Assembly: GCA_017416145.1 (NCBI GenBank)
Contig: JAFQDD010000020.1
Location: 1 to 64,000, forward strand
DNA: 64,000 bases
Direction of reading: 5' to 3'
Source: Spirochaetaceae bacterium
GTDB taxonomy: Bacteria > Spirochaetota > Spirochaetia > Treponematales > Treponemataceae
The first letter of the stretch is position 1. Every line of letters begins with the position of its first letter. The notes under the pieces are model-generated. The model had not been told where the DNA came from. It made no database searches and was given only the letters and a program-made list of their open reading frames with translations. The position numbers were made by a program, and so were the translations under genes. Of this stretch, positions 1-64,000 are shown in pieces.

Positions 1-332
1 AATCTCTTGAAGCAGCGGGTGCTTTTGCATCTAATATTGGATTAGTGGAAAATGTTGATTATACTGTGAATAATGAAACACAAACTATTACACTAACAGA
101 CGCTGGTTGGATCAAAGTACAAGCTATGGGTGGCGGTTCTGAAGAAGAAGGTAATGGCGGAGTTACAAGTGAAAAATGGACTGGAGTAGATCCAGAAGGA
201 ATTCCCTTTACGACTTTTGAATCTTTTGAAGAAGTAAAAGAACATGTAGAAGTAAACGGATTAGAGTTAGGTGTTGATTATACTTTGGATGAAGAGAAAC
301 ATATTATCTATCTACTAGCAAAAGAAGGATAA
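1..332 (+). CDS. C-terminal part of an unrecognised protein with an internal repeat (cut by window edge)
   Basis: The reading frame is open from base 3 and ends with TAA at 330-332, so the 5' end lies outside the window; a GTG at 45 is in frame but need not be the start. I do not recognise the family. The visible 109 residues are acidic and hold two similar segments of about 28 residues, each with the pattern NxGLxxxVDYT followed by a short beta-like stretch, separated by a Gly/Glu-rich linker. The repeats suggest a modular, possibly extracellular or surface protein, but no signal or anchor is visible in this fragment. Convergent with the phosphofructokinase downstream. Confidence 0.6.
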   Translation, partial: SLEAAGAFASNIGLVENVDYTVNNETQTITLTDAGWIKVQAMGGGSEEEGNGGVTSEKWTGVDPEGIPFTTFESFEEVKEHVEVNGLELGVDYTLDEEKHIIYLLAKEG

Positions 333-378
333 AAAATTTTTATACATTGATTGAAAACGACTTTTTCTACAACAATCC

Positions 379-477
379 TGTGGAAAACTTCCAAAATTTC
401 CACAGAGGTTGTGGAAAAGTCTGTTTAAATGTGGAAAACCCTGTGGAAAAGTTCTTTTTATTAAAAAGATTTCCACA
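379..477. repeat. Array of TGTGGAAAA / TTTCCACA motifs (DnaA-box-like)
   Basis: Four exact TGTGGAAAA motifs start at 379, 410, 430 and 442, and two opposite-strand ATTTCCACA motifs start at 396 and 469. The complement TTTTCCACA fits the degenerate DnaA-box pattern TTWTNCACA, one base from TTATCCACA. Spacings of 31, 20 and 12 bp are close to whole helical turns. The array sits between two convergent genes and part of it forms a terminator-like hairpin. A DnaA-binding role is inference; no dnaA, dnaN or gyrA gene is nearby. Confidence 0.55.
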
Positions 478-485
478 GGGTTTTT
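435..485. terminator. Long hairpin, probable bidirectional terminator
   Basis: A perfect 15-bp inverted repeat pairs 435-449 with 470-484, and the interval can itself pair through CTTTTTA (454-460) and TAAAAAG (462-468). The arm is followed by a T-run on both strands. It lies between the convergent ends of the edge gene (stop 332) and the phosphofructokinase (stop 588), the right place for a shared terminator. Confidence 0.65.
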
Positions 486-587
486 CTTTTTGAAAAAAAA
501 AGCATTCGTAAAACACATCTTCTAAGACCTAAGGATGTGTTACGAATGCTTTATTATCCGAGGGCAGTTTTTTGCTTTATGGAAGTT

Positions 588-1961
588 TTATTTATTTTGT
601 TCTGCTTTTAGCTTTGCAATAACTGCTTCTTTATCGTTTACCATTAAAGTTGGTTGTCCAGTTGCGTCAATTGCGTCACGCCACATTGAACCTTCTGGAT
701 TAACCTTGTTGCGTTTTGCAGTTACCAAGCGGATTGGCAAGTGAACGTATTTGTTGTGTACCAAACCAATAACAATTTTTGTTTTACCAGCCATGGCAGC
801 GTGTACGGCGTTGTTTCCAAGACGTTCACAGTAGATTGAATCACTTGGGTTTGCCTGAGCTGAACGGATTTGATAACTTGGATCAATGTATTTTAGGTTA
901 ATGTGGATTTTCTTTTTCTTAAAGTAATCTGTGATTTTATCCTTTAGGAAAACCCCAATATCACCTAGTTTAATATTTCCAGAAGCGTCGTGTTCCCCTG
1001 TTGCTTTTAAGTGTTCTTGGCCGGCACCTTCTGCAACAATTACTACAGCGTGATGTCTGTTTAGTATACGTTTTTCAAGTTCGGCTAAAAATCCGTTTTC
1101 TCCCTCTAAATCAAATGGGATTTCTGGAATCAAGCAGAAGTTTGTTTCATGACTTGCAAGAGCTGTGGCTGTGGCAATAAATCCAGATTCCCGTCCCATC
1201 AATTTAATAAGACCAATACCGTTAATGTGGGAATGGGCTTCCATGTGGGCAGCAGCAACTGCTTCTGTGGCTTTTTGAACTGCTGTATCAAAGCCGAAAG
1301 AGCGTTGAATAAAAATTAGGTCGTTATCAATAGTTTTTGGGATACCAACTACAGCAACTTTTAAGCCCCGTTTTTCGATTTCGTTGGCAATATCAAGAGA
1401 ACCTCGTTGTGTTCCGTCTCCACCAAGGATAAAAATCATATTCATATTGAGAGCTTCAATAGCATCAACAATTTCATTTACTCTATCTCCACCACCACGG
1501 CTAGTTCCTAGGAAAGAACCTCCAGTTTTGTGAATATCATCAACTAAATCAGGATTTAAATCGATTGTATCAAATCCTTGTTCTGGTAAAAGTCCTTTGA
1601 ATCCAAAGCGAATACCACGAATACGGCGAACACCGTAGCGATTCCACAAACAGCGTACTACTGCACGGATAACATCGTTTAATCCTGGACACAAACCACC
1701 ACAAGTACAAATACCAGCATTTACGTGTTTTGGATTAAAATAGATTAATTCCCGAGGTCCTGCTTTTTCGATAAGATTTTTTTTGAATAAATCTTCATCT
1801 TCTTTTGAAACGTCGTCATAAACGTCTACGTTGTAACGAACAAACTCGTTATCGTAAACATAGTTTGCAACCATATCTCCGTGAGATTTTGAAAGCTGAA
1901 TTGGAGACTTAACTTTGCAAGGTCCAAGTTCATCAACGGTAAAATCAAATAATCCTTTCAT
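588..1961 (-). CDS. 6-phosphofructokinase, long spirochaete form (457 aa), probably ATP-type
   Basis: Phosphorylates fructose 6-phosphate in glycolysis. The PFK signature is clear: GGDGT at residues 180-184 and PKTIDND at 208-214, then MGRESGF and a VAEGAGQ segment. The length of about 457 residues and an N-terminal extension match the long group containing treponemal and trypanosomatid enzymes. In the PFK family the phosphoryl donor tracks two positions: Gly-Gly for classical ATP enzymes, Asp-Lys for PPi enzymes. This one has the mixed Gly (GGDG) and Lys (PKT) pair known from ATP-using trypanosome PFK, so ATP use is more likely than PPi; this is inference. The start at 1961 is preceded by AAAGGATAT; the longer reading frame has no such site. 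A second, different PFK lies at 59989-61077. Confidence 0.9.
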
Positions 1962-2023
1962 TTGTAAATATCCTTTTATTATTGATTGATAAAGCAAAAT
2001 ATCATTAAACTAAATCTAATATT

Positions 2024-2052
2024 ATCTTACGCTCATAAGAAAAATTAGGCAA
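2024..2052 (-). promoter_or_regulatory. Probable sigma-70 promoter of the phosphofructokinase
   Basis: On the minus strand TTGCCT (2047-2052) and TAAGAT (2024-2029) are separated by exactly 17 bp, about 55 bp upstream of the chosen start at 1961. Predicted by eye only. Confidence 0.45.
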
Positions 2053-2130
2053 GTACAAAATAATTTAACAAAAAATTCTTCGATAGAATATAGATTTTTC
2101 CGAGGATTTATAGGATTTTTTAGGGATATT

Positions 2131-2139
2131 TGATATACT
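2131..2139 (+). promoter_or_regulatory. Extended -10 element placing the start codon at or near +1
   Basis: TGATATACT is an extended -10 (TG-N-TATACT, hexamer 2134-2139). The ATG of the pseudouridine synthase is at 2148, so transcription would begin one or two bases before the codon, giving a leaderless or nearly leaderless mRNA. No Shine-Dalgarno sequence is visible. There is no good -35 hexamer, which extended -10 promoters can tolerate. Confidence 0.4.
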
Positions 2140-2147
2140 GATTTTGT

Positions 2148-2918
2148 ATGAAAGCAATAAAAAATTATTCAGTTATTTATCAAGATGAATCTATTGTAGT
2201 TTTAAACAAGGTTTCTGGTTTATTGGTTGCTTCTGACCGTTATGATAAAGAAGCTCCTCGGCTAGACAAGTTGGCAGAGGAAGAATTTGGCAGATTATTA
2301 GCTGTTCATCGAATTGATAAGGACACTTCTGGCCTTGTAATTTATGCTAGAACTCCAGAAGCTCACAGATTTTTGTCTATTGCTTTTGAAAGAAGAGAAG
2401 TTCACAAAACTTATCACGCTTTGGTACACGGTCGCCCAGCTTGGGAAGAATACACTCACAAAGCAAAACTTTTGCCAGACGGAGACCCTCGCCATAGAAC
2501 TGTGGTAAACAAGCGGATGGGAAAAGAATCTATCACAAACTTTAAGCTTCTTGGCACAGTTGGGCCATATTCTTGGATTCAAGCGGATCCAGTTACTGGG
2601 CGAACTCACCAGATTCGTGCTCACTTGCAGGATTTGGGAATCAGTATTGTGTGCGACCCACTTTATAGCGGCAATCAAAAGCCAGTTCGCCTAAGTGATA
2701 TAAAACGCTCTTACCGTGGAGATGTTTTTGAAGAACGGCCTTTACTTGCTCGACTTGGTCTTCACGCTTATCAGCTTAGCGTTGTTCACCCAGAAACAAA
2801 GGAGCGAATGACTTTTACAGCTCCTTATCACAGGGATATGGATGCTTTACGGAAACAGCTTTTCAAATTGTACAAGGTTGACCCATTGGCACAAAATGAA
2901 GAAGTAGAAGAGAATTAG
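2148..2918 (+). CDS. RluA-family RNA pseudouridine synthase
   Basis: Isomerises uridine to pseudouridine in rRNA or tRNA. The 256-residue protein carries the RluA-family catalytic motif HRIDKDTSG near residue 55, with the nucleophilic Asp in RIDKDT, followed by the TGRTHQIRAH motif near residue 151 and a CDPLY segment near 170. There is no S4 domain at the N-terminus, as in RluA/TruC-like members, so the target base cannot be assigned. It is a monocistronic gene between divergent pfk and the downstream omptin-like gene. Only an extended -10 lies just upstream. Confidence 0.88.
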   Translation: MKAIKNYSVIYQDESIVVLNKVSGLLVASDRYDKEAPRLDKLAEEEFGRLLAVHRIDKDTSGLVIYARTPEAHRFLSIAFERREVHKTYHALVHGRPAWEEYTHKAKLLPDGDPRHRTVVNKRMGKESITNFKLLGTVGPYSWIQADPVTGRTHQIRAHLQDLGISIVCDPLYSGNQKPVRLSDIKRSYRGDVFEERPLLARLGLHAYQLSVVHPETKERMTFTAPYHRDMDALRKQLFKLYKVDPLAQNEEVEEN

Positions 2919-2986
2919 GAAATAGGTGGCAAGGGACACTGGGAATAGCTTTTGGCTTGTCTTTTTTTGTAAAAGTATTTGTGAAA

Positions 2987-3871
2987 ATGAAAAAGTCTGT
3001 ATTTATTTGTTTGTTTTTATTTCTCATATCTTCAGTTTTTGCAAAAGGGATTTATATTACCCCAAAAATTCAGCTAAAAAATGGAATCGCAAAAGAGTAT
3101 CTTTTTGAAGATAGTTATAAAATGAGTCAATTGGATTGGCAAGTTGAAAATGTGATTTTGGTTGGCTTTGAATTAGATTTTGAGTTGAAACATCTATATT
3201 TAGGTTGTGATTTTTCCTATGGATTATGTAATTTCGATGGAAAAATGGAAGATTATGATTGGATGGATAAAACAAGTTCAGATTACACACATTATTCTTG
3301 TCATGATTTGAGCGTTTCAAAGGATTTGGATTTTTCGGTTGATATTGGGCTGATGTTTCCTTTGGAAGAAACTGGAAAAAACTACGTAAATCTTTTTGCT
3401 CAGTATAATTTTAAAAATACAATGTTTGAAGCAAAAAATGGTTGGTATCATTATGAAGAACAAGGTGTAATTAGAGAGGGAGAACTTTCTGGCCGTGTTA
3501 TCACATATAATCCAGTAATTTATTCTTTTCTTTTGGGGTTTGGGGGAAAATTTTACATTAACAACACATTTTCTTTTAAATCTGAAACAGCTATAAGTTT
3601 TTTATCCTTTGGGATTTGTACAGATAATCACATTTTGACAAAAGATGTATGGCAAGATGCTGTTATTGGAAAAGTATTTTTAAAGTCAAAGTTAGAATTT
3701 GCTTTTGATTTTGGTAATAGATTTACAATGATTTTTGGGGGAAATGTTGAAAATCTCCCAATGCTACAAGGACAAACATACGTAAATGGTTATCCTTCAA
3801 GTAATAACACTGGGGGATTTTCTAGTTTTTTCTATGAATTTTATTTTTCGTATCGCATACGAATACTTTGA
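2987..3871 (+). CDS. Omptin-family outer-membrane aspartyl protease
   Basis: A 294-residue protein with a signal peptide (residues 1-19, cleavage after VFA) and alternating aromatic-rich beta strands ending in a terminal FYFSYRIRIL strand, as expected for a 10-stranded outer-membrane barrel. Alignment by eye to E. coli OmpT is convincing: MSQLDW near residue 46 matches VSQLDW, and DYDWMD (89-94) matches DQDWMD. Asp89 and Asp91 fall on OmpT Asp83 and Asp85, and Asp213-Asn-His215 falls on the Asp210/His212 pair, so all four catalytic residues are kept. In omptins these cleave surface or host proteins at basic residues; the target here is unknown. ATG 2987 was chosen because it begins the signal peptide. 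Its 3' end overlaps the convergent CorC-like gene by 31 bp. Confidence 0.8.
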   Translation: MKKSVFICLFLFLISSVFAKGIYITPKIQLKNGIAKEYLFEDSYKMSQLDWQVENVILVGFELDFELKHLYLGCDFSYGLCNFDGKMEDYDWMDKTSSDYTHYSCHDLSVSKDLDFSVDIGLMFPLEETGKNYVNLFAQYNFKNTMFEAKNGWYHYEEQGVIREGELSGRVITYNPVIYSFLLGFGGKFYINNTFSFKSETAISFLSFGICTDNHILTKDVWQDAVIGKVFLKSKLEFAFDFGNRFTMIFGGNVENLPMLQGQTYVNGYPSSNNTGGFSSFFYEFYFSYRIRIL

Positions 3872-5097
3872 ATTCGGCGACCGCCTACGTCTTCAACTGT
3901 GAAGGAGCTTGTGCCAAATTTTAATTTTTCGCCGTTTTCTGGAAGATAGCCAAATTTTTCTAGAAGCCAACCTCCAAGGCTGTCAAAATCCTCGGATTCA
4001 AAATCTGTGTTGAATATCCGATTTACATCATTTAACGACATATCTCCAGGAATAAGGAATTCTCGTTTTCCTGTGATACGGATTCTTTCTTCTGGAGCAA
4101 CAGTTTTTGAGTTGTATTCGTCGGTTATACGTCCAAAAACTGCTTTTAGTACGTCGTCTGTGGTAACAATTCCTTCTACATTGCCGTGTTCTCCAACAAC
4201 AACTGCGAAAGTGTGTTTTTCTGTTCTAAATCGCATTAACAATGTAACAACAGAAACTGTTTCTGGTATAAACAATGCTTTTCGCACAATTTTTTCTGGA
4301 GCAAAGGTGGATTTATCCCCAGTAAAATATAAGACATCTTTGTAGTGAATTGTGCCTATAATTGCTTCTAAATCATCTTTGAAAACTGGAAGTCTTGAAT
4401 ATCCGCTTTCTATGAATTTTGAAAGAGTTTCTTCGTAAGTTGCTTTTCCATTAATTGATTTTACAAAAGAACGGTGTCGCAAAATATCTCTGACCCGCAA
4501 ATCTGTAAATTCAAAGATTTTGAAAAGCATTTCCTTTTCCCCAGATTCCAAAGTACCTTCTTCGTCTCCCACATCAATAAGAGTTTTTAACTCTTCTTCT
4601 GTAACGGAAGGAAGTGGATTTTTTTGGAATAAACCTACAAATTTGGAAACAGCTTTTGTAAAAACGGTAAAAGTTACGATAATTGGCTTTAACAAAACTT
4701 TTAACCAAGTTAGGGGCTTTGCAAAAAGCAAACTCAATTTTTCTGGAGAAGAGGCTGCAAAGGTTTTTGGCAAAATTTCTCCAAAAATAATGATTACAAC
4801 GGTCATTATTCCTGTAGCAATTCCCACACTTTTTTGACCGAATAAGCTAAGGACAATGGAAGTTGCAAGGGATGAGGAAAAAGTATTTACAAAGTTGTTA
4901 CCAACCAAAATCAAAGTTAATAAACTATCTGTATTTTGTTTTAATTTTGCAACTGGAGCAGCAGCTTTTTTGTTTTCTTTAAGCATTTGTCGCATTTTGA
5001 TTTTGGACAGGCTTAAAAAGGCCGTTTCGCTAGAAGAAAAGAAAGCTGACATAGCAACTAGAAAAATAAGGGTGATTATGGAAATGGTTATGTTCAT
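3841..5097 (-). CDS. CorC/HlyC (CNNM, TlyC-like) membrane protein with CBS pair, copy 1
   Basis: An inner-membrane protein of the DUF21-CBS-CorC family, whose members are linked to Mg2+ or cobalt efflux and were first named hemolysins. The 418 residues give an N-terminal DUF21 membrane region (about 1-170, with SSSETAFLSLSK near residue 20), two CBS repeats (about 195-320, GTIHYKDVLY and GIVTTDDVL) and a C-terminal CorC_HlyC domain ending in VGGRRIQSIRMRYEK. It is second in an operon: its ATG overlaps the TGA of the upstream paralogue by 4 bp, so translation is coupled. Haemolytic activity is a historic label, not something the sequence shows. Confidence 0.85.
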   Translation of the reverse strand: MNITISIITLIFLVAMSAFFSSSETAFLSLSKIKMRQMLKENKKAAAPVAKLKQNTDSLLTLILVGNNFVNTFSSSLATSIVLSLFGQKSVGIATGIMTVVIIIFGEILPKTFAASSPEKLSLLFAKPLTWLKVLLKPIIVTFTVFTKAVSKFVGLFQKNPLPSVTEEELKTLIDVGDEEGTLESGEKEMLFKIFEFTDLRVRDILRHRSFVKSINGKATYEETLSKFIESGYSRLPVFKDDLEAIIGTIHYKDVLYFTGDKSTFAPEKIVRKALFIPETVSVVTLLMRFRTEKHTFAVVVGEHGNVEGIVTTDDVLKAVFGRITDEYNSKTVAPEERIRITGKREFLIPGDMSLNDVNRIFNTDFESEDFDSLGGWLLEKFGYLPENGEKLKFGTSSFTVEDVGGRRIQSIRMRYEK

Positions 5098-6374
5098 AGA
5101 CTACCCTCCTCTTCTGCTTCCACAGAAATCTTTGTTGCCATATTTTTTGAAACTTCTGTAACTGTAAAAGTCCAACCAGAAAAAGACAGTTTATTTCCAA
5201 TTTCTGGTAAAGTTCCAAGTTGCTCACAAAACCAGCCGTTTATAGTTTCATTATCCTCTGAAACAAGATTTATTTGCAATTTTTCGTTAATATCCACAAG
5301 TCGAGCATTTCCGTTTAATTCAAAGTTTGTTGCAGAATTTTCTTGGATTTCTGCCGCTTGTGTAAAATCGTATTCATCGCTTAGAGTACCAAAAATCTCT
5401 GATGAAATATCGTCAATAGTAAGTAATCCGGCTGTTCCAGAGTATTCGTCTAAAACAATGGCGATAGATTGATTGCTCTCACGAATAGCTTCTTGAATCG
5501 AAGACATTTTTTTTGTTTCGGGAATAAAAAGAGGTTTTTTCATTACATTTTTTACAGCAAAGGTTTCTGGTTTGCTAAAAAATGGAATAACATCTTTTAA
5601 GTGAAGAATTCCACAAATATCATCAATATTTGAATCTACAACTGGGAAGTGGGATAAATGAGTTTTTTCAGATAACTCAATAATATCTTGATATTTTGCA
5701 GTTAAGTTAATGGTAACCATTTTTGTTCGAGGCTGCATAATATCTTTTGCTTCTAAGTCTGTAAACTTAAATACTTTGTGGAGCATTTCTTTTTCATCTT
5801 TTTCTACAGTTCCTTCTTCTTCTCCAACTTCTATAAAAGTCTTAATTTCTTCTTCTGTAAAAGATTTTTGCGATTTAGATTTTCGAGAACCAGTTAGATA
5901 TTTTGCACAGTTTGAAATTTTAGTAAAAATGAAAACTAAGGGACGAAGTACAAAATGCCAAAATGATAAAAATCCTGATAATCCAAAAGCGATTTTTTCT
6001 GGAAATTTTGAACCGAGGGTTTTTGGAGTGATTTCACCAAATATCAACAAAAGAAGCGTTACGATAAAAGTTGCTGCTGCAACTCCTGCATCTCCGAAAA
6101 GTTCTAGTGATATTGTGGTTAGAATTGATGAAATGGAAATATTTACGATATTGTTGCCAATCAAAATTGTGTTGATTAATTCATCTTGTTTGTCCAAGAG
6201 TTTTCCAACTCGAATGGCTTTTTTTACTTTTTTTCTACGCAAAAAGCGGATTCTTAACTTGTTTACGGATAAGAAGGCACTTTCTGACATAGAAAATAAG
6301 CATGATAAAATCAGCAGAACTACTGCTATAGAAAGTAGTTCTGCTATATTAGAGGGAGGTTCCGAGGAAGGCAC
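5094..6374 (-). CDS. CorC/HlyC (CNNM, TlyC-like) membrane protein with CBS pair, copy 2
   Basis: A 426-residue paralogue of the next gene with the same order: DUF21 membrane domain (SMSESAFLSVNKLR near residue 30), two CBS motifs (GILHLKDVI, GLLTIDDI) and a CorC_HlyC domain. Adjacent coupled paralogues suggest a heteromeric transporter, which is inference. The start is GTG at 6374, overlapping the TAG of the thioredoxin-like gene by one base (TAGTG), with GGAG ten bases upstream. The three genes form one operon. Confidence 0.85.
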   Translation of the reverse strand: MPSSEPPSNIAELLSIAVVLLILSCLFSMSESAFLSVNKLRIRFLRRKKVKKAIRVGKLLDKQDELINTILIGNNIVNISISSILTTISLELFGDAGVAAATFIVTLLLLIFGEITPKTLGSKFPEKIAFGLSGFLSFWHFVLRPLVFIFTKISNCAKYLTGSRKSKSQKSFTEEEIKTFIEVGEEEGTVEKDEKEMLHKVFKFTDLEAKDIMQPRTKMVTINLTAKYQDIIELSEKTHLSHFPVVDSNIDDICGILHLKDVIPFFSKPETFAVKNVMKKPLFIPETKKMSSIQEAIRESNQSIAIVLDEYSGTAGLLTIDDISSEIFGTLSDEYDFTQAAEIQENSATNFELNGNARLVDINEKLQINLVSEDNETINGWFCEQLGTLPEIGNKLSFSGWTFTVTEVSKNMATKISVEAEEEGSL

Positions 6375-7327
6375 TATTGTTGTTCTCCTGTTGTTTCTGT
6401 TGTACTCTCTGTGTTCATTGCTTGAATAGACTGAATTGTTGATAAAATTGAGTCAGCAATTTCTGATTCGGGAGCTGCATCGTAAGCTTTTTGTAGATAA
6501 GAAATTGTGTTTTCTGTTAAGATTTGTCCACCATAACTTTCTAGATAAGCTGCGTTGTAATATGCAGTTTGATATTCTTCTGAATTTAATAATCCAGACT
6601 CTGCCAAGTCAATAAAAACTTGTGTTGCAGCTGTAATATCACCTGATTCGTTAAAAATTGCTAGAGATTCATCGTAAGCAAGAAGAAGTTTGTATTGGCC
6701 AAGTTTCCCTGTTTTGTTTTCTGGGTCTAAAGTTGGAAATTCTGCGATTAAATCTTGGAATTGGTATGTAAAATTTTCATCTACTGAATTGTATAATTCA
6801 TCAATTAGTTTTGCTTTGTTTACACCAGATGCTTTTTCCAATTTAGCTTTTAGTGATTTAACTTTTTTTCCAGTTTCTTGAAGTTTTTTTACTTCAGCTG
6901 TTACAGTTTGAACATCTGAATCTGGACCGTATAGAATCATTCCATAAGGAATTGTATCAGCAGATGCAGCAATTAGAGCTGGAACTGAAGAAACGCCCAT
7001 TGAGTAAGCAAGTAAATATGTGTTTTGATTTTTTGCTATTTCTTCTTCTGTAAGATTTTGTTCATCTACAACAATATTTAGTTGTAGAGCTACATAGTTT
7101 TTGCCAACTTCTTTTAGGAAGTTTTCTTGGGTTAAAATATCAGTGATAAATTGTTCAGAATATCCATCCCAATCAAGTCCACTAAAGAAAATCAACAAAT
7201 CTTTGCCGCTTTCTTCTGCTGCAAGAGTTGCTTGATCCAAGTCTGTAAGCCATTCTGCTGGTTCTGAATTACAACCAACAAAAAATAGCATGGTTAAAGT
7301 TAATAAACAAAAAATTATTTTTTTCAT
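6374..7327 (-). CDS. Thioredoxin-fold lipoprotein lacking the CXXC site
   Basis: A 317-residue lipoprotein: signal peptide with lipobox FVGC and lipidated Cys19. The next 140 residues resemble a thioredoxin-like fold (DLLIFFSGLDWDGYSEQ, later VSSVPALI, the cis-Pro region), but the redox CXXC is replaced by DWDG, so disulfide chemistry is unlikely. The C-terminal half is helical and TPR-like, with YNAAYLESYGG, and ends in a Thr/Glu-rich tail. A scaffold or chaperone role at the membrane is inference. Of two ATGs, 7327 is chosen: GGAG is 7 bases upstream, whereas it would be one base from ATG 7333. First gene of the operon with the CorC-like pair. Confidence 0.7.
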   Translation of the reverse strand: MKKIIFCLLTLTMLFFVGCNSEPAEWLTDLDQATLAAEESGKDLLIFFSGLDWDGYSEQFITDILTQENFLKEVGKNYVALQLNIVVDEQNLTEEEIAKNQNTYLLAYSMGVSSVPALIAASADTIPYGMILYGPDSDVQTVTAEVKKLQETGKKVKSLKAKLEKASGVNKAKLIDELYNSVDENFTYQFQDLIAEFPTLDPENKTGKLGQYKLLLAYDESLAIFNESGDITAATQVFIDLAESGLLNSEEYQTAYYNAAYLESYGGQILTENTISYLQKAYDAAPESEIADSILSTIQSIQAMNTESTTETTGEQQ

Positions 7328-7352
7328 TTTCATTCTCCAAAGATAATAAAAC

Positions 7353-10300
7353 TTAGTTAAAATAGCGAACACCAGCTGCAAAAAGGTTTTGGCAGTTATC
7401 ACCGCTAATATTTTTTAGAAGTGAATCTGATTTTCCATTTGCCAAAGCACCGATTGTTCTTTCGCTGTGTCCCATTTTTCCAAGAATACGTCCGTCTAAA
7501 CTAGTGATTCCTTCAATTGCAAACATTGAGCCGTTTGGATTATCTGGTTCACTCATTACAGGAACGCCTTCTTCTGTAACATATTGTGTATAAACTTGTC
7601 CCTTAGCGAATAAGTCTTTTGCAAGTTCATCACTGATAATAATGCGTCCTTCTCCGTGAGAAATTGGTACAAGGTGAGTTTTTGCTTCTAAGATAGTTGG
7701 GTCGTTTGCCCAAGGACTTGTGGCAGAAACCATACGAGTACGAACTACACGAGAAATGTGTCTGTTGATACAGTTGTATGTTAGAGTTGGCATTTCTTCG
7801 GATGGAGAAAGAATCTTTCCATATGGTAGCAAACCAACCTTAATTAAAGCTTGAAATCCGTTACAAATTCCAAGAACTAGACCTTTTTTGTTATCCACAA
7901 GGTTCATAACCCCGTCAGCAATTCGGCTTTCACGAAGTACGTTACAAATAAATTTTGCAGAACCGTCTGGCTCGTCTCCAGCAGAGAATCCCCCAGAAAG
8001 AGCTAAGATTTGAGCTGTGGAAAGTTCAGCTTGTAGTGCTTGTAAAGATTCTTCCAAAGCCTGTGGTGTGTTGTTGCGGAATACAAGGATTTTTGTATCT
8101 GCTCCAGACAAAGCAAATGCACGAGCCATGTCGAATTCGCAGTTTGTTCCTGGGAAAACTGGTAGCAATACTTTTGGTTTTGCCTTTGAAGCAACAACAT
8201 TTGGAATATTTTTTCTTGCGTCAACTAAAGATTGATGTTCAGCTGTTGCAAATTCTGGAAGTTTTTCTGTTTTTTTATCAGCATCTTTTGCAATTGGTGG
8301 GAATACTACAGAAAGTGTGTTTTCCCATTTTGCAAGAGCTTCTTCTAGGTCAATAACAGATTTTTTTACAGAAATCTTTCTTTCTTCTGTTGTTGTTCCT
8401 AAGAAAATTGCTTTTGCTCCGAGAGCCTTTTCAAAATCAGCTGCATTTTCTGAAGAAACTTCTGCAATTAATGCGCCGTATAGAGGCAAGAACAATAACC
8501 AACTTGTGCAAGTTTTGCCTTGATCTGCAAGAATTGAAGCTTGTTCTGGGTAAGCTTCTTTTAGTTTTTTGTAGAAGTCAGCATCAAATGTGAAACCGAT
8601 TTTATTACCGAAAGCCATTTTTGAAACAGCTTCTGCAATACCACCAGCTCCTACAGAATAAATTGCATCTAGTTTTTCAGCTTTGTTTAATTCATATAAA
8701 GCGTTTGCGTTATTGTTAAAATCAGCAAAATCTGGAGTTAAATCTTTGTTGTATTGAGTTGGAACAAAGTAAACTTTGCTATTTGCATTTTTGAAAGCAC
8801 CAGAATTTACATTTTTAGCTTTTTCAGTTGCTACAGCAAAAGAAACTAAAGTTGGTGGAACATTTAAATCTTGGAAAGTTCCAGACATAGAGTCTTTCCC
8901 ACCAATAGAAGCTGTTCCCATAGCTTTTTGTGCAGATAAGGCACCTAAAAGAGCAGCTGTAGGTTTTCCCCAAGCTTCTTTGCTAGAAGTACGTTCAAAA
9001 TATTCTTGGAAAGTTAAACGACAAGAATCTGGTTTTCCTCCAAGAGAAGCAATACGAGCCAAAGATTGAAGAACAGCCGCTTGTGAACCGTGATATGGAC
9101 TCCATTGTGCAACACGAGGATCGTATCCAAAGGTCATTAAGCTAGAAGTTTCTGTTTCGTAAGGTGGAAGCACTGGGATTTTTGCAGTACAGCCAGATTC
9201 TGGAGTTGCTTGGTAGCGACCGCCCATTGGGAAGTTGATTGTAGCAGAACCGATAGAACCGTCAAATCTTTCAGAAAGACCCCGTTGAGAACAAACTGCT
9301 AAATCAGACAAGTTTGTAAGCCATGCTTTAGAAAGTTTTTCACCAGGTTTATTTTCTGTGCCACCGTTACAACCGCAATCTTGATTTAAGATTTCTACAA
9401 CAGAAGCAAGTGGACTTGCCAAAGGAGATTCTACTTTCTTTGGAGAAATGATTTTTGCACTTGCATTGCGACTAGCACCAGCTGTGTCTAAGAAATTTCT
9501 ATCAATATCAACGATTGTTTTTCCACGCCATTTCATTACAAGGCGATTTGTATCTGTTACTTTTGCAATAACTGTTGCGTTTAGGTTTTCGTCGTTGGCA
9601 GCTTTAATTATTGCATCCACATCTTTTTCACGAACAACCAAAGCCATTCTTTCTTGGCTTTCAGAAATTGCAAGTTCTGTTCCGTTTAAGCCTTCATATT
9701 TTTTTGGAACTGCGTCTAGGTTAATATCAAGACCTGGAGCAAGTTCTCCAACTGCTACAGAAACACCACCTGCACCAAAATCGTTACAGCGACGAATCAT
9801 GCGGCAAACATCACGGTTACGGAAAAGACGTTGAATCTTTCTTTCTTCAACAGCGTTACCTTTTTGAACTTCGGCAGCAGCTGTTGTTACAGATTTAACG
9901 GTGTGAGCTTTTGAAGAACCAGTTGCACCACCAATTCCGTCACGACCTGTTCCACCACCAACTAAAACAACGCAATCTCCAGCTTCTGGTTCTTCACGTT
10001 TAACAACTTCTGCTGGAACAGCTGCAATAACAGCACCAAGTTCCATACGTTTTGCTTCAAATCCTGGGTGATAGATTTCTGCAACTTGACCTGTTGTAAG
10101 ACCAATTTGGTTACCGTAAGAACTAAACCCTTGAGCAGCTTCTCGAGTAAGCTTCATTTGTGGAAGTTTACCGTCTCTAGTTTTTGAAAGAGGAACAGTT
10201 GGGTCACTAGCTCCGGTTACACGCAATGCTTGATAAACCCAAGCACGGCCAGAAAGTGGGTCACGAATAGCACCACCAATACAAGTTGCAGCACCACCAA

Positions 10301-11327
10301 ATGGCTCAATTTCTGTTGGGTGATTGTGAGTTTCGTTTTTAAACTGTAAAAGCCAACGCTCTGTTTTTGTTTCGCCCTTGTTGATAACGTCTGTAACATC
10401 TACATCAATGTAAATAGAACAAGCGTTGATTTCGGCTGAAAGTTCAATATCATCAAGTTTGCCAATTTTTTTAAGATATTTTGCACCAATACAAGCCATA
10501 TCCATAAGAGTTGTAGGTTTTTCACCGTTTTCAGCTCTTTCTGCATAAAGCTCTTTTCTAAGTTCTTTGTATTCTTCCAAAGAACATAAAATAGGTTCTG
10601 TTAATTCTGATTTTTCAATTTCAATATCATCTAAAACTGTGTTAAAAGTTGTGTGACGACAGTGATCTGACCAATATGTGTCTAAAACACGGATTTCTGT
10701 TTCAGAAGGATCTCTACCCTCTTTTTTGAAATAATCTTGCAAGAAAAGAATATCTGCCATATCCATTGCAAGACCCATTTTATCTCGAAGGTCAGCAAGT
10801 TCTGATTCTGAAAGTTTTGTAAATCCTTCAAAAACTGGAATATCACCTGGAAGTTCCATAGTCATTTTTAGAGTTTCTGGGATTTCTAGACTTGCAAGAC
10901 GAGAATCAACTGGATTTATAAGATAATTTTTGATTTTTTCGATTTCGGCAGCAGAAATTTCTCCAGAAAGGATAACCATTTTTGCACAACGTACATTAGA
11001 AGGTTTTCCACCTGTTAAAAGAGATAAACATTGTTCTGCTGAATCTGAACGTTGGTCGTATTGCCCTGGAAGATATTCCCAAGCAATTACTGTATCATTT
11101 TCATTTAGCGGAATGTGATCAAAGTAGCAAATATCACTTTGTGGTTCAGAGAAAATGCGGCAAGAAGCTGCTTTTATTGTTTCTTCTGAAACATTTTCAA
11201 TATCATAACGATTTAAATAACGTAAACCAGTTATGCCATCAACACCGAGGAAGCCTTTTATTTCACCGAAGATTCGGTTTACTTCATTCTCGAAACCATT
11301 TTTTCTTTCAATATAAAGACGAAACAT
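7353..11327 (-). CDS. purL: Phosphoribosylformylglycinamidine synthase, single-chain
   Basis: Catalyses the glutamine-dependent conversion of FGAR to FGAM, step four of purine synthesis. At 1324 residues it is the fused large form. The N-terminal linker region is followed by the two AIRS-like ATP-binding halves (SDHCRHTTFNT near residue 220, then FKNETHNHPTEIEPFGGAATCIGG) and a C-terminal class I glutaminase domain beginning LLPVFPGTNCEFD, with the nucleophile in GICNGFQ (about Cys1155) and a His/Glu pair in ISHGEGR. Its presence implies a purine pathway that T. pallidum lacks, fitting a free-growing gut or oral relative. No clear ribosome site precedes ATG 11327, and the 45-bp gap to the upstream gene suggests cotranscription. 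No purine riboswitch is visible. Confidence 0.95.
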   Translation of the reverse strand: MFRLYIERKNGFENEVNRIFGEIKGFLGVDGITGLRYLNRYDIENVSEETIKAASCRIFSEPQSDICYFDHIPLNENDTVIAWEYLPGQYDQRSDSAEQCLSLLTGGKPSNVRCAKMVILSGEISAAEIEKIKNYLINPVDSRLASLEIPETLKMTMELPGDIPVFEGFTKLSESELADLRDKMGLAMDMADILFLQDYFKKEGRDPSETEIRVLDTYWSDHCRHTTFNTVLDDIEIEKSELTEPILCSLEEYKELRKELYAERAENGEKPTTLMDMACIGAKYLKKIGKLDDIELSAEINACSIYIDVDVTDVINKGETKTERWLLQFKNETHNHPTEIEPFGGAATCIGGAIRDPLSGRAWVYQALRVTGASDPTVPLSKTRDGKLPQMKLTREAAQGFSSYGNQIGLTTGQVAEIYHPGFEAKRMELGAVIAAVPAEVVKREEPEAGDCVVLVGGGTGRDGIGGATGSSKAHTVKSVTTAAAEVQKGNAVEERKIQRLFRNRDVCRMIRRCNDFGAGGVSVAVGELAPGLDINLDAVPKKYEGLNGTELAISESQERMALVVREKDVDAIIKAANDENLNATVIAKVTDTNRLVMKWRGKTIVDIDRNFLDTAGASRNASAKIISPKKVESPLASPLASVVEILNQDCGCNGGTENKPGEKLSKAWLTNLSDLAVCSQRGLSERFDGSIGSATINFPMGGRYQATPESGCTAKIPVLPPYETETSSLMTFGYDPRVAQWSPYHGSQAAVLQSLARIASLGGKPDSCRLTFQEYFERTSSKEAWGKPTAALLGALSAQKAMGTASIGGKDSMSGTFQDLNVPPTLVSFAVATEKAKNVNSGAFKNANSKVYFVPTQYNKDLTPDFADFNNNANALYELNKAEKLDAIYSVGAGGIAEAVSKMAFGNKIGFTFDADFYKKLKEAYPEQASILADQGKTCTSWLLFLPLYGALIAEVSSENAADFEKALGAKAIFLGTTTEERKISVKKSVIDLEEALAKWENTLSVVFPPIAKDADKKTEKLPEFATAEHQSLVDARKNIPNVVASKAKPKVLLPVFPGTNCEFDMARAFALSGADTKILVFRNNTPQALEESLQALQAELSTAQILALSGGFSAGDEPDGSAKFICNVLRESRIADGVMNLVDNKKGLVLGICNGFQALIKVGLLPYGKILSPSEEMPTLTYNCINRHISRVVRTRMVSATSPWANDPTILEAKTHLVPISHGEGRIIISDELAKDLFAKGQVYTQYVTEEGVPVMSEPDNPNGSMFAIEGITSLDGRILGKMGHSERTIGALANGKSDSLLKNISGDNCQNLFAAGVRYFN

Positions 11328-11372
11328 TTTATTAGTATATTGATTTTTATGGGTTGTTTCAATATAGAAACA

Positions 11373-13478
11373 TTATCGTTCTTTGAAGATTGCTCCTGGA
11401 ATTCGTTTTACTTTTTGAGCGTGACCAAGAGAAAACTGTTTTTCCTCTTTTGATGGCTCTAGTTGCATTGTGACAAAGGTATCTCCAGAAAGTTTTTCCA
11501 TTTTTAGTGGTAATCCAAAGAAAATTGTGTCATCATAAGTAATTTCTGCAAAATTTTCTGAGTTTAGAGCGTGTTCCATAACTCGGATTTTGCCAACGTA
11601 ATCCATACCAAAGGCTTCGTTTTTTTCTGGGCGAATAGAAACATTTTTTAGTTGTAAAGAACTAACCACAACGCCTCTTGAAACTCGTGCTTTTAACTCT
11701 TCTTCTTGCTCTTTTGAAAAAGTTCCAGCATTTATTTCAGCGAAAAATTTCTCTTTAATTGCGGCAATTTCTTCTTGGGATTTGTGTGGAATTGTAGCCT
11801 CTCGGTTTATTGCTGAAAAATGTCCACGAGATTTTATTGATGGGAATGGAATACTAGAAACTTCATCTTTTAGTTTTTTTACATTTCCAATAAAGTCTAA
11901 TCCAGAGTTTTCTATAACAGTTTTTGCTTCTCCATTACTTGCAAAATCCAAGAGAAAAACTCCAGGAGCAAGATTCATTTTGATATAAGGTTCTAACACA
12001 GGATTTTTTTCTACAAGGGCTGCTTTTTCTGGTTGAATTTTTAATACATAACCGAAAAATAGATTACCAGAATTGTAGTTTTCAAACCAATCCTCTATAG
12101 AAAACTTTAGATTTTGTGGAAATTCATAATTTGAAACGCTGGAAAAATCAAAAATCAAAGATTCTGGAGTTTCCCCCAAGGAAAAACTGTTTAAAATTGA
12201 TTTTTTAGAAATTTCCATTTGTAAAATACTGTCCAATTTCACAACTTGAAGAGCTTTTGCAAAGGGAATCAATTTTCGCAGTGGCAAACCTTGCATAATT
12301 GAAACAGAATATCCGCCATCAATGTTTACCAGTTTTGCATCGGAGGATTGCTTAATTTTTGCAACAACGTAGCCTTCTCCAAAAGTTTTATGATTTTTGC
12401 AAATATTTAAAAGTCCAAATAAAAGAGCATTATCAATTAGTTTTGAAATTGGAAAGGTTTTAGAATCAGGATTTTGGAAGGAATTCTGTCCTTCTTTTTG
12501 ATTTTGGGCTTCTTTTAAAATGGCTGCAAATCTTCCAAGGGATTTTGGACTTGACTCTCCAAGGGATTTTTGTTGACTAATCAAAAAACTTTGCTTAATA
12601 AGATTTTCTTTTGTGTAACAAGCTCCTTCAATTTGCATCAAAACTTCGATCAAATGTTGACTTTCTTTTTGGATGATGTCTCGAGGATATCGGTCTGTGG
12701 CAGCAACGGCTAAATAAACGTATTGTTCAATTTCTGTAAGTTTTGCAAAATCTTTTAATCGCTGGAAAAGCACAACTATTCCATCATCAGTTTGACGGAA
12801 AATACTTAAATTGATAAAGGCATTTAGTAAGTTCTTGAAAAAGTCTAAATTTGTGTGCTGAGGAAAAATTTCTTTTAGTTGAATATCAATCTTTTTTTTG
12901 AAATTTCCATCGGCTTTGATTAAATCTGGATTTTCCACCACAAAGGAAATAAAAGCCGCCAACAATTCGGGGGAAAGAATAGCTTGATTTTTGCAAATAT
13001 CACTTTCTTCAAATTCCACAGAATAATTTATAATTTTTTCTTTTGTTAAAAATGGTTTTAAACTTTGTTCTAAGTGTGGATTTATTTTGAATAGAATTTT
13101 TCCAGTTTCTTTATCTGTGGTTCTGAAAATTAAAAGCCTTTCTTCTAGGTTCATTAAATGTTCGTAGAGTTCAGAAACGGTTTTAGTCGAAAAAAATTTG
13201 AGAAGTTTTTTTTGAGTAATTTTAGGAATCAGATAAATTGCAGTTAATAATTCTAGGTCTTCTTTAGAAAGGAGAGAAATCATAGTTTGTTTTGTTTCTT
13301 CTTTTCGTAAAAAGGAACTCAACTGTTCTATAAGGTTTGGCTTGTTGTAAGGAGTTTTTATTTCTCCAAGATACATTTGGAGTAAATCGAAAAAGTGAGA
13401 ATCTTGCATAAGTGAGAGACTTTCACGCCAAAGCATAATGTTTTCTACGTTTCCACTTCGTATTTCTTCAAAAGCCAT
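11373..13478 (-). CDS. Large partner protein of the XPB-type helicase, function unknown
   Basis: A 701-residue protein without signal peptide or transmembrane segments. It is rich in helical, Leu/Lys-rich segments (LLSKEDLELLTAIYLIPK near residue 80) that look like winged-helix modules, with a more beta-rich C-terminal half. Similar large helicase-associated proteins occur beside XPB helicases in spirochaetes and actinobacteria; I place it there by context and general character, not by a diagnostic motif. Start 13478 has GGAGG eight bases upstream; the in-frame ATG at 13490 does not. Only 16 bp separate it from the helicase stop, so the two are cotranscribed and probably work together in DNA repair. 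Confidence 0.6.
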   Translation of the reverse strand: MAFEEIRSGNVENIMLWRESLSLMQDSHFFDLLQMYLGEIKTPYNKPNLIEQLSSFLRKEETKQTMISLLSKEDLELLTAIYLIPKITQKKLLKFFSTKTVSELYEHLMNLEERLLIFRTTDKETGKILFKINPHLEQSLKPFLTKEKIINYSVEFEESDICKNQAILSPELLAAFISFVVENPDLIKADGNFKKKIDIQLKEIFPQHTNLDFFKNLLNAFINLSIFRQTDDGIVVLFQRLKDFAKLTEIEQYVYLAVAATDRYPRDIIQKESQHLIEVLMQIEGACYTKENLIKQSFLISQQKSLGESSPKSLGRFAAILKEAQNQKEGQNSFQNPDSKTFPISKLIDNALLFGLLNICKNHKTFGEGYVVAKIKQSSDAKLVNIDGGYSVSIMQGLPLRKLIPFAKALQVVKLDSILQMEISKKSILNSFSLGETPESLIFDFSSVSNYEFPQNLKFSIEDWFENYNSGNLFFGYVLKIQPEKAALVEKNPVLEPYIKMNLAPGVFLLDFASNGEAKTVIENSGLDFIGNVKKLKDEVSSIPFPSIKSRGHFSAINREATIPHKSQEEIAAIKEKFFAEINAGTFSKEQEEELKARVSRGVVVSSLQLKNVSIRPEKNEAFGMDYVGKIRVMEHALNSENFAEITYDDTIFFGLPLKMEKLSGDTFVTMQLEPSKEEKQFSLGHAQKVKRIPGAIFKER

Positions 13479-13494
13479 ATTTCCTCCCATATTT

Positions 13495-15273
13495 TTATAT
13501 TTTTGATTCTATGCAGTTTGTGTATTCATCTAATGAGCGAACCAATTTGTATTCGTAGCCCTGTTCTGCCAAGAATTTTTGGCGATTTGCACCGAATTCT
13601 TCTTCCACCGTTGAGCGACTTATTAAACTGAAAAATCGAGCTTTTCTGTTTTTTGGCCTTAAGATGCGGCCAAGTCGTTGAGCTTCTTCTTGGCGGCTTC
13701 CAAAAGTTCCAGAAACTTGAATCGCCATAGAAGCATCTGGTAAATCAATGGCAAAGTTTGCAACTTTAGAAACCACTAAAACTCTGATATCCCCATTTCT
13801 AAATTGTTGATAAATAACATCTCTCTCAGAGTTTTTAGTTTTTCCCGTAATAATCGGAACTTTTAGCATTTCCGCAATTTGATGTAGCTGATCAATGTAT
13901 TGGCCGATTATAAGGATTTTGTCCTCTGGAAAACGCTTAACAAGTTCCTCTACCAATTCCACTTTTGCAGGATTTTCCGAAGCAATTCTATGCTTTGACC
14001 GAGAATCTGCCACAGCGTAGTCAATCTCTTTTTCCATAGGTAAGTCAACTCGCACTTCTATGCACTCTGCGTCGGCTATCCATCCGCTAATTTCAAGCTC
14101 TTTCCAAGGTACATCATAGCGTTTTGGGCCAACTAAGCTGAAAACATAGCCTTCGCAGCCATCTTCTCGCACCAAAGTTGCAGTTAGCCCCACCCGACGA
14201 ATAGCCTGAATCTCCGCTGTTACTCTAAAAACTGGAGCCGGAAGCATGTGAACTTCATCATAGATAATCAAGCCCCAATCCCGCTCTTTAAACAACTTAA
14301 AGTGTGGATAATCCCCTTCTTTGTTTGGTCGCCAAGTTAAAACTTGATAAGTTGCTACCGTTACTGGTTTAATTTCTTTATTTTCCCCAGTGTATTCTGC
14401 AATATCATCTTTTGTAAGGTCTGTTTTGTCTAAAAGTTCTTCTATCCATTGATGAACAGCACTTATGTTTGTTGTTACAATTAGTGTGCTAGTTTTTAGC
14501 ATGGACATAATTGTCATACCAACTACGGTTTTTCCAGCACCGCAAGGTAAAACGATTGTACCAAAACCAGTTCCAGGGCCTTTATCCCCAACTAAAGATT
14601 TGGCAGCTTCTTCTTGATATTCCCGAATTGTAAGTGGTTTTCCGTTGCTGGTTTCCTTTCGTAAATTGATATTAAGAGGCTCCCCTTCTCTTAAAGGCAC
14701 TTCGTCTTTTACAGGCCAACCTAACTTTAGAAGCTCTTGCTTGATTGTGCCTCTATCCATCAAAGAAAGCTTAAAGCCATAAATTGGAAGATTTGAGTTT
14801 GTATTTTTGAATTTATAATATTCTTCTGTATCAATAGGATATGGAATAAGATATTTTTCTAAGGCTCTAGTTGCTTTAATTTCTGCGTAAATATTTGCAT
14901 TTTCTGTAACTAAAAAGAGAAAGTCTCCCTCCTTTTCTAGTTCACTTTCTGCTTCTGTTTTTTCAGTAAAATCTGGCACAATAATTAGCTTTCCAAAACG
15001 TAAGCCAACTTGCTCAATCCAAGCACAAACAACCTGTGGAACCTCATAGCGAGAAAACTTTTTCAAAACTTCAATGGCATCTTCTGTTGAAAAACCGCAA
15101 CTAGCAGCGTTCCACAAAGAAAGAGGTGTAAGCCTGTAAGTGTGCAAATGTTCTGGAGATTTTTCAAGTTCTGCAAAGGGAATAAGAGCATTTCTACATT
15201 CCTCTGCAGCTGGAGAATGCACATCTAAGAGAAGAGTTTTATCACTTTGAACGATTAAAGGTTTATCTTGCAT
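13495..15273 (-). CDS. XPB/Rad25-type DNA repair helicase (superfamily 2)
   Basis: A 592-residue ATP-dependent 3'-5' helicase homologous to eukaryotic XPB/ERCC3; T. pallidum TP0380 is the familiar relative. An N-terminal regulatory region (1-210) is followed by the Q-like IREYQEEAA, Walker A PCGAGKT (243-249), DEVH (339-342), GLTATLVREDG with the XPB-specific RED motif (369-371), and motif VI QRLGRILRP. The C-terminus YEYKLVRSLDEY is also typical of bacterial XPB. Likely role: opening DNA in excision repair or transcription-linked repair, with the downstream 701-residue protein as partner. The 76-bp gap to the AraC gene holds no evident feature. Confidence 0.9.
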   Translation of the reverse strand: MQDKPLIVQSDKTLLLDVHSPAAEECRNALIPFAELEKSPEHLHTYRLTPLSLWNAASCGFSTEDAIEVLKKFSRYEVPQVVCAWIEQVGLRFGKLIIVPDFTEKTEAESELEKEGDFLFLVTENANIYAEIKATRALEKYLIPYPIDTEEYYKFKNTNSNLPIYGFKLSLMDRGTIKQELLKLGWPVKDEVPLREGEPLNINLRKETSNGKPLTIREYQEEAAKSLVGDKGPGTGFGTIVLPCGAGKTVVGMTIMSMLKTSTLIVTTNISAVHQWIEELLDKTDLTKDDIAEYTGENKEIKPVTVATYQVLTWRPNKEGDYPHFKLFKERDWGLIIYDEVHMLPAPVFRVTAEIQAIRRVGLTATLVREDGCEGYVFSLVGPKRYDVPWKELEISGWIADAECIEVRVDLPMEKEIDYAVADSRSKHRIASENPAKVELVEELVKRFPEDKILIIGQYIDQLHQIAEMLKVPIITGKTKNSERDVIYQQFRNGDIRVLVVSKVANFAIDLPDASMAIQVSGTFGSRQEEAQRLGRILRPKNRKARFFSLISRSTVEEEFGANRQKFLAEQGYEYKLVRSLDEYTNCIESKI

Positions 15274-15349
15274 AAACTGCTATTATAGTGCATTTTTTAG
15301 CTTTTTTAAAGGTGTTAGATTGAACTGTTAGATTGAACAAATAACTTCT

Positions 15350-16195
15350 CTACTTCTTTCTAAAACCATTAGGTGAAAATCCTGTTCTACTTTTAAAAGC
15401 ATTTATAAAACTACTTTCGCTAGAAAAGCCTAAATCTAAAGCAATATCAGCGATTTTTCTGTTTGTAGTTATTAAAATTGTTTTTGCAAGATTTATTTTA
15501 GTATTAAAAACATATTCCAAAGGCGAAAACCCTGTTTCCTTTTTAAAAATTCTAGAAAAATGATACTTACTTAATGCTGCTTCTTTTGCCAAATCATCTA
15601 AAGTGATTTCATCATAAATACTATCTCTAATATAATTTATTGTTTTTTCAATATTTTTACGATTTTCAGTTTCTTTAGAAGCCGAAAACTGATTTTCCAT
15701 TTGAAGAAAACATAAAAACTTATAAACCAAACAAGAAATCTCAATATCACTTACAGAATTTGATTCTTCAAATTGAAATAATAAATTTTCAAGAAAATTT
15801 TTGATTTGTTCAAATTCTAACAAATTAAAAACAATACTTTTATTTTTTTGAACAAGTTGATTCAAAATTTTTACACTTTCGCCGCCATCAAAATGAAAAA
15901 ATAAAAACTCGCAGTGATTTTGAGTAAAATATTCGTGAGATTTGTTACAATCAAGTAAAACTATCTGATTTTTTCTAGCAACAATTTTTTCGTTTTCTAA
16001 AATTATTGTCAGTTCACCTTCACAAATAAAAAAGAACAACGGAGAAACTCCTCCATTTCTCTTAATTTTGTATTTTGGCGTTGCAAAAAAATGTCCGCAA
16101 ACTGTCATAGAAAAAAAATCTCTACTATATGCAATATTTTGAGTCAAAAAATATATTTTTGAATTTTCTTTCAATCCTTTTTCTAAACATTTCAT
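15350..16195 (-). CDS. AraC-family regulator, divergent to the glycyl radical operon
   Basis: A 281-residue regulator. Residues about 30-130 look like a cupin sugar-sensing domain (CEGELTIILENEK, HEYFTQNHCEFLFFHFDG). The last 100 residues are a two-HTH AraC domain: LDDLAKEAALSKYHFSRIFKKETG, then IADIALDLGFSSESSFINAFKSRTGFSP with the family's usual GFSSESSF and FSPNGFR ending. It is transcribed away from the ROK-NanE-GRE operon across a 115-bp gap that holds two half-sites 21 bp apart, so it is most likely the sugar-responsive activator of that operon. Confidence 0.88.
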   Translation of the reverse strand: MKCLEKGLKENSKIYFLTQNIAYSRDFFSMTVCGHFFATPKYKIKRNGGVSPLFFFICEGELTIILENEKIVARKNQIVLLDCNKSHEYFTQNHCEFLFFHFDGGESVKILNQLVQKNKSIVFNLLEFEQIKNFLENLLFQFEESNSVSDIEISCLVYKFLCFLQMENQFSASKETENRKNIEKTINYIRDSIYDEITLDDLAKEAALSKYHFSRIFKKETGFSPLEYVFNTKINLAKTILITTNRKIADIALDLGFSSESSFINAFKSRTGFSPNGFRKK

Positions 16196-16233
16196 AAATT
16201 TAGTTTATTTCATTTTGAAAAAAATAGCAATTT

Positions 16234-16266
16234 CAATAAACTTTTTGGCAAAACCAATAAAGTTTT
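16234..16266. promoter_or_regulatory. Probable AraC-type operator: two direct half-sites 21 bp apart
   Basis: CAATAAA-C-TTTT (16234-16245) is repeated as CAATAAA-G-TTTT (16255-16266), an offset of exactly 21 bp or two helical turns, as for AraC-family proteins that place both HTH motifs on one DNA face. A small inverted repeat TTGG...CCAA (16245-16257) lies between. The second half-site covers the expected -35 position of the operon promoter, which has no recognisable -35 hexamer. Confidence 0.6.
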
Positions 16267-16282
16267 AAACAATTTTTAAGAG

Positions 16283-16288
16283 TATATT
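16283..16288 (+). promoter_or_regulatory. -10 element of the glycyl radical operon
   Basis: TATATT lies 23 bp before the ROK kinase ATG. The region 17 bp upstream is AAGTTT, a poor -35, consistent with a promoter that needs an activator bound at the adjacent half-site. Confidence 0.5.
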
Positions 16289-16310
16289 GATTTTTAGAAA
16301 AGGAAAAAAT

Positions 16311-17276
16311 ATGCGAATTGGCGTTGATATTGGTGGAACAAATATTGTTGCTGGACTTGTAGATGATGATTTTAATATCATTTCTAAAAAATCTATTCCA
16401 AGCAAAAGTTCAAGAAATCCAGATGAAATTATTTTTGACATTTTTCATGTTTCAAAGGCTGTTTTAGAAGAAAACAAACTTACCTTTGATGACATTCCTT
16501 TTTGGGGAATTGGAATGCCAAGTTGCATAAATCCAGCAACTAAAAATCTTGTACATGCAAATTGTTTTGGTTGGAAGAATTTTCCTATTTTTTCTTACTT
16601 AGAAAAATACACAAACAAACCAATTTATATAGAAAATGACGCAAATTGTGCAGCTTATGGAGAAGTTCTTGCTGGTTCTGGAAAATCTTACTCAAATGCA
16701 ATTATGCTAACTTTAGGAACAGGAGTTGGCGGTGGCATTATTATTGATAAAAAAATCTATTCAGGCAGTAACAAAATGGGAGCTGAACTTGGACATACAA
16801 AGCTAATTCATAACGGCAATCTTTGTACTTGCGGAAAAAAAGGCTGTCTTGAAACTTATGCTTCAGCTACAGCTTTAGTAAATCTTGGAAACCAAGTTTT
16901 ACAAACAAAACACAGCAAAATAATAGACGATTTGTGCAAAAATCAAATTAAAAATCTTGATGGAAAAATCATTTTTCAAGCTGCAGCACAGAACGATATG
17001 ACTGCAAATATCATTTTAGAAAAATATTGTGATTATCTTGCAAGTGGAATTGCAAGTTTTATATCAATTTTTCGTCCCGAAGTGGTGATTTTAGGTGGCG
17101 GAATCTCTGAAGCAAAAAATCAACTTTTAGATATTTTAGAACCAAAAGTTTTTGAACAAACCTTTGCTGCAGAAGAAATTGGAATTCCAAAAATTATCTG
17201 TGGCAGTTTAGGGAATGATGCCGGTCTTATTGGTGCCGCTTTTTTAGCGGAAACTAACTCTATATCAAACAAATAA
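16311..17276 (+). CDS. ROK-family sugar kinase
   Basis: A 321-residue cytoplasmic kinase expected to phosphorylate a hexose or N-acetylhexosamine at O6. Seen: the ATP phosphate loop GVDIGGTNIVAG at the N-terminus, the catalytic-base segment ENDANCAAYGE near residue 110, LGTGVGGGII, and the ROK zinc motif CTCGKKGCLE after GAELGHTKL. These fit glucokinase or ManNAc-kinase-type ROK proteins and it lacks the DNA-binding domain of ROK repressors. First gene of the operon; AAAAGGA precedes ATG 16311. Pairing with a NanE-like epimerase suggests an N-acetylmannosamine-like substrate, but there is no sialic acid lyase (NanA) here, so the true sugar is open. Confidence 0.88.
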   Translation: MRIGVDIGGTNIVAGLVDDDFNIISKKSIPSKSSRNPDEIIFDIFHVSKAVLEENKLTFDDIPFWGIGMPSCINPATKNLVHANCFGWKNFPIFSYLEKYTNKPIYIENDANCAAYGEVLAGSGKSYSNAIMLTLGTGVGGGIIIDKKIYSGSNKMGAELGHTKLIHNGNLCTCGKKGCLETYASATALVNLGNQVLQTKHSKIIDDLCKNQIKNLDGKIIFQAAAQNDMTANIILEKYCDYLASGIASFISIFRPEVVILGGGISEAKNQLLDILEPKVFEQTFAAEEIGIPKIICGSLGNDAGLIGAAFLAETNSISNK

Positions 17277-17310
17277 TTTTACAAATAAATAATTCTTGGA
17301 GGAAAATCAA

Positions 17311-18060
17311 ATGAAAACAACCGACAAAAGAAAAAAACAAATTATTGAATCAATGTGTGGTGGCTTAATTGTAAGTTGCCAAGTTCAAAAAGATGACCCT
17401 ATTTACACAGACGACATTGTTGTAAAAATGGCAGAAGCTGCAAAATGGGCTGGGGCTGTAGGAATTAGAGCTAACTCTCCAGAACAAATTGCTGCAATCA
17501 AAAAAGTTGTGGATTTGCCAATGATTGGTTTGTATAAAATTTGGCACGATGATACAGATGTTTTTATCACTCCAACTCTAGAAGCAGCACGACAAGTTTG
17601 GGAAGCCGGAGCTGAAATTATTGCCCTAGACTGTACAGAACAAATCACTCACGAAGGAAGTCCTGCTTACGAACTTTTGCCTATCGTAAAAAAAGAATTC
17701 CCAGAAGCAATAATTTTTGCAGACGTTTCTACTTATGCCGAAGCGAAGCGTGCAATCGAACTTGGAGCAGATATAATTGCTCCGACTTTGTACGGATACA
17801 CAGAAGTAACAAAACATATTGAAGAACCAAACTTGCGTGAATTTGCAAAAATGTGCCGAGATTTTAAAAATGACGCATATATTATGATGGAAGGCCACAT
17901 TTACACACCAGAAGATGCTATGAAATGTATTTATCTTGGAGCAGATGCCGTTGTTGTTGGCTCTGCAATTACTCGTCCTCATCTTACTGCAAAACGATAT
18001 GTAGATTTACTTGGTAAATATCAATCTAACTGGCGTGAAGCAGAGAGAGCAAAGCACTAG
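17311..18060 (+). CDS. NanE-like sugar-6-phosphate 2-epimerase, divergent active site
   Basis: A 249-residue TIM-barrel protein of the N-acetylmannosamine-6-phosphate 2-epimerase family. The family frame is clear: GGLIVSCQ (17-24), AVGIRAN (49-55), catalytic Lys76 in IGLYK, FITPT, IALD, catalytic-acid Glu194 in MMEGHIYTPE and a phosphate loop VVVGSAITRP. Several normally constant pocket residues differ: the usual KRD after the catalytic Lys is K-I-W, and the usual TLSGYT is TLYGYT (159-164). The fold and proton-transfer pair are kept, so it probably epimerises a sugar phosphate beside the carbonyl, but not necessarily ManNAc-6-P. TTGGAGG precedes ATG 17311. Confidence 0.82.
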   Translation: MKTTDKRKKQIIESMCGGLIVSCQVQKDDPIYTDDIVVKMAEAAKWAGAVGIRANSPEQIAAIKKVVDLPMIGLYKIWHDDTDVFITPTLEAARQVWEAGAEIIALDCTEQITHEGSPAYELLPIVKKEFPEAIIFADVSTYAEAKRAIELGADIIAPTLYGYTEVTKHIEEPNLREFAKMCRDFKNDAYIMMEGHIYTPEDAMKCIYLGADAVVVGSAITRPHLTAKRYVDLLGKYQSNWREAERAKH

Positions 18061-18093
18061 TTTTTAAATCTAAAAATCATTTTGGAGGATTTT

Positions 18094-20376
18094 ATGGCCA
18101 ATGTAAACGTAGAAATTACACAAAATGCAGAAATTAGTAAAAAACTTCCTTGCGAAAAACCAATTCTTGAACAACTAGAAATTATGGAAGAGTACACAAG
18201 AACTCATAAAGAATCTTTGCAACTTTCAAAAGAAATGCGAGAAATTAACTGTTTAAAAGTGCTTTTTCCAAAAATGTTTCGGTCAATAGCAGAACAAGAT
18301 TTAATTGCAGGTCGTCTTGATTTTTTGCCTATTGGATTTGGTTGTGTAACTTCTGTTGGTGGCGTTGGTCATTATTGTGTTTTTGCAAAATTAAGAGTTT
18401 TTCAAAAGCAACTTCCACAAAATGAACAATATCGTGTTGACTCGCTTTACGAATATTGGCTAAATCACGATTTAAAAACCCATTACTGTAAAGATGTTTT
18501 AAACGATTCTACAGTCGGTGCATTTATTGATTGTAACTATCCATTAATTGCAACAGCTCGACTTTCTGGAATGATGCTTGATTACGAAAAACTTATGAAC
18601 AAAGGAATTTCTGGTCTACAAGAAGAAATTGAAGTAAGATTAACGTCAGAACCAGATAATCAATTTTTAAATGCTGCATTAGAAAGTCTTAATTTGTTCC
18701 AAACTTCTGCAATTTACTTAAAAGAAATGGCAGAAAAACAAGCAAACAAAGCTGAAACTTCTAAAAAACGAAAAAAAGAACTTTTACAAATTGCAGATAG
18801 TCTAGATTTTGTAAAATCAAATAGACCAAAAACTTTTCATCAAGCTCTACAACTATTTTGGCTTTACGCAATGCTTGCCGGTGTTATCAACTACGGTCGC
18901 TTAGATGATGTTTTGGGTCCTTTTTTAGCAAATGATTTAGAAAACAATGTAATTTCTGAAGAAGAAGCTTTTTTTATGTTACGTTCGCTTTGGACAATGA
19001 TAGAAAACCGACGAACAACTGTAAACGGCAGAATTATTGTTGGTGGGAAAGGAAGAAAACACCCAAAAGAAGCAGATATTTTTACTCGACTTGCACTAAA
19101 AGTTGCAGACAGTTGTCGCTACGTAGAACCACAATTTACTTTGCGTTTTGATAATAACACTCCAGAAGACATTATGGACACCGCTTTAGATATGCTTGGA
19201 CGAAACGCAACTTATCCAACTCTCTACAATGATGATGTAGAAGTTCCTTCTGTTGCTTACGGAATGCGCATAGATGAAAAAACTGCAGAACAATACGTTC
19301 CTTTTGGATGCACAGAATTTGTAATTCAGGGACAAAGTACAGGCACACCAAATGTTTGCATCAATTTACTAAAAATGCTTACAATTCAATTAAATCAAGG
19401 AATTGATCCATTTGATGGTATAAATCGTTGTGGAAAAGTAGAATGTCCTCCTGTTTCTTCATATAAAACATTTGAAGATTTTTATAGAAAATACAAAGAA
19501 CTTTTACAACACTTTATAGATTTGTCTATTTATTGCCAAACTCATTCTTATAAAGTAATGAACGAACATGTTTCATTTTTATTCACAAGTATTTTGATGG
19601 ATGACTGTATTAGTCGTGGCAAAGCATTACTTGACGGAGGGGTTCGTTATCTTGGTGGCACAAACGAAACATACGGAAACATAAATACATCAGATTCTCT
19701 TTATGTAATAAAAAAACTTGTATTTGAAGAGAAAAGATACACACTAAAAGAAATTGCAATAGCCTGTAGAGAAAACTTTGTGGGATATGAAAAACTTAGA
19801 CAAGATTGTTTAGCTTGCGAAAAATACGGAAATGACGAAGAAGAAGTTGATAATCTTGCAAATGATTTATACGAATTTGTTGCAAAAGGTGTTCGTCAGT
19901 CTGGAATTGACAAAGGGATGCAATATTATTTAATCGTTATTAGTAACAATCAAGTAAACACAGAATGGGGAAGAAAAACAGGAGCATCCCCAGACGGAAG
20001 GTTGTCTGGCGTTTTTATGAATCCAGCAAATAATCCACAAGCAGGTGGTTCAAAAAAAGGTCCAACCGCAATGTTAAATAGCCTTAGAAAATTTGACCCA
20101 AAATATCACGCAGGTTCTGTTCAAAGTATAAAATTTACTCCCAAACTTTTTAACAACCATAGAGATGTGATAAAAGCTTTGTTTAAAACCTATTTTGATC
20201 AGGGAGGATGTCACTTAATGGTAACTTGTGTTGATAAAGGCACCTTAGAAGACGCAGTTATTCATCCAGAAAAATACCCAAATCTATTGGTTCGAGTAAG
20301 TGGTTTTTCTGCTGTATTTGTTGATTTAGACCCAGACGTTCAACAAGAAGTTATAAGTCGCTGTTTGTTTGAGTAA
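18094..20376 (+). CDS. Glycyl radical enzyme of unassigned substrate (PFL-like, sugar-operon type)
   Basis: A 760-residue glycyl radical enzyme. The thiyl-radical cysteine is Cys406 in FGCTEF, giving a Cys-X-Glu pair (Cys406, Glu408) as in dehydratase and C-O/C-N/C-S lyase members and unlike the Cys-Cys pair of pyruvate formate-lyase. The radical glycine is Gly737 in RVSGFSA, 24 residues from the C-terminus. So it is an eliminase/lyase, not a formate-lyase. Neighbours are all sugar enzymes (ROK kinase, NanE-like epimerase, GH94-like phosphorylase), and no microcompartment, choline, isethionate or hydroxyproline gene is present. As I recall, the E. coli GREs YbiW and PflD have been assigned to anhydrohexitol phosphates, a precedent for a sugar-phosphate GRE, but this sequence differs from the PflD I remember. 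ATG 18094 has GGAGG upstream; the in-frame TTG at 18082 overlaps that site. Confidence 0.92.
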   Translation: MANVNVEITQNAEISKKLPCEKPILEQLEIMEEYTRTHKESLQLSKEMREINCLKVLFPKMFRSIAEQDLIAGRLDFLPIGFGCVTSVGGVGHYCVFAKLRVFQKQLPQNEQYRVDSLYEYWLNHDLKTHYCKDVLNDSTVGAFIDCNYPLIATARLSGMMLDYEKLMNKGISGLQEEIEVRLTSEPDNQFLNAALESLNLFQTSAIYLKEMAEKQANKAETSKKRKKELLQIADSLDFVKSNRPKTFHQALQLFWLYAMLAGVINYGRLDDVLGPFLANDLENNVISEEEAFFMLRSLWTMIENRRTTVNGRIIVGGKGRKHPKEADIFTRLALKVADSCRYVEPQFTLRFDNNTPEDIMDTALDMLGRNATYPTLYNDDVEVPSVAYGMRIDEKTAEQYVPFGCTEFVIQGQSTGTPNVCINLLKMLTIQLNQGIDPFDGINRCGKVECPPVSSYKTFEDFYRKYKELLQHFIDLSIYCQTHSYKVMNEHVSFLFTSILMDDCISRGKALLDGGVRYLGGTNETYGNINTSDSLYVIKKLVFEEKRYTLKEIAIACRENFVGYEKLRQDCLACEKYGNDEEEVDNLANDLYEFVAKGVRQSGIDKGMQYYLIVISNNQVNTEWGRKTGASPDGRLSGVFMNPANNPQAGGSKKGPTAMLNSLRKFDPKYHAGSVQSIKFTPKLFNNHRDVIKALFKTYFDQGGCHLMVTCVDKGTLEDAVIHPEKYPNLLVRVSGFSAVFVDLDPDVQQEVISRCLFE

Positions 20377-20391
20377 TTAAAAGGTGATTTT

Positions 20392-21174
20392 ATGAGAATT
20401 TTTAATATTCAACGATTCTGTGTTGATGACGGAAAAGGCATTAGAACCACAGTTTTTTTCAGAGATTGTCCACTGCGGTGCAAATGGTGTGCAAATCCAG
20501 AAAGTTGGGTAAAAGAAGAAATACTAGAAAAAAATGGCTTTTCTCAAAAACAAATGACTGCAACCGAAATTCTTGCAGAAGTGCTAAAAGACAAAGTCTA
20601 TTACCAAAACTCTGGTGGAGGTGTTACACTATCTGGCGGAGAACCACTTCTTCACATAAACGAAGTTTTAGAACTCTTAAAATTGCTAAAAAAAGAAGAT
20701 ATCCATATTACAATAGAAACCTGTGGAAATATCCCAACAAAAAATATAGAAAAAGTTTTAGAGTTTTCTCCCCAGTTTTATTTTGATATAAAACATACAA
20801 ATCAAATCAAAATAAAAGACTATACCCAAGGCGATTCTAACTTAATCTTAAAAAATCTAGCCTTTTTAATAAAAAAAAATGCAGAAGTACAAGTGAGAAT
20901 CCCTGTTATTCCAGGCTTTAATTTTTCACAAGATGATATAAGTGAAATTTTTACAGATTTAAGCAAGCTAAAAGTTAATTCTGTAATTTTGCTTCCTTAT
21001 CACACTTTGGGAAAAAACAAATACACAAAACTACAACTAGAATACCCTTGGAGTGAATATCCAACAATGCTTCAAGAAAAAGATTTAGACAAATTCTATA
21101 AACTATGGGAAAATAAAAAACATTCCTATAACAACCAAAAATCATCAAATATTTGGAGGATTTATAATGAATAA
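20392..21174 (+). CDS. Glycyl radical enzyme activase (radical SAM), short form
   Basis: Generates the glycyl radical on the preceding enzyme using S-adenosylmethionine and a [4Fe-4S] cluster. The cluster motif CX3CX2C is Cys26, Cys30 and Cys33, followed by WCANPESW as in GRE activases; SGGEPL supplies the SAM-binding GGE, and IETCGN and DIKH follow. At 260 residues it is short: the eight-cysteine ferredoxin-like insert that most activases of non-PFL enzymes carry after WCANPE is absent, so only one cluster is expected. That makes it architecturally like PFL activase while serving a Cys-X-Glu enzyme. It follows the GRE by 15 bp and its end overlaps the next gene by 8 bp. Confidence 0.92.
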   Translation: MRIFNIQRFCVDDGKGIRTTVFFRDCPLRCKWCANPESWVKEEILEKNGFSQKQMTATEILAEVLKDKVYYQNSGGGVTLSGGEPLLHINEVLELLKLLKKEDIHITIETCGNIPTKNIEKVLEFSPQFYFDIKHTNQIKIKDYTQGDSNLILKNLAFLIKKNAEVQVRIPVIPGFNFSQDDISEIFTDLSKLKVNSVILLPYHTLGKNKYTKLQLEYPWSEYPTMLQEKDLDKFYKLWENKKHSYNNQKSSNIWRIYNE

Positions 21175-23368
21175 CAAAAATAAAACTATTGGAACTTGGG
21201 CATTAGACAAAAATGATTTTCCAGTTTTTGAATATACTGGAAAAATTCCATACAAAGCAACTTGTAAGGACGGTAGTCCTGTAAAATTGCCAGAAGACCC
21301 TTGGTTTTTAATGGGGAATTATCAATTTACACTTTTTTCTCACATTTCTGGAGAATATGAACTTATAACAGGACAACGTTCTTGGGGGAGAATGAATTTT
21401 GGGAAAAAACCAAATTCTGGAAACAATCAATGTAAAATCACAATTTCAAATCCTTCTTCTAACCAAAACCAAACTTATAATTTAGTTGGAATAAACTCTC
21501 TTTCTGGAAACGAAGAAATTTGCAAACGGAAATTTGGAATTGGTTACGCAAAATATGAATATTCCTTAGACGAGGTAGAAATTTCGCGTAGTTTACACAT
21601 AAAACCATCTGCAAACATAGATGGCGGAAGCCCTGCTTTTATTGTAACCTTTGAAATAAAAAATACTTCTAAAAACGAGCTTCAAATAAATCTAGGAGAA
21701 TCATTAAATGCAAATTATTCAGAAATCCAATTTCAATATATTCCAGAAAATTCACAACAAGTTCAATTTGAATACACTCCTTTTGAAGATTTAAAAACAG
21801 ATTCTGTTGGTTTTAATATAAAAGCAAAAACAAAAGATCCACTTCTTACAAGAAGTTCAAAAGATATTTCTATGGTGGAAACTTTTCCACCAAGTTTGTT
21901 TATGTCAAAAATTTCAGAAAATACAGAAATTGTTTTAGACAAAGAAAATCGCACTGTAACTGGAAAAGCACAATTTGAGCTTTCCCCAAACCACACAAAA
22001 AAGATTTGTTTTATGATTGGTTTTTTTACAGAAAATATTAATATTCGTTCCATCCAAGAAGATTTAGCCGATTTTTCTTTTGAAAACGGATTTGCTTCTC
22101 ATTGGCAAAAAGTTATTCCAACATTTGATTCAGAGAGTGACCCAATAATTAAAAGAGAATTAAAATGGCACGCTTATTGTCTTGAATCAATGGCAACTTA
22201 TAGCGAATATTACAAAGAAACAAAAATTCCCCAAGGTACAATTTATGACTACGATTGGGGAAAACATGCTAGTGCAAGAGATAATTTACAGCACGCACTT
22301 CCTTGTGTTTATTACAATCCAAAACTTGCAAAATCAACTTTACGCTATATTCTAAAACGAACCACAGCATTTGGAGAAGTTCGTTTAATTGAATACGGGA
22401 ACGGATACGCCGAGCACGAAGGATATTTTACTAGTGACCAACAACTCTTTTTATTTCTTCTTTTGTCTGAATATTTACGAGTCTCAAAAGATTATGATTT
22501 TTTATCAGAAACAATCACTCCATATCCTGCTGATGAAAATGCTCCAAAAGTTTCTATTTGCCATATGATAGAAAGATGCTTTACATTCTTACGAGATACA
22601 ATTGGAAGGGGAAAACATGGTCTTGTTAGACTTTACAATTCAGATTGGAACGACACACTTTATTACATCGAAAAATTTCCATACAACTTGGTTGTTAGAA
22701 ACGGTGAAAGTCATATGAACTGTGCCATGGTTGCTTCAATTTTTCCAACACTAATTTCAGAATTAAAAAATGCAAAAGTTGCACCAGAATTGATTTTTAG
22801 TATGGAAATCTATCATCAAAATATTTTTGATGCCTTTATTAAAGATACAGGAACAAGAGTTTTTCCGCGGAGAATGTACTTTGCAGACAAAGCCTATGGA
22901 GAAGAAAATATGTTTCTAGAACCAATGGGCTATACTTTGCAAATTGCTGATTTTTCACAAAAAAAGAAGATTGCTCTTTATTCAGAAATGCAAAAACGAC
23001 TTTACAACGGAGAAAAACTTGGTGCAAGACAACAAGAAAATCCAGAGTTTGAAAGCCTAGAATACGACAAAGGAAGCCGCGAAAATGGTGGTTTTTGGTG
23101 GGCATTAAATGGGCCTGTAATTCTTGGAGTAAACACTTTTGATAATCAAGAAGCAAAACGCCTTTTACAAATGATGAGCCTTGATAATATGAGCAAGAAT
23201 TTCCCAGAATATTGGTGTTGTTATTGGGATGCCGCCGACAATATAGAATCATCTTTAATTCCACAAGAAGGATTAAGCGATCAAAGTTTTAATTATAGCT
23301 TAGTTCCTCATTGTTGTGCACATCCCCACGCTTGGTTTTTATATTGTTGGTATAAACTCCAAAATTAA
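21167..23368 (+). CDS. GH94-like carbohydrate phosphorylase (GT36 superfamily)
   Basis: A 733-residue cytoplasmic protein (no signal peptide) with an N-terminal beta-sandwich-like half and a C-terminal (alpha/alpha)6-barrel half. Recognisable features are RDNLQHALP, LIEYGNGYAEHEGYFTSDQQLFLF and RLYNSDWNDTLYY near residue 490; the DWND aspartate (Asp493) lies where GH94 cellobiose and chitobiose phosphorylases carry their general acid. I expect phosphorolysis or hydrolysis of a beta-linked disaccharide, but the N-terminus is unlike canonical cellobiose phosphorylase, so the substrate is unknown. Start ATG 21167 has GGAGG and lies inside the activase gene. As last gene of the operon it probably supplies the sugars handled by the kinase, epimerase and GRE. 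Confidence 0.75.
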   Translation: MNNKNKTIGTWALDKNDFPVFEYTGKIPYKATCKDGSPVKLPEDPWFLMGNYQFTLFSHISGEYELITGQRSWGRMNFGKKPNSGNNQCKITISNPSSNQNQTYNLVGINSLSGNEEICKRKFGIGYAKYEYSLDEVEISRSLHIKPSANIDGGSPAFIVTFEIKNTSKNELQINLGESLNANYSEIQFQYIPENSQQVQFEYTPFEDLKTDSVGFNIKAKTKDPLLTRSSKDISMVETFPPSLFMSKISENTEIVLDKENRTVTGKAQFELSPNHTKKICFMIGFFTENINIRSIQEDLADFSFENGFASHWQKVIPTFDSESDPIIKRELKWHAYCLESMATYSEYYKETKIPQGTIYDYDWGKHASARDNLQHALPCVYYNPKLAKSTLRYILKRTTAFGEVRLIEYGNGYAEHEGYFTSDQQLFLFLLLSEYLRVSKDYDFLSETITPYPADENAPKVSICHMIERCFTFLRDTIGRGKHGLVRLYNSDWNDTLYYIEKFPYNLVVRNGESHMNCAMVASIFPTLISELKNAKVAPELIFSMEIYHQNIFDAFIKDTGTRVFPRRMYFADKAYGEENMFLEPMGYTLQIADFSQKKKIALYSEMQKRLYNGEKLGARQQENPEFESLEYDKGSRENGGFWWALNGPVILGVNTFDNQEAKRLLQMMSLDNMSKNFPEYWCCYWDAADNIESSLIPQEGLSDQSFNYSLVPHCCAHPHAWFLYCWYKLQN

Positions 23369-24097
23369 CCTTACAGTTTGTTCAATTTGATTTATAGAAC
23401 TTATGCTGGCTTTTCCATCTTTTTTTTGGGGACCATAAAAACCAAAGCCAGCATGATTTCCGCCTTCAATCACAACCTCTTTTGCATTTTTTGGGAAATG
23501 GCTTTTGTTTTCTGTATATTTTTCCAAGTTTAAAACTCCGTCTTCAGAGCCAAAAATCGACAAAAGTTTAATATCAACTTCAGAAAAATCCACTGTGGAG
23601 TAAGAAGCTAGAAGAATTAAGCCCTTAATATCAAATTGATTTTTGCCTAAAAAAGAAGCTGCCATAGAGCCACCAAGAGAATGACCCCCAATAAACCAAT
23701 TTTCAATTTCTGGAAACTGATTCAAAACTTCTTCTGCTCCATTGATGTTAAACACCGCCAAATTAAAAGGCATTTTCACCAAAAAACAGGCAATTCCCTT
23801 TTCTGCAAGTTTTGCCAAAAGTGGCTCATATGCGTTGTACTGAACTTTTCCACCAGGATAAAACACAAATCCAGTTTTTGCACCAGCTTTTGGTAAAAAA
23901 CAAAGAGTTCCCTCTTTTAAAAGAGATTTTTCATAAAGTTGATTTTCAGATTTTCCCAAAACTCTTTCGATTTCAGAAAAATCTGCTTTGTAATAATCAG
24001 AAAGATAAATCCCACAAGCCAAAATCAGGGCAAAAAGTACAGAAAGTACAATTCCTGCAACAAGTTTTTTCTTGTGGATTTTTTTTGAGTTTTCCAT
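23339..24097 (-). CDS. Membrane-anchored alpha/beta hydrolase
   Basis: A 252-residue protein with an N-terminal membrane anchor (about residues 12-30) and an alpha/beta hydrolase domain: nucleophile Ser in GGHSLGGSMAA, Asp in FGSEDG and His in EGGNHAGFG. The substrate cannot be read from sequence. Start ATG 24097 follows the stop codon of the upstream ECF gene after one base, implying coupled translation; the alternative TTG at 24115 would overlap that gene. Its 3' end overlaps the convergent GH94-like gene by 30 bp. Confidence 0.8.
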   Translation of the reverse strand: MENSKKIHKKKLVAGIVLSVLFALILACGIYLSDYYKADFSEIERVLGKSENQLYEKSLLKEGTLCFLPKAGAKTGFVFYPGGKVQYNAYEPLLAKLAEKGIACFLVKMPFNLAVFNINGAEEVLNQFPEIENWFIGGHSLGGSMAASFLGKNQFDIKGLILLASYSTVDFSEVDIKLLSIFGSEDGVLNLEKYTENKSHFPKNAKEVVIEGGNHAGFGFYGPQKKDGKASISSINQIEQTVRLILEFIPTI

Positions 24098-24098
24098 T

Positions 24099-24650
24099 TT
24101 ATTTGTCTGAATCAAATTTATTTAGCAAAAAAGGAATAAGAACTAATTGAAGGATAATTCCTGGTAAACATTTTGGAATGCTTTGCCAAATTTCAAAAAT
24201 TCCAATTTCTGTTTTTGAAAGGGCATAAAACATAAAAAGACAAGCAAGAAATCTTAAAACACGTCCGAATATCATTGTAATAAAAACTTTTACAAAGTTA
24301 TTTAAGCGAATGTTGCGTAAAAATCCTGCTGCTAGTCCGTAGCCAAATAGTTCTACAATCATAAGAGGAAGCATTCTTGCTAAAGGCATCCCAGTTAGAG
24401 CAAAACTTACAAGGGGAGCTAAAATCCCGCTAATTGCACCTACAATAGGTCCAGCAACTAAACCAACAAAAATAATTGGAAAATGCATTGGGCTTAAAAC
24501 TGTTCCAATCATCATTCCAGTGCCTGTAAGTTTTCCTATCAAGTGGCACAATTGTGGCAAAACTACAGCTACTGCACAAGCTAAAAACACAGCTAAAAAT
24601 TGTTTTTTTATAGAAAGAGCTGGTTTTTCAAGAAAAATTGATTTTGTCAT
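24099..24650 (-). CDS. ECF transporter S component (substrate-binding membrane subunit)
   Basis: A 183-residue, six-helix hydrophobic protein of the ECF S-component type: positively charged N-terminus, then LAVFLACAVAVVLPQLCHLIG, a GTVLSPMHFPIIFVGLVAGP segment with the MHxP pattern seen in this group, and GYGLAAGFLRNIRLNNF. S components capture a vitamin or metal and dock on a shared EcfAAT module; the vitamin is not evident and no riboswitch is seen. AAGGAG sits at the ideal distance from ATG 24650, and a perfect-consensus promoter lies 40 bp upstream. The partial EcfT at the right window edge may be its partner. Confidence 0.75.
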   Translation of the reverse strand: MTKSIFLEKPALSIKKQFLAVFLACAVAVVLPQLCHLIGKLTGTGMMIGTVLSPMHFPIIFVGLVAGPIVGAISGILAPLVSFALTGMPLARMLPLMIVELFGYGLAAGFLRNIRLNNFVKVFITMIFGRVLRFLACLFMFYALSKTEIGIFEIWQSIPKCLPGIILQLVLIPFLLNKFDSDK

Positions 24651-24687
24651 ATTTCTCCTTTTTCTTATACAACAAATATTCATTTTA

Positions 24688-24716
24688 ATTATATTTTTCA
24701 AAAATCTTCCTGTCAA
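24688..24716 (-). promoter_or_regulatory. Perfect consensus sigma-70 promoter of the ECF S gene
   Basis: On the minus strand TTGACA (24711-24716), a 17-bp spacer and TATAAT (24688-24693). Both hexamers and the spacing equal consensus, so the ECF S-hydrolase operon should be strongly transcribed, starting near 24681. Confidence 0.75.
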
Positions 24717-24828
24717 CAAAAGCATTTGACGTGAAAATCCAATTTTAGGTTTCCATTATAATATGGATTTTTTATTTGATTTTTGGTAATTTTAATTTTG
24801 TTATAATTTTTTTACTTTAGAGGTTCCT

Positions 24829-25800
24829 ATGGAAATGGTTTTGCAAATTTTGATATTAGTTCTTGGTTTTGTGTGTCTTGTAAAAGGCTCTGATTGGTTT
24901 GTTGATGGAGCTGCAGGAATTGCTACAAAATTTGGGATTCCACAACTAATTATTGGATTAACTATTGTTGCTATGGGAACAAGTGCTCCGGAAGCTGCCG
25001 TAAGTATAACTGCTGCTTTTAACGGAAGTGCTGATATTACAATCGGAAATATTATTGGAAGTAACATTTTGAATGTTTTGATAATTTTGGGACTTTCTGC
25101 GGTTGTTTATCCTTTGACTGTGGAAAAATCAACTTTGCAAATAGATATTCCAGTTACAATTGTTGCAACAGTTTTGCTTTTCGTTCTTGGACTAGATGGC
25201 AATATTACTCGAATTGACGGAATTATTATGCTGGGGATTTTTGTGGCTTACATTGCATTTTTGATTGTTTCGGCGAAAAAAGCCCAAAATCAAGCTTCTG
25301 TAGCTTCAGAAAATGAAAATCTTTCTGATGAAAATGAAAAAACTGAAGAAAAACCAAAATCTATTGCATTTTTAATTTTGATTACGATTGTGGGACTTGC
25401 TTTGGTAATTTTGGGAAGTCGTTTTGTTGTTTCCTCTGCTTCATTTATTGCTAGAAAATTCGGTTTAAGTGAGCGTTTTATCGGATTGACAATTGTTGCT
25501 TTGGGAACTTCTCTTCCTGAGCTTTTCATCTCTGTTGTAGCTGCTTCTAAGAAAAATTCTGATATAGCTATTGGAAACATAATCGGAAGTAATTTATTTA
25601 ATATTCTTTTTGTAGTTGGACTTTCTTCTCTAGTTATTCCAGTTCCATTTTCACCTGCTTTCAAAGTTGATACAATGGTTGTCCTTGCTTCTATTGTTGC
25701 AGTTTTGCTTTTCTGTTTACCAAAAAAACGTCTTTCAAGAGTTGCTGGTGGAATATTTTTGGTAGCTTATCTTGCATATTTTCTTCTTTGGTTGGTGTAA
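24829..25800 (+). CDS. Calcium/sodium antiporter (CaxA/YrbG family)
   Basis: A 323-residue inner-membrane exchanger with two homologous five-helix halves in inverted repeat. Each half carries the alpha-repeat signature: first GLTIVAMGTSAPE with GNIIGSNILN, second GLTIVALGTSLPE with GNIIGSNLFN. The conserved Glu in TSAPE/TSLPE coordinates cations. An acidic cytoplasmic linker (ENENLSDENEKTEEK) joins the halves. Expected to export Ca2+ in exchange for Na+. TATAAT at 24803-24808 gives a likely -10. The gene stands alone ahead of the efflux operon. Confidence 0.9.
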   Translation: MEMVLQILILVLGFVCLVKGSDWFVDGAAGIATKFGIPQLIIGLTIVAMGTSAPEAAVSITAAFNGSADITIGNIIGSNILNVLIILGLSAVVYPLTVEKSTLQIDIPVTIVATVLLFVLGLDGNITRIDGIIMLGIFVAYIAFLIVSAKKAQNQASVASENENLSDENEKTEEKPKSIAFLILITIVGLALVILGSRFVVSSASFIARKFGLSERFIGLTIVALGTSLPELFISVVAASKKNSDIAIGNIIGSNLFNILFVVGLSSLVIPVPFSPAFKVDTMVVLASIVAVLLFCLPKKRLSRVAGGIFLVAYLAYFLLWLV

Positions 25801-25842
25801 AATTTTTTAATGAAAAACTAATTCTAAGTTATAAAAAATGAC

Positions 25843-25871
25843 TTGACCATATATTGATTTTTTATCATATT
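25843..25871 (+). promoter_or_regulatory. Promoter of the tandem-TetR/RND efflux operon
   Basis: TTGACC (25843-25848) and CATATT (25866-25871) are separated by 17 bp. The predicted start near 25878 falls inside the palindromic operator, so bound repressor would block initiation. Confidence 0.6.
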
Positions 25872-25876
25872 TTATC

Positions 25877-25900
25877 TAGTAACCGAATGTTCGGTAACTA
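25877..25900. promoter_or_regulatory. 24-bp palindromic operator, probable TetR-type site
   Basis: Half-sites ACCGAA and TTCGGT flank a 2-bp centre, and the symmetry extends outward to TAGT and ACTA with one mismatched pair. It ends 10 bp before the ATG of the tandem-TetR gene and overlaps the predicted transcription start. Autoregulation by that protein is the simplest reading. Confidence 0.65.
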
Positions 25901-25910
25901 AAACAAGAAG

Positions 25911-27161
25911 ATGAATATTTTGAAAAATGATAAAAATCAAAGCACAAAAGAAAAAATTCTCATTGCGACAATTAATGCAAGTGTAAAAAAAATCAAAAAT
26001 CCATATTCTCTTTGTAATATTGCTAAAGATGTGGGGATTTCTAAACCTGCAATTTTCAAATATTTTTGTTGTAAAGACAGTTTGATAAAAGCTGCAACTT
26101 CCAAAGCCTTCGACGATATTGCGGCGATTTACATACAAATCAAAAATCAATATGATTCGGATACTGCAAAAATTATCCAATATTTTTCTTTGTGGCTATT
26201 AAAAAATACATCCCACCTATCATTTATTTTCAATCAATTTATAATGGAAAAAAACTTTTCTAATATTGTGGTGACAGAATTATGTTCTCGAGGTGTTGAA
26301 CTAAAAAAGGACTTTTTATCACCAGAAGGAATTAAAGAAGTTTATGTTATTTTCTCTGTGGTTACTCTTATGAGTTGCCTCTTAAATCATTACAAAAATG
26401 AATCAGCTGAAATTTCTGAAAAACAATATGAAGATTTTGCTCTTGGAATCTCAAACTGTATTTGTTATGGAGTAAAAAAACAATCTGATAATATTGAAAT
26501 TGATTACAATTCTTTAGATGAAATTTACAAGCAACGAAAACAGGAATTTTACGAACATCTTAAAAATACGGAATCTGAACAGGATGCAAACCAAAGCAAA
26601 AATGAAGAACGGTTTTTTTATGCTTTGACAGAAGTTGTAAAAAAACACTCTTTTTCTGGAGTTACTATCGAACAGTTGGCTGAAGAAGCTGGTCTTGCAA
26701 AAAGTAGTTTGTACACTTGGTTTAAAAACAAAGATGATTTGCTAAAAAAAGTGATATTGGGAAAATTTCTTCAACTAAAAGACTTGATAGAACACAATAT
26801 TAAGTCTTTTGAAAATGTTGTTGAAAAATCCTACGTAATTTTAAAAACAGAAACTGATTGGCTTTTGGAAAATATTTCTGTTTTGCCTGTGGCAACTTGG
26901 TTAAACTTTTCTGGAAATGGTACAACAAATGTTGGTGAAATTCTTATTTCCAACAGTAATTGGGTTTCAAAACTTTTTTCAGTTGAGGCTTTGGGACTTG
27001 TGGATTCTGATTTACCTGCGATTTGGCTAACTTGTTTACCAGTTCCAATGGTTTTGGAAGGAAATTGCAAGGGATATACACATCAATTTTTATTAAATTC
27101 TGTAAAACAAATCCATTCTATGCTTTGGAATGGAATTTTAAACATAAATGAGGAAAACTGA
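25911..27161 (+). CDS. Regulator with two TetR-type units in one chain
   Basis: A 416-residue protein made of two complete TetR-like units. The first HTH is SLCNIAKDVGISKPAIFKYF with KDSLIKAA (about residues 35-65); the second is TIEQLAEEAGLAKSSLYTWF with KNKDDLLKK (about residues 245-275). Each is followed by a helical ligand-binding-like region. TetR proteins are normally about 200 residues and dimeric, so one chain here could act as a covalent pseudo-dimer or bind two sites. It is the first gene of the efflux operon, sits behind a 24-bp palindrome, and its TGA is one base from the TolC-like ATG. Repression of its own operon, relieved by a drug-like ligand, is inferred. Confidence 0.85.
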   Translation: MNILKNDKNQSTKEKILIATINASVKKIKNPYSLCNIAKDVGISKPAIFKYFCCKDSLIKAATSKAFDDIAAIYIQIKNQYDSDTAKIIQYFSLWLLKNTSHLSFIFNQFIMEKNFSNIVVTELCSRGVELKKDFLSPEGIKEVYVIFSVVTLMSCLLNHYKNESAEISEKQYEDFALGISNCICYGVKKQSDNIEIDYNSLDEIYKQRKQEFYEHLKNTESEQDANQSKNEERFFYALTEVVKKHSFSGVTIEQLAEEAGLAKSSLYTWFKNKDDLLKKVILGKFLQLKDLIEHNIKSFENVVEKSYVILKTETDWLLENISVLPVATWLNFSGNGTTNVGEILISNSNWVSKLFSVEALGLVDSDLPAIWLTCLPVPMVLEGNCKGYTHQFLLNSVKQIHSMLWNGILNINEEN

Positions 27162-27162
27162 A

Positions 27163-28614
27163 ATGAAAAGAAAAGTCAAAAATGTTTTGGTTTTTATGGT
27201 TTTATCAATTTTTTCTTTTGGTTTGATGGCAGAGAGTTTATCGTCTGAATCTCAAAATCCTGAAAAAATGATTTTAACTGTAGATGAAGCTACAAATTAT
27301 GCAATAAATAATAGCAGAACACTGAAAGTTAGTGCTATTGATGTGGAAATTGCAAAGTTAAAAAAAGATAATGCTTGGAATGTTTTTGTACCAAGTGTTC
27401 AAATTTCTGGCACAATGAGTCGTTCAAATGAAGTGACTGATTCTTCTGCGATGATGGAAGGAATTATGTCTGGAATGATGGAAATGCTAACTCCGTTATA
27501 TATGCAGCACCCTGAACTTCTTGCAAATCTTGGAAATTCAGCTACATCTTCTTCTGAATCTTCCGAGCCAAAAGAAGCAGATCATTGGAAAGCTGTAGGA
27601 AATGTTTCTGTGAGCTGGAATTTTAGTTTTGCATTATTTGAGGCTTATCGCACCACAGTTTCAAATTACGAAGCTGGATTGATTTCTTATGAACAAAGCG
27701 TAAAACAAACAGAACGAGATGTAAAAAAGATGTTTTACGGAATGCTTCTTATGCAGGAAAATCTAAAACTTCAACAGGAAATGCTTGAAAATGCAAAAAT
27801 GCGTATGGAACAAGCTGCAATTTCTTACAGAAACGGTCAAGTTCCAGAGTTGAGTTATTTACAAGCACAGGTTACCTACGAAAATAAACGACCAACCGTT
27901 TTGGAAATGGAGCAAACTATTTCCCAGCAAATGAACACTTTTGCGTTTTTGCTAGGTTTGCCTTATGGTACAAAATTGGAACTTGTTGGAACAATTGAGC
28001 CAGAGTTTATCACAGTGGATTCAAATGAATTAGTAGAAAAATATTTAACAAATCGTCTTGATGTGCAAGGCTTATACAAAAATATCGAACTAGTTACTCA
28101 CGGATTAACTGCTTCAAAATTACAAACTTTTTCTCCGGCGTTGGCTTTGAGTTATGGTTTCCAACCAGTTGTAATGGATATTACAAAAAATTGGTTTGAA
28201 GATGAAAATAATATGGATAACGGAAGTTTTTCAGTTACTTTAGCTTGGAATCTTACAAATATGCTGCCATTTTCTTCAAATATGGTGTCTTTACGAGAAA
28301 CCCAAAAAAATCTTGAAAAACTAGAGCTTTCTGTAGCCACAGTTTTGCAAAGTGGAGAAATGGAAATTGCTTCTCTTGTGGATAAATTAAAGAAATGTGA
28401 ATCATCTATTGCAGCAATGGAATACAACGTGGAATTGGCAGAAAAAGCTTACAATATGACTTATGAAGCTTATCGGGTTGGAACAACAGAAATCTTGGAT
28501 GTTAGAGATTCAGAAAGCCAACTTTCACAAGCAAAATTAGGTTTATTAAACGAAAAATATACATATCTAACTACTTTGTTGGATTTGGAATATGCAATCA
28601 ATGCAAAATTATAG
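27163..28614 (+). CDS. TolC-like outer-membrane efflux protein
   Basis: A 483-residue exported protein with a signal peptide (about residues 1-24, ending FGLMA). It contains the two OEP repeats of TolC-type channels with long coiled-coil helices (about residues 170-260 and 370-480); YRVGTTEILDVRDSESQLSQAKLGLL is the usual C-terminal signature and YRNGQVPELSYLQAQ its N-terminal counterpart. It would form the outer-membrane duct of the pump encoded by the next two genes. ATG 27163 has GAGGA upstream and follows the regulator's stop after one base. Confidence 0.88.
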   Translation: MKRKVKNVLVFMVLSIFSFGLMAESLSSESQNPEKMILTVDEATNYAINNSRTLKVSAIDVEIAKLKKDNAWNVFVPSVQISGTMSRSNEVTDSSAMMEGIMSGMMEMLTPLYMQHPELLANLGNSATSSSESSEPKEADHWKAVGNVSVSWNFSFALFEAYRTTVSNYEAGLISYEQSVKQTERDVKKMFYGMLLMQENLKLQQEMLENAKMRMEQAAISYRNGQVPELSYLQAQVTYENKRPTVLEMEQTISQQMNTFAFLLGLPYGTKLELVGTIEPEFITVDSNELVEKYLTNRLDVQGLYKNIELVTHGLTASKLQTFSPALALSYGFQPVVMDITKNWFEDENNMDNGSFSVTLAWNLTNMLPFSSNMVSLRETQKNLEKLELSVATVLQSGEMEIASLVDKLKKCESSIAAMEYNVELAEKAYNMTYEAYRVGTTEILDVRDSESQLSQAKLGLLNEKYTYLTTLLDLEYAINAKL

Positions 28615-28624
28615 AAGGAAAAAA

Positions 28625-29527
28625 ATGAAAAAGACTGTTATTTATGGAATTTTTGGAATTTTAATTATTCTTTTGACAAGTTGTTCTAAAGAAGAGCAAG
28701 TTGCAACAGTTGTAGAAACAACAGAAGCAGAGCCAATTTATGCTGTTACTGTAACAAAGGCGATTCAAGGAGAATTAAAAGATTACCTTGAATTTGGTGG
28801 AGATGTTTCTGCAAAAACTCAAATTGATGTTATGCCAGACGCAATGGGAAAAGTTGTTGCTGTAAATGTAAAAGTTGGTGACTACGTTTATAAAGACCAA
28901 AGTATTGCAGTAATTGATGCCAGTCGTGCTGGAATGAATTATGCTCAAAGTGCAGTAAAAGCTCCTATTTCTGGAACAATTACAGCTGTAAATGCCGTTG
29001 TTGGTGGTGTTGCAAGTCAGCAACTTTCTGTGGCAAAAATTGCAAAAACAGAAGATCTAAAAATTAGTATGAATGTTCCAGAAAGATACGTTTCAAAAAT
29101 CCAAATTGGACAAAAAGCCGAACTTAAATTTGATGCTTATCCAGGAGAAGTTTTTGAAGCTGTAATCACGGAAGTAAGTCCTGTTTTAGATGCAACTTCT
29201 AGAACAATGGGTGTTAATCTTGAACTTACAAAGCGAGATAAACGAATTAAAGCTGGAATGTTTGCAAAGGTAAAACTTATCACAGATACTCACTCAAATA
29301 TTGTAATTGTAAGTGAAAGTGCATTGGTAAATCGTTATGGCGATACCTATGTGTTTGTTGTAGCTCCTGATTCTTCTGTAGAAAAACGAGTTGTAAAAGC
29401 TGGTATTCGAGTTGATGATAAGCGAGAAATTTTAGAAGGACTAAATGACGGGGAAGAAGTTGTTGTTAGAGGACAAACCCTGCTAGAAGATGGCTCAAAG
29501 GTAAATGTTGTTACTGTTACAGAATAA
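28625..29527 (+). CDS. RND efflux periplasmic adaptor lipoprotein (membrane fusion protein)
   Basis: A 300-residue lipoprotein: lipobox LTSC with lipidated Cys20. It shows the lipoyl-like halves VVAVNVKVGDYVYKDQSIAVID and VKAPISGTITAVNAVVGG, with almost no coiled-coil hairpin between them, then the beta-barrel region LKISMNVPERYVSKIQIGQ and the membrane-proximal domain ending GLNDGEEVVVRGQTLLEDGSKV. It links the TolC-like channel to the RND pump. The hairpin is far shorter than in AcrA, so the adaptor probably meets the TolC-like tip differently. AAGGA precedes ATG 28625. Confidence 0.88.
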   Translation: MKKTVIYGIFGILIILLTSCSKEEQVATVVETTEAEPIYAVTVTKAIQGELKDYLEFGGDVSAKTQIDVMPDAMGKVVAVNVKVGDYVYKDQSIAVIDASRAGMNYAQSAVKAPISGTITAVNAVVGGVASQQLSVAKIAKTEDLKISMNVPERYVSKIQIGQKAELKFDAYPGEVFEAVITEVSPVLDATSRTMGVNLELTKRDKRIKAGMFAKVKLITDTHSNIVIVSESALVNRYGDTYVFVVAPDSSVEKRVVKAGIRVDDKREILEGLNDGEEVVVRGQTLLEDGSKVNVVTVTE

Positions 29528-29559
29528 TTGCCATTGGAAAAACTTTAGGAATAAATTAG

Positions 29560-32500
29560 ATGAATATAACTAAAACTTTTGTAAACAAGCCAACCACAGT
29601 TTTGATTATTTTTGTGGTTTTAGTTGGGCTTGGGCTTTATGCAACAATGGATTTGCCATTGGACTTGCTTCCTGATATGGAACTTCCTTATGTTGCGGTA
29701 ATGTGTTCTTATCCTGGTGCTGGACCAGAAGAAGTTGAAAATCGTGTTACTCGAACCTTGGAAAGTGCTTTGTCCAGTGTCACGGGTATAGAATATTTGG
29801 GGTCATCTTCCTCTATGGGAAGCAGTATGGTTTATGTGCAGCTTTCTATGGATGTAAACATAGATGAAGCTATGAATGATATCCGCGATAAAATTGATTA
29901 CATAAAAGGATATTTGCCAGAAGATTGTACGGCTCCGATGATTTATAAACTTAATCCAGATGTTATTCCAATTATGCAATATGCAATAAGTGGAAACCGT
30001 ACTCCAGAGGAATTAAGAGATTTTGCGGAAACAATTACCCCAAAACTTGAACAAATTGATGGTGTAGCAAGTGTTTCTGTAAGTGGTGGTAGAGAAAAGG
30101 CAATCATCGTTGATATTCCACGGGATAGATTGGAAGCCTACAATCTTACAATTTCACAAATTGCTCAGATGATGGCTGCCCAAAACATTTCCGTATCTGG
30201 TGGAACAATCACAGAAGAAGATTTGAATTATACAATTAGTACTGTTGGTGAATATTCTTCTATTGAGGATATTAAGGATACAGTAATTTCTTACAAGGTT
30301 GCAGGTTCCCAGCAGGATGCAATGCTTGGTGGTGCTTTGCCAAAAGTGGTAAGTATTCGTCTTCGAGATATTGCAGATGTTTACGAAGGTTACAAAGAGC
30401 AAACATCGGTTTTCTATCTTGATGGTGTTCCTTGTGTACAGCTAAGTATCCAAAAACAAAGTGGAAAAAACTCTGTGCAAACGGCTAGAGCTGTCCAGAA
30501 AAAAATGGCTTCGATTATTTCCACTGCACCAAATGATATTGTAATTACAGAAATCGTAAACACAACAAGCATTATTGAGCGTTCAATATCAGAAGTTGCT
30601 TCAAGTGCTTTAACTGGTGCTTTATTTGCAGTTTTGGTTTTGTTCTTATTCTTACGGAACTTCAAATCTACATTGATAATTTCTCTTACAATTCCGATTT
30701 CTTTGATTGTAACTTTGGGAATTATGTATTTTAGTGGAATGACTCTAAATATTATGACTTTGGCAGGTCTTTCTCTTGGTGTTGGTATGCTGGTGGATAA
30801 CTCTATCGTTATTCTTGAAAATATCTATACGTACCGAGAAAAGGGTGCAAAACCAAAGACAGCAGCTGTTTTAGGTTCGTCAGAAATGATTATGGCTATT
30901 TCAGCTTCAACATTGACCACAATTTGTGTATTCCTACCATTGATTTTGTATAAAGCAAAGCTTGGAATCATTAGTGAAGTTTTTGAAGGCTTAACTTTTA
31001 CAGTTGTAATTTCCCTAGTTTGTTCTTTGGTGGTTGCGGTTGTTTTGGTTCCTGTATTAACAAGTAAATATATCAAAATCAATATTACCAAAAAAGAAAA
31101 AAAATCAGTTTTTGACAAATTCTTTGACGGATTAGATAATGGTTTTGGAAAGTCTTTGTCTTGGGTTTTGCATCATAAAGCACTAACTCTTGGCGTAATT
31201 TTTGCATTACTAATTGGAAGTATTGCTTATATACCAAAAGTTGGTTTTGAGTATATGCCAGCTTCTGCATCTGACTCTATTGCAGTAGATGTAACACTTC
31301 CAGTTGGAACAAAACTAGAAAGCACAGAAGCAGTTTTGCAACAATTAGAGCAACGGGTTAAATCTGATGTAAAAGGCTATGTACACATTACAACTTTAGT
31401 TGGTTCAAGTGAAATGATGGGACTTGGCGGTTCATCAAGTTATAAAGGAACCTTGACAATTACTTTACCACCAATTGCTCAGCGAATTGATAGTGAAAAC
31501 GAAATCAAAGCAAAACTTCGGGGATATTTTAGTGAGATTCCAGGTGCAAGTTTTGGGCTTTCAAGTTCAAGTATGATGAGTATGACAGGTGGAGCTGCTG
31601 TAACTGTTGCTGTAAAATCTGAAGATTTGGACAAAGCAAGGGAAACAGCAGATGCTATAAAACTTCTTCTTGAAGAAAAAGCTAGTGATGTAGTTACAGA
31701 ACCTACTCTTTCGATGCAAGACGGACTACCACAGGTAAATATCGTAATTGATAGAGAAAGAATGTACAATCTTGGATTGAATGTGTATACAATCGGGCAG
31801 GAAATCAAAGCAAATATTGCAGGAACAACAGCTTCTCGATACAGAGATAATGGTGAAGAAGTTGATATTGTACTTAAACTTTCTGATAATGATAAAACTC
31901 AACTTGCAGATTTGGAACATATTTTCGTTACAAATTCTCAAGGAGTAAGAATTCCTTTATCAAGTTTTGCAAAATATGAAGAAGGTGTTGCACCAATTAC
32001 TATTAGTCGTGAAAACCAAAGTAGATACATAACTGTTTCTTGTGGTTCTGTTCCTGGAGTTTCAATTGATAAAGTTCAAACCAAGGTTGAAACATTGATT
32101 TCACAAAACATTCAAATTGATGAAGATGTTGTTATTGAATACAGCGGAGATTTTGAAAGTCTTGTAGAAACCTTAAAACTCTTTGTTGGAATTATCATTA
32201 TGGCTGCGGTTTTGGTTTTTGCGGTTATGGCAAGTCAGTTTGAATCATTCCTAGATCCATTTATTGTTTTATTTACTTTGCCACTTACAATTATTGGTAT
32301 TGTAATTATTTACGCAGCAATGGGTGTAAAAATGAATGTAATGACAGCTGTTGGTTTGTTGATTTTGGTTGGTATTATCGTAAATAACGGTATTGTTCTT
32401 GTTGACTATACAAACTTGCTAAGAAAACGTGGTTACACTTTGATGGATGCTTGTGTAGAAGCTGGAAAAAGCCGTTTGCGTCCGATTTTGATGACCACAT

Positions 32501-32757
32501 TAACTACAGTTTTGGCACTTGTCCCAATGGGCTTTTTCCCTGGAGAAGGTTCTGAAATGACTCAGCCAATTGGATTGACTGTTTTTGGTGGTCTAACTTT
32601 TGGTACTTTGATGACATTGTTCTTGATTCCAACATTGTATTACTGTTTTAATCGTGTTCGAGAAAAGAAAGCTGAAAAAAAAGCCCGTAAATTGGAAAAA
32701 AAACAACAAAAAATAGCCAGTAAAAATGCTGCCAAAAATCAAGAAGGAGCAGAATAA
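29560..32757 (+). CDS. RND efflux transporter, AcrB/HAE1-like inner-membrane pump
   Basis: A 1065-residue proton-driven exporter with the classical layout: TM1 near residues 10-30, a large periplasmic loop (PDMELPYVAVMCSYPGAGPEEVENRVTRTLE), TM2-6 containing GMLVDNSIVILENIY, where the Asp relays protons, a second periplasmic loop, and TM8-12 with GIIVNNGIVLVDYTN and GKSRLRPILMTTLTTVLALVPMGF. The spacing and motifs fit the HAE family for hydrophobic or amphiphilic compounds rather than a heavy-metal CusA type. The C-terminus is a Lys/Glu-rich tail. Third structural gene of the operon; its TAA overlaps the next ATG (TAATG). Confidence 0.92.
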   Translation: MNITKTFVNKPTTVLIIFVVLVGLGLYATMDLPLDLLPDMELPYVAVMCSYPGAGPEEVENRVTRTLESALSSVTGIEYLGSSSSMGSSMVYVQLSMDVNIDEAMNDIRDKIDYIKGYLPEDCTAPMIYKLNPDVIPIMQYAISGNRTPEELRDFAETITPKLEQIDGVASVSVSGGREKAIIVDIPRDRLEAYNLTISQIAQMMAAQNISVSGGTITEEDLNYTISTVGEYSSIEDIKDTVISYKVAGSQQDAMLGGALPKVVSIRLRDIADVYEGYKEQTSVFYLDGVPCVQLSIQKQSGKNSVQTARAVQKKMASIISTAPNDIVITEIVNTTSIIERSISEVASSALTGALFAVLVLFLFLRNFKSTLIISLTIPISLIVTLGIMYFSGMTLNIMTLAGLSLGVGMLVDNSIVILENIYTYREKGAKPKTAAVLGSSEMIMAISASTLTTICVFLPLILYKAKLGIISEVFEGLTFTVVISLVCSLVVAVVLVPVLTSKYIKINITKKEKKSVFDKFFDGLDNGFGKSLSWVLHHKALTLGVIFALLIGSIAYIPKVGFEYMPASASDSIAVDVTLPVGTKLESTEAVLQQLEQRVKSDVKGYVHITTLVGSSEMMGLGGSSSYKGTLTITLPPIAQRIDSENEIKAKLRGYFSEIPGASFGLSSSSMMSMTGGAAVTVAVKSEDLDKARETADAIKLLLEEKASDVVTEPTLSMQDGLPQVNIVIDRERMYNLGLNVYTIGQEIKANIAGTTASRYRDNGEEVDIVLKLSDNDKTQLADLEHIFVTNSQGVRIPLSSFAKYEEGVAPITISRENQSRYITVSCGSVPGVSIDKVQTKVETLISQNIQIDEDVVIEYSGDFESLVETLKLFVGIIIMAAVLVFAVMASQFESFLDPFIVLFTLPLTIIGIVIIYAAMGVKMNVMTAVGLLILVGIIVNNGIVLVDYTNLLRKRGYTLMDACVEAGKSRLRPILMTTLTTVLALVPMGFFPGEGSEMTQPIGLTVFGGLTFGTLMTLFLIPTLYYCFNRVREKKAEKKARKLEKKQQKIASKNAAKNQEGAE

Positions 32758-33047
32758 TGAAACGAATTGAAATAATCTTTTCACAAGCATTAAGAGAAGA
32801 TTTACTAGAGTGGGTTGAAGCTGCTTCAAAGGATTTGTCCCCAAAACCTATGTATACTTTGATTCCAGAAGTACTAGGAAAAGGAAACTCTAATCCTAAA
32901 ATGAATGATGCAGTTTGGCCAGAAGTAAACGAAATTATAATTATTTATACAGAAAATGATGAATTTCAAAAATACGTGGAAGAAGGCGTAAAAAAATTAC
33001 AAGAGCAATATCCACGTGAAGGAATCGCTTTTTTTGTAATGGGTTAA
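32757..33047 (+). CDS. Small PII-like (DUF3240-type) protein coupled to the RND pump
   Basis: A 96-residue soluble protein beginning MKRIEIIFSQALREDLLEWVE and ending EGIAFFVMG. The beta-alpha-beta pattern and length suggest a PII/ACT-like ferredoxin fold; DUF3240-type proteins of this kind are found beside RND pumps. Translation is coupled to the pump by a TAATG overlap, so a role in sensing substrate or regulating the pump is likely, but the family assignment is by fold pattern and context only. Confidence 0.6.
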   Translation: MKRIEIIFSQALREDLLEWVEAASKDLSPKPMYTLIPEVLGKGNSNPKMNDAVWPEVNEIIIIYTENDEFQKYVEEGVKKLQEQYPREGIAFFVMG

Positions 33048-33074
33048 TTTTAAGGATTTTTTGTTAAAATTCCT

Positions 33075-33102
33075 TTGAAAAAATCTTAAACAAGATTATA
33101 AT
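33075..33102 (+). promoter_or_regulatory. Sigma-70 promoter of the DUF1295 gene
   Basis: TTGAAA (33075-33080), 16-bp spacer, TATAAT (33097-33102). Predicted start near 33109, giving a leader of about 53 nt that contains a strong hairpin. Confidence 0.6.
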
Positions 33103-33111
33103 TAAATTATG

Positions 33112-33152
33112 AAGAGATGGGAGTGAAAAATAGTTTCATTCCCTCTTTTTTT
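33112..33152 (+). terminator. Hairpin with U-run inside the leader of the DUF1295 gene (possible attenuator)
   Basis: Bases 119-128 (33119-33128) pair with 33134-33143 through ten pairs including one G-U, with a 5-nt loop. An outer stem pairs 33112-33117 with 33144-33149 around a bulged T. A run of seven T (33146-33152) follows directly, then the GGAGG ribosome site. It looks like an intrinsic terminator or a structure that hides the ribosome site. Confidence 0.5.
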
Positions 33153-33161
33153 GGAGGAATA

Positions 33162-33947
33162 ATGTCATTAGGAATTACTACATTGGTGGCACTTGCTTTA
33201 AGTGCTTTTGGTTTTGTTATGTATGTGTATTTCTTTTCTGTAGGTTATGGCTTTTCTATTGCCGGAATTGGAATTGCATTATTGGTATTGTACAGAAACA
33301 GTTTGACTTTAGGAACTGTAATAATGTGTGCCTTGTTTATTATCTACGGAATTCGTTTAGGTGGATACTTGGCAATTCGCGAAATGAAAAGTACAGCGTA
33401 CAAAACTTTGCTAAAAGATGAGTCCAAACAAAACGTAAAATTTGGAGTAAAACTTTGCATTTGGATTAGCTGTGCAATTTTGTATGTTTGTGAATGTGCT
33501 CCTGTTACTTTCCGTCTAGAAAATGCTGTAGCTGATGATGCTTTCTTGTATGTTGGAATTGTCTTAGCTGCTATGGGTATTCTCATTGAAATACTTGCTG
33601 ACTTACAAAAATCTAAAGCAAAAAAGAAAAATCCAAAGCAATTTGTTTCAACTGGTTTATACAGAATCGTAAGATGCCCAAATTATTTTGGAGAACTTCT
33701 TTTGTGGACAGGTGTTTTTGTATCTGGAATAAGTGTTTGTAATTCTGTTTTACAATGGAGTTTAGTGATTCTTGGATATATCGGAATTATCTATGTAATG
33801 TTTAGCGGAGCTAGACGATTAGAAATTAGACAAGACAAAAATTATGGTGATAATCCAGAATATCAAAAATATGTTTCAACTGTGCCAATTATTTTGCCTT
33901 TGATTCCAATTTATAGCGTAAAAAAACATAAATGGCTTGTTGCTTAA
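33162..33947 (+). CDS. DUF1295 (steroid 5-alpha-reductase-like) membrane protein
   Basis: A 261-residue protein with six or seven transmembrane helices. The C-terminal part carries the DUF1295/isoprenylcysteine-methyltransferase-like signature: FVSTGLYRIVRCPNYFGELLLWTGV followed by RLEIRQDKNYGDNPEYQKYV near the end. Members are predicted lipid or isoprenoid-modifying enzymes or reductases; the substrate is unknown. ATG 33162 with GGAGG is preferred over the in-frame ATG 33117, which lies at the predicted transcript start. It is convergent with birA, one base apart. Confidence 0.8.
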   Translation: MSLGITTLVALALSAFGFVMYVYFFSVGYGFSIAGIGIALLVLYRNSLTLGTVIMCALFIIYGIRLGGYLAIREMKSTAYKTLLKDESKQNVKFGVKLCIWISCAILYVCECAPVTFRLENAVADDAFLYVGIVLAAMGILIEILADLQKSKAKKKNPKQFVSTGLYRIVRCPNYFGELLLWTGVFVSGISVCNSVLQWSLVILGYIGIIYVMFSGARRLEIRQDKNYGDNPEYQKYVSTVPIILPLIPIYSVKKHKWLVA

Positions 33948-33948
33948 T

Positions 33949-34725
33949 TTAGATTCGTAGAGAAACTTCTCCACTAAGAATTTCTTTTGATTCTAGTCGG
34001 CCGTCTTTGGTGTATTCCACTACAAGATGGCCTTTTTTTGTAATATCCTTTACAAAAGCCGAAAACTGATTTTTGGCATCAATTACAGTGACAGTTTCGC
34101 CTAAAACAAGGGAACGCTCTTTGTATTCTTTCATAACAGTTTTTTCTTGGGCTGCTTCTAAGGTTTTTTCAAGATTTTCTAGCAATTTTCCCACAAATTG
34201 ATATTTAACACTTTCTGGATTTTCCACATTTTTCCCAAAAAGAGAAGTTGCTATGTTGGAAATCTCCTCTGGAAAACCTGCTTTTGGTTCAAAAAGATTT
34301 ATTCCAATTCCCAAAACCACTTTAGAGATTTTCCCCAAAGTTGAATCAATTATTCCCTCGGCTAAAATCCCGCAAACCTTTTTTTTGTTGATATAAACAT
34401 CATTCACCCATTTAATTTTAGGCTTTTGTTTACTAAGTTCTTCTATGGTTCTACAAACTGCCACTCCAGCAGCAGGTGTTATTAAATCAGTTTCTATCAG
34501 ATTTTCATTGATGGGAAGCAAAATACTCATATAAAGCCCTGTTTCCTCTGGAGAAAAAAAGCTTCTTCCAAGACGACCTCGACCACCTGTTTGACTTTTT
34601 GCAATAAACACAGGGATTTCTTGCAATGGTTCTGAATTAGAAGCTGCATATCGCTTGGCTTCTAAATTTGTGGAGTCGATTTCATCATATTCAAAAAACT
34701 TGTATTCAGATTGAAAACAGGGCAT
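33949..34725 (-). CDS. birA: Biotin--protein ligase (class I, no DNA-binding domain)
   Basis: Activates biotin as biotinyl-AMP and transfers it to a carrier-protein lysine. The 258-residue protein begins directly with the catalytic domain: DSTNLEAKRYA, AKSQTGGRGRLGRSFFSP (the GRGRLGR biotinyl-AMP loop near residue 47-53), KWVNDVYINKKKVCGILAE and VLGIGINL, then a C-terminal SH3-like domain. It lacks the N-terminal HTH of the E. coli repressor form, so it is an enzyme only. It follows the PII-like gene by 13 bp and is probably cotranscribed with it. Confidence 0.92.
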   Translation of the reverse strand: MPCFQSEYKFFEYDEIDSTNLEAKRYAASNSEPLQEIPVFIAKSQTGGRGRLGRSFFSPEETGLYMSILLPINENLIETDLITPAAGVAVCRTIEELSKQKPKIKWVNDVYINKKKVCGILAEGIIDSTLGKISKVVLGIGINLFEPKAGFPEEISNIATSLFGKNVENPESVKYQFVGKLLENLEKTLEAAQEKTVMKEYKERSLVLGETVTVIDAKNQFSAFVKDITKKGHLVVEYTKDGRLESKEILSGEVSLRI

Positions 34726-34738
34726 TTTCAGTACTCTT

Positions 34739-35374
34739 TTAGTGAGAACCTAAAGTTGTAAAGTTGTTTACGTCTGAGCAGAAAGTTATTCCAGTTCCCT
34801 TTTCTTGTAAACAAGGAAGAGTTCTAATTGCTTCTAGAATTGCATTTTCCTGAGATTTTTCTGCAAGGATAATTAGCATTTCTTTTTCTGGAACAATTTG
34901 GATGCCAAAAAAGCTCACATCTTCTTCTTTTCCAGTTCCACGAGCATTGATAATTGTGCCACCACTTGCTCCAGCTTTTCTTGCTGCTGCCATGGCGTCT
35001 TCTGCAAGTCCTGAGTTTAAAATCACTGTAATTAGAGTATGTGTAGCCATTTTGTTTTCTCCTTCTTCTTCAATTTCAACTTGGCCATTTCTTAACATTC
35101 TGTCAGAGTCTATTGTAAAAAAGATACCAAAACCTTTTTTCTCGTTTTTTGCTTCTTCTTTTATTGCATTTGCGATTTTTTCATATTCATTGTTTTTCGC
35201 AAGAATATAAACCAAATCCTTTTCAGAAGTTCCCAAGCCCAAAAGCTCTAAAATCTGATTTTTTGCTGTTCCTGTTCCCAAAATGATTGTAGCACCACCG
35301 CAACCGGCTTTTTTTGCAGCTTGAGTAATATGTTCTCCCTTGTTTCGGGGAGTAATTGCTATCATCAATTTCAT
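34739..35374 (-). CDS. Protein of two PII-like domains
   Basis: A 211-residue soluble protein with two PII-like units in tandem. Unit one starts MKLMIAITPRNKGEHITQAAKKAGCGGATIILGTGTA; unit two starts near residue 113 as LITVILNSGLAEDAMAAARKAGASGGTIINARGTG. The repeated AxKAGxxGGTII segment corresponds to the region before the T-loop in PII proteins. Ordinary PII proteins are single-domain trimers, so the fusion could form a trimer of two-domain chains. Its ATG overlaps the TGA of the DUF1538 gene by 4 bp, which makes it very likely the regulator of that membrane protein. Confidence 0.82.
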   Translation of the reverse strand: MKLMIAITPRNKGEHITQAAKKAGCGGATIILGTGTAKNQILELLGLGTSEKDLVYILAKNNEYEKIANAIKEEAKNEKKGFGIFFTIDSDRMLRNGQVEIEEEGENKMATHTLITVILNSGLAEDAMAAARKAGASGGTIINARGTGKEEDVSFFGIQIVPEKEMLIILAEKSQENAILEAIRTLPCLQEKGTGITFCSDVNNFTTLGSH

Positions 35375-36855
35375 TTTTCTTTTCCTTTTTTAGAGTAGAT
35401 TAGACCTAAAATCTGGATTGCAATCAATGGAGCACTTGCAACAAGGGCAATTACACCAAAACCATCTGTTAAAGGATCACCACCTAAAACTGTGGCAGCT
35501 CCAAGTGTATAAGATAAAATAAATGAAGATGTCATAGGTCCAGAAGCAACGCCACCAGAGTCAAAGGCAATGGCAGTAAACATTTTTGGACAGAAGAAGG
35601 TTAATATCAAGGCGATGACAAAAACAGGTACTAAAATGTATGCAATGTGGAATCCAAAGATTACTCGAACCATGGCAAGACCAACTGCAATACAAACACC
35701 GCAAGAAAGAGCCACTAGTAAAACTTTTCGTTTAATTGCACCACCAGAAATTTCTTCAACTTGTTTTGTCAAAACCCAAACAGCAGGTTCTGCACAAACA
35801 ACGATTGCACCAAAGGCAACCCCAAGAACAACCAAAAGCCAAAGTTGGCCAGAATTTCCCAAGGTTTCTCCAATAACTGTTCCCGCAGGGATAAACCCGC
35901 CGTTAATTCCTGTTAAAAAGAGAATTAAGCCTAAAAATGCGTAAACTAAACCAACACAAATCTTGATAATTTGGCGTAATGTTAGTTTAAATAAGAAAAT
36001 CAAAAATACAACTAATAATCCAACCAAGGGAAGAAGAGCTTTTGCAACTTCTAAAATTGTGTGAGGAATAATGCTAAAAAATTCTTTTAATCTAGAAAGA
36101 TTTGTGTAAGTAACCACAGTTTCAGCCACTTGTCCTGCCACAACTTCAGCTTCAGCCACATTTGATTTTCCAGCTGTTACAAGTCCCATTATCAAAACAG
36201 CCACAATTGGCCCAATGGAAGCAAGTCCTGTTAAACCAAAGTTATCGGCTTTACTGTCAGAATCTTTGTTTGATTTTACGGCGGCAACACCCATTCCCAA
36301 AGCCATAATAAAAGGAACAGTCATTGGTCCTGTGGTGGCTCCACTTGCGTCAAAAGCAATGGCAAAATATTCTCTAGGAGCAACAAAGGCTAAAATAAAA
36401 ACAACAATATAGAATCCTACATACAAAATTTTGATAGGAACTTGTAAAACTGTTCTTAAAAGACCTAAAGAAACGAAAAAACCAATACCAACTGCAATCA
36501 TTATAAGCAAGGTTGTACCATTTATTGCAGGATTTACAGCACTTACTTGACCTGTTAAAACTTGAACATCAGGTTCTGCAATGGTGATAATAAATCCTAT
36601 AACAAAGGCTGCAATTAACAAAAGAGGAAGATTTTTCTTTGATGTTAATGCAGAACCGGCTTTTTCTCCCATTGGGATAATACCAATGTCGGCTCCAAGC
36701 AAAAACAAAGCTAACCCAACAATTGTAAAAATTGCGCTTACGATAAAAGTTAATGTCATGCCATCCCCAAGTGGGGTAATTGTCCAGTTCAAAAGAAGAA
36801 CAATCAAAGCAATCGGACCAATTGATGTAGCAGTTTCTTTTATCTTTTCAAACAA
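35371..36855 (-). CDS. DUF1538 membrane protein, duplicated, PII-associated
   Basis: A 494-residue integral membrane protein built from two homologous halves of about 240 residues, each with six or so helices. Repeated signatures include ADIGIIPMGE / INGGFIPAGT, AEPDVQVLTGQV / AEPAVWVLTKQV and AIAFDASGATTGPMTVPFI / AIAFDSGGVASGPMTSSFI. The Asp-Ser-Gly-Gly and Glu-Pro segments look like ion or solute sites, so a transporter is likely; the substrate is unknown. The start is TTG at 36855 with GGAGG upstream; a four-codon ATG frame begins over that site and its TAG immediately precedes the TTG. The next gene encodes a tandem PII protein, suggesting nitrogen- or nucleotide-sensing control. Confidence 0.8.
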   Translation of the reverse strand: MFEKIKETATSIGPIALIVLLLNWTITPLGDGMTLTFIVSAIFTIVGLALFLLGADIGIIPMGEKAGSALTSKKNLPLLLIAAFVIGFIITIAEPDVQVLTGQVSAVNPAINGTTLLIMIAVGIGFFVSLGLLRTVLQVPIKILYVGFYIVVFILAFVAPREYFAIAFDASGATTGPMTVPFIMALGMGVAAVKSNKDSDSKADNFGLTGLASIGPIVAVLIMGLVTAGKSNVAEAEVVAGQVAETVVTYTNLSRLKEFFSIIPHTILEVAKALLPLVGLLVVFLIFLFKLTLRQIIKICVGLVYAFLGLILFLTGINGGFIPAGTVIGETLGNSGQLWLLVVLGVAFGAIVVCAEPAVWVLTKQVEEISGGAIKRKVLLVALSCGVCIAVGLAMVRVIFGFHIAYILVPVFVIALILTFFCPKMFTAIAFDSGGVASGPMTSSFILSYTLGAATVLGGDPLTDGFGVIALVASAPLIAIQILGLIYSKKGKEK

Positions 36856-36926
36856 CTATGTTTCCTCCATATTACTTTTTTTTATTTTCTTTCTATTTTG
36901 TCTGTCAGGATTAAATGATTATAACA

Positions 36927-36998
36927 AACAAATGTTTGATTTTTGTTAGTTTTTTGAGTTTTTACCTAAAACAACTGATTTATTTAAACAAGCGTTTG
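36927..36998. promoter_or_regulatory. Two TetR-like palindromes upstream of the DUF1538 operon
   Basis: CAAACA-AA-TGTTTG (36927-36940) is a perfect 6+2+6 palindrome. A near copy, TAAACA-AG-CGTTTG, lies at 36985-36998, and both are followed by ATTTT. The first abuts a minus-strand TATAAT (36920-36925 region) upstream of the DUF1538 start. They look like paired repressor operators; the cognate regulator is not in view. Confidence 0.4.
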
Positions 36999-37008
36999 AT
37001 TTTAGCTT

Positions 37009-37485
37009 TTAGCACTGATATCCTTTTTCTTTAATGCCAGAAACCCACTTTGAAGCCCAAGTTTTCGCAGCTTCTAAATCGTGTTCTTTGTAGTTTCCAC
37101 ATTCTTTTGGGTCTGTTCCAGGAATTGGCTTATTCCAAACCGCCACTTTTTCCAAAACGCTTAGCATTTTTTCTGCAATAAAAGATTCTTCCAAATCTTC
37201 AAAAACTGTAAGATAAAAACCTGTTCTACAGCCCATTGGGGAAAAATCAATTATTCCATCAATTTCTTCACGGATATATTCTGCAATTAAATGTTCTAGC
37301 GTATGAATTCCTGCAATTGGCATAAATTCCACATTTGGCTGACAAAACCGAATATCAAATTTAGAAACTAAATCCCCTTTTGGACCAGTTTTTACGGCAG
37401 CTTTTCTAACATAAGGAGCTTTTACCTTTGTGTGATCAAGATTGAAACTGTCTACGTTGTAGTTTTTTCCATTTGTTTCTTTCAT
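37009..37485 (-). CDS. luxS: S-ribosylhomocysteine lyase (autoinducer-2 synthesis)
   Basis: Splits S-ribosylhomocysteine into homocysteine and DPD, the AI-2 precursor. The 158-residue protein has the metal site HTLEH (His61, His65) with a third ligand Cys129 in ECGNYKEHD, catalytic Cys86 in SPMGCRTGFY, and the N-terminal FNLDHTKVKAPYVR substrate segment. It lies 19 bp after the MTA/SAH nucleosidase gene, which makes its substrate, so the pair forms a complete route for detoxifying S-adenosylhomocysteine; a signalling role is not shown by the sequence. A GGGGGA ribosome site precedes ATG 37485. Confidence 0.96.
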   Translation of the reverse strand: MKETNGKNYNVDSFNLDHTKVKAPYVRKAAVKTGPKGDLVSKFDIRFCQPNVEFMPIAGIHTLEHLIAEYIREEIDGIIDFSPMGCRTGFYLTVFEDLEESFIAEKMLSVLEKVAVWNKPIPGTDPKECGNYKEHDLEAAKTWASKWVSGIKEKGYQC

Positions 37486-37504
37486 AAAATTTTCCCCCTA
37501 AATG

Positions 37505-38206
37505 CTATGCTAGATTTTTCAAGATTTCTGCTGTGATGTTTGAACAGTTTGCGGCAGCTTCATCTTCAAGATAAACTTCATCTGTGTTTTCAGCTAAGTC
37601 AGAAATACTTCTTATGATAATATATGGGATTTCATACAAAAATGCTACCTGCCCAATAGCTGCTCCTTCCATATCACAGCAAGTTGGATTACAAATTTCT
37701 TTAATAGCCATTTTCTTTTCTCTAGAATCTACAAAAACGTCCCCTGTGGCAACTCTTCCTTTTACAAGTTTCCCCTTAACCTTGTTTTCAGCTTTTAATG
37801 AGGCAAAAGCCTTTTCTGCAATTTCAAGCATTTTTTCAGAAGCTGGAAAACTTGTGGTTTTTAGCCTAGGGATTTGGCAAATTTCATAACCAAAACCTGT
37901 AGCATTTACATCGTGGAAAATTGCGTCTGTAGAAACAACTGTATCCATTACAGCAAGTTCTTTTGCAAGACCTCCAGCAACTCCAGTGTTAATAATGTGA
38001 GTACAGCCAAATTTTGTGATTAAACTTTGGGTACAAATTGCGGCATTTACTTTTCCAACTCCACTTTTCACAATAACCACGGGAGTATTCCCAAAGTTTC
38101 CTTCGTAAAAATGTAGGAATTTTTCATCAGATTCCACAACATTTTCAAGATTTTTCACTAACAAACGGATTTCTGTATCCATTGCACCAATAACACCAAC
38201 TTTCAT
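37505..38206 (-). CDS. mtnN: 5'-methylthioadenosine/S-adenosylhomocysteine nucleosidase
   Basis: Removes adenine from MTA and SAH, giving S-ribosylhomocysteine for LuxS. The 233-residue protein begins KVGVIGAMDTEIRLL, has SGVGKVNAAICTQ, INTGVAGGL, and the active-site CDMEGAAIGQVA (Glu) and IRSISDLAE (Asp) segments. GGAGG precedes ATG 38206 and a minus-strand TATAAT lies at 38226-38231. The long in-frame extension to 38308 crosses this promoter and is not coding. Confidence 0.95.
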   Translation of the reverse strand: MKVGVIGAMDTEIRLLVKNLENVVESDEKFLHFYEGNFGNTPVVIVKSGVGKVNAAICTQSLITKFGCTHIINTGVAGGLAKELAVMDTVVSTDAIFHDVNATGFGYEICQIPRLKTTSFPASEKMLEIAEKAFASLKAENKVKGKLVKGRVATGDVFVDSREKKMAIKEICNPTCCDMEGAAIGQVAFLYEIPYIIIRSISDLAENTDEVYLEDEAAANCSNITAEILKNLA

Positions 38207-38314
38207 ACAACCTCCAATAAGTTCAATTATACACAAAAATTTACAAATTTTAACCACTTTTGTTAAAAAATGGTATATTTTGCAAAAAACTGCAAAGTTT
38301 TCAAACATTTTCTA

Positions 38315-38343
38315 TTGACAATTTTTTTTGAATATTTTATATT
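38315..38343 (+). promoter_or_regulatory. Near-consensus sigma-70 promoter of the candidate small RNA
   Basis: TTGACA (38315-38320), 17-bp spacer, TATATT (38338-38343). The hexamers differ from consensus by one base in total, and no gene follows on this strand; a terminator follows instead, about 27 bp after the predicted start at 38350. Confidence 0.7.
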
Positions 38344-38349
38344 CATTAT

Positions 38350-38412
38350 AGCAGCAACAAACAAACTTAAAAAAGACCGCTTTTTCTCCTCCTTTAGCGG
38401 TCTTTTTCTTTT
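38350..38412 (+). ncRNA. Candidate 60-nt small RNA with a CUCCUCCUU loop
   Basis: Between the divergent promoter and the end of the hydrolase gene, a promoter (38315-38343) is followed by an intrinsic terminator with a 10-bp stem (38371-38380 with 38397-38406) and a T-run, so a transcript of about 60 nt is predicted. It has no open frame of note. The 16-nt loop of the terminator is pyrimidine-rich and displays CUCCUCCUU, which contains the CCUCCUU core of the 16S anti-Shine-Dalgarno tail. Such a loop could pair with GGAGG ribosome sites, which are common in this window. The same hairpin read on the minus strand could also terminate the hydrolase transcript, so the RNA is a prediction. Confidence 0.55.
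38371..38412. terminator. Bidirectional intrinsic terminator
   Basis: Stem AAAAGACCGC / GCGGTCTTTT with a 16-nt loop, and T-runs on both strands. On the plus strand it ends the candidate small RNA; on the minus strand it could end the hydrolase message about 170 bp past its stop. Confidence 0.8.
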
Positions 38413-38523
38413 TTAAACTGATTTTTTATATCATTGAGTTTTTTATTATTTTGATATTGAATTTTGATTTTATATTTAGGAATTAACAAATGTTCCTTGC
38501 CCATCTGTATTTTGGGATATTTT

Positions 38524-38555
38524 GAGGAAAGTCCATTTTTTAACAAACTTTCCTC
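38524..38555. repeat. Inverted repeat after the hydrolase stop codon
   Basis: GAGGAAAGT (38524-38532) pairs with ACTTTCCTC (38547-38555), nine perfect base pairs around a 14-nt loop, 28 bp downstream of the hydrolase stop on the minus strand. There is no clear T-run, so it may protect the mRNA end rather than terminate. Confidence 0.45.
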
Positions 38556-38582
38556 TAAAGCAATTTTATCCGATTTTTCGTT

Positions 38583-39626
38583 TTAAGAAAAAATACAATC
38601 TTTGATTTTTTTCATATACATTTCTTTGTCATAAAAATATGGTCCAATATGTGGAGCACCTTCAACAAAAACCACTTCTTTTTTCTGTTGATTTTGAATT
38701 GAATCATAAAGTTCTTGGGCTTGTTCTGGTTTTACCAAAATATCCTTTGTTCCATGAAAAATTAAAATCGGAAAATTAAAGCCCTTTTCAGCAGTAGCTT
38801 TTTGTAGATTTTTTGATGGTGAAAATTTCTCCATAAATCCATTTCCTGTTATAAAACTACAAAAACTTAAGCCTTTTATAACAAGGAAAGTCATAATTTT
38901 TTGGAAAAAGTTTGAACCAACACCATTGTTTACTTGGCCAGAAATTTGTTTCATCCAATCGCTAAATCCAGAATCTTCAACTGTAAGAATCACTTTGTCT
39001 ACGTATTCTGGTTTTCGGAATCTTCCAAGGGCAATGGCGTTAAAAACGGTGGCTCCACCCATAGAAACGCCGTGTAAAATGAATTTTGAATCATCACCAT
39101 ATTTTTTGCAAATTAATTCCATCCATTTTAGAATGTCCCAAGAATCCTTGTATCCCAAGCCGTAGGTTTTACCGTAGCTTTCTCCGTGGGAACAAAGATT
39201 TACAGCCAAAACATTTATACCAAGTTTGTGATATTCTTCAGCAAGATAAGCCATTCCACTAGAAGAATCTGTCATTCCGTGAACTAAAATAGCAAATCTT
39301 TTAGAAGATTTTTCAAAATCCTCGGCCAACCATAAATCAGCACATAGTAAAGTTCCCTTTGCACCGATTATGTGAAGTTTTTCTAAGGGATAACTTGCCC
39401 AACGGCGTTTTGCTTCAAGCAATGGTGCCATAATTACAGGATCGTGCACATGGGAAGCTGCATCTCCAACACCTTTTATCTCAACATCTTTTCCATCAAA
39501 ACTATCTGGAATTGGTGGAATACCAGGTTTATCACCTCGAACAAACATTTTAAAATAGATAACTGCTCCAGCCCCAATGGAAAAACAGATTATCGCAAAA
39601 ATTATTAATAAAAGTATAATCATCAT
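38583..39626 (-). CDS. Membrane-anchored alpha/beta hydrolase (BAAT/DUF-like serine hydrolase)
   Basis: A 347-residue protein with one N-terminal transmembrane helix (MMIILLLIIFAIICFSIGAG) and an alpha/beta hydrolase domain: ILVHGMTDSSSG oxyanion region, nucleophile Ser in LHGVSMGGATVF, Asp in FHGTKDILVK and His in GAPHIGPY. Similar proteins are common in Firmicutes as extracytoplasmic hydrolases; the substrate is unknown. The start is set at 39626 because residues upstream in the longer frame are low-complexity and run through the TTTTCCACA array, which is clearly noncoding. The second ATG at 39623 is equally possible. Confidence 0.8.
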   Translation of the reverse strand: MMIILLLIIFAIICFSIGAGAVIYFKMFVRGDKPGIPPIPDSFDGKDVEIKGVGDAASHVHDPVIMAPLLEAKRRWASYPLEKLHIIGAKGTLLCADLWLAEDFEKSSKRFAILVHGMTDSSSGMAYLAEEYHKLGINVLAVNLCSHGESYGKTYGLGYKDSWDILKWMELICKKYGDDSKFILHGVSMGGATVFNAIALGRFRKPEYVDKVILTVEDSGFSDWMKQISGQVNNGVGSNFFQKIMTFLVIKGLSFCSFITGNGFMEKFSPSKNLQKATAEKGFNFPILIFHGTKDILVKPEQAQELYDSIQNQQKKEVVFVEGAPHIGPYFYDKEMYMKKIKDCIFS

Positions 39627-39730
39627 AACTGAAATATAACATAATTCACTTTCAGAAGCGATATATTTTTTCCTAATGTCTAAAGGATTGTTCGCAAAAA
39701 ACTTATATATCAAAAAAAACTGCCAAAAAG

Positions 39731-39842
39731 TTTTCCACAAGGAGATTGCCAGAATCTGACTTTTCCACAGGAATATCCACTTTTTTAGGCAGTTTTCCAC
39801 AATATTAACAAGTTTTCCACAGGTTAAAGGCGTTTTTCCACA
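39731..39842. repeat. Phased array of five TTTTCCACA motifs (DnaA-box-like)
   Basis: Exact TTTTCCACA occurs at 39731, 39761, 39793, 39813 and 39834, all in one orientation, with a weaker ATATCCACT at 39773. Start-to-start steps are 30, 32, 20 and 21 bp, near three, three, two and two helical turns. The array lies between the TPM-protein stop (39852) and the hydrolase start (39626). It matches the motif and phasing of the array at 379-477. The motif fits TTWTNCACA; binding by DnaA is inferred. Confidence 0.6.
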
Positions 39843-39851
39843 AGGAAAACA

Positions 39852-40679
39852 CTACCATTTTCCACTAGCACCGCCTCCACCAAAGGAGCCACCGCCTCCT
39901 GAAAAACCTCCAAATCCGCCACTGGAGAAGCCGCCACCGGAAAATCCCCCGAAATGATGATTATCATCATCAGAAAGTGATTCAGCTACTTCCATCAAAG
40001 TTTTTGCAACAATGGCTGCTTTTAACATTTTGTTATCGCTACTTTCAGATGTTGGGTTTTTCTTTGATGTTGCGGCAGAAATCATTACAATAGAGAAAAA
40101 TGCCACGAAAATTCCCACAACTAGGAAATCTTCCCAATCATCTGAATCGTCATCTTCTAAAACAATTGGATTTTCAGAGTTTTCTGAAAAATTCACAGCC
40201 ACGTTTTCTACAATGGCAGTTACACCTTGTACAATTCCCTTTGAATATTCTCCATCTTGGAAATGTGGGGTTATTACGTTTCTGATAATCAAACCACATT
40301 TTGTGTCTGTTAAATCACCTTCAACTCCATAACCAGTTTCGATTCTAAGCTCTCTATCTCCAATGGAAACCAAAAGCAAAACCCCATTATCCACGCCTTT
40401 TTGCCCAAGTTTCCAATCTTCCACAACCTTCATAGAATAGCTTTCCAAAGCTTCCCCTTCCAAAGAAGGAATTGTTAAAACAGCCACTTGGATTCCAGTT
40501 TCATTGCTTAAATTAGACAACTTTTGATTCAAAGCCATTTCATCAGAAGAATTGATAACATCAGCCTTGTCCATAATTGGAGTTTCTAGTTTTGGAACAT
40601 CAAGAGAAAAAGCTGGAAGCACAAAAAATCCCAGCATCAATAGAAAACAAAGGAACTTTTGGATTTTTCTAGTTACCAT
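39852..40679 (-). CDS. TPM-domain (YgcG-type) protein with Gly-rich C-terminus
   Basis: A 275-residue exported membrane protein: signal peptide ending PAFS, a TPM domain (about residues 30-165) containing DKADVINSSDE, QVAVLTIPSLEGEALESYS, GVLLLVSIGDRELRIETGYGVEG and ISRNVITPHFQ-like segments, one transmembrane helix near residue 190, and a Gly/Phe/Ser-rich tail ending GASGKW. Third gene after lemA and another TPM gene with overlapping ends. TPM/LemA pairs are widespread; members act in photosystem repair in plants and their bacterial function is unknown. Confidence 0.85.
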   Translation of the reverse strand: MVTRKIQKFLCFLLMLGFFVLPAFSLDVPKLETPIMDKADVINSSDEMALNQKLSNLSNETGIQVAVLTIPSLEGEALESYSMKVVEDWKLGQKGVDNGVLLLVSIGDRELRIETGYGVEGDLTDTKCGLIIRNVITPHFQDGEYSKGIVQGVTAIVENVAVNFSENSENPIVLEDDDSDDWEDFLVVGIFVAFFSIVMISAATSKKNPTSESSDNKMLKAAIVAKTLMEVAESLSDDDNHHFGGFSGGGFSSGGFGGFSGGGGSFGGGGASGKW

Positions 40680-41371
40680 TTTCTACCTCCAAGAATAATT
40701 AATTCATTAGAGATTTCGTCTGGATTTTCCTCTTTTGCAGGAAAGTTTTCTTCCAAAATTTTTCCACAATCTTTTACAGCTTTACAAATTGCTTCTGTGG
40801 CATTTGATTTTAAGTTGTCCGCCAAATCTTTTGCAATTTGATTCCATGCTGAAACTTCAATTTTTGAAGCAATTCCAAAATCCGCTAAGATTCTAACTTT
40901 TTGTTCCAAATAAGAAACATAAATCAGAATTCCAGAAGCTTCTTTTGTTTTATTAATTCCAGCACGAAAAAATGTACTTTCTGCCTTTGCTTCTACAGCT
41001 TCGTTTTTTGCAGAAAGGGGAACAATTTTTCTATCGATAAAAGGAATATTTGTTAAAGCAAACACAAAAGCGATAACAAGAAAACTAATTCCAGAAGTTA
41101 AGGCTGCAAAAAACCACTTTGGCATTTCCCAAAAATGTTTTTCCAATGCTGGAATAATTTGATTACTAAGCAAAATCATTGCGGTAAAAGTAACAACACC
41201 AACAATTACCCCAAAAAACAGCTCATAAAAAGAATAAGAATCTGATTCTGGAGCAATAGCCACCGCAATTTCCCCAGAAGTTTTCATTTCCACGTCTTTT
41301 ATGGTTTGGTCAATTTGAGATTTTGCTTTTTCATCAATCTTAAGTTTTTTTAATAAACTTTTAGCTGTCAT
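40673..41371 (-). CDS. TPM-domain membrane protein, second copy
   Basis: A 232-residue protein without a signal peptide. It has two central transmembrane helices (about residues 50-70 and 85-110), followed by a TPM-like half (SGILIYVSYLEQKVRILADFGI, DLADNLKSNAT) and a GGRKW C-terminus like that of the downstream copy. It overlaps the downstream gene by 7 bp and the lemA stop by one base, so the three genes are translationally linked. Confidence 0.8.
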   Translation of the reverse strand: MTAKSLLKKLKIDEKAKSQIDQTIKDVEMKTSGEIAVAIAPESDSYSFYELFFGVIVGVVTFTAMILLSNQIIPALEKHFWEMPKWFFAALTSGISFLVIAFVFALTNIPFIDRKIVPLSAKNEAVEAKAESTFFRAGINKTKEASGILIYVSYLEQKVRILADFGIASKIEVSAWNQIAKDLADNLKSNATEAICKAVKDCGKILEENFPAKEENPDEISNELIILGGRKW

Positions 41372-41979
41372 TAAAACTCTACCTTAGGAGCTGTTTGTGC
41401 TTCAGAAGTTGCTGTAAAATATGCCTTTGGTCTAAATCCGAAGATATTTGCTAAGAAAACCTTTGGGAATTTTCTAATTGTTGAATTGTAATTTGAAACA
41501 ACGTCGTTATAGCGTTTTCTTTCTGTTGCAATTCTGTTTTCAGTTCCTTCAAGTTCGTCTTGCAAAGCCAAGAAGTTTTGGTCAGCTTTTAGTTCTGGGT
41601 AGTTTTCTGTAACCACTAACAATCTTTGTAAAGCAGAACCAAGTTCGTCTTGAGCTTGTTGAAATCTTTGGAATGCTGCTTCATCTTCTAAAAGTTCATC
41701 AGACATTTGAACCACGCCACCAGCTTTTGAACGAGCATCTGCAATATTTGTAAATACTTCACTTTCGTGAGAAGCATAGCCTTTTACAGTTGAAACCAAG
41801 TTAGGAATCAAGTCATATCTTCTTTGATATTGATTTTCTACTTGTGCCCATTGGCTTTTTACGCCTTCATCTAATTCTACCATTGAGTTGTATGAACCAG
41901 AAATGCTAGAAACACAACCAACGATTAATACTAATAAAATTACCACTACAATAAGTGCAATTTTTGTGCCTTTTTTCAT
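41371..41979 (-). CDS. lemA: LemA family protein
   Basis: A 202-residue membrane-attached protein with one N-terminal helix (IALIVVVILLVLIVGC) and a long helical bundle with the LemA core: YNSMVELDEGVKSQWAQVENQYQRRYDLIPNLV, then GTENRIATERKRYNDVVSNYNSTIRKFP near residue 150 and FGFRPKAYF. The signature is unambiguous; the function is not established. GGGAGG precedes ATG 41979; the upstream in-frame ATG at 41994 overlaps that ribosome site. First gene of the LemA-TPM-TPM operon. Confidence 0.92.
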   Translation of the reverse strand: MKKGTKIALIVVVILLVLIVGCVSSISGSYNSMVELDEGVKSQWAQVENQYQRRYDLIPNLVSTVKGYASHESEVFTNIADARSKAGGVVQMSDELLEDEAAFQRFQQAQDELGSALQRLLVVTENYPELKADQNFLALQDELEGTENRIATERKRYNDVVSNYNSTIRKFPKVFLANIFGFRPKAYFTATSEAQTAPKVEF

Positions 41980-42079
41980 TAAAAAGCCTCCCAATTATTT
42001 TTTTAGATGATTTTCAAATATGAATCTTCATCTATATTTTTTCTTATAAAACATTTTATCATAAAAATCATTTAAAAAC

Positions 42080-42121
42080 AAAAAAACCGCCTCAAATGTT
42101 TAAACACTTGAAGCGGTTTCC
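42080..42121 (-). terminator. Intrinsic terminator of pheS
   Basis: AAACCGC (42113-42119 on the complementary strand) pairs with GCGGTTT (42084-42090), the stem continues inward with one or two imperfect pairs, and seven T follow on the minus strand. It lies about 20 bp past the pheS stop. Confidence 0.85.
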
Positions 42122-42138
42122 TTTGCTACTAATTGATA

Positions 42139-43695
42139 TTAGATTTTTGCCTTTCTTAAGCGAACTTGTTCAATATCACTTGAGAAAAGTTCACGTAAGT
42201 CATTTAACTTTAATGCCATCAAAGCCATACGGTCAATACCAATACCCCAAGCCAAAACTGGAACATCAACGCCCATTGGCTTTGTAACTTCAGGACGGAA
42301 AATACCAGCACCACCAAGCTCAAACCAACCTAGAACTGGGTGTTTAATATGAACTTCTACAGAAGGTTCTGTAAATGGGAAATATCCAGGAACATATTTT
42401 ACATCAGTTGCTCCAGCAATTTCCACAGCAAACATTTCTAGGAAGCCTAAAAGTGTTTTTAAGTTTGCTTCTTCACCAAGAACAATACCTTCTGTTTGAT
42501 AGAAGTCTGAAAGGTGAGTTGCGTCAACTTTGTCATAGCGGAAACAACGAGCAATACCAAAGTATTTTCCAGGAACTTTTGCTTTTGCTAGTTGATGTGC
42601 AGAAAGTACTGTTCCTTGAGAGCGTAAAATCAAGTGTTTTGTAAAGTGTTCGTCAAAGTTGTAGTTCCAACCACGACTTCCTGTGTTTCCACCATCTCGG
42701 TGAACAGCAGCTACATTTGAAAGGAAAGGTTCTTCAATTGATTTTGCGTGAGTTGGGTTTTTAATTGCATATACGTCGTGGATATCACGAGCAGCGTGGA
42801 ATTGAGGCATAAACAAAGCGTCGCAATCCCAGAATTCTGTTTCTACAAGTGGGCCGTCAAATTCTTCAAATCCAAGAGAGCAAAGTTTATCTTTTACACT
42901 TTCTAGGAAAGAAACGTATGCACTTGTGCGGCCAGGAATAATACGTGCTGGAGGGATTGCAATATTGTATCCACGGAAAGCAGCATTTTTCCATTCACCA
43001 GAAGTTAGGATTTTGCTAGTAATAGAACCGATTTCGTCTCCTGTAACACCAGCAGTTTCTAGAGCAACAGCAACTTCTTCTGCATCTTTTGTTAGAGCGT
43101 AAACAACAACTTCTCTTTCAATTACGCGGAAAGCAAAGTCACTTACACCACGTTTTTTTGCCAAAGTTGCCATTACAGCTTTTTCATCTTCTGAAAGAGA
43201 AGCAGAATCGATTAAACCGTCTTTTGCTTCAAGACCTTTTTTCAAGATTGCATTAGTTGTTACAATACGGGCTGGAAGTTCTTTTCCTGTACAAGCAGCT
43301 TTTTTTTCTGCATCCATTGCAAGAACGCCTTCTTTAGAGAAAGAACCAAAAGCACTACCAACGTCTTTGTTTTCAATATTTAATGCTTTTGCAATTTCTG
43401 GAAGAGCGTGAGGACCTTTTTCTTTTAGAAAATTGTAAATTCTTTCTTCGATAGTTCCGTTTTCTGCGTAAGAACGACCAATATCAGTAATTTCGTAGTG
43501 TGTGTATGGTTCTCTTCTTACTTCTGCAACAAGACCCTTTCCACCAAGCCAAGAAAAAGCCTGATTTGCGTGACCTTCTTTGTATTCAAGTTCTGCTTGA
43601 AGTTTTGCTGATGTTAGCTCAACTCCTGCTTTGTAAGCACGTAAAACTTTGATTTCTAGTGGGTGCAAATTTTTAATAATAGCTGCTGTATCCAT
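42139..43695 (-). CDS. pheS: Phenylalanyl-tRNA synthetase alpha chain, archaeal type
   Basis: A 518-residue alpha subunit that binds Phe and ATP. The N-terminal 200 residues form winged-helix-like repeats (LHPLEIKVLRAYKAG, ARGHANQAFSWLGGKG-like), typical of the archaeal/eukaryal form; the usual bacterial PheS is about 340 residues with a coiled coil. Class II motifs follow: motif 1 and the FDGPLVETEFWDCDALFMPQFHAARD segment, motif 2 FGIARCFRYDKVDATHLSDFYQTEG, and motif 3 GAGIFRPEVTKPMG with WGIGIDRMALM. Spirochaetes are known to use an archaeal-type PheRS, consistent with ancient transfer. pheT is not adjacent. AAGGA precedes ATG 43695. Confidence 0.93.
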   Translation of the reverse strand: MDTAAIIKNLHPLEIKVLRAYKAGVELTSAKLQAELEYKEGHANQAFSWLGGKGLVAEVRREPYTHYEITDIGRSYAENGTIEERIYNFLKEKGPHALPEIAKALNIENKDVGSAFGSFSKEGVLAMDAEKKAACTGKELPARIVTTNAILKKGLEAKDGLIDSASLSEDEKAVMATLAKKRGVSDFAFRVIEREVVVYALTKDAEEVAVALETAGVTGDEIGSITSKILTSGEWKNAAFRGYNIAIPPARIIPGRTSAYVSFLESVKDKLCSLGFEEFDGPLVETEFWDCDALFMPQFHAARDIHDVYAIKNPTHAKSIEEPFLSNVAAVHRDGGNTGSRGWNYNFDEHFTKHLILRSQGTVLSAHQLAKAKVPGKYFGIARCFRYDKVDATHLSDFYQTEGIVLGEEANLKTLLGFLEMFAVEIAGATDVKYVPGYFPFTEPSVEVHIKHPVLGWFELGGAGIFRPEVTKPMGVDVPVLAWGIGIDRMALMALKLNDLRELFSSDIEQVRLRKAKI

Positions 43696-43738
43696 TTTTT
43701 TTCCTTCAAATAAACAATCTAATTAAAGAAATTATACA

Positions 43739-44113
43739 CTATTTTTCAAACTTTATAAAAGATGTATAAATAGCTAAATTCTTTTCATTGTCATATTTTG
43801 TTAAATCTTTTCTAAGATACACGTGATTAAAATAACTTCTTTGACCTCTAAAAGTTAAGATTCTTTCACGAATAACTTTCATAGCTTCGCCTTGATCAAA
43901 CAAAGAAGAAGGAATTGTATAGATAAAACGTGCTTCATCTAGTACTGGCATATACTCAATTCGTAGAGTATAAAGTTTGCCTTTTTCTTCGATTACTTCC
44001 ATAGCCATAATATCCGGTTCTTCTGCAAGAGGATCTTCAGTTTGTGCGAACACAGAAAAGATTGCTATTGTAAAAAGTACGAATATTAGTAATGATTTTT
44101 TGTAAGTTTTCAT
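43739..44113 (-). CDS. Small exported protein, unrecognised
   Basis: A 124-residue protein with a clear signal peptide (LLIFVLFTIAIFSVFAQ, about residues 6-22). The mature part is beta-rich with charged turns: MAMEVIEEKGKLYTLRIEYMPVLDEARFIYTIPSSLFDQGEAMKVIRERI. No family recognised. GGAGG precedes ATG 44113, and a perfect hairpin lies just upstream of that ribosome site. Probably periplasmic. Confidence 0.7.
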   Translation of the reverse strand: MKTYKKSLLIFVLFTIAIFSVFAQTEDPLAEEPDIMAMEVIEEKGKLYTLRIEYMPVLDEARFIYTIPSSLFDQGEAMKVIRERILTFRGQRSYFNHVYLRKDLTKYDNEKNLAIYTSFIKFEK

Positions 44114-44128
44114 TTTAACCTCCATATG

Positions 44129-44149
44129 AAAGTTTGCAACGCAAACTTT
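44129..44149 (-). promoter_or_regulatory. Leader hairpin immediately before the ribosome site
   Basis: AAAGTTTGC and GCAAACTTT form a perfect 9-bp stem with a 3-nt loop. On the minus strand it ends six bases before the GGAGG of the 124-residue gene. It could stabilise the mRNA or tune initiation. A weaker hairpin (GAAGTT/AACTTC type) lies at about 44156-44186, after the upstream gene's stop. Confidence 0.5.
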
Positions 44150-44222
44150 GTGATAGAAACTTCAACGCATTTTTGAAGAAGTTGTCATCATTATTTCTGT
44201 AAAAATTTTAGCCAAGTTTAGC

Positions 44223-44927
44223 TTAATATTGAGAATATTGAATTATTTTATCAACATACAGAAAAAAATCAAGGTAGGCAGTAAAATTTCCCTTTATTAT
44301 TTTAATATTTGGATCAAAATCTTTTAATAAAATTGTACCAGAAACTTCTTTGGGTTTGTTTTTTGTTAGTGTTTGAGCATAACTTCGAATTGCATTTTTA
44401 GCTGCTTCTGTAATCGCTTCTTTGATGGCTTCCACACTGTCAATTTTTCCAGATTCACCAAAGCCAGAAACTCGTGGATATTTAATGCTATTCCAGCGTT
44501 GTCGATAAATCATCATTTCATTTGTTCTTGAATATTCAAGCCAACAATAAACTCTAGATTCTAAAAAAGCCGAATCTGTAAAGGTAATATTTGGATCATT
44601 TTCTGAAATTTCAGCTACGGGCTCTAAGGAAAAATATTCAGCTACATTTCGTGTTTTGTCAGAAGGCGTGTATTCGAATTTCCAACCGTAAATCATTCCT
44701 GTGAGCAAAAAGGGAGCTGTTTTTTTTAGGGAACGAATTGATGTGCCGTAGCTTGTGTCTGAGGAAGATATTTCTGCACCAGGATTTTCATCCATTGGAG
44801 CCCAAAGTTTTATCCGAAGAGTTTTTTGTACATCACTTACTTGGGGAAAAACAAGACTCTGGCACAAAATCAAAAACAAAAATACGGAAATTGGTTTAAT
44901 TTTTTTTCTTTGGTTATCGGTAAGCAT
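44223..44927 (-). CDS. Exported hypothetical protein
   Basis: A 234-residue protein with an N-terminal signal segment (ISVFLFLILCQSLVFPQ, about 13-30). The rest is soluble, with alternating beta strands (FLLTGMIYGWKFEYTPSDKTRNVAEYFSLEP, ESRVYCWLEYSRTNEMMIYRQRW) and a helix VEAIKEAITEAAKNAIRSYAQTL. The pattern recalls treponemal periplasmic conserved hypotheticals; function unknown. Its start overlaps the rhomboid stop by 14 bp, so the genes are cotranscribed. Confidence 0.7.
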   Translation of the reverse strand: MLTDNQRKKIKPISVFLFLILCQSLVFPQVSDVQKTLRIKLWAPMDENPGAEISSSDTSYGTSIRSLKKTAPFLLTGMIYGWKFEYTPSDKTRNVAEYFSLEPVAEISENDPNITFTDSAFLESRVYCWLEYSRTNEMMIYRQRWNSIKYPRVSGFGESGKIDSVEAIKEAITEAAKNAIRSYAQTLTKNKPKEVSGTILLKDFDPNIKIIKGNFTAYLDFFLYVDKIIQYSQY

Positions 44928-45552
44928 TTTTCCAAACTTTCCAAGGATTGATTCTCATACGAATCAAAAAATAAATCCAAGTAAATAAAAATCCAGCCAA
45001 ATGGGTCATGTGTGCAACTCCACCAGAAAGACCGAAAACTTGACTTGTGATTTCGATAATTGCATAGATTCCAACTAAAAGAGGGGCTGGAACTGGCAAT
45101 ATTCCCCAAATTGATATTACAGATTTTGGGAAAATAACTGCATAAGCCAATAAAATAGCATATAAACAACCAGAAGCACCGCATAAAATGACCAAAATGC
45201 TTCCAGATAAGGCATAAACTAAAAATGAAAAAATGCCACAAAATATTCCTGAAAGAAAATATAAAAGACAAAATTCTTTTGTGCCCATAGCTTTTTCCAC
45301 AGTAATACCGAACATCAACAATCCAAGCATATTAAAGAAAATGTGCTGAATACTGGAATAGTCGTGAACAAACATATATGTGAAAAATTGCCAATATTCA
45401 TGATTGTAAATTATGGCAGGGGGAAACATAGCTAAATGTAAATATAAATTTGGGAATATTTGCAAAAAAACATAAACAAGAATGTTTGCAACTACAATGT
45501 AAAGAGTTCCGTTTTTGAAAGTGTACTTAAATGGTTTGTTAATTATGGACAT
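44914..45552 (-). CDS. Rhomboid intramembrane serine protease
   Basis: A 212-residue protein with six transmembrane helices. Catalytic Ser127 lies in GASGCLYA and catalytic His184 in the MTHLAGF segment. The loop after TM1 carries WQFFTYMFVHDYSSIQHIFFNMLGLLMFG, the rhomboid W-R/Q-xxT-xxF-H-xxxxHxxxN signature. It cleaves transmembrane substrates; these are unknown. ATG 45552 follows the diguanylate cyclase stop after one base. Confidence 0.88.
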   Translation of the reverse strand: MSIINKPFKYTFKNGTLYIVVANILVYVFLQIFPNLYLHLAMFPPAIIYNHEYWQFFTYMFVHDYSSIQHIFFNMLGLLMFGITVEKAMGTKEFCLLYFLSGIFCGIFSFLVYALSGSILVILCGASGCLYAILLAYAVIFPKSVISIWGILPVPAPLLVGIYAIIEITSQVFGLSGGVAHMTHLAGFLFTWIYFLIRMRINPWKVWKNAYR

Positions 45553-45553
45553 A

Positions 45554-46624
45554 TTAAGAAAGTGGTGCAAAAGATGACCTGTTACGACCGTTTTCTTTGG
45601 AGATATACAACCCTTGGTCGGCTAATTCCACAAGTCTAGCAGGAGTAATCTTCTTTCCATGATGTAAAACAGCTACACCTATGGAAATGGTTACAGTCAT
45701 ATGTTGATTTTCGTAATTAAAATCACAGGATTCGATATTTTTTCGGATACGTTCAGCAACCATCATTGCAGAAGGTGCATCAGTATTTGATAAAAGCACA
45801 ACAAACTCTTCTCCACCATAACGAGCGGCCAAGTCGTGAGTTCTAACGCCATCAGAAATGATTTTAGCAACATTTTGGAGAACAAAGTCTCCACAAGCAT
45901 GACCGTAAGTATCGTTAAAACGCTTAAAGTGGTCGATATCAAGCATTAAAACAGCTAGAGGATTTTCGTTTCGTTGGGCTTCGTCAACTTTGTCAGCTAA
46001 AACAGTATAAAAATAATGTTTTAGTTTTAAGCGAGTCATCATATCTGTAGTGGTCATTTCCACAAGAGACGCATTATTTATTGCAATGGCAGAAAGAGAG
46101 GCAATAGAAACGATTTGATCTTTTTCGTATTTGGAATATTCTATACCTTCACCCAAATCAATACGTTCTCCCAAAATCAAAACACCGATAATTCGATTTT
46201 TTTCTTGAACAGGTGCAATTAGAGATGGTTCAAGGGAAGTGATACACTTTAAATCCTTGATTTTTGGGCATTTTCTTTTTAATTCGTCTAAAGTATAAGC
46301 ATTTGGATTTTTGTTTAAAAAATCTATGAGAGGATGTTCTGTTTCAATGGAATATTCTATATCATCACTAATATCTAAACCACTAAAATGGTTGCCTAGT
46401 TCAAATTTCTGAGAACTAAAATCCTCGGCTACGAAAAGTCCAGCTCCCAAAGTATGAACTTGACACATACAGATGTACAAAATTGACTCAATCAATTTTG
46501 AATAGTCAAGCAAGGAACAGAGGCTTTTTGAGATTTCTAGAAGTTGTTTCAAATCGTAGATTTGTTTTTCGTAGTTTTCCTTTTTTGAGGAACGCTTTTT
46601 TGTGGTTTTTTTCTTTGTTTCCAT
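45554..46624 (-). CDS. Diguanylate cyclase with GAF-like sensor domain
   Basis: A 356-residue cytoplasmic enzyme making cyclic di-GMP. Residues 1-20 are a Lys-rich tail, about 25-190 form a GAF-like sensor (LLEISKSLCSLLDYSKLIESILYICMCQV, IIGVLILGERIDLG), and about 195-350 are a GGDEF domain. The active site is intact as RYGGEEF, with DIDHFKRFNDTYGHACGD, GHACGDFVL and the SIGVAVLHHG ending. There is no RXXD inhibitory site before GGEEF, so product feedback at an I-site is unlikely. It is coupled downstream to the rhomboid gene and follows the 525-residue gene by 4 bp. Confidence 0.9.
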   Translation of the reverse strand: METKKKTTKKRSSKKENYEKQIYDLKQLLEISKSLCSLLDYSKLIESILYICMCQVHTLGAGLFVAEDFSSQKFELGNHFSGLDISDDIEYSIETEHPLIDFLNKNPNAYTLDELKRKCPKIKDLKCITSLEPSLIAPVQEKNRIIGVLILGERIDLGEGIEYSKYEKDQIVSIASLSAIAINNASLVEMTTTDMMTRLKLKHYFYTVLADKVDEAQRNENPLAVLMLDIDHFKRFNDTYGHACGDFVLQNVAKIISDGVRTHDLAARYGGEEFVVLLSNTDAPSAMMVAERIRKNIESCDFNYENQHMTVTISIGVAVLHHGKKITPARLVELADQGLYISKENGRNRSSFAPLS

Positions 46625-46628
46625 AGAA

Positions 46629-48206
46629 TTATTCGTCTCGGACTTCCCCTATTATAGCATAGTTTCTCATTATATCAAGAAAAATATTCCACTTTGAAAA
46701 TGATGTTTCCAAAAACTCAAAATTATCTTTGTTTCTAGGTGATGTGAATAACACTCTTAGATTTTCAATATGTTCTGGAGCTGTTTTTCTCGCATCTGGA
46801 ATCAACTCTGCCAATTTTTTTTGTAATTGGAAAATATAAACAGATTCTCTTTGAATTAGATTTTTTGCTTCTAAATTTACACTAGTAATCATATTGTTTA
46901 AAGATTTCATAAAACTTTGATCTGTGTGACTGTCGTGTAAATATCCTGTCATCAAGGCAATATTGTTTTTTCCGTCTTTATTAAAAGATTCTTCAAATTC
47001 CTGAATGCGTTTTTCACATTCTGAACAAGTGAAAACAATAGAAGAGAACTCTGTTTTGTATTGAGGATTATTAAAAAATCCTTCCACAACCAAGTCGTTT
47101 AGCAAAGGATTGACTCTGTAGGTATAAAATCGGGATACAAAGTTTTTTAGGATTTGCATTGGAGTAACCCACAAAAATGACCCTGCCCCACTTCTGAAAA
47201 ATATGTTACTGTTTTCTATATTGTAACCGTTTAGAGAATCTAAAGGTTCACCGTTAAACAGTTCGGCAGTTTCTTTTTGAATATGCTCGTCTTGAACTTC
47301 CACATCAATTCGTTGAGTGTCTTGTTCGTAAGCTTTTCGCATTTGCTCTGTGTATTTCAAAATAATATTTGATTGGTTTACAGATGCTTTTGGTTCATAC
47401 AAAGGGTCGTTTTTAGCAACTCGTATTAAACTTATTAGGTTTTCTGGAGTTAAAACTTTTTTCAAAACTGAAGAGATTTTTCTAACATGCACTAAAATTT
47501 TGTTTTGTTCGTTTTCTGAAAGAGTTTCTGGGGATTTTGCAACAGCTAATGTAACAATGGCTCTTCCTAAAGCCGCATTGATATTTAAATGAGCGGTGAG
47601 AAAGTAAAAGTCCAGCAGATATTGTTCCATTGTTTCAATTTGTAGAGAAGGAAATTGACCTTCTGATGAAACATCTGGTTTGTAGCTTGGATTAAATTCT
47701 CGTAAAAGAGAATCGTATGAAAAATTACATAAATCAATAAAAATATCAAGATTTTGTAATATTCCTTCGATTTGAACAAAGGAACTTCCAGAAAGTTCTT
47801 TTAGTACAAAATCCATATTTTTTCTCTGATTTTCGTGCACTTTTTTTGGATTTAAATCTTGTAAAAATTCTTTTTTACGATTTTCATATTTCATATTTTC
47901 CAAAATTTCTTTGGATTTATCAGAAAAACCAGTTTGGATTAAAATATCTCTGTAATGTTCTCTAAATTTTACGTCTGGATTTGCTATGGTTTCTGAAAAA
48001 AGTTCACTTAATGGAATTGAGTGTACGTGTAAAATTCTAAAAACTTCTGCAAAATTTGGCAAAACCTGTCGTGATTTGTAAATAGCAGGTTGGAAATTTC
48101 TTAATTCGGTGTCTATTTTTCTTAAATCTTGTTTTTGCCGAGCTTCTGGACTGTTTCCATGAAAAAGTGATTCAAAAAGCTCTATCAATTGCGAGAAAAA
48201 ACTCAT
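46629..48206 (-). CDS. Large hypothetical protein, spirochaete DUF5312-like
   Basis: A 525-residue, mostly helical soluble protein without signal peptide, beginning MSFFSQLIELFESLFHGNSPEARQKQ. Long amphipathic helices span the whole length, with no catalytic motif seen. Its size and start are like the spirochaete-restricted DUF5312 proteins, which is a recollection, not a search result. It heads an operon with the diguanylate cyclase and rhomboid genes, so a cell-envelope or motility-linked role is possible but unproven. Confidence 0.65.
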   Translation of the reverse strand: MSFFSQLIELFESLFHGNSPEARQKQDLRKIDTELRNFQPAIYKSRQVLPNFAEVFRILHVHSIPLSELFSETIANPDVKFREHYRDILIQTGFSDKSKEILENMKYENRKKEFLQDLNPKKVHENQRKNMDFVLKELSGSSFVQIEGILQNLDIFIDLCNFSYDSLLREFNPSYKPDVSSEGQFPSLQIETMEQYLLDFYFLTAHLNINAALGRAIVTLAVAKSPETLSENEQNKILVHVRKISSVLKKVLTPENLISLIRVAKNDPLYEPKASVNQSNIILKYTEQMRKAYEQDTQRIDVEVQDEHIQKETAELFNGEPLDSLNGYNIENSNIFFRSGAGSFLWVTPMQILKNFVSRFYTYRVNPLLNDLVVEGFFNNPQYKTEFSSIVFTCSECEKRIQEFEESFNKDGKNNIALMTGYLHDSHTDQSFMKSLNNMITSVNLEAKNLIQRESVYIFQLQKKLAELIPDARKTAPEHIENLRVLFTSPRNKDNFEFLETSFSKWNIFLDIMRNYAIIGEVRDE

Positions 48207-48259
48207 ACCATATTTTAATCACGAAAAGTTTTTTTTTCAATTGCTTTGTATAGAGAAAT

Positions 48260-49288
48260 CTATGACAAACATATTGAATCGTAAATTTTTTGGTAATCAG
48301 CTAAGGTGTTGGCATTTACGATTTCTTTTCGGATTGCAGCTCCTCCTGTAACGCCTTTTGAATAACAGCAAAATCGTTTTCGCATTTCTTTACAGGCAAC
48401 GTATTCGCCTTTTAATTCAATTAGATGTTGCAATTCTTTCATGCCTGTATCTAATCGTTTTTTTATAGGAATCTCAGAGTATTTTCCAGTAGTAAGAAGT
48501 TCTTTTGTTTGGGTGAATATAAAAGGATTTCCCATCGCTCCTCGGGCAAACATTACGCCATCACAGCCTGTTTCTTCTATCATTCTTTTTGCATCTTCTG
48601 GAGAAAAAACGTCTCCTGAGCCAAAAACTGGAATTTTCCCTTTTAGTAGTTCAACAAGTTCTTTTAAGTAATCCCAGTTTGCTTTTCCTTCATAGCATTG
48701 AGTTTTTGTACGACCGTGAAGTGTTACGGCTTTTGCCCCAGCTTCAAAGGCTGCAAGTCCTGCTTCTCGAAAAGTGATTTGACTATTGTCCCAGCCAGAG
48801 CGAATCTTCACTGTAACTGGAACAGAACCAGCTGCTTCTACAGTAGCCTTTGTAATTTTGTACAAAAGTTCTGGGTCTTTTGTGAGAGAGGAACCAGCCC
48901 CGCTTTTTATGATTTTTGGAACTGGACAACCAGCGTTTATATCAATGATTTCAGGATGTGCTTTTTCTAAGGTGATTTTTGTGGCTGCTGCCATAGTCTC
49001 TGGGATGCCCCCGAAAAGTTGCACAGCATAGATATCTTCGTTTGGGGCTCTAAGCATAATATCGTGGGTTTTGTCAGAACCTCGAGTTAAAGCTTCTGAA
49101 CTTACCATTTCTGTATAACACAAAGAAGCCCCAGAATCTCTACAAATAGCTCGAAAAGCAGCATCAGAATATCCTGCAACCGGAGCCAAAAATAAATTTC
49201 CAGAAATCTGAACATTCCCAATATTAACAGGATGATACAAATTTTGAGAAAATATATTTATGTGAGATTGTGAATCATTATTTTCCAT
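48260..49288 (-). CDS. dus: tRNA-dihydrouridine synthase
   Basis: A 342-residue FMN enzyme that reduces uridines in tRNA. Family motifs: LAPVAGYSDAAFRAICR, the VQLFGG and DINAGCPVPKIIKSGAGSSL segment with the catalytic Cys, KIRSGWD, LHGRTKTQCYEGKANW, VFGSGDVFSPEDA and MFARGAMGNPF. The C-terminal helical domain is present. ATG 49288 lies 13 bp after the tatD stop; the longer frame from 49354 overlaps tatD and shows no ribosome site. The position on tRNA modified cannot be assigned. Confidence 0.93.
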   Translation of the reverse strand: MENNDSQSHINIFSQNLYHPVNIGNVQISGNLFLAPVAGYSDAAFRAICRDSGASLCYTEMVSSEALTRGSDKTHDIMLRAPNEDIYAVQLFGGIPETMAAATKITLEKAHPEIIDINAGCPVPKIIKSGAGSSLTKDPELLYKITKATVEAAGSVPVTVKIRSGWDNSQITFREAGLAAFEAGAKAVTLHGRTKTQCYEGKANWDYLKELVELLKGKIPVFGSGDVFSPEDAKRMIEETGCDGVMFARGAMGNPFIFTQTKELLTTGKYSEIPIKKRLDTGMKELQHLIELKGEYVACKEMRKRFCCYSKGVTGGAAIRKEIVNANTLADYQKIYDSICLS

Positions 49289-49301
49289 AAAATCAAAGAC
49301 T

Positions 49302-50075
49302 TTATTCTGGAAGTCTAAAGAATTTGCAACTGTTTTTCCAAAGTTGATCTGCAAGTTCTTCCAAATCCATATCTAGCATTTCGGCAAGGAATTTAGCTGT
49401 TGACGGTACGTAAGCTGGCATATTACGATGATTTCTAAATTCTGCAGGAACCATAAATGGACTTTCAGATTCGATGAGAATTCTGTCAATCGGAACATTT
49501 AAAACAGTTTCGTGAAGATTTCTAGCATTTCTGTAAGTTAGATTTCCAGCAAATGAAAAATACAAGTTTAAATCACAAGCTTTTTTTGCGTAAGCACCGT
49601 CTTCTGAGTAACAATGCAAAACACCACCAGCTTCAGGTAAGTGATCTGACAAAATATCAAGAACGTCTTCACCTGCATCTCTATTGTGGATGATAACTGG
49701 CATATCGTACTTATCTGCTAAATCCAACTGAGTAATAAAAAGTTCGATTTGAGAGCGTTTGTCTCCGAACTTTCTGTAATAATCTAGACCCATTTCTCCA
49801 AGAGCTACAACATTTGGTTTTTTGAGTCCTTCTTCAATGGTTTTTATCCAATCTTTTCCAGGAGTCATAACTTCTGAAGGAGCAACACCAACTGCGTGAT
49901 AAACACCTGAAACAGATTTTAAGTTGTTGTATACTTTAGTGAAGTCGTGCAAACTGTTGCAAATGCTTACAATTCGAGTTACTTGAGCTTGTTTAGCTTC
50001 TTGAACAACGCGTAATTGTTTAATAGGGTCATCATAAATTAGGCCGATGTGGGCATGAGTATCAAAAAATTGCAT
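49302..50075 (-). CDS. tatD: TatD-family metal-dependent DNase
   Basis: A 257-residue TIM-barrel hydrolase. Metal ligands and signatures: FDTHAHIGL at the N-terminus, GEMGLDYYRKFGD near residue 95, VIIHNRDAGEDVLDIL, HCYSEDGAYAKKA, and ESESPFMVPAEFRNHRNMPAYV in place of the usual ETDxPYLxP. Like other members it probably acts as a 3'-5' exonuclease or deoxyribonuclease. GGAAGAAAG precedes ATG 50075. Cotranscribed with dus. Confidence 0.9.
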   Translation of the reverse strand: MQFFDTHAHIGLIYDDPIKQLRVVQEAKQAQVTRIVSICNSLHDFTKVYNNLKSVSGVYHAVGVAPSEVMTPGKDWIKTIEEGLKKPNVVALGEMGLDYYRKFGDKRSQIELFITQLDLADKYDMPVIIHNRDAGEDVLDILSDHLPEAGGVLHCYSEDGAYAKKACDLNLYFSFAGNLTYRNARNLHETVLNVPIDRILIESESPFMVPAEFRNHRNMPAYVPSTAKFLAEMLDMDLEELADQLWKNSCKFFRLPE

Positions 50076-50320
50076 GGCTTTCTTCCAAAAAATAAGTGAT
50101 GAAACGCTTACACCGTAAGCAAGGCTTTTTTACTTTAGAAACATCGTAACAATATTTTTTTTGTTTTGTATCTTAAATTTGATTTACAATTAACACTCTT
50201 TTTACGTTTCGTTTCCATCTACTAAGATAACATAGGTTTTTCTTATCGTCAATTAACATAGCAATAAATAAATTTTGCAAGAAAAAAAAGACTTTCTTTA
50301 TAGGAATAAATCTCCGATAT
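50076..50320. other. Intergenic stretch between divergent tatD and the bactofilin operon
   Basis: No credible coding frame. The only structure seen is a 6-bp hairpin GCTTAC-ACC-GTAAGC (50107-50121) in the tatD leader, without an obvious minus-strand T-run. The tatD promoter was not identified with confidence. Confidence 0.5.
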
Positions 50321-50349
50321 TTGACAGTGAAACATAGGAATGTTATAAT
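50321..50349 (+). promoter_or_regulatory. Perfect extended consensus promoter of the M23-bactofilin operon
   Basis: TTGACA (50321-50326), 17-bp spacer and TATAAT (50344-50349) preceded by TGT, so both hexamers, the spacing and the TG extension are all optimal. Predicted start near 50356. The short leader holds a CCTTCC/GGAAGG hairpin (50362-50380). Confidence 0.8.
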
Positions 50350-50404
50350 TGACCGTTGATTCCTTCCTGCTTTTGGAAGGCTAATCAAATTATGGAGAAA
50401 TATT

Positions 50405-51427
50405 TTGGCTCAAAAACGGAAATATAAAAGAGTTGAAAAAAATATAGCAAAAAATGTGCTTGGAGCTTTTGGTCATTTTTTCAAAATGATTGGTCGCTTT
50501 TTTGCAGGTATTTTTCGGGCTGGGGATAGAAAACTTACAATAATGATTGTTCCCCATTCCCAAAGCAAAGTTGTAAATATTCAGACAAATCTATTTTCAT
50601 TGATTTTAGGTTTTATCTTAATTGCAGGAATTGTTGGTTCTTTCTTTTTCTTTAATACAAAGGCAGCAGGTTCTAGTTCAGAAATTGCTCGACTTATGGA
50701 AGAAAACAGACAAACTCTTGCTAGTTTGGATGAACTTCGTACAGAAAACAACAATCTTTTACAAGTTGCAAAGAGATTTCAAGATACTTTGTCAGAATCC
50801 CTTTCTTTGATGGGAATTGCTCAATCAACTTCTACATCTAGTGGAACATCTCAATCTAGTGATTTATCTTCACTATTTGATATGCAAGAACTTGCAAAAG
50901 GGTCTGTTCGAGAAATTGTTGATGTAAGACAACTAAGTTCTTATTTGGAAGGTGCAATTCAGCCTGTAGAACAATTAGGAAAGTTGTTTGAATCTCAGGG
51001 AGCTTTATTCTCAGATATTCCTAGTGTTTGGCCGTTAAAAGGTGGAATTGGACACGTTTCAATGGCTTTTGGACAGAATGTTCACCCAATCACAGGAAAA
51101 TGGTACATTCACAAAGGTATGGACTTTTCTACATGGCGTTCTGGAGACCCAATTATTGCTACAGCAAATGGTCGTGTAGTTACAGCTGCCTTTGACCCAA
51201 GTTACGGTTTTAATGTTATTATCCAGCATAAATATGGATATTACACAAGATATGCACATATGAGCCGATTTAATGTGCAAAAAGGACAGTCAGTTTCTCA
51301 GGGAGAAATTATCGGTTATGTTGGAAATACTGGTGTTACAACAGGTGCCCACCTTCACTACGAAGTGCATATTGGGTCAGAAGTTGTAGATCCAGCTAAA
51401 TATATTAGTGTAAAACTTTCAAAGTAG
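50405..51427 (+). CDS. M23 (LytM-type) peptidoglycan endopeptidase, membrane anchored
   Basis: A 340-residue protein: basic cytoplasmic N-terminus, one transmembrane helix (about residues 58-80, FSLILGFILIAGIVGSFFFF), a coiled coil (EIARLMEENRQTLASLDELRTENNNLL), a linker and a C-terminal M23 domain with HPITGKWYIHKGMDFS and the paired GAHLHYEVH. The zinc-site residues are all present, so it should be an active cell-wall peptidase. The start is TTG at 50405 with GGAG eight bases upstream; the nearby ATG is in another frame. It is followed by a bactofilin gene, the same pair that shapes cells in other bacteria. Confidence 0.9.
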   Translation: MAQKRKYKRVEKNIAKNVLGAFGHFFKMIGRFFAGIFRAGDRKLTIMIVPHSQSKVVNIQTNLFSLILGFILIAGIVGSFFFFNTKAAGSSSEIARLMEENRQTLASLDELRTENNNLLQVAKRFQDTLSESLSLMGIAQSTSTSSGTSQSSDLSSLFDMQELAKGSVREIVDVRQLSSYLEGAIQPVEQLGKLFESQGALFSDIPSVWPLKGGIGHVSMAFGQNVHPITGKWYIHKGMDFSTWRSGDPIIATANGRVVTAAFDPSYGFNVIIQHKYGYYTRYAHMSRFNVQKGQSVSQGEIIGYVGNTGVTTGAHLHYEVHIGSEVVDPAKYISVKLSK

Positions 51428-51435
51428 TAGGAAAA

Positions 51436-51861
51436 ATGGCTTTATTGGCAGATGATATTTCGATAAACACAGTTGTGGGAGCAGGTACTAAGGTTTCTGG
51501 AGATTTGAGTATTGCAGGACTTGTTCGCATCGACGGTGATATAGACGGCAACTTAGAAACAACAGGAAGAATCATTATTGGGGAAAAGGCTCGTATTCAC
51601 GGAAATGTTACAGCAAAGGCTGCTGTTATTGGTGGTATTGTGGAAGGTGATGTTTATGCACCAGAAGGAATCCAGCTTTTTGCAACTTCCTCTGTTTATG
51701 GGGATGTTATTACGAAAAAGATTTCTGTTGCAGAAAACAGTCTAATTCACGGAATGTGTATCGCTATAAAAGATACTGAGCAATTTATGAAAGATACAGA
51801 AGATTGGAAAAATCAAAAGGCAATTTTGGCTAAAGCGGCATTATCTACAGGTAATTTGTAA
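51436..51861 (+). CDS. Bactofilin
   Basis: A 141-residue polymer-forming protein with the bactofilin right-handed beta-helix core (about residues 8-105): regular strands TKVSGDLSIAGLVRIDGDIDGNLETTGRIIIGEKARIHGNVTAKAAVIGG and EGDVYAPEGIQLFATSSVYGDVITK. A short charged C-terminal tail follows. Bactofilin filaments act as scaffolds for cell-wall enzymes; the adjacent M23 peptidase is the obvious client. It is 8 bp after the peptidase gene, and its TAA overlaps the next ATG. Confidence 0.92.
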   Translation: MALLADDISINTVVGAGTKVSGDLSIAGLVRIDGDIDGNLETTGRIIIGEKARIHGNVTAKAAVIGGIVEGDVYAPEGIQLFATSSVYGDVITKKISVAENSLIHGMCIAIKDTEQFMKDTEDWKNQKAILAKAALSTGNL

Positions 51862-52388
51862 TGGCTGGTATAGATTCTTTTAATCCCCTTTTGTATTCCC
51901 AATCAGCTGCTGCCTTAGAAGCGGCGAAAAAGAGCAAAAAGGAAGAAGAACAAAAGAAAACTGAAAAAACTAAAACACGATTTGCAGATTTGTTGCACAA
52001 AGCAGAAGAAATACCTGCAACGGATCCAGATTTACCAATAGAAATTGCTTCGATGGAGATTGATGAAGCAGTTGCTTTTTTGATGGATGAAGTGACTATG
52101 GCGGGAGAAGAATTAAAAAACAGCCCTTTGCCAGAGTGTTATGAGGCATATAAAAAAAAGATTACCCAGTTTTTACATTTTGTGGAGAAAAATACTTATG
52201 ATATAGAAAATCAAGTAGGTATTCGTTCCCCAAGATTTAAAAATCGGAAAAAATATACTATAGTTACAGTTGTAAATGAAAAGTTAGAGCAGCTAGCAAG
52301 AGATATTATGTTTATTCAATCAAGTCAAATATCAATGTTAGCAAAAATTGAAGAAATAAAAGGTCTTTTAGTAGATTTATTATCCTAA
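51861..52388 (+). CDS. YaaR-family (DUF327) protein
   Basis: A 175-residue helical soluble protein with the YaaR/DUF327 pattern: a charged N-terminus (AALEAAKKSKKEEEQKKTEKTKT), RFADLLHKAEE, EIDEAVAFLMDEVTMAGEELKNSPLPECYEAYKKKITQFLHFVEKNTYDIE and a KKYTIVTVVNEKLEQLARDIMF ending. In Bacillus subtilis yaaR neighbours yaaT; here the YaaT/PSP1-type gene follows directly. Function unknown. Both ends use TAATG overlaps, so the four genes are tightly coupled. Confidence 0.8.
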   Translation: MAGIDSFNPLLYSQSAAALEAAKKSKKEEEQKKTEKTKTRFADLLHKAEEIPATDPDLPIEIASMEIDEAVAFLMDEVTMAGEELKNSPLPECYEAYKKKITQFLHFVEKNTYDIENQVGIRSPRFKNRKKYTIVTVVNEKLEQLARDIMFIQSSQISMLAKIEEIKGLLVDLLS

Positions 52389-53332
52389 TGACAGAAATGG
52401 AGTGTTGGAAAAAGATGAGTGGAGTTTTTGAAAAAGATATAGATCAAATTGATATTTCAGAATTAGAAGATGATATTGTTGTTGAAGAAGAAGATGCTCA
52501 TTTTGAATATCCAGATCCTTTATTCAAATTAAAATTAGAATATTCTAGTGAAGGTGTTTACGCCACAACAACCAATAATCTTGAATTAAATTATGGTGAT
52601 TATGTAATTATTCCAACTAGATATGGAAAAGATCTTGCCTTGGTAATGGGAAAGGTAGCAACTCCAATTGGAATTAAACAAGGTGATATTGTCTACATTG
52701 AAAGAAAAGCAACTAAAGAAGATTTGAAAAAAGCAGAAGATTTGAAACAAAAAGAAAAAACAGCTTTTGGAATCTTTAAAGAAAAAGTTGAAGCTCATAA
52801 ACTTGATATGAAACTAATCGCAACTCACTATTTGCTTGAGGAGCAAAAGGTTTTGTTTTTCTTTAGTGCAGAAAATCGTGTCGACTTTAGAGAACTTGTA
52901 AAAGATTTGGTTTCAGTTTTTAAAATGCGAATTGAGTTGCGTCAAATCGGGGTTCGGGATGAATCTCGAATTACTGGTGGATTGGGAGTTTGTGGGCGAC
53001 CTTATTGTTGTCATGCAGTTTCCGACCGACTAAAGCCAGTTTCAATTAAAATGGCGAAAGAACAGAATCTTTCGCTTAATTCTATGAAGATTTCTGGACA
53101 ATGCGGTCGCTTGTTATGCTGTTTGTCTTACGAATATGAGTGGTATTCTGAAGCTAGAAAACATCTTCCTTCCGAAGGATTAAAGATTTTCTACGATGGA
53201 ACCAACTTCAGAATACAAGAAGTGAATCCACTTACAAGAATGGTGAAAATGTCTGGAGATGATGGACGATTGCTGGAGATTGCAGCTTCTAGATTTGTTC
53301 AAAAAGACAATCGTTGGATTATCCGAAACTAA
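52388..53332 (+). CDS. PSP1-domain protein (YaaT/RicT type)
   Basis: A 314-residue protein with the PSP1 C-terminal domain: KLIATHYLLEEQKVLFFFSAENRVDFRELVKDL, RIELRQIGVRDESRITGGLGVCGRPYCC and SGQCGRLLCCLSYEYEWY. The cysteines of CGRPYCC and CGRLLCC match those of RicT, which with RicA and RicF binds iron-sulfur clusters and stimulates RNA processing in Bacillus; ricA and ricF were not seen here. Start 52388 overlaps the YaaR stop; ATG 52415 is an alternative. Confidence 0.85.
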   Translation: MTEMECWKKMSGVFEKDIDQIDISELEDDIVVEEEDAHFEYPDPLFKLKLEYSSEGVYATTTNNLELNYGDYVIIPTRYGKDLALVMGKVATPIGIKQGDIVYIERKATKEDLKKAEDLKQKEKTAFGIFKEKVEAHKLDMKLIATHYLLEEQKVLFFFSAENRVDFRELVKDLVSVFKMRIELRQIGVRDESRITGGLGVCGRPYCCHAVSDRLKPVSIKMAKEQNLSLNSMKISGQCGRLLCCLSYEYEWYSEARKHLPSEGLKIFYDGTNFRIQEVNPLTRMVKMSGDDGRLLEIAASRFVQKDNRWIIRN

Positions 53333-53346
53333 ATATTTGTGTAATG

Positions 53347-53384
53347 AAAGAGCAATCTGTGTGATGGCAGGTTGCTCTTTTTGT
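53347..53384 (+). terminator. Terminator of the bactofilin operon
   Basis: AAAGAGCAA (53347-53355) pairs with TTGCTCTTT (53372-53380) and is followed by a T-rich tail, 15 bp after the PSP1-protein stop. Confidence 0.85.
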
Positions 53385-53392
53385 TTTAAAGA

Positions 53393-53818
53393 CTAAGTCC
53401 GTCTTGAAAGTTCTGTTAATTTATCTCTCAAAATCAAAAGTCTTGAACGAAGTTCTCTGATTTGTTCCATACTTGTCATAATTTTTGATTGCATATAAAC
53501 ATCAGCCAAGATTCCATCAAAAACGAAATCAGCAAAGGTGGAAAAGGAGGCAGTATTCATAGAAAAATCGGTTGGAATTACAACTTCTTTTAATTCTCGC
53601 TGCAAATCGTGTAAAAGATAGTTTATTCTGTTCATAATATCACTTGCAGCACCTAATTTTGAGTGTTTGATTAAATCGGTGATAAAACCACCACCCAAAA
53701 TATCAAAAAATCCCCAATTTCTAGCACTTCTAAATTTATTTTCAGCTTCGTCAATTAGAGGAAGAATTTGATTGATAATAATTTGTACATCATTTATTTC
53801 TTTTAGATTATTTGTCAT
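53393..53818 (-). CDS. Small helical hypothetical protein
   Basis: A 141-residue soluble protein with no signal peptide. It is largely helical, with one conspicuous loop, RNWGFFDILGGGFITDLIKHSKLGAA (residues about 34-58), suggesting a folded core or membrane-proximal turn, and an Arg-rich C-terminus ELRSRLLILRDKLTELSRRT. I do not recognise it. It is a single gene convergent with the bactofilin operon. Confidence 0.6.
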   Translation of the reverse strand: MTNNLKEINDVQIIINQILPLIDEAENKFRSARNWGFFDILGGGFITDLIKHSKLGAASDIMNRINYLLHDLQRELKEVVIPTDFSMNTASFSTFADFVFDGILADVYMQSKIMTSMEQIRELRSRLLILRDKLTELSRRT

Positions 53819-53967
53819 AAAAAAACTTTATAATGATTTTTGTTTTTTTACAAGAGAAAAGTCTTTTGGATATTGATTTTGTGAGAAATTTGTAAATAAA
53901 ACATTTTTTGCTGGACGATAAAAAAATTTACTAATAAAATATTAACATAACGACAGGAGAGGATTTT

Positions 53968-54678
53968 ATGATTCGAGTTGTTTTATTTGATTTTGATGGT
54001 GTAATTATTGATTCAAGTAAGGATATTGCAGCCGCAGTAAACAAAACATTTTCTCATTTTGGATATGGGGAACTTTCAGAAACTGAAATCATAAAGCACG
54101 TTGGGCACGGTGCTGAACATCTTCTTGCATGTTGTTTAAATGATATTTGCATTAAAAATCACAAATCCTTTAATCCAGAAGTTTTGCCAGAAATCAAAAA
54201 ATGGTACATAGATTATTATAATTCCCACGCTGTTGTAGATACAGAAATTTATCCTGGAGTTATGGAACTTTTGTATCAACTTAGCCTAGAGGATATTCGT
54301 ATGGGAATTGTTTCCAATAAGCCAATCAAAGTTACAGAAACCATTTTGGAACATTTTGATATTATTGATTATTTTGATGTAATGGTTGGACCAGAGTTGA
54401 TAAAAGAAATAAAACCTGCTCCAGATGGCATAAAACTTGCTGTAGATACCATAAATAAATGGATAACTGCCATTGGAGAATCTGAAATTACTCCAAATCA
54501 GGTTTTGATGGTGGGAGATTCTGGGGTGGATGTAAAAGCTGCAAAAAACTTTGGAGCATTTAGTTGTGGAGTTTTGGGTGGAATTGGCAATCCAGAAGGT
54601 GTAAGAGCAGAAAACCCAACTTTTTTGGTAAATACGTTAGCAGAATTTTCAATGGATGATATTAAGCGAATCTTTTAG
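53968..54678 (+). CDS. HAD-superfamily phosphatase (phosphoglycolate phosphatase-like)
   Basis: A 236-residue hydrolase with all HAD motifs: DFDGVIIDS (Asp7, Asp9), SNKP after GIVSN, a Lys in EIKPAP, and GDSGVDVKAA. The helical cap after residue 15 matches subfamily I, like phosphoglycolate phosphatase or beta-phosphoglucomutase. Its final 30 codons are repeated at 56247-56333 beside pyrF, where they end at an ATGA overlap with the pyrF start; the present 3' end therefore appears to have been replaced when the intervening islet entered. GGAGAG lies 9 bp before ATG 53968. Confidence 0.88.
   Translation: MIRVVLFDFDGVIIDSSKDIAAAVNKTFSHFGYGELSETEIIKHVGHGAEHLLACCLNDICIKNHKSFNPEVLPEIKKWYIDYYNSHAVVDTEIYPGVMELLYQLSLEDIRMGIVSNKPIKVTETILEHFDIIDYFDVMVGPELIKEIKPAPDGIKLAVDTINKWITAIGESEITPNQVLMVGDSGVDVKAAKNFGAFSCGVLGGIGNPEGVRAENPTFLVNTLAEFSMDDIKRIF
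54589..54626 (+). repeat. Left 38-bp direct repeat bounding the lipoprotein islet (attL-like)
   Basis: This segment of the HAD gene's 3' region is identical over 38 bp to 56247-56284. Past the identity the two copies still encode related but different C-termini: LVNTLAEFSMDDIKRIF here and LVKTMTELKISDILKL there. That is the signature of an insertion that replaces the end of a gene with its own version. Confidence 0.75.
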
Positions 54679-54794
54679 TTTGTATTTGCAGAAAATAGTT
54701 CTGGGAGAGTGTCGTTTATGTAAACATTTGCAACACTACAATATTTTCCACGGCCTTCTCTTTCTATCAGATGTTCACAACAAAAAGCTTTCAT
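54675..54794 (-). CDS. Candidate 39-residue Cys/His protein
   Basis: An open frame from ATG 54794 to TAA 54675 encodes 39 residues beginning MKAFCCEHLIEREGRGKYCS. Cys5, Cys6, His8 and Cys19 could bind a metal. Its stop overlaps the HAD stop on the other strand. No good ribosome site is seen, and AT-rich sequence precedes it, so it may be a small real gene, a leftover of the islet, or chance. Confidence 0.3.
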   Translation of the reverse strand: MKAFCCEHLIEREGRGKYCSVANVYINDTLPELFSANTN

Positions 54795-54840
54795 TATAAT
54801 TATAAAAAAAAGAAAAATAATTATACTTTTTTTAGCACTC

Positions 54841-55311
54841 CTACAATATTAGTTGTAATTCGTATGTAAATATAGCTGATAGACGAGAACCATTTTCTGA
54901 AAATAATTCAAATGGAATTTGTTCTAATTTGTTGTCATTTGTTTTTAGTTTATTTAAATAGACCTCACCATTATATATTTTGCCGTCTATATCAACAACA
55001 AAAGAGAGAGTTATATTTGTATGGTCATCAATTCTGTTATCTGCAGGAACATAAAAAACGCTACATATATTTCTATTGATGATATTATTTTTTTCTAAAT
55101 ATTGTAATTTTTCCTTGTCAATTACATGCATACACTCGGTAAAATCTGAAATTTCTAGCTTTTCTGATTTACAATAAACTTTAACATCACTATCTTCCAA
55201 GTTATTAAGTACTAAATAAGTGGTAAAAATATTTTTTATGCACATAAATTCACATCCCAAAAACAAAAAGGGAAACAATAATAACATTGCAAATAAGTAA
55301 CTTTTTTTCAT
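54841..55311 (-). CDS. Islet lipoprotein 1, unrecognised
   Basis: A 156-residue lipoprotein (lipobox FLGC, lipidated Cys20). The mature part has beta-sandwich character: TTYLVLNNLEDSDVKVYCKSEKLEISD, NITLSFVVDIDGKIYNGEVYL and SRLSAIFTYELQLIL. It is about 40% identical by eye to the 160-residue protein of the neighbouring gene, and the DNA of the two signal peptides is nearly identical, so this is a recent partial duplication. It lies 4 bp after a broken small gene. Last gene of the minus-strand islet operon; function unknown. Confidence 0.7.
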   Translation of the reverse strand: MKKSYLFAMLLLFPFLFLGCEFMCIKNIFTTYLVLNNLEDSDVKVYCKSEKLEISDFTECMHVIDKEKLQYLEKNNIINRNICSVFYVPADNRIDDHTNITLSFVVDIDGKIYNGEVYLNKLKTNDNKLEQIPFELFSENGSRLSAIFTYELQLIL

Positions 55312-55314
55312 TTT

Positions 55315-55508
55315 TTAGATCTCCATAATTAATTTGAATAGTGAATCATCAACAACATTTACTTCGACATTTTCATATAGTTCGATTATTGTTTCAACAT
55401 AAGTCAGCAGGATTTCCTAGGGGGAATTCTTCAATCACAACAGCATTTCCTGCAGAAACAATTAGATAAAACAATTAATATAGCAATTATGAAATACTTA
55501 TTTTTCAT
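55315..55508 (-). pseudogene. Broken small exported-protein gene, copy 1
   Basis: ATG 55508 has AAGGAG upstream and begins MKNKYFIIAILIVLSNC, a signal or lipoprotein peptide, but the frame stops after 25 codons. One base later a second frame continues as VSAGNAVVIEEFPLGNPADL, and after a 5-bp deletion relative to copy 2 a third continues as VETIIELYENVEVNVVDD to a TAA at 55315. Joined, these give a protein of about 65 residues. It starts one base after the stop of islet lipoprotein 2. Confidence 0.55.
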
Positions 55509-55509
55509 A

Positions 55510-55992
55510 TTAAATACTCCTTGAAAAAATGTAAGTAAAGATTGATGATACAGAATCACCACTTTTATTTTTTAATATAACAGGTTCAGTAAACAAAGAA
55601 ACTCGACTTCCATCTTCTCTTAAACTTTTAATATATAATTCAGCAGTATATTCTTGTCCATCTATTTCAGCTTTAAAAAAAACTGTAACATTGTTTCGAT
55701 CATATATTTGTAAATCAGAGGGAATCGAAAACAACTTAAAATGATCATTGTCATAATGTAATTGATTTTCTATAGCCCAAGAAAGCCAGGTTTCATCTAA
55801 AATTTCTTCACAATTTTCTAATGATGCTATCCCTATTTTTTCTGATTTGCAGTAAAGTTTTATGTTAGAATCATTAGGATTATCTATCACCAAAAATGTG
55901 TTTTCAAGCGACATAACACCAAAATTTCCATCACATCCCAAAAACAAAAAGGAAAACAATAATAACATTGCAAATAAGTAACTTTTTTTCAT
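55510..55992 (-). CDS. Islet lipoprotein 2, unrecognised
   Basis: A 160-residue paralogue of islet lipoprotein 1 with the same signal peptide (lipobox FLGC, Cys20) and matching segments (TFLVIDNPNDSNIKLYCKSEKIGIAS, NVTVFFKAEIDGQEYTAELYIKSL, SVSSIFTYIF). The mature regions have diverged while signal peptides and the upstream 110 bp are almost identical, which suggests duplication followed by change in the exposed part. First intact gene of the islet operon behind the promoter at 56173-56201. Confidence 0.7.
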   Translation of the reverse strand: MKKSYLFAMLLLFSFLFLGCDGNFGVMSLENTFLVIDNPNDSNIKLYCKSEKIGIASLENCEEILDETWLSWAIENQLHYDNDHFKLFSIPSDLQIYDRNNVTVFFKAEIDGQEYTAELYIKSLREDGSRVSLFTEPVILKNKSGDSVSSIFTYIFSRSI

Positions 55993-55995
55993 TTC

Positions 55996-56105
55996 TTAGA
56001 TCTCCATAATTAATTTGGAATAGTGAATCATCAACAACATTTACTTCGACATTTTCATATAGTTCGATTATTGTTTCAACAGAACTTAAGTCAGCAGGAT
56101 TTCCT
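55996..56105 (-). pseudogene. Truncated copy 2 of the small exported-protein gene
   Basis: Repeats the last 37 codons of copy 1 (GNPADLSSVETIIELYENVEV), including the six bases missing there, but carries one extra G (in 56021-56022) that shifts the frame before the shared stop at 55996. The 5' half with the signal peptide is absent, and an in-frame stop lies just upstream. Confidence 0.6.
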
Positions 56106-56172
56106 ATTTACATCTAAAGATAATTTAGAAGCCTCACTTCTAATTCGAGAATGTTTTTTTTGATAATGTAAA

Positions 56173-56201
56173 ATTGTAAAGATAATGTTATTTTTTGTCA
56201 A
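56173..56201 (-). promoter_or_regulatory. Promoter of the islet lipoprotein operon
   Basis: On the minus strand TTGACA (56196-56201), 17-bp spacer, TACAAT (56173-56178). Predicted start near 56166. The leader can form a hairpin (TTAGAAG / CTTCTAA, about 56127-56145). Confidence 0.65.
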
Positions 56202-56246
56202 CATAATTATATATTTTGTCATTTTGAAATATTAAAAATTTTTGGA

Positions 56247-56284
56247 AATCCAGAAGGTGTAAGAGCAGAAAACCCAACTTTTTT
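56247..56284 (+). repeat. Right 38-bp direct repeat bounding the islet (attR-like)
   Basis: Identical to 54589-54626. The preceding bases TTGG also match with one mismatch. It sits at the pyrF-proximal edge of the islet. Confidence 0.75.
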
Positions 56285-56333
56285 AGTAAAAACGATGACC
56301 GAATTAAAGATTTCTGATATACTCAAATTATGA
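56247..56333 (+). pseudogene. Orphan 3' end of a HAD phosphatase gene, overlapping pyrF
   Basis: In frame, this segment encodes NPEGVRAENPTFLVKTM followed by TELKISDILKL and a TGA whose first base lies inside the pyrF ATG (ATGA). It is the end of a HAD gene without its body, most simply the original C-terminus of the gene now at 53968-54678, cut off by the islet. The original gene was thus translationally coupled to pyrF. Confidence 0.7.
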
Positions 56334-57238
56334 GTAGAAACACTGCAATGAGTCGGCTTCAGGACGCATGCCGTAAAAATGGTCCACTTTGTATTGGTTT
56401 GGACACAGATCCATCTTATCTTCCAGAATCTGTAATTGCTAAATATCCTTCAAAGGAAGAGGCTGTTTTGGCATATAACAAGGGAATTGTTGACGCTGCC
56501 TCACAATACGCAGGTTGTTATAAAGTTCAAATTGCTTATTACGAAGCAATGGGCTTAAAGGGAATGGAAGTTTTTGCCAAAACAGTTCAGTATATTCGCT
56601 CAAAAAACATTCCAGTAATTTCTGATGTTAAGCGTGGTGATATTGCAGATACAGCCAAAGCTTATGCAAAAGCTCACTTCCAAGGTGATTTTGAAACTGA
56701 TATTATCACAATCAATCCATATATGGGATTTGACACTCTAGAACCTTTTATGAGCTTTTTTCCAGAAAAAGGTGCATTTGTGCTTTTACGCACTTCAAAT
56801 CCTGGTATGCAAGACATTGAAAATCAACTACTTTCTAATGGAAAACCTGTTCTAAGCCTAGTTGGTGACAAACTTAACCAACTTGCAGAAGAATATGCTT
56901 CTTCAAATCCTGGGGAATGTTCTCCTTTTGGTGCTGTTGTTGGTTGCACAGAAGAAGAAGACGCTCGAAAAATCCGTGATATGTATCCAAATGTTTTCTT
57001 TTTGATTCCAGGCTTCGGCGCCCAGGGCGGAAAAGCTAGAATTGCGGCAACACTTTTAGACAAAGCTGGTGGTGCTGTAAACTCTTCTCGCGGTATCTTA
57101 ACTGCTTGGAAAAAAGACGAAGACCTTGCCGCAAAACGTGACGCTGGAACTCTTACAATGGAAGACATTGTTGCTTCAGCCACAAAAGCCGCAAAAGAAT
57201 CCACAGAAGTTCTACTAGAAGCCAAAAACAGTCTATAA
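56330..57238 (+). CDS. pyrF: Orotidine 5'-phosphate decarboxylase, long (type 2) form
   Basis: Converts OMP to UMP in the last step of pyrimidine synthesis. The 302-residue protein is the long actinobacterial/clostridial-type form: PLCIGLDTDPSYLP near the N-terminus, YKVQIAYYEAMG, ISDVKRGDIADTAKAYA (the catalytic Lys-Asp array, about residues 95-105), TINPYMGFDTLEPF, VVGCTEEEDARKIR and FLIPGFGAQGG. It is 11 bp upstream of the pyrKD fusion. Its former upstream partner, the HAD gene, is now separated by the islet, and no convincing new promoter is seen before ATG 56330. Confidence 0.93.
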   Translation: MSRNTAMSRLQDACRKNGPLCIGLDTDPSYLPESVIAKYPSKEEAVLAYNKGIVDAASQYAGCYKVQIAYYEAMGLKGMEVFAKTVQYIRSKNIPVISDVKRGDIADTAKAYAKAHFQGDFETDIITINPYMGFDTLEPFMSFFPEKGAFVLLRTSNPGMQDIENQLLSNGKPVLSLVGDKLNQLAEEYASSNPGECSPFGAVVGCTEEEDARKIRDMYPNVFFLIPGFGAQGGKARIAATLLDKAGGAVNSSRGILTAWKKDEDLAAKRDAGTLTMEDIVASATKAAKESTEVLLEAKNSL

Positions 57239-57249
57239 GGTAAATATCA

Positions 57250-59007
57250 ATGTGTAAAGAAAATCATAAAGCTATGGGAACTGGAAAAGTTCTTTTATGC
57301 CAAGAAGTTGTAAAAGGGGTTTTTCATCTTGTGGTGGATATTTCAGAAATGAATGTTTGCCCACAGGCTGGTCAGTTTTTTATGCTAAAGGCTGAAAAAT
57401 CCAACGTATTTTTAACTCGCCCAATCAGTATTTACAAAATCGATAAAACTGAGGGAAAGCTAAAAATCCACTTTTTGATTTTGCAACTTGGAAAAGGAAC
57501 AAAAGAACTTTGCGAAATGGAAGTTGGAAAATCAATTACTTTAACAGGACCTTTAGGAAATGGATTTTCAGCTCCTGCATCAAATGAAAAAGTTGCAATT
57601 ATTGGTGGTGGAATTGGTGTTGCTCCTGTTGCAGGTTTTGCATCAACTTTAAAAGAAAACTCTTTTGACTTTTTCGCATGTTTCAAATCTGGTTCTTACG
57701 GAATTGAGGATGTGAAGGCAAACAAACTTTTTATCACTACAGATGACGGTTCTGTGGGCGTAAAAGGTATGTTACCAGCTGTTTTCAACGCTGACCTAAT
57801 ATCAAAAGAAGGATACACAGCCGTTTACGCTTGTGGGCCTGAGCCAATGTTAAAATATGTGCAACAAATCTGTAAAGAAATGGGGATAAAGTGCTTTTTA
57901 AGTATGGAAGCTCGTATGGCTTGTGGCGTTGGGGCTTGTCTTGGTTGCACAATCAACACAACTGAGGGAAATAAGCGTTGTTGTAAAGACGGACCAGTTT
58001 TTGACGGGGATATTTTGATTTTTGGTGAACCTCGAAAAAATAACTCTCCTAAAATCAACCCAGAAAACAAGGATTTTGAGCCAGATTTAACTTGTAGCGT
58101 TGCTGGAGTAAAATTCCAAAATCCTGTGATTGCAGCTTCTGGAACTTTTGGTTTTGGAAAAGAATACGAAGAACTTGTAAATGTAAATGCTTTGGGTGGA
58201 ATTTGTTCAAAGGGGCTTACTTTTGAGAAAAAGCCTGGAAACACTGGTATTAGATTGATAGAAACTCCATCTGGAATTATCAATTCTATCGGGCTTCAAA
58301 ATCCTGGAATTCCACATTTTATTGAGCATGAATTACCAGAAATGCTAAAGTACAAGGCAACATCTATTGCAAACCTTTCTGGTTCTTCTATAGAAACTTA
58401 TGTGGAAGGCGCAAAACTTCTAGACAAAACAGATATTCCAATGATTGAGCTAAATATTTCTTGTCCAAACGTGAAAAAAGGCGGTATGGGTTTTGGTCTT
58501 GAACCAGATTTGGCTTATGAAGTTGTAAAAGAAGTTCGCGCTGTAACTACAAAACCATTGATGGTAAAACTTTCTCCAAACGCTCCATATTTACTAAAAA
58601 TTGTGGAGGCTGTTATAAACGCCGGAGCAGACGCCATCAGTATGGTAAACACTTTCCAAGCAATCGCCATTGATGTGGAACGTGGTACAACAATTTTCGA
58701 CAATGTTCGGGCAGGGCTTTCAGGTTCTGCTGTAAAACCAATCGCTCTTCGTATGGTTTTTGATGTTTGCCAGTTTATAAAAACTTTACCAGCTGAAAAG
58801 CAAGTTCCTGTTGTGGGATTAGGTGGAATTACTACTTGGAAAGACGCTGTGGAGTTTATTATGGCTGGAGCTGCCGCTGTGCAAGTGGGAACTGCAACTT
58901 TTATAAACCCAAAAGCCATGGAAGAAATTGTTGATGGAATGAAAGCTTTTATGAAGCGAAAAGGCTATAAGTCCATTGAAGAAATGAAGGGAATTGCCTT
59001 GAATTAG
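57250..59007 (+). CDS. pyrD: PyrK-PyrD fusion: NAD-dependent dihydroorotate dehydrogenase in one chain
   Basis: A 585-residue fusion of the two class 1B subunits, normally separate genes. Residues about 8-265 are PyrK: FAD-binding TRPISIYKID, IGGGIGVAPV, YACGPEPML and the [2Fe-2S] ligands CGVGACLGC and RCCKDGPVF. Residues about 275-585 are the PyrDB catalytic subunit: FMN-binding ASGTFGFGKEY, the loop LNISCPNVKKGG with the class 1B base Cys, KLSPNAP, and GLGGITTWKDAVEF. NADH electrons thus pass via FAD, FeS and FMN to reduce/oxidise orotate within one polypeptide. The short linker is acidic and Pro/Asn-rich. Forms an operon with pyrF, ended by a strong terminator. Confidence 0.93.
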   Translation: MCKENHKAMGTGKVLLCQEVVKGVFHLVVDISEMNVCPQAGQFFMLKAEKSNVFLTRPISIYKIDKTEGKLKIHFLILQLGKGTKELCEMEVGKSITLTGPLGNGFSAPASNEKVAIIGGGIGVAPVAGFASTLKENSFDFFACFKSGSYGIEDVKANKLFITTDDGSVGVKGMLPAVFNADLISKEGYTAVYACGPEPMLKYVQQICKEMGIKCFLSMEARMACGVGACLGCTINTTEGNKRCCKDGPVFDGDILIFGEPRKNNSPKINPENKDFEPDLTCSVAGVKFQNPVIAASGTFGFGKEYEELVNVNALGGICSKGLTFEKKPGNTGIRLIETPSGIINSIGLQNPGIPHFIEHELPEMLKYKATSIANLSGSSIETYVEGAKLLDKTDIPMIELNISCPNVKKGGMGFGLEPDLAYEVVKEVRAVTTKPLMVKLSPNAPYLLKIVEAVINAGADAISMVNTFQAIAIDVERGTTIFDNVRAGLSGSAVKPIALRMVFDVCQFIKTLPAEKQVPVVGLGGITTWKDAVEFIMAGAAAVQVGTATFINPKAMEEIVDGMKAFMKRKGYKSIEEMKGIALN

Positions 59008-59025
59008 TAGTTTATCCCAGAAAAG

Positions 59026-59067
59026 AAAAAAGCTCTTGCAAAGGTGAATGTGCAAGAGCTTTTTTTA
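59026..59067 (+). terminator. Terminator of the pyrF-pyrKD operon
   Basis: AGCTCTTGCA (59031-59040) pairs with TGCAAGAGCT (59051-59060) around a 10-nt loop, followed by seven T and preceded by an A-run, so it can also stop the convergent operon. Confidence 0.92.
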
Positions 59068-59093
59068 TGGTTATAGGAACGAAAATCAATTTG

Positions 59094-59987
59094 TCATCCT
59101 AAAAAATGCTTTACCATTTTACAAACTTCTTCGCTACCGCCGCGACACAAAGCGGTTATGAAAGGTCGACCTAGCATCACTTCGGAAACCCCAAAATAAC
59201 TTGCTGTAAGAAGATCCTTTTTGGTTCTAAGTCCACCATCAACCCAAAGTTGGTCACAATAATTTTTTAGTTCTGAGCCGTATTCTTTCAAAAACAGTGC
59301 TGTACTTCCAAGGCGGTTTTCTACTCGACCGCCGTGGTTTGAAATTACTACGATTTCAGGCTTAATTTCTTTTACAAGTTCAACATCATTTTGAGTGAAA
59401 ACCCCTTTTATAGCAAAAGGCAACTTTGCGTATTTTTTTAATTCTTGGATTTGAGCTGGTGTTTTTCGTTCAAGTTGAACAAGGTTTCGCATTGTAACAA
59501 TGTTGTATGAATCAATATCAACCCCAACAATTTCTGCAACATCTTTTGCCCAATCAATTCTTTCTTGGATTTTTGGGTTTGGATATGGTTTTATGAAAAC
59601 GGCTGCTTTTGGATTTTCTAGAGGATTTGAATCTTGCAAGGCTTTTATTGCTTTGATTCCATTTTGAATTTTAATATCAGGACAGCCATCTCCAATAGAT
59701 AATTTTGCTCCAGATTCGTAAGCTGCCTTGGTCATTTCAAAGTAAAAACTTTCTTCGTCTTCCCAACCAACATTTTCTACAGCTCCGGTAATTGGAGCAA
59801 GGCGAATATTTGGCAAGGATAATGTTTTTGAGATTTCTGCAAAATTTTCTATTTCTTTTCTAATATTTTTCCAATCACGACAATTTGATTGAAAATTTAC
59901 GCTATTATTAAATCCGCCCATTCCAGGAAGTTCACCGATACAACCCTTCCCAAGGCATTTTTTGCAAAGATGACAGTTAAAGGACAT
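59094..59987 (-). CDS. FMN-dependent alpha-hydroxy-acid oxidoreductase family protein with N-terminal Cys motif
   Basis: A 297-residue TIM-barrel flavoprotein of the alpha-hydroxy-acid dehydrogenase type: LPFAIKGVFTQNDVELV (flavin Lys), VVISNHGGRVENRLGS (catalytic His and Arg), LWVDGGLRTKKDLLTA and VMLGRPF. The N-terminus carries Cys5, Cys8, Cys11 and Cys16 in CHLCKKCLGKGCIGELPGMGG, as in clostridial relatives, which may bind a metal or FeS cluster. The substrate is unknown. ATG 59987 follows the phosphofructokinase stop after one base, so the two are coupled. Confidence 0.8.
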   Translation of the reverse strand: MSFNCHLCKKCLGKGCIGELPGMGGFNNSVNFQSNCRDWKNIRKEIENFAEISKTLSLPNIRLAPITGAVENVGWEDEESFYFEMTKAAYESGAKLSIGDGCPDIKIQNGIKAIKALQDSNPLENPKAAVFIKPYPNPKIQERIDWAKDVAEIVGVDIDSYNIVTMRNLVQLERKTPAQIQELKKYAKLPFAIKGVFTQNDVELVKEIKPEIVVISNHGGRVENRLGSTALFLKEYGSELKNYCDQLWVDGGLRTKKDLLTASYFGVSEVMLGRPFITALCRGGSEEVCKMVKHFLG

Positions 59988-59988
59988 T

Positions 59989-61077
59989 TTAGTCTCCAAA
60001 ACAAGTACCAACTTCTCTTGCTGCTTGTAAAAGTGGATGGTCTGTTGGAACTTTTTTGATTTTACCAGCAACTTTATCAAGAGGAACACCAGTTGGAACG
60101 CCGTTTACCAAGGCTACCATCTTTCCAAAATCACCCTTCGCTAACATATGAGCGGCGGCGGTCCCAAGTTCAGTTGCCAAAACCCTGTCATAAGGAACGG
60201 GAGTTCCCCCACGCTGTAAATATCCTAAAACTGTTACACGAGGTTCTAGGTCTGTGGCTTCTTTTAGTTCTTTTGCAATTCTGTAAGCGATAGAATAAGG
60301 CATTTCTTTTCGTGCTTTTTTTAGAGCTTTTTTATCAAGTTTTGCTTCTTCTACAGAAAGAGCTCCTTCTGCCACAACAATAATTGAAAATGGATGTCCA
60401 GCTTCTTTTCGGCGTTTTACGTGTTCTGCAATTGGCTCAATATTGTACGGAATTTCTGGAATTAGGATAACATCTCCGCCTCCTGCAATTCCAGCGTAGA
60501 GACCAAGCCAACCAGCTTTGTGCCCCATAACTTCTATAATCATAATGCGGCTATGACTGTGTGCTGTTGTGTGAAGTCGGTCAATTGCTTCTGTGGCAAC
60601 TGAAACAGCTGTGTTAAAGCCAAAAGTCATATCAGTTTCAACTAAATCGTTGTCTATGGTTTTTGGAAGTCCGATTACGTTTAAGCCTTCTTCTTGTAAA
60701 TAGGAAGCTGTTGTATTTGTGCCATTTCCCCCGATACAAACAAGGGCATCAAGATTCCACTTTTTGTAGTTTTCTTTGATAGCATTTACAGCTTCTTTTC
60801 CAATTTTAAAAGGTTTTTCTCTAGAAGTTCCAAGAATTGTGCCACCACGAGTTAATATTCCAGAAAGTTCGTTGGCAGTAAGTTCGTGACCAAGACCTTG
60901 CATAAGCCCACGATAACCCTGTTCAATGCCAATAACTTTGATTCCGTATTGATTTATAGCTGTTCTTGCAACTCCACGAATGGCAGCGTTTAATCCCGGA
61001 GCATCTCCTCCAGAAGTCAAGATTCCTATAGTTTTAACCACAGATTTTGATATGATTTTTTCAGCAAAAGCACTCAT
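59989..61077 (-). CDS. 6-phosphofructokinase, second type, with GGNGT donor loop
   Basis: A 362-residue PFK, shorter than the one at 588-1961: TSGGDAPGLNAAIRG (21-35), RGGTILGTSR (78-87), GGNGT (116-120), PKTIDND (138-144), and substrate-site IIEVMGHKAGWLGLYAG. The classical loop is GGDG; here Asp is replaced by Asn118, while Lys139 is the residue usually seen with PPi enzymes. Neither the ATP nor the PPi pattern is complete, so the phosphoryl donor cannot be read from sequence. Together with the long PFK this gives the cell two distinct glycolytic entry enzymes. Confidence 0.85.
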   Translation of the reverse strand: MSAFAEKIISKSVVKTIGILTSGGDAPGLNAAIRGVARTAINQYGIKVIGIEQGYRGLMQGLGHELTANELSGILTRGGTILGTSREKPFKIGKEAVNAIKENYKKWNLDALVCIGGNGTNTTASYLQEEGLNVIGLPKTIDNDLVETDMTFGFNTAVSVATEAIDRLHTTAHSHSRIMIIEVMGHKAGWLGLYAGIAGGGDVILIPEIPYNIEPIAEHVKRRKEAGHPFSIIVVAEGALSVEEAKLDKKALKKARKEMPYSIAYRIAKELKEATDLEPRVTVLGYLQRGGTPVPYDRVLATELGTAAAHMLAKGDFGKMVALVNGVPTGVPLDKVAGKIKKVPTDHPLLQAAREVGTCFGD

Positions 61078-61132
61078 AACTTAAGAATAACAGAGAATAA
61101 TTATTTTGTCATTGAATTATAGAGGGTTTTCC

Positions 61133-61987
61133 TTGTCCTTTATGAAAAAATTTATTAAATTAGATTCGGGAAAATTTATGAAAGATACACGAACGACAAT
61201 TTATTACACAGATGAATTAAATGATGAATTTTCGATAACGCAGATTCAACCTAGAAAAATTGATGGAAATTATGATTATGATGGAAAACCTTTTACAAGA
61301 AAAATTGCTCGTTTTTTTTGTTATAGGTTAATAGCAACCCCGTTAGCTTGGCTTTTCTTGAAATTATCTTACGGACACAAAATTGTTGGAAAAGAAAAGA
61401 TAAGAGAATATGTAAAAAGCCAGAAAAAAGCCACAGAAAAAAAAGGTTATATGCTTTATGGAAATCACACAAATGATATGGCAGATGCATATATTCCCAC
61501 AATGATAACTTTTCCAAATCCAGCTTATGTAATTGTTCACCCAAATAATGTTTCAATGCCATTTATGGGAAAAATCACTCCATATTTAGGTGCAATTCCG
61601 TTACCAGATGATTTGGCAGCCGCAAGAAATTTTAAAACATCAATCGATAGAAAAATGGCAAAATCTTGGCCTGTAGTTTTGTATCCAGAAGCTCACATTT
61701 GGCCATTTTACACAAAAATTCGCCCTTTTACAGAAGTATCATTTCGATATCCAATTCAATATGATGTTCCAGTTTTTAGTTTCACAAACACTTATCAAAA
61801 AAAGAAATTTGGAAAAAATCCAAAAATTGTTACATATATTGATGGTCCATTTTATGCAGATAAAAATTTGGATTTGAAAAACAAAAAAATTGACTTACGC
61901 AACAAAGTATATAATCAAATGTGTGAACGCTCTATACTAAACACAGTAGAACTGATAAAGTATGTGAAAAAGGAAGATGTAAAGTAA
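61133..61987 (+). CDS. PlsC-like acyltransferase with altered HX4D motif
   Basis: A 284-residue protein resembling 1-acyl-glycerol-3-phosphate acyltransferases: one hydrophobic helix near residue 60 (YRLIATPLAWLFLKLSY), then MLYGNHTNDMADAYIPTM in place of the usual NHxxxxD block (Asp falls at +3 and +6, not +5), PFMGKITPYLGAIPLPDD, and VVLYPEAHIWPFYTKIRPF in place of FPEGTR. It belongs to the Firmicutes-type divergent branch and probably acylates a lipid or glycolipid. Start: GAGGG lies six bases before TTG 61133; ATG 61142 is the alternative but is too far from that site. Its stop overlaps the GT8 start (TAATG). Confidence 0.75.
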   Translation: MSFMKKFIKLDSGKFMKDTRTTIYYTDELNDEFSITQIQPRKIDGNYDYDGKPFTRKIARFFCYRLIATPLAWLFLKLSYGHKIVGKEKIREYVKSQKKATEKKGYMLYGNHTNDMADAYIPTMITFPNPAYVIVHPNNVSMPFMGKITPYLGAIPLPDDLAAARNFKTSIDRKMAKSWPVVLYPEAHIWPFYTKIRPFTEVSFRYPIQYDVPVFSFTNTYQKKKFGKNPKIVTYIDGPFYADKNLDLKNKKIDLRNKVYNQMCERSILNTVELIKYVKKEDVK

Positions 61988-62820
61988 TGAAAAATATTTT
62001 ATTTTCAGGTAATAACAATGTTTTTGATGGCGTCGTAACTTGTATGCTATCAATTTTTAAAAGATCAACTTCGACTGAGCCAATTTGTTTTTATATTATG
62101 ACTATGGATGTTTCTCATCTAAGAGAGGATTTTGTTCCAATCTCAGATAAACAAATTGATTTCATAGACAAAATTGCAAAATCCTACAATAAAGAAAATT
62201 GTGTAAAAAAAGTTGATGTTACAGATATTTATCAAAAAGAATTTGCTGGTTGTCCAAATGAGGGTGCCTATTGTTCTCCATATACGTTGCTTCGCCTTTT
62301 TGCAGATATGGCTTTACCTGAAGTTACTGGAAAACTTTTGTATTTAGACGTGGATATTATGTTTAATCGTGATATTGACTTGCTATACAACGTGGACTTA
62401 ACCGGATACGAATATGCTGCAAGTACAGATCATTACGGAAAGTTTTTAATTCGACCAGATTATATAAATGCTGGTGTGATTTTGTTTAATATGGACGAAT
62501 GTAGAAAAACTGGTTTGTTTGAAAAAGCTAGAAATCAAATAAAAACCAAAAAATGGCTGTTCGCAGATCAAGATGCACTTTGGCACAGCACTACAAAAAA
62601 GAAGATTCTTCCTCAAAAGTTTAACGATCAGAAATTCTTGTGGAAAAATACAGTTGTAAGACACTTTTCAAAACGGCTTTTCTATTTGCCATATCCACAC
62701 ACAGATAATATCAAACAATGGCACGTGGAAAAAATGCACAAGGTTTTTAAATACACCCAATTTGATGATTGCTTAGATGAATATTTAAAACTGAAAGCAG
62801 ATTTTCAAAAAGCAGAATAG
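61987..62820 (+). CDS. Family 8 glycosyltransferase
   Basis: A 277-residue GT-A fold enzyme of family GT8. The metal/nucleotide motif DxD appears in LLYLDVDIMFNRDI near residue 120; YCSPYTLLRLFADMALPEV and FADQDALWH, YINAGVILFNMDEC complete the family pattern, and WHVEKMHKVF has the C-terminal His. It transfers galactose, glucose or a similar sugar to lipid or polysaccharide. Coupling to the acyltransferase gene suggests both act on one cell-envelope lipid or glycolipid. Confidence 0.88.
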   Translation: MKNILFSGNNNVFDGVVTCMLSIFKRSTSTEPICFYIMTMDVSHLREDFVPISDKQIDFIDKIAKSYNKENCVKKVDVTDIYQKEFAGCPNEGAYCSPYTLLRLFADMALPEVTGKLLYLDVDIMFNRDIDLLYNVDLTGYEYAASTDHYGKFLIRPDYINAGVILFNMDECRKTGLFEKARNQIKTKKWLFADQDALWHSTTKKKILPQKFNDQKFLWKNTVVRHFSKRLFYLPYPHTDNIKQWHVEKMHKVFKYTQFDDCLDEYLKLKADFQKAE

Positions 62821-62827
62821 GATTTAG

Positions 62828-62873
62828 TGGGTCAAGGTTTTGGTTGTTAAAAATCTTGACCTTTTTGTTTTTT
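62828..62873 (+). terminator. Terminator between GT8 and Nudix genes
   Basis: GGTCAAG (62830-62836) pairs with CTTGACC (62855-62861), followed by a T-rich tail. The right arm lies inside the 3' end of the Nudix gene on the other strand. Confidence 0.75.
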
Positions 62874-63413
62874 AGAGTTTAACCATTTTTTTAGCATTAA
62901 GTTGGCTGAACCAAAGGCTAAAGGTAGATTTTCAATATCCATTTCTGAAGTGATTCTGTAAAAATCTAATTCTTGAACTTCGCTTTCTTGGATTTGTAGT
63001 TGTTTAATATTAAAATCGGCTGGAACTTTGCAAGAGAAAAATATGTCACAAGTTTTGTATGTCATATTTTTGAAAATATAGGTATTTGGACTTGAGCCAA
63101 CAAATTTAATATCACTTTCATTTATGTTTAGGCCGATTTCTTCTTTCACTTCTCGAACACAGGCTGTTTCTGCACTTTCGTCTGGGTCAATAAAGCCACC
63201 AGGAAGAGCTAAAAATCCCTTTCGTGGCTCCTTTGCACGTTTTTCAAGTAAAATCTGATTATCCTCTGTGTATAAAATTAACCCAACGGCGGCAGCCACA
63301 TTGTTAAACAAGTCAAGTCCACATTCGCTACAAACCCAATGCCGAGAATTTACATATTCTAAAGTTGATTTCCCACAAAGGGGGCAAATTTTCATTTCAT
63401 TTTCTAAAGCCAT
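62847..63413 (-). CDS. Nudix hydrolase with N-terminal zinc ribbon
   Basis: A 188-residue hydrolase. A CPLCGK...CSECG zinc ribbon (about residues 11-32) is followed by the Nudix domain with the box GGFIDPDESAETACVREVKEEIGL (about residues 70-93), all catalytic glutamates present. Zinc-ribbon Nudix proteins often act on NADH or ADP-sugars, but the diagnostic NADH motif is not seen. Single gene, convergent with GT8. Confidence 0.88.
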   Translation of the reverse strand: MALENEMKICPLCGKSTLEYVNSRHWVCSECGLDLFNNVAAAVGLILYTEDNQILLEKRAKEPRKGFLALPGGFIDPDESAETACVREVKEEIGLNINESDIKFVGSSPNTYIFKNMTYKTCDIFFSCKVPADFNIKQLQIQESEVQELDFYRITSEMDIENLPLAFGSANLMLKKWLNSKKQKGQDF

Positions 63414-63454
63414 AAAAGAATTATATCGTTTATTGGGTTGGGTTTTCTAGTGCC

Positions 63455-64000
63455 TTAGAAATATCTTGCGGTGAGGGCATCGGCCATATTGCTAGAGCGT
63501 TCTAGGGTTCTGTTGATTAGTGGCACGAAAAGGGGCAAAAGTTTTCGCACTCGGTTGAAAAAGCCTTTTGTTTCTCCAAGGCCGCCTCGAATTAGTTGGA
63601 CTTTGATGATTAAAGAAGCTTCATCTGCCAAAAGTGGGATAAATCTGAATATCATTACTAAAATTAGACTTGCAGATTTTGATGGAATAAGTTTTTTGAA
63701 TCCTTCCAAAATGTCTTTTTCGTCGGCAGAGTACATAAATCCAAATATCATAAAAATTGCAGTGGCTAAATGCAAAATTGATTTTACGGAAACAAGGATT
63801 TTTTCCACGGTGATTCTTATGATTCCAAAATGGAATAAAACTGTGTCGCTAGGATTTATTGGAAAAAAGAAAAATTGTATTAGCAAAAAGAAAAGAACCC
63901 AAGGCAATAATCCAAAAAAACTTTTTAGCGGTTTTTTGAAAGGCATTTTTGCCAAAGCTGCGTAAAGTAGGACAATTCCAAGGCTCACCAAAGATAATGG
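63455..64000 (-). CDS. ECF transporter T component (EcfT), N-terminus beyond the window
   Basis: The frame is open to the right window edge, so the start is not seen; the GTG at 63991 need not be the start. The 180 visible residues hold four to five transmembrane helices and end with an EcfT/CbiQ-type coupling region: LIRGGLGETKGFFNRVRKLLPLFVPLINRTLERSSNMADALTARYF, where the ADALTARYF box contacts the ATPases. It would serve S components such as the one at 24099-24650. Confidence 0.8.
   Translation of the reverse strand, partial: PLSLVSLGIVLLYAALAKMPFKKPLKSFFGLLPWVLFFLLIQFFFFPINPSDTVLFHFGIIRITVEKILVSVKSILHLATAIFMIFGFMYSADEKDILEGFKKLIPSKSASLILVMIFRFIPLLADEASLIIKVQLIRGGLGETKGFFNRVRKLLPLFVPLINRTLERSSNMADALTARYF

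Follow-up and report, generated by a model that had tools for sequence, protein, structure and literature searches.

The prophages e14 and phage 21 integrate in the 3' end of icd and supply a substitute gene end. Many genomic islands that carry an integrase restore the gene they enter (PMC12884075), and in a study of conjugation in E. coli, single-crossover partial duplications (109-950 bp) dominated (PMC3240628). Here we compare with these systems a small islet between a HAD-family hydrolase gene (HAD) and pyrF, located in the window, by which we mean the whole 64-kb stretch of DNA that was analysed. By homology, the islet is an eroded remnant of a lipoprotein operon that is found at scattered places in related bacteria.

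The duplicated HAD end and the pyrF junction

The insert between HAD and pyrF measures about 1.6 kb (Table 1) and is enclosed by a direct repeat, with 54589-54626 identical to 56247-56284 in 38 of 38 positions. Including its edges, each of which contributes one mismatch that is synonymous in the HAD frame, the block comprises 44 bp (54584-54627 vs 56242-56285, 42/44 identical). Only three families of direct repeats of at least 28 nt occur in the 64 kb, one containing the HAD block and the remaining two being the A-end/B-start repeats within the islet. When a 26-base segment of the 38-bp core was searched for in the 2.9-Mb genome, allowing up to three mismatches, no further copy was found; together, these results exclude a chance origin of the repeat. 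The core had no match in viral contigs. No tRNA that could have served as insertion target lies within the window. The ends of the islet are devoid of inverted arms, the nearest pair (70%, AT-rich) lying well inside it, and no transposase was found among the ORFs tested, so that neither hallmark of a transposon or IS element, terminal inverted repeats or a transposase, was seen.

The interrupted HAD gene is restored, its ORF being complete. Beyond the block, the two HAD tails are clearly homologous on alignment: the tail proteins VNTLAEFSMDDIKRI and VKTMTELKISDILKL reach a BLOSUM62 score of 29, against a background maximum of 15 over 3077 reading positions of the islet. They are nevertheless far more diverged than the block (26/48 vs 42/44 identical positions, Fisher 3.7e-6), which points to a chimeric locus rather than to a drifting duplicate: two distinct alleles of one C-terminus appear to have been joined via the near-identical block. 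The two homologous HAD ends that flank the islet could also be explained if HAD had been partially duplicated in tandem, most of the second copy had subsequently been lost and the lipoprotein genes had been inserted independently, but a near-identical block followed by such a tail is unlike the uniform drift of a duplicate. Moreover, tandem or intermediate HAD copies were found neither in the genome itself nor next to pyrF in the relatives examined, and we regard this course of events as extremely improbable. Relatives of HAD in named genomes reach at most 42% identity, with no same-species strain among them.

In g20 genomes, which represent another Treponemataceae genus, HAD and pyrF are uninterrupted and 16 nt apart, and the islet is therefore most simply an insertion interrupting the HAD-pyrF junction. 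The relatives compared are distant ones, the pyrF of genus-mates being only 63-68% identical to that of the window's species. A gene pair (13495-15273/11373-13490) that precedes HAD or pyrF in several relatives (L118, L038, L039) lies 40 kb off in the window; the block has therefore undergone rearrangement. The TATACT that is the probable -10 element of pyrF falls inside the distal HAD tail, a feature that the preliminary description had not included. At 26 of 30 Treponemataceae loci, a TANNNT hexamer is located 5-7 nt, usually 6 nt, before the pyrF ATG; this spacing suggests that the pyrF mRNA is leaderless, and a literature search returned no description of leaderless pyrF in Treponema.

Table 1. 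Features of the HAD-pyrF locus, with positions in the window
Feature	Position	Strand	Basis or remark
HAD-family hydrolase gene, intact, 236 aa, substitute 3' end	53968-54678	+	HAD_2, E=2.9e-37 over 1-178/178
Proximal copy of duplicated HAD segment	54584-54627	+	38 bp perfect at 54589-54626
Proximal HAD C-terminal tail, diverged, VNTLAEFSMDDIKRIF*	54628-54678	+	Homologous to distal tail
Gene C remnant, lipase-like, ~53 N-terminal codons	54679-54840	-	49% identity/49 aa to C of G057, E=7e-9
B1 lipoprotein, 156 aa, intact, lipobox LFLGC	54841-55311	-	35% identity to B of G057, E=1e-29
Gene A 3' end, copy 1, frameshifted	55318-55462	-	70-74% identity to A residues 281-330, two frames, E=2e-14
Short signal-peptide-like start MKNKYFIIAILIVLSNCF, fused to A fragment	55431-55508	-	Position after B2, translation; weak
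B2 lipoprotein, 160 aa, intact	55510-55992	-	32% identity to B of G057, E=9e-24
Gene A remnant, copy 2, A 155-169 joined to A 293-326	56012-56150	-	62% identity, E=2e-12; 60%/15 aa, E=0.011
Promoter-like TTGACA-17-TACAAT	56201-56173	-	11/12 consensus; reads towards B2 and B1
Distal copy of duplicated HAD segment	56242-56285	+	Sequence comparison, 42/44
Distal HAD tail, VKTMTELKISDILKL*	56286-56332	+	Stop overlaps pyrF start (ATGA)
Probable pyrF -10 element TATACT	56318-56323	+	6 nt before ATG; spacing conserved in relatives
pyrF, orotidine 5'-phosphate decarboxylase	56330-57238	+	PF00215, E=4e-26

Islet genes and the related lipoprotein operon

On the minus strand, the islet consists of internal and 3' pieces of gene A, B2, a short signal-peptide-like start, a frameshifted 3' piece of A, B1 and the start of gene C, which is cut off at the HAD stop codon. 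Judged by its position alone, the start MKNKYFIIAILIVLSNCF is probably that of a second copy of C. No second copy of the islet, of the A-B-C genes or of the B lipoprotein exists in the genome, the B lipoprotein was absent from viral contigs, and genes D and E had no match in the islet region, being either deleted or never present there.

B1 and B2 are 38% identical. Their A-end/B-start units (55250-55419 and 55931-56106) are 97-98% identical. The B bodies that follow these units share 30% amino-acid identity (41/135 codons), and the sharp boundary between conserved and variable parts, just past the B signal peptide, suggests recombination between B alleles. Differences at the three codon positions (72/52/80) are near saturation and fit weak constraint. 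Since the B genes are intact and preceded by a good promoter match, while the rest of the islet is wrecked, they may have been kept by selection. The predicted structure of B2 (pLDDT 80) yielded only weak matches (TM values of 0.4 or less), among which C2 domains of SHIP phosphatases ranked first, and we therefore claim no function for B2.

In a profile search with the two islet lipoproteins, full-length relatives were obtained only from genomes G057 and G058, where the B gene is part of an operon A-B-C-D-E, encoding a 330-aa lipoprotein (A), a small lipoprotein (B), a lipase-like protein with a GHSQGG motif (C), and D and E (metalloprotease-like); fuller islands have a size of ~6 kb. The A, B and C homologues of the window lie in operon order on one strand. 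Matches to A-B-C were present in 21 of 274 genomes of the family, in differing neighbourhoods. A gene resembling a membrane-HTH regulator is located close to the operon in G146, G254, G109, G244 and G107 according to sequence matches, and at some other loci ORFs that resemble it in size alone adjoin A; we therefore assign a regulator beside A to some genomes and do not treat it as universal. Searches of Pfam and NCBIfam with A, B, C, D and E gave no match above curated cut-offs and no convincing family, a PDB sequence search with C gave no match, and no description of the lipoprotein island turned up in the literature. In G254 (L184:8968-9860), A and C are separated by two tandem B-like lipoproteins, in which diverged parts lie between blocks of 79-81 identical bases, resembling the B1/B2 mosaic of the window. 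In G101 (L191:5976-17887), ~7 kb of the island are tandemly duplicated, with an identical stretch of 2937 bp.

For the local sequence, the preliminary description proved largely accurate: the perfect repeat, the related but different C-termini after it, the ATGA overlap of the distal tail with pyrF, a strong promoter in the insert and the lack of an integrase among the islet ORFs were all recovered. Its minus-strand lipoprotein genes correspond to two intact lipoprotein ORFs, whereas what it had called lipoprotein fragments are mainly pieces of genes A and C. Its view of the islet as a remnant is borne out by the homology of A, B and C, and that of an insertion providing HAD with an alternative 3' end by the uninterrupted HAD-pyrF pairs in g20 genomes, where it had proposed to look for such loci among relatives. 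The two findings it had named as speaking against it, the same arrangement in all relatives or a tandem HAD duplication, were not made: no relative examined has this islet arrangement at HAD-pyrF, and no tandem duplication before pyrF was seen.

Islands between direct repeats

The island of G146 (L185:4714-10874) lies between direct copies of 82 bp (4632-4713 and 10875-10956; 80/82 identical) that are flush with the island and correspond to the ends of metF and an argA-like gene, which converge and overlap here. In the sister genome G134, the joined flanks were matched contiguously at ~98% identity, constituting an empty site, from which each of the G146 copies differs by one substitution. This demonstrates that an island homologous to the islet was inserted at metF with target duplication; both loci are inside contigs, although most genomes are draft assemblies, for which an assembly error is conceivable where reads are lacking. 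Among the six ORFs of the G146 island, no recombinase or integrase was recognised with Pfam and NCBIfam, which a novel recombinase type could escape. The HAD and metF targets are unrelated, and the orientation of the island relative to the target gene is opposite in the window and in G146, so that the two copies compared share neither a constant core nor an orientation.

These observations bear on the preliminary description's proposal that the repeats are attL and attR of a site-specific element. Under that proposal, an attP with a HAD-like end and an attB in HAD would have been recombined by an integrase that either was lost afterwards or acted in trans; the 38-bp block would be the att core, the proximal tail the replacement end brought by the element and the distal tail the original end. 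Such an event is expected to leave a perfect core, diverged sequence on its far side and a substitute end that is functional, and it would explain the diverged tails in one step; restoration of the entered gene is common among genomic islands (PMC12884075), and four tyrosine-recombinase genes reside elsewhere in the genome. However, the core is without a second copy in the genome. Two observations speak against an integrase encoded by the island itself: the G146 island yielded none that Pfam or NCBIfam recognised, and neither the target nor the orientation relative to it is shared by the window and G146. Given also the flush 82-bp copies and the empty site at metF, we consider the att interpretation unlikely.

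A second pair of sister genomes provides a view of later stages. The G206 island lies between 94-bp repeats (92.6% identical), and at the same site in G088 the repeats are kept (88%) and 1.8 kb are lost (L238), with A almost entirely and C to about two thirds removed; the G088 island has thus decayed between repeats that were retained. The G206 repeat contains a promoter-like sequence and may be a shared promoter/operator instead of a target copy. When 11 island loci were searched for flanking repeats, clearly significant ones were found only in G146 and G206; at the other nine, boundaries were taken from gene ends with 400-bp flanks, such that older or shifted copies could be missed. Duplication is thus either not the rule or has decayed.

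Origin of the HAD repeat and comparison with known systems

With a probability of roughly two thirds, we favour acquisition of the island with duplication of its target, followed by decay and by recombination between diverged HAD alleles. A lipoprotein island of ~6 kb would have entered the HAD-pyrF junction antiparallel to HAD, the HAD end being duplicated on entry. Since this end extends into the promoter and start of pyrF, its duplication on insertion should spare both genes, and insertions of this kind would be expected to persist. The ends of metF and of the argA-like gene overlap much as the HAD end and the pyrF start region do; we infer by analogy that the HAD repeat arose in the same way as the metF duplication, and that selection for intact neighbours explains duplicating insertions at such sites. 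D and E would later have been lost completely and A and C for the most part, with two intact B genes kept behind the strong promoter.

The metF copies are flush but the HAD tails have diverged, for which the HAD case would need an extra recombination step. The sharp break between near-perfect block and diverged tail suggests that the tails stem from diverged HAD alleles, and the chimera would most simply have formed by homologous recombination between lineages with a crossover in the shared block, requiring a donor with another HAD allele. The strand exchange could have been a single crossover of a circular molecule sharing a short segment, which would lead to the observed product, or an illegitimate event during DNA uptake. 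Alternatively, a donor fragment with HAD and the lipoprotein operon could have replaced the resident HAD by a homologous crossover on the left and an illegitimate join on the right, leaving a HAD stub before pyrF. Such an allelic replacement would directly account for the diverged tails, and homology-facilitated illegitimate recombination is documented together with single-crossover partial duplications (PMC3240628); yet it would take a coincidence for the 42/44 identity to end in a sharp break, unless the right junction had also used the block, and neither HAD nor pyrF lies beside the operon at the 18 island loci examined, making replacement very unlikely.

Extending the favoured reading, acquisition with target duplication, it is possible, if somewhat doubtful, that integrase-free lipoprotein islands of operon size are disseminated in the Treponemataceae through a generic mode of insertion, with duplication of 40-95 bp of target, that insertions into overlapping genes survive as the duplication spans the overlap, and that the islands subsequently decay while the copies on either side are retained. 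The empty site provides a worked case of an operon arriving between overlapping genes with neither of them broken and no recombinase visible, and the island loci display stages of decay. Direct repeats around a small islet are by themselves no proof of att sites. The comparison also reveals that relatives of Treponema possess a family of lipoprotein operons that lacks assignment in Pfam and NCBIfam and whose spread can be tested.

Like e14 and phage 21 at icd, the islet is associated with a substitute, diverged C-terminal coding end; unlike it, these prophages have their own integrase and a fixed target. With integrase-borne islands (PMC12884075), it shares direct repeats at both ends, a target gene that remains functional and entry at a gene 3' end, but its fuller homologue is without a recognised integrase, the targets are unrelated and the orientations opposite. 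As in the conjugation experiments (PMC3240628), part of the target is duplicated around an insert without a dedicated recombinase; those involved experimental plasmids and 109-950 bp, whereas here a natural, operon-sized island is accompanied by copies of 44-82 bp. Compared with the A-B-C-D-E operon of G057/G058, G146, G254 and other Treponemataceae, the window retains two B genes and fragments, without D, E and regulator, and its A, B and C are homologous and in the same order.
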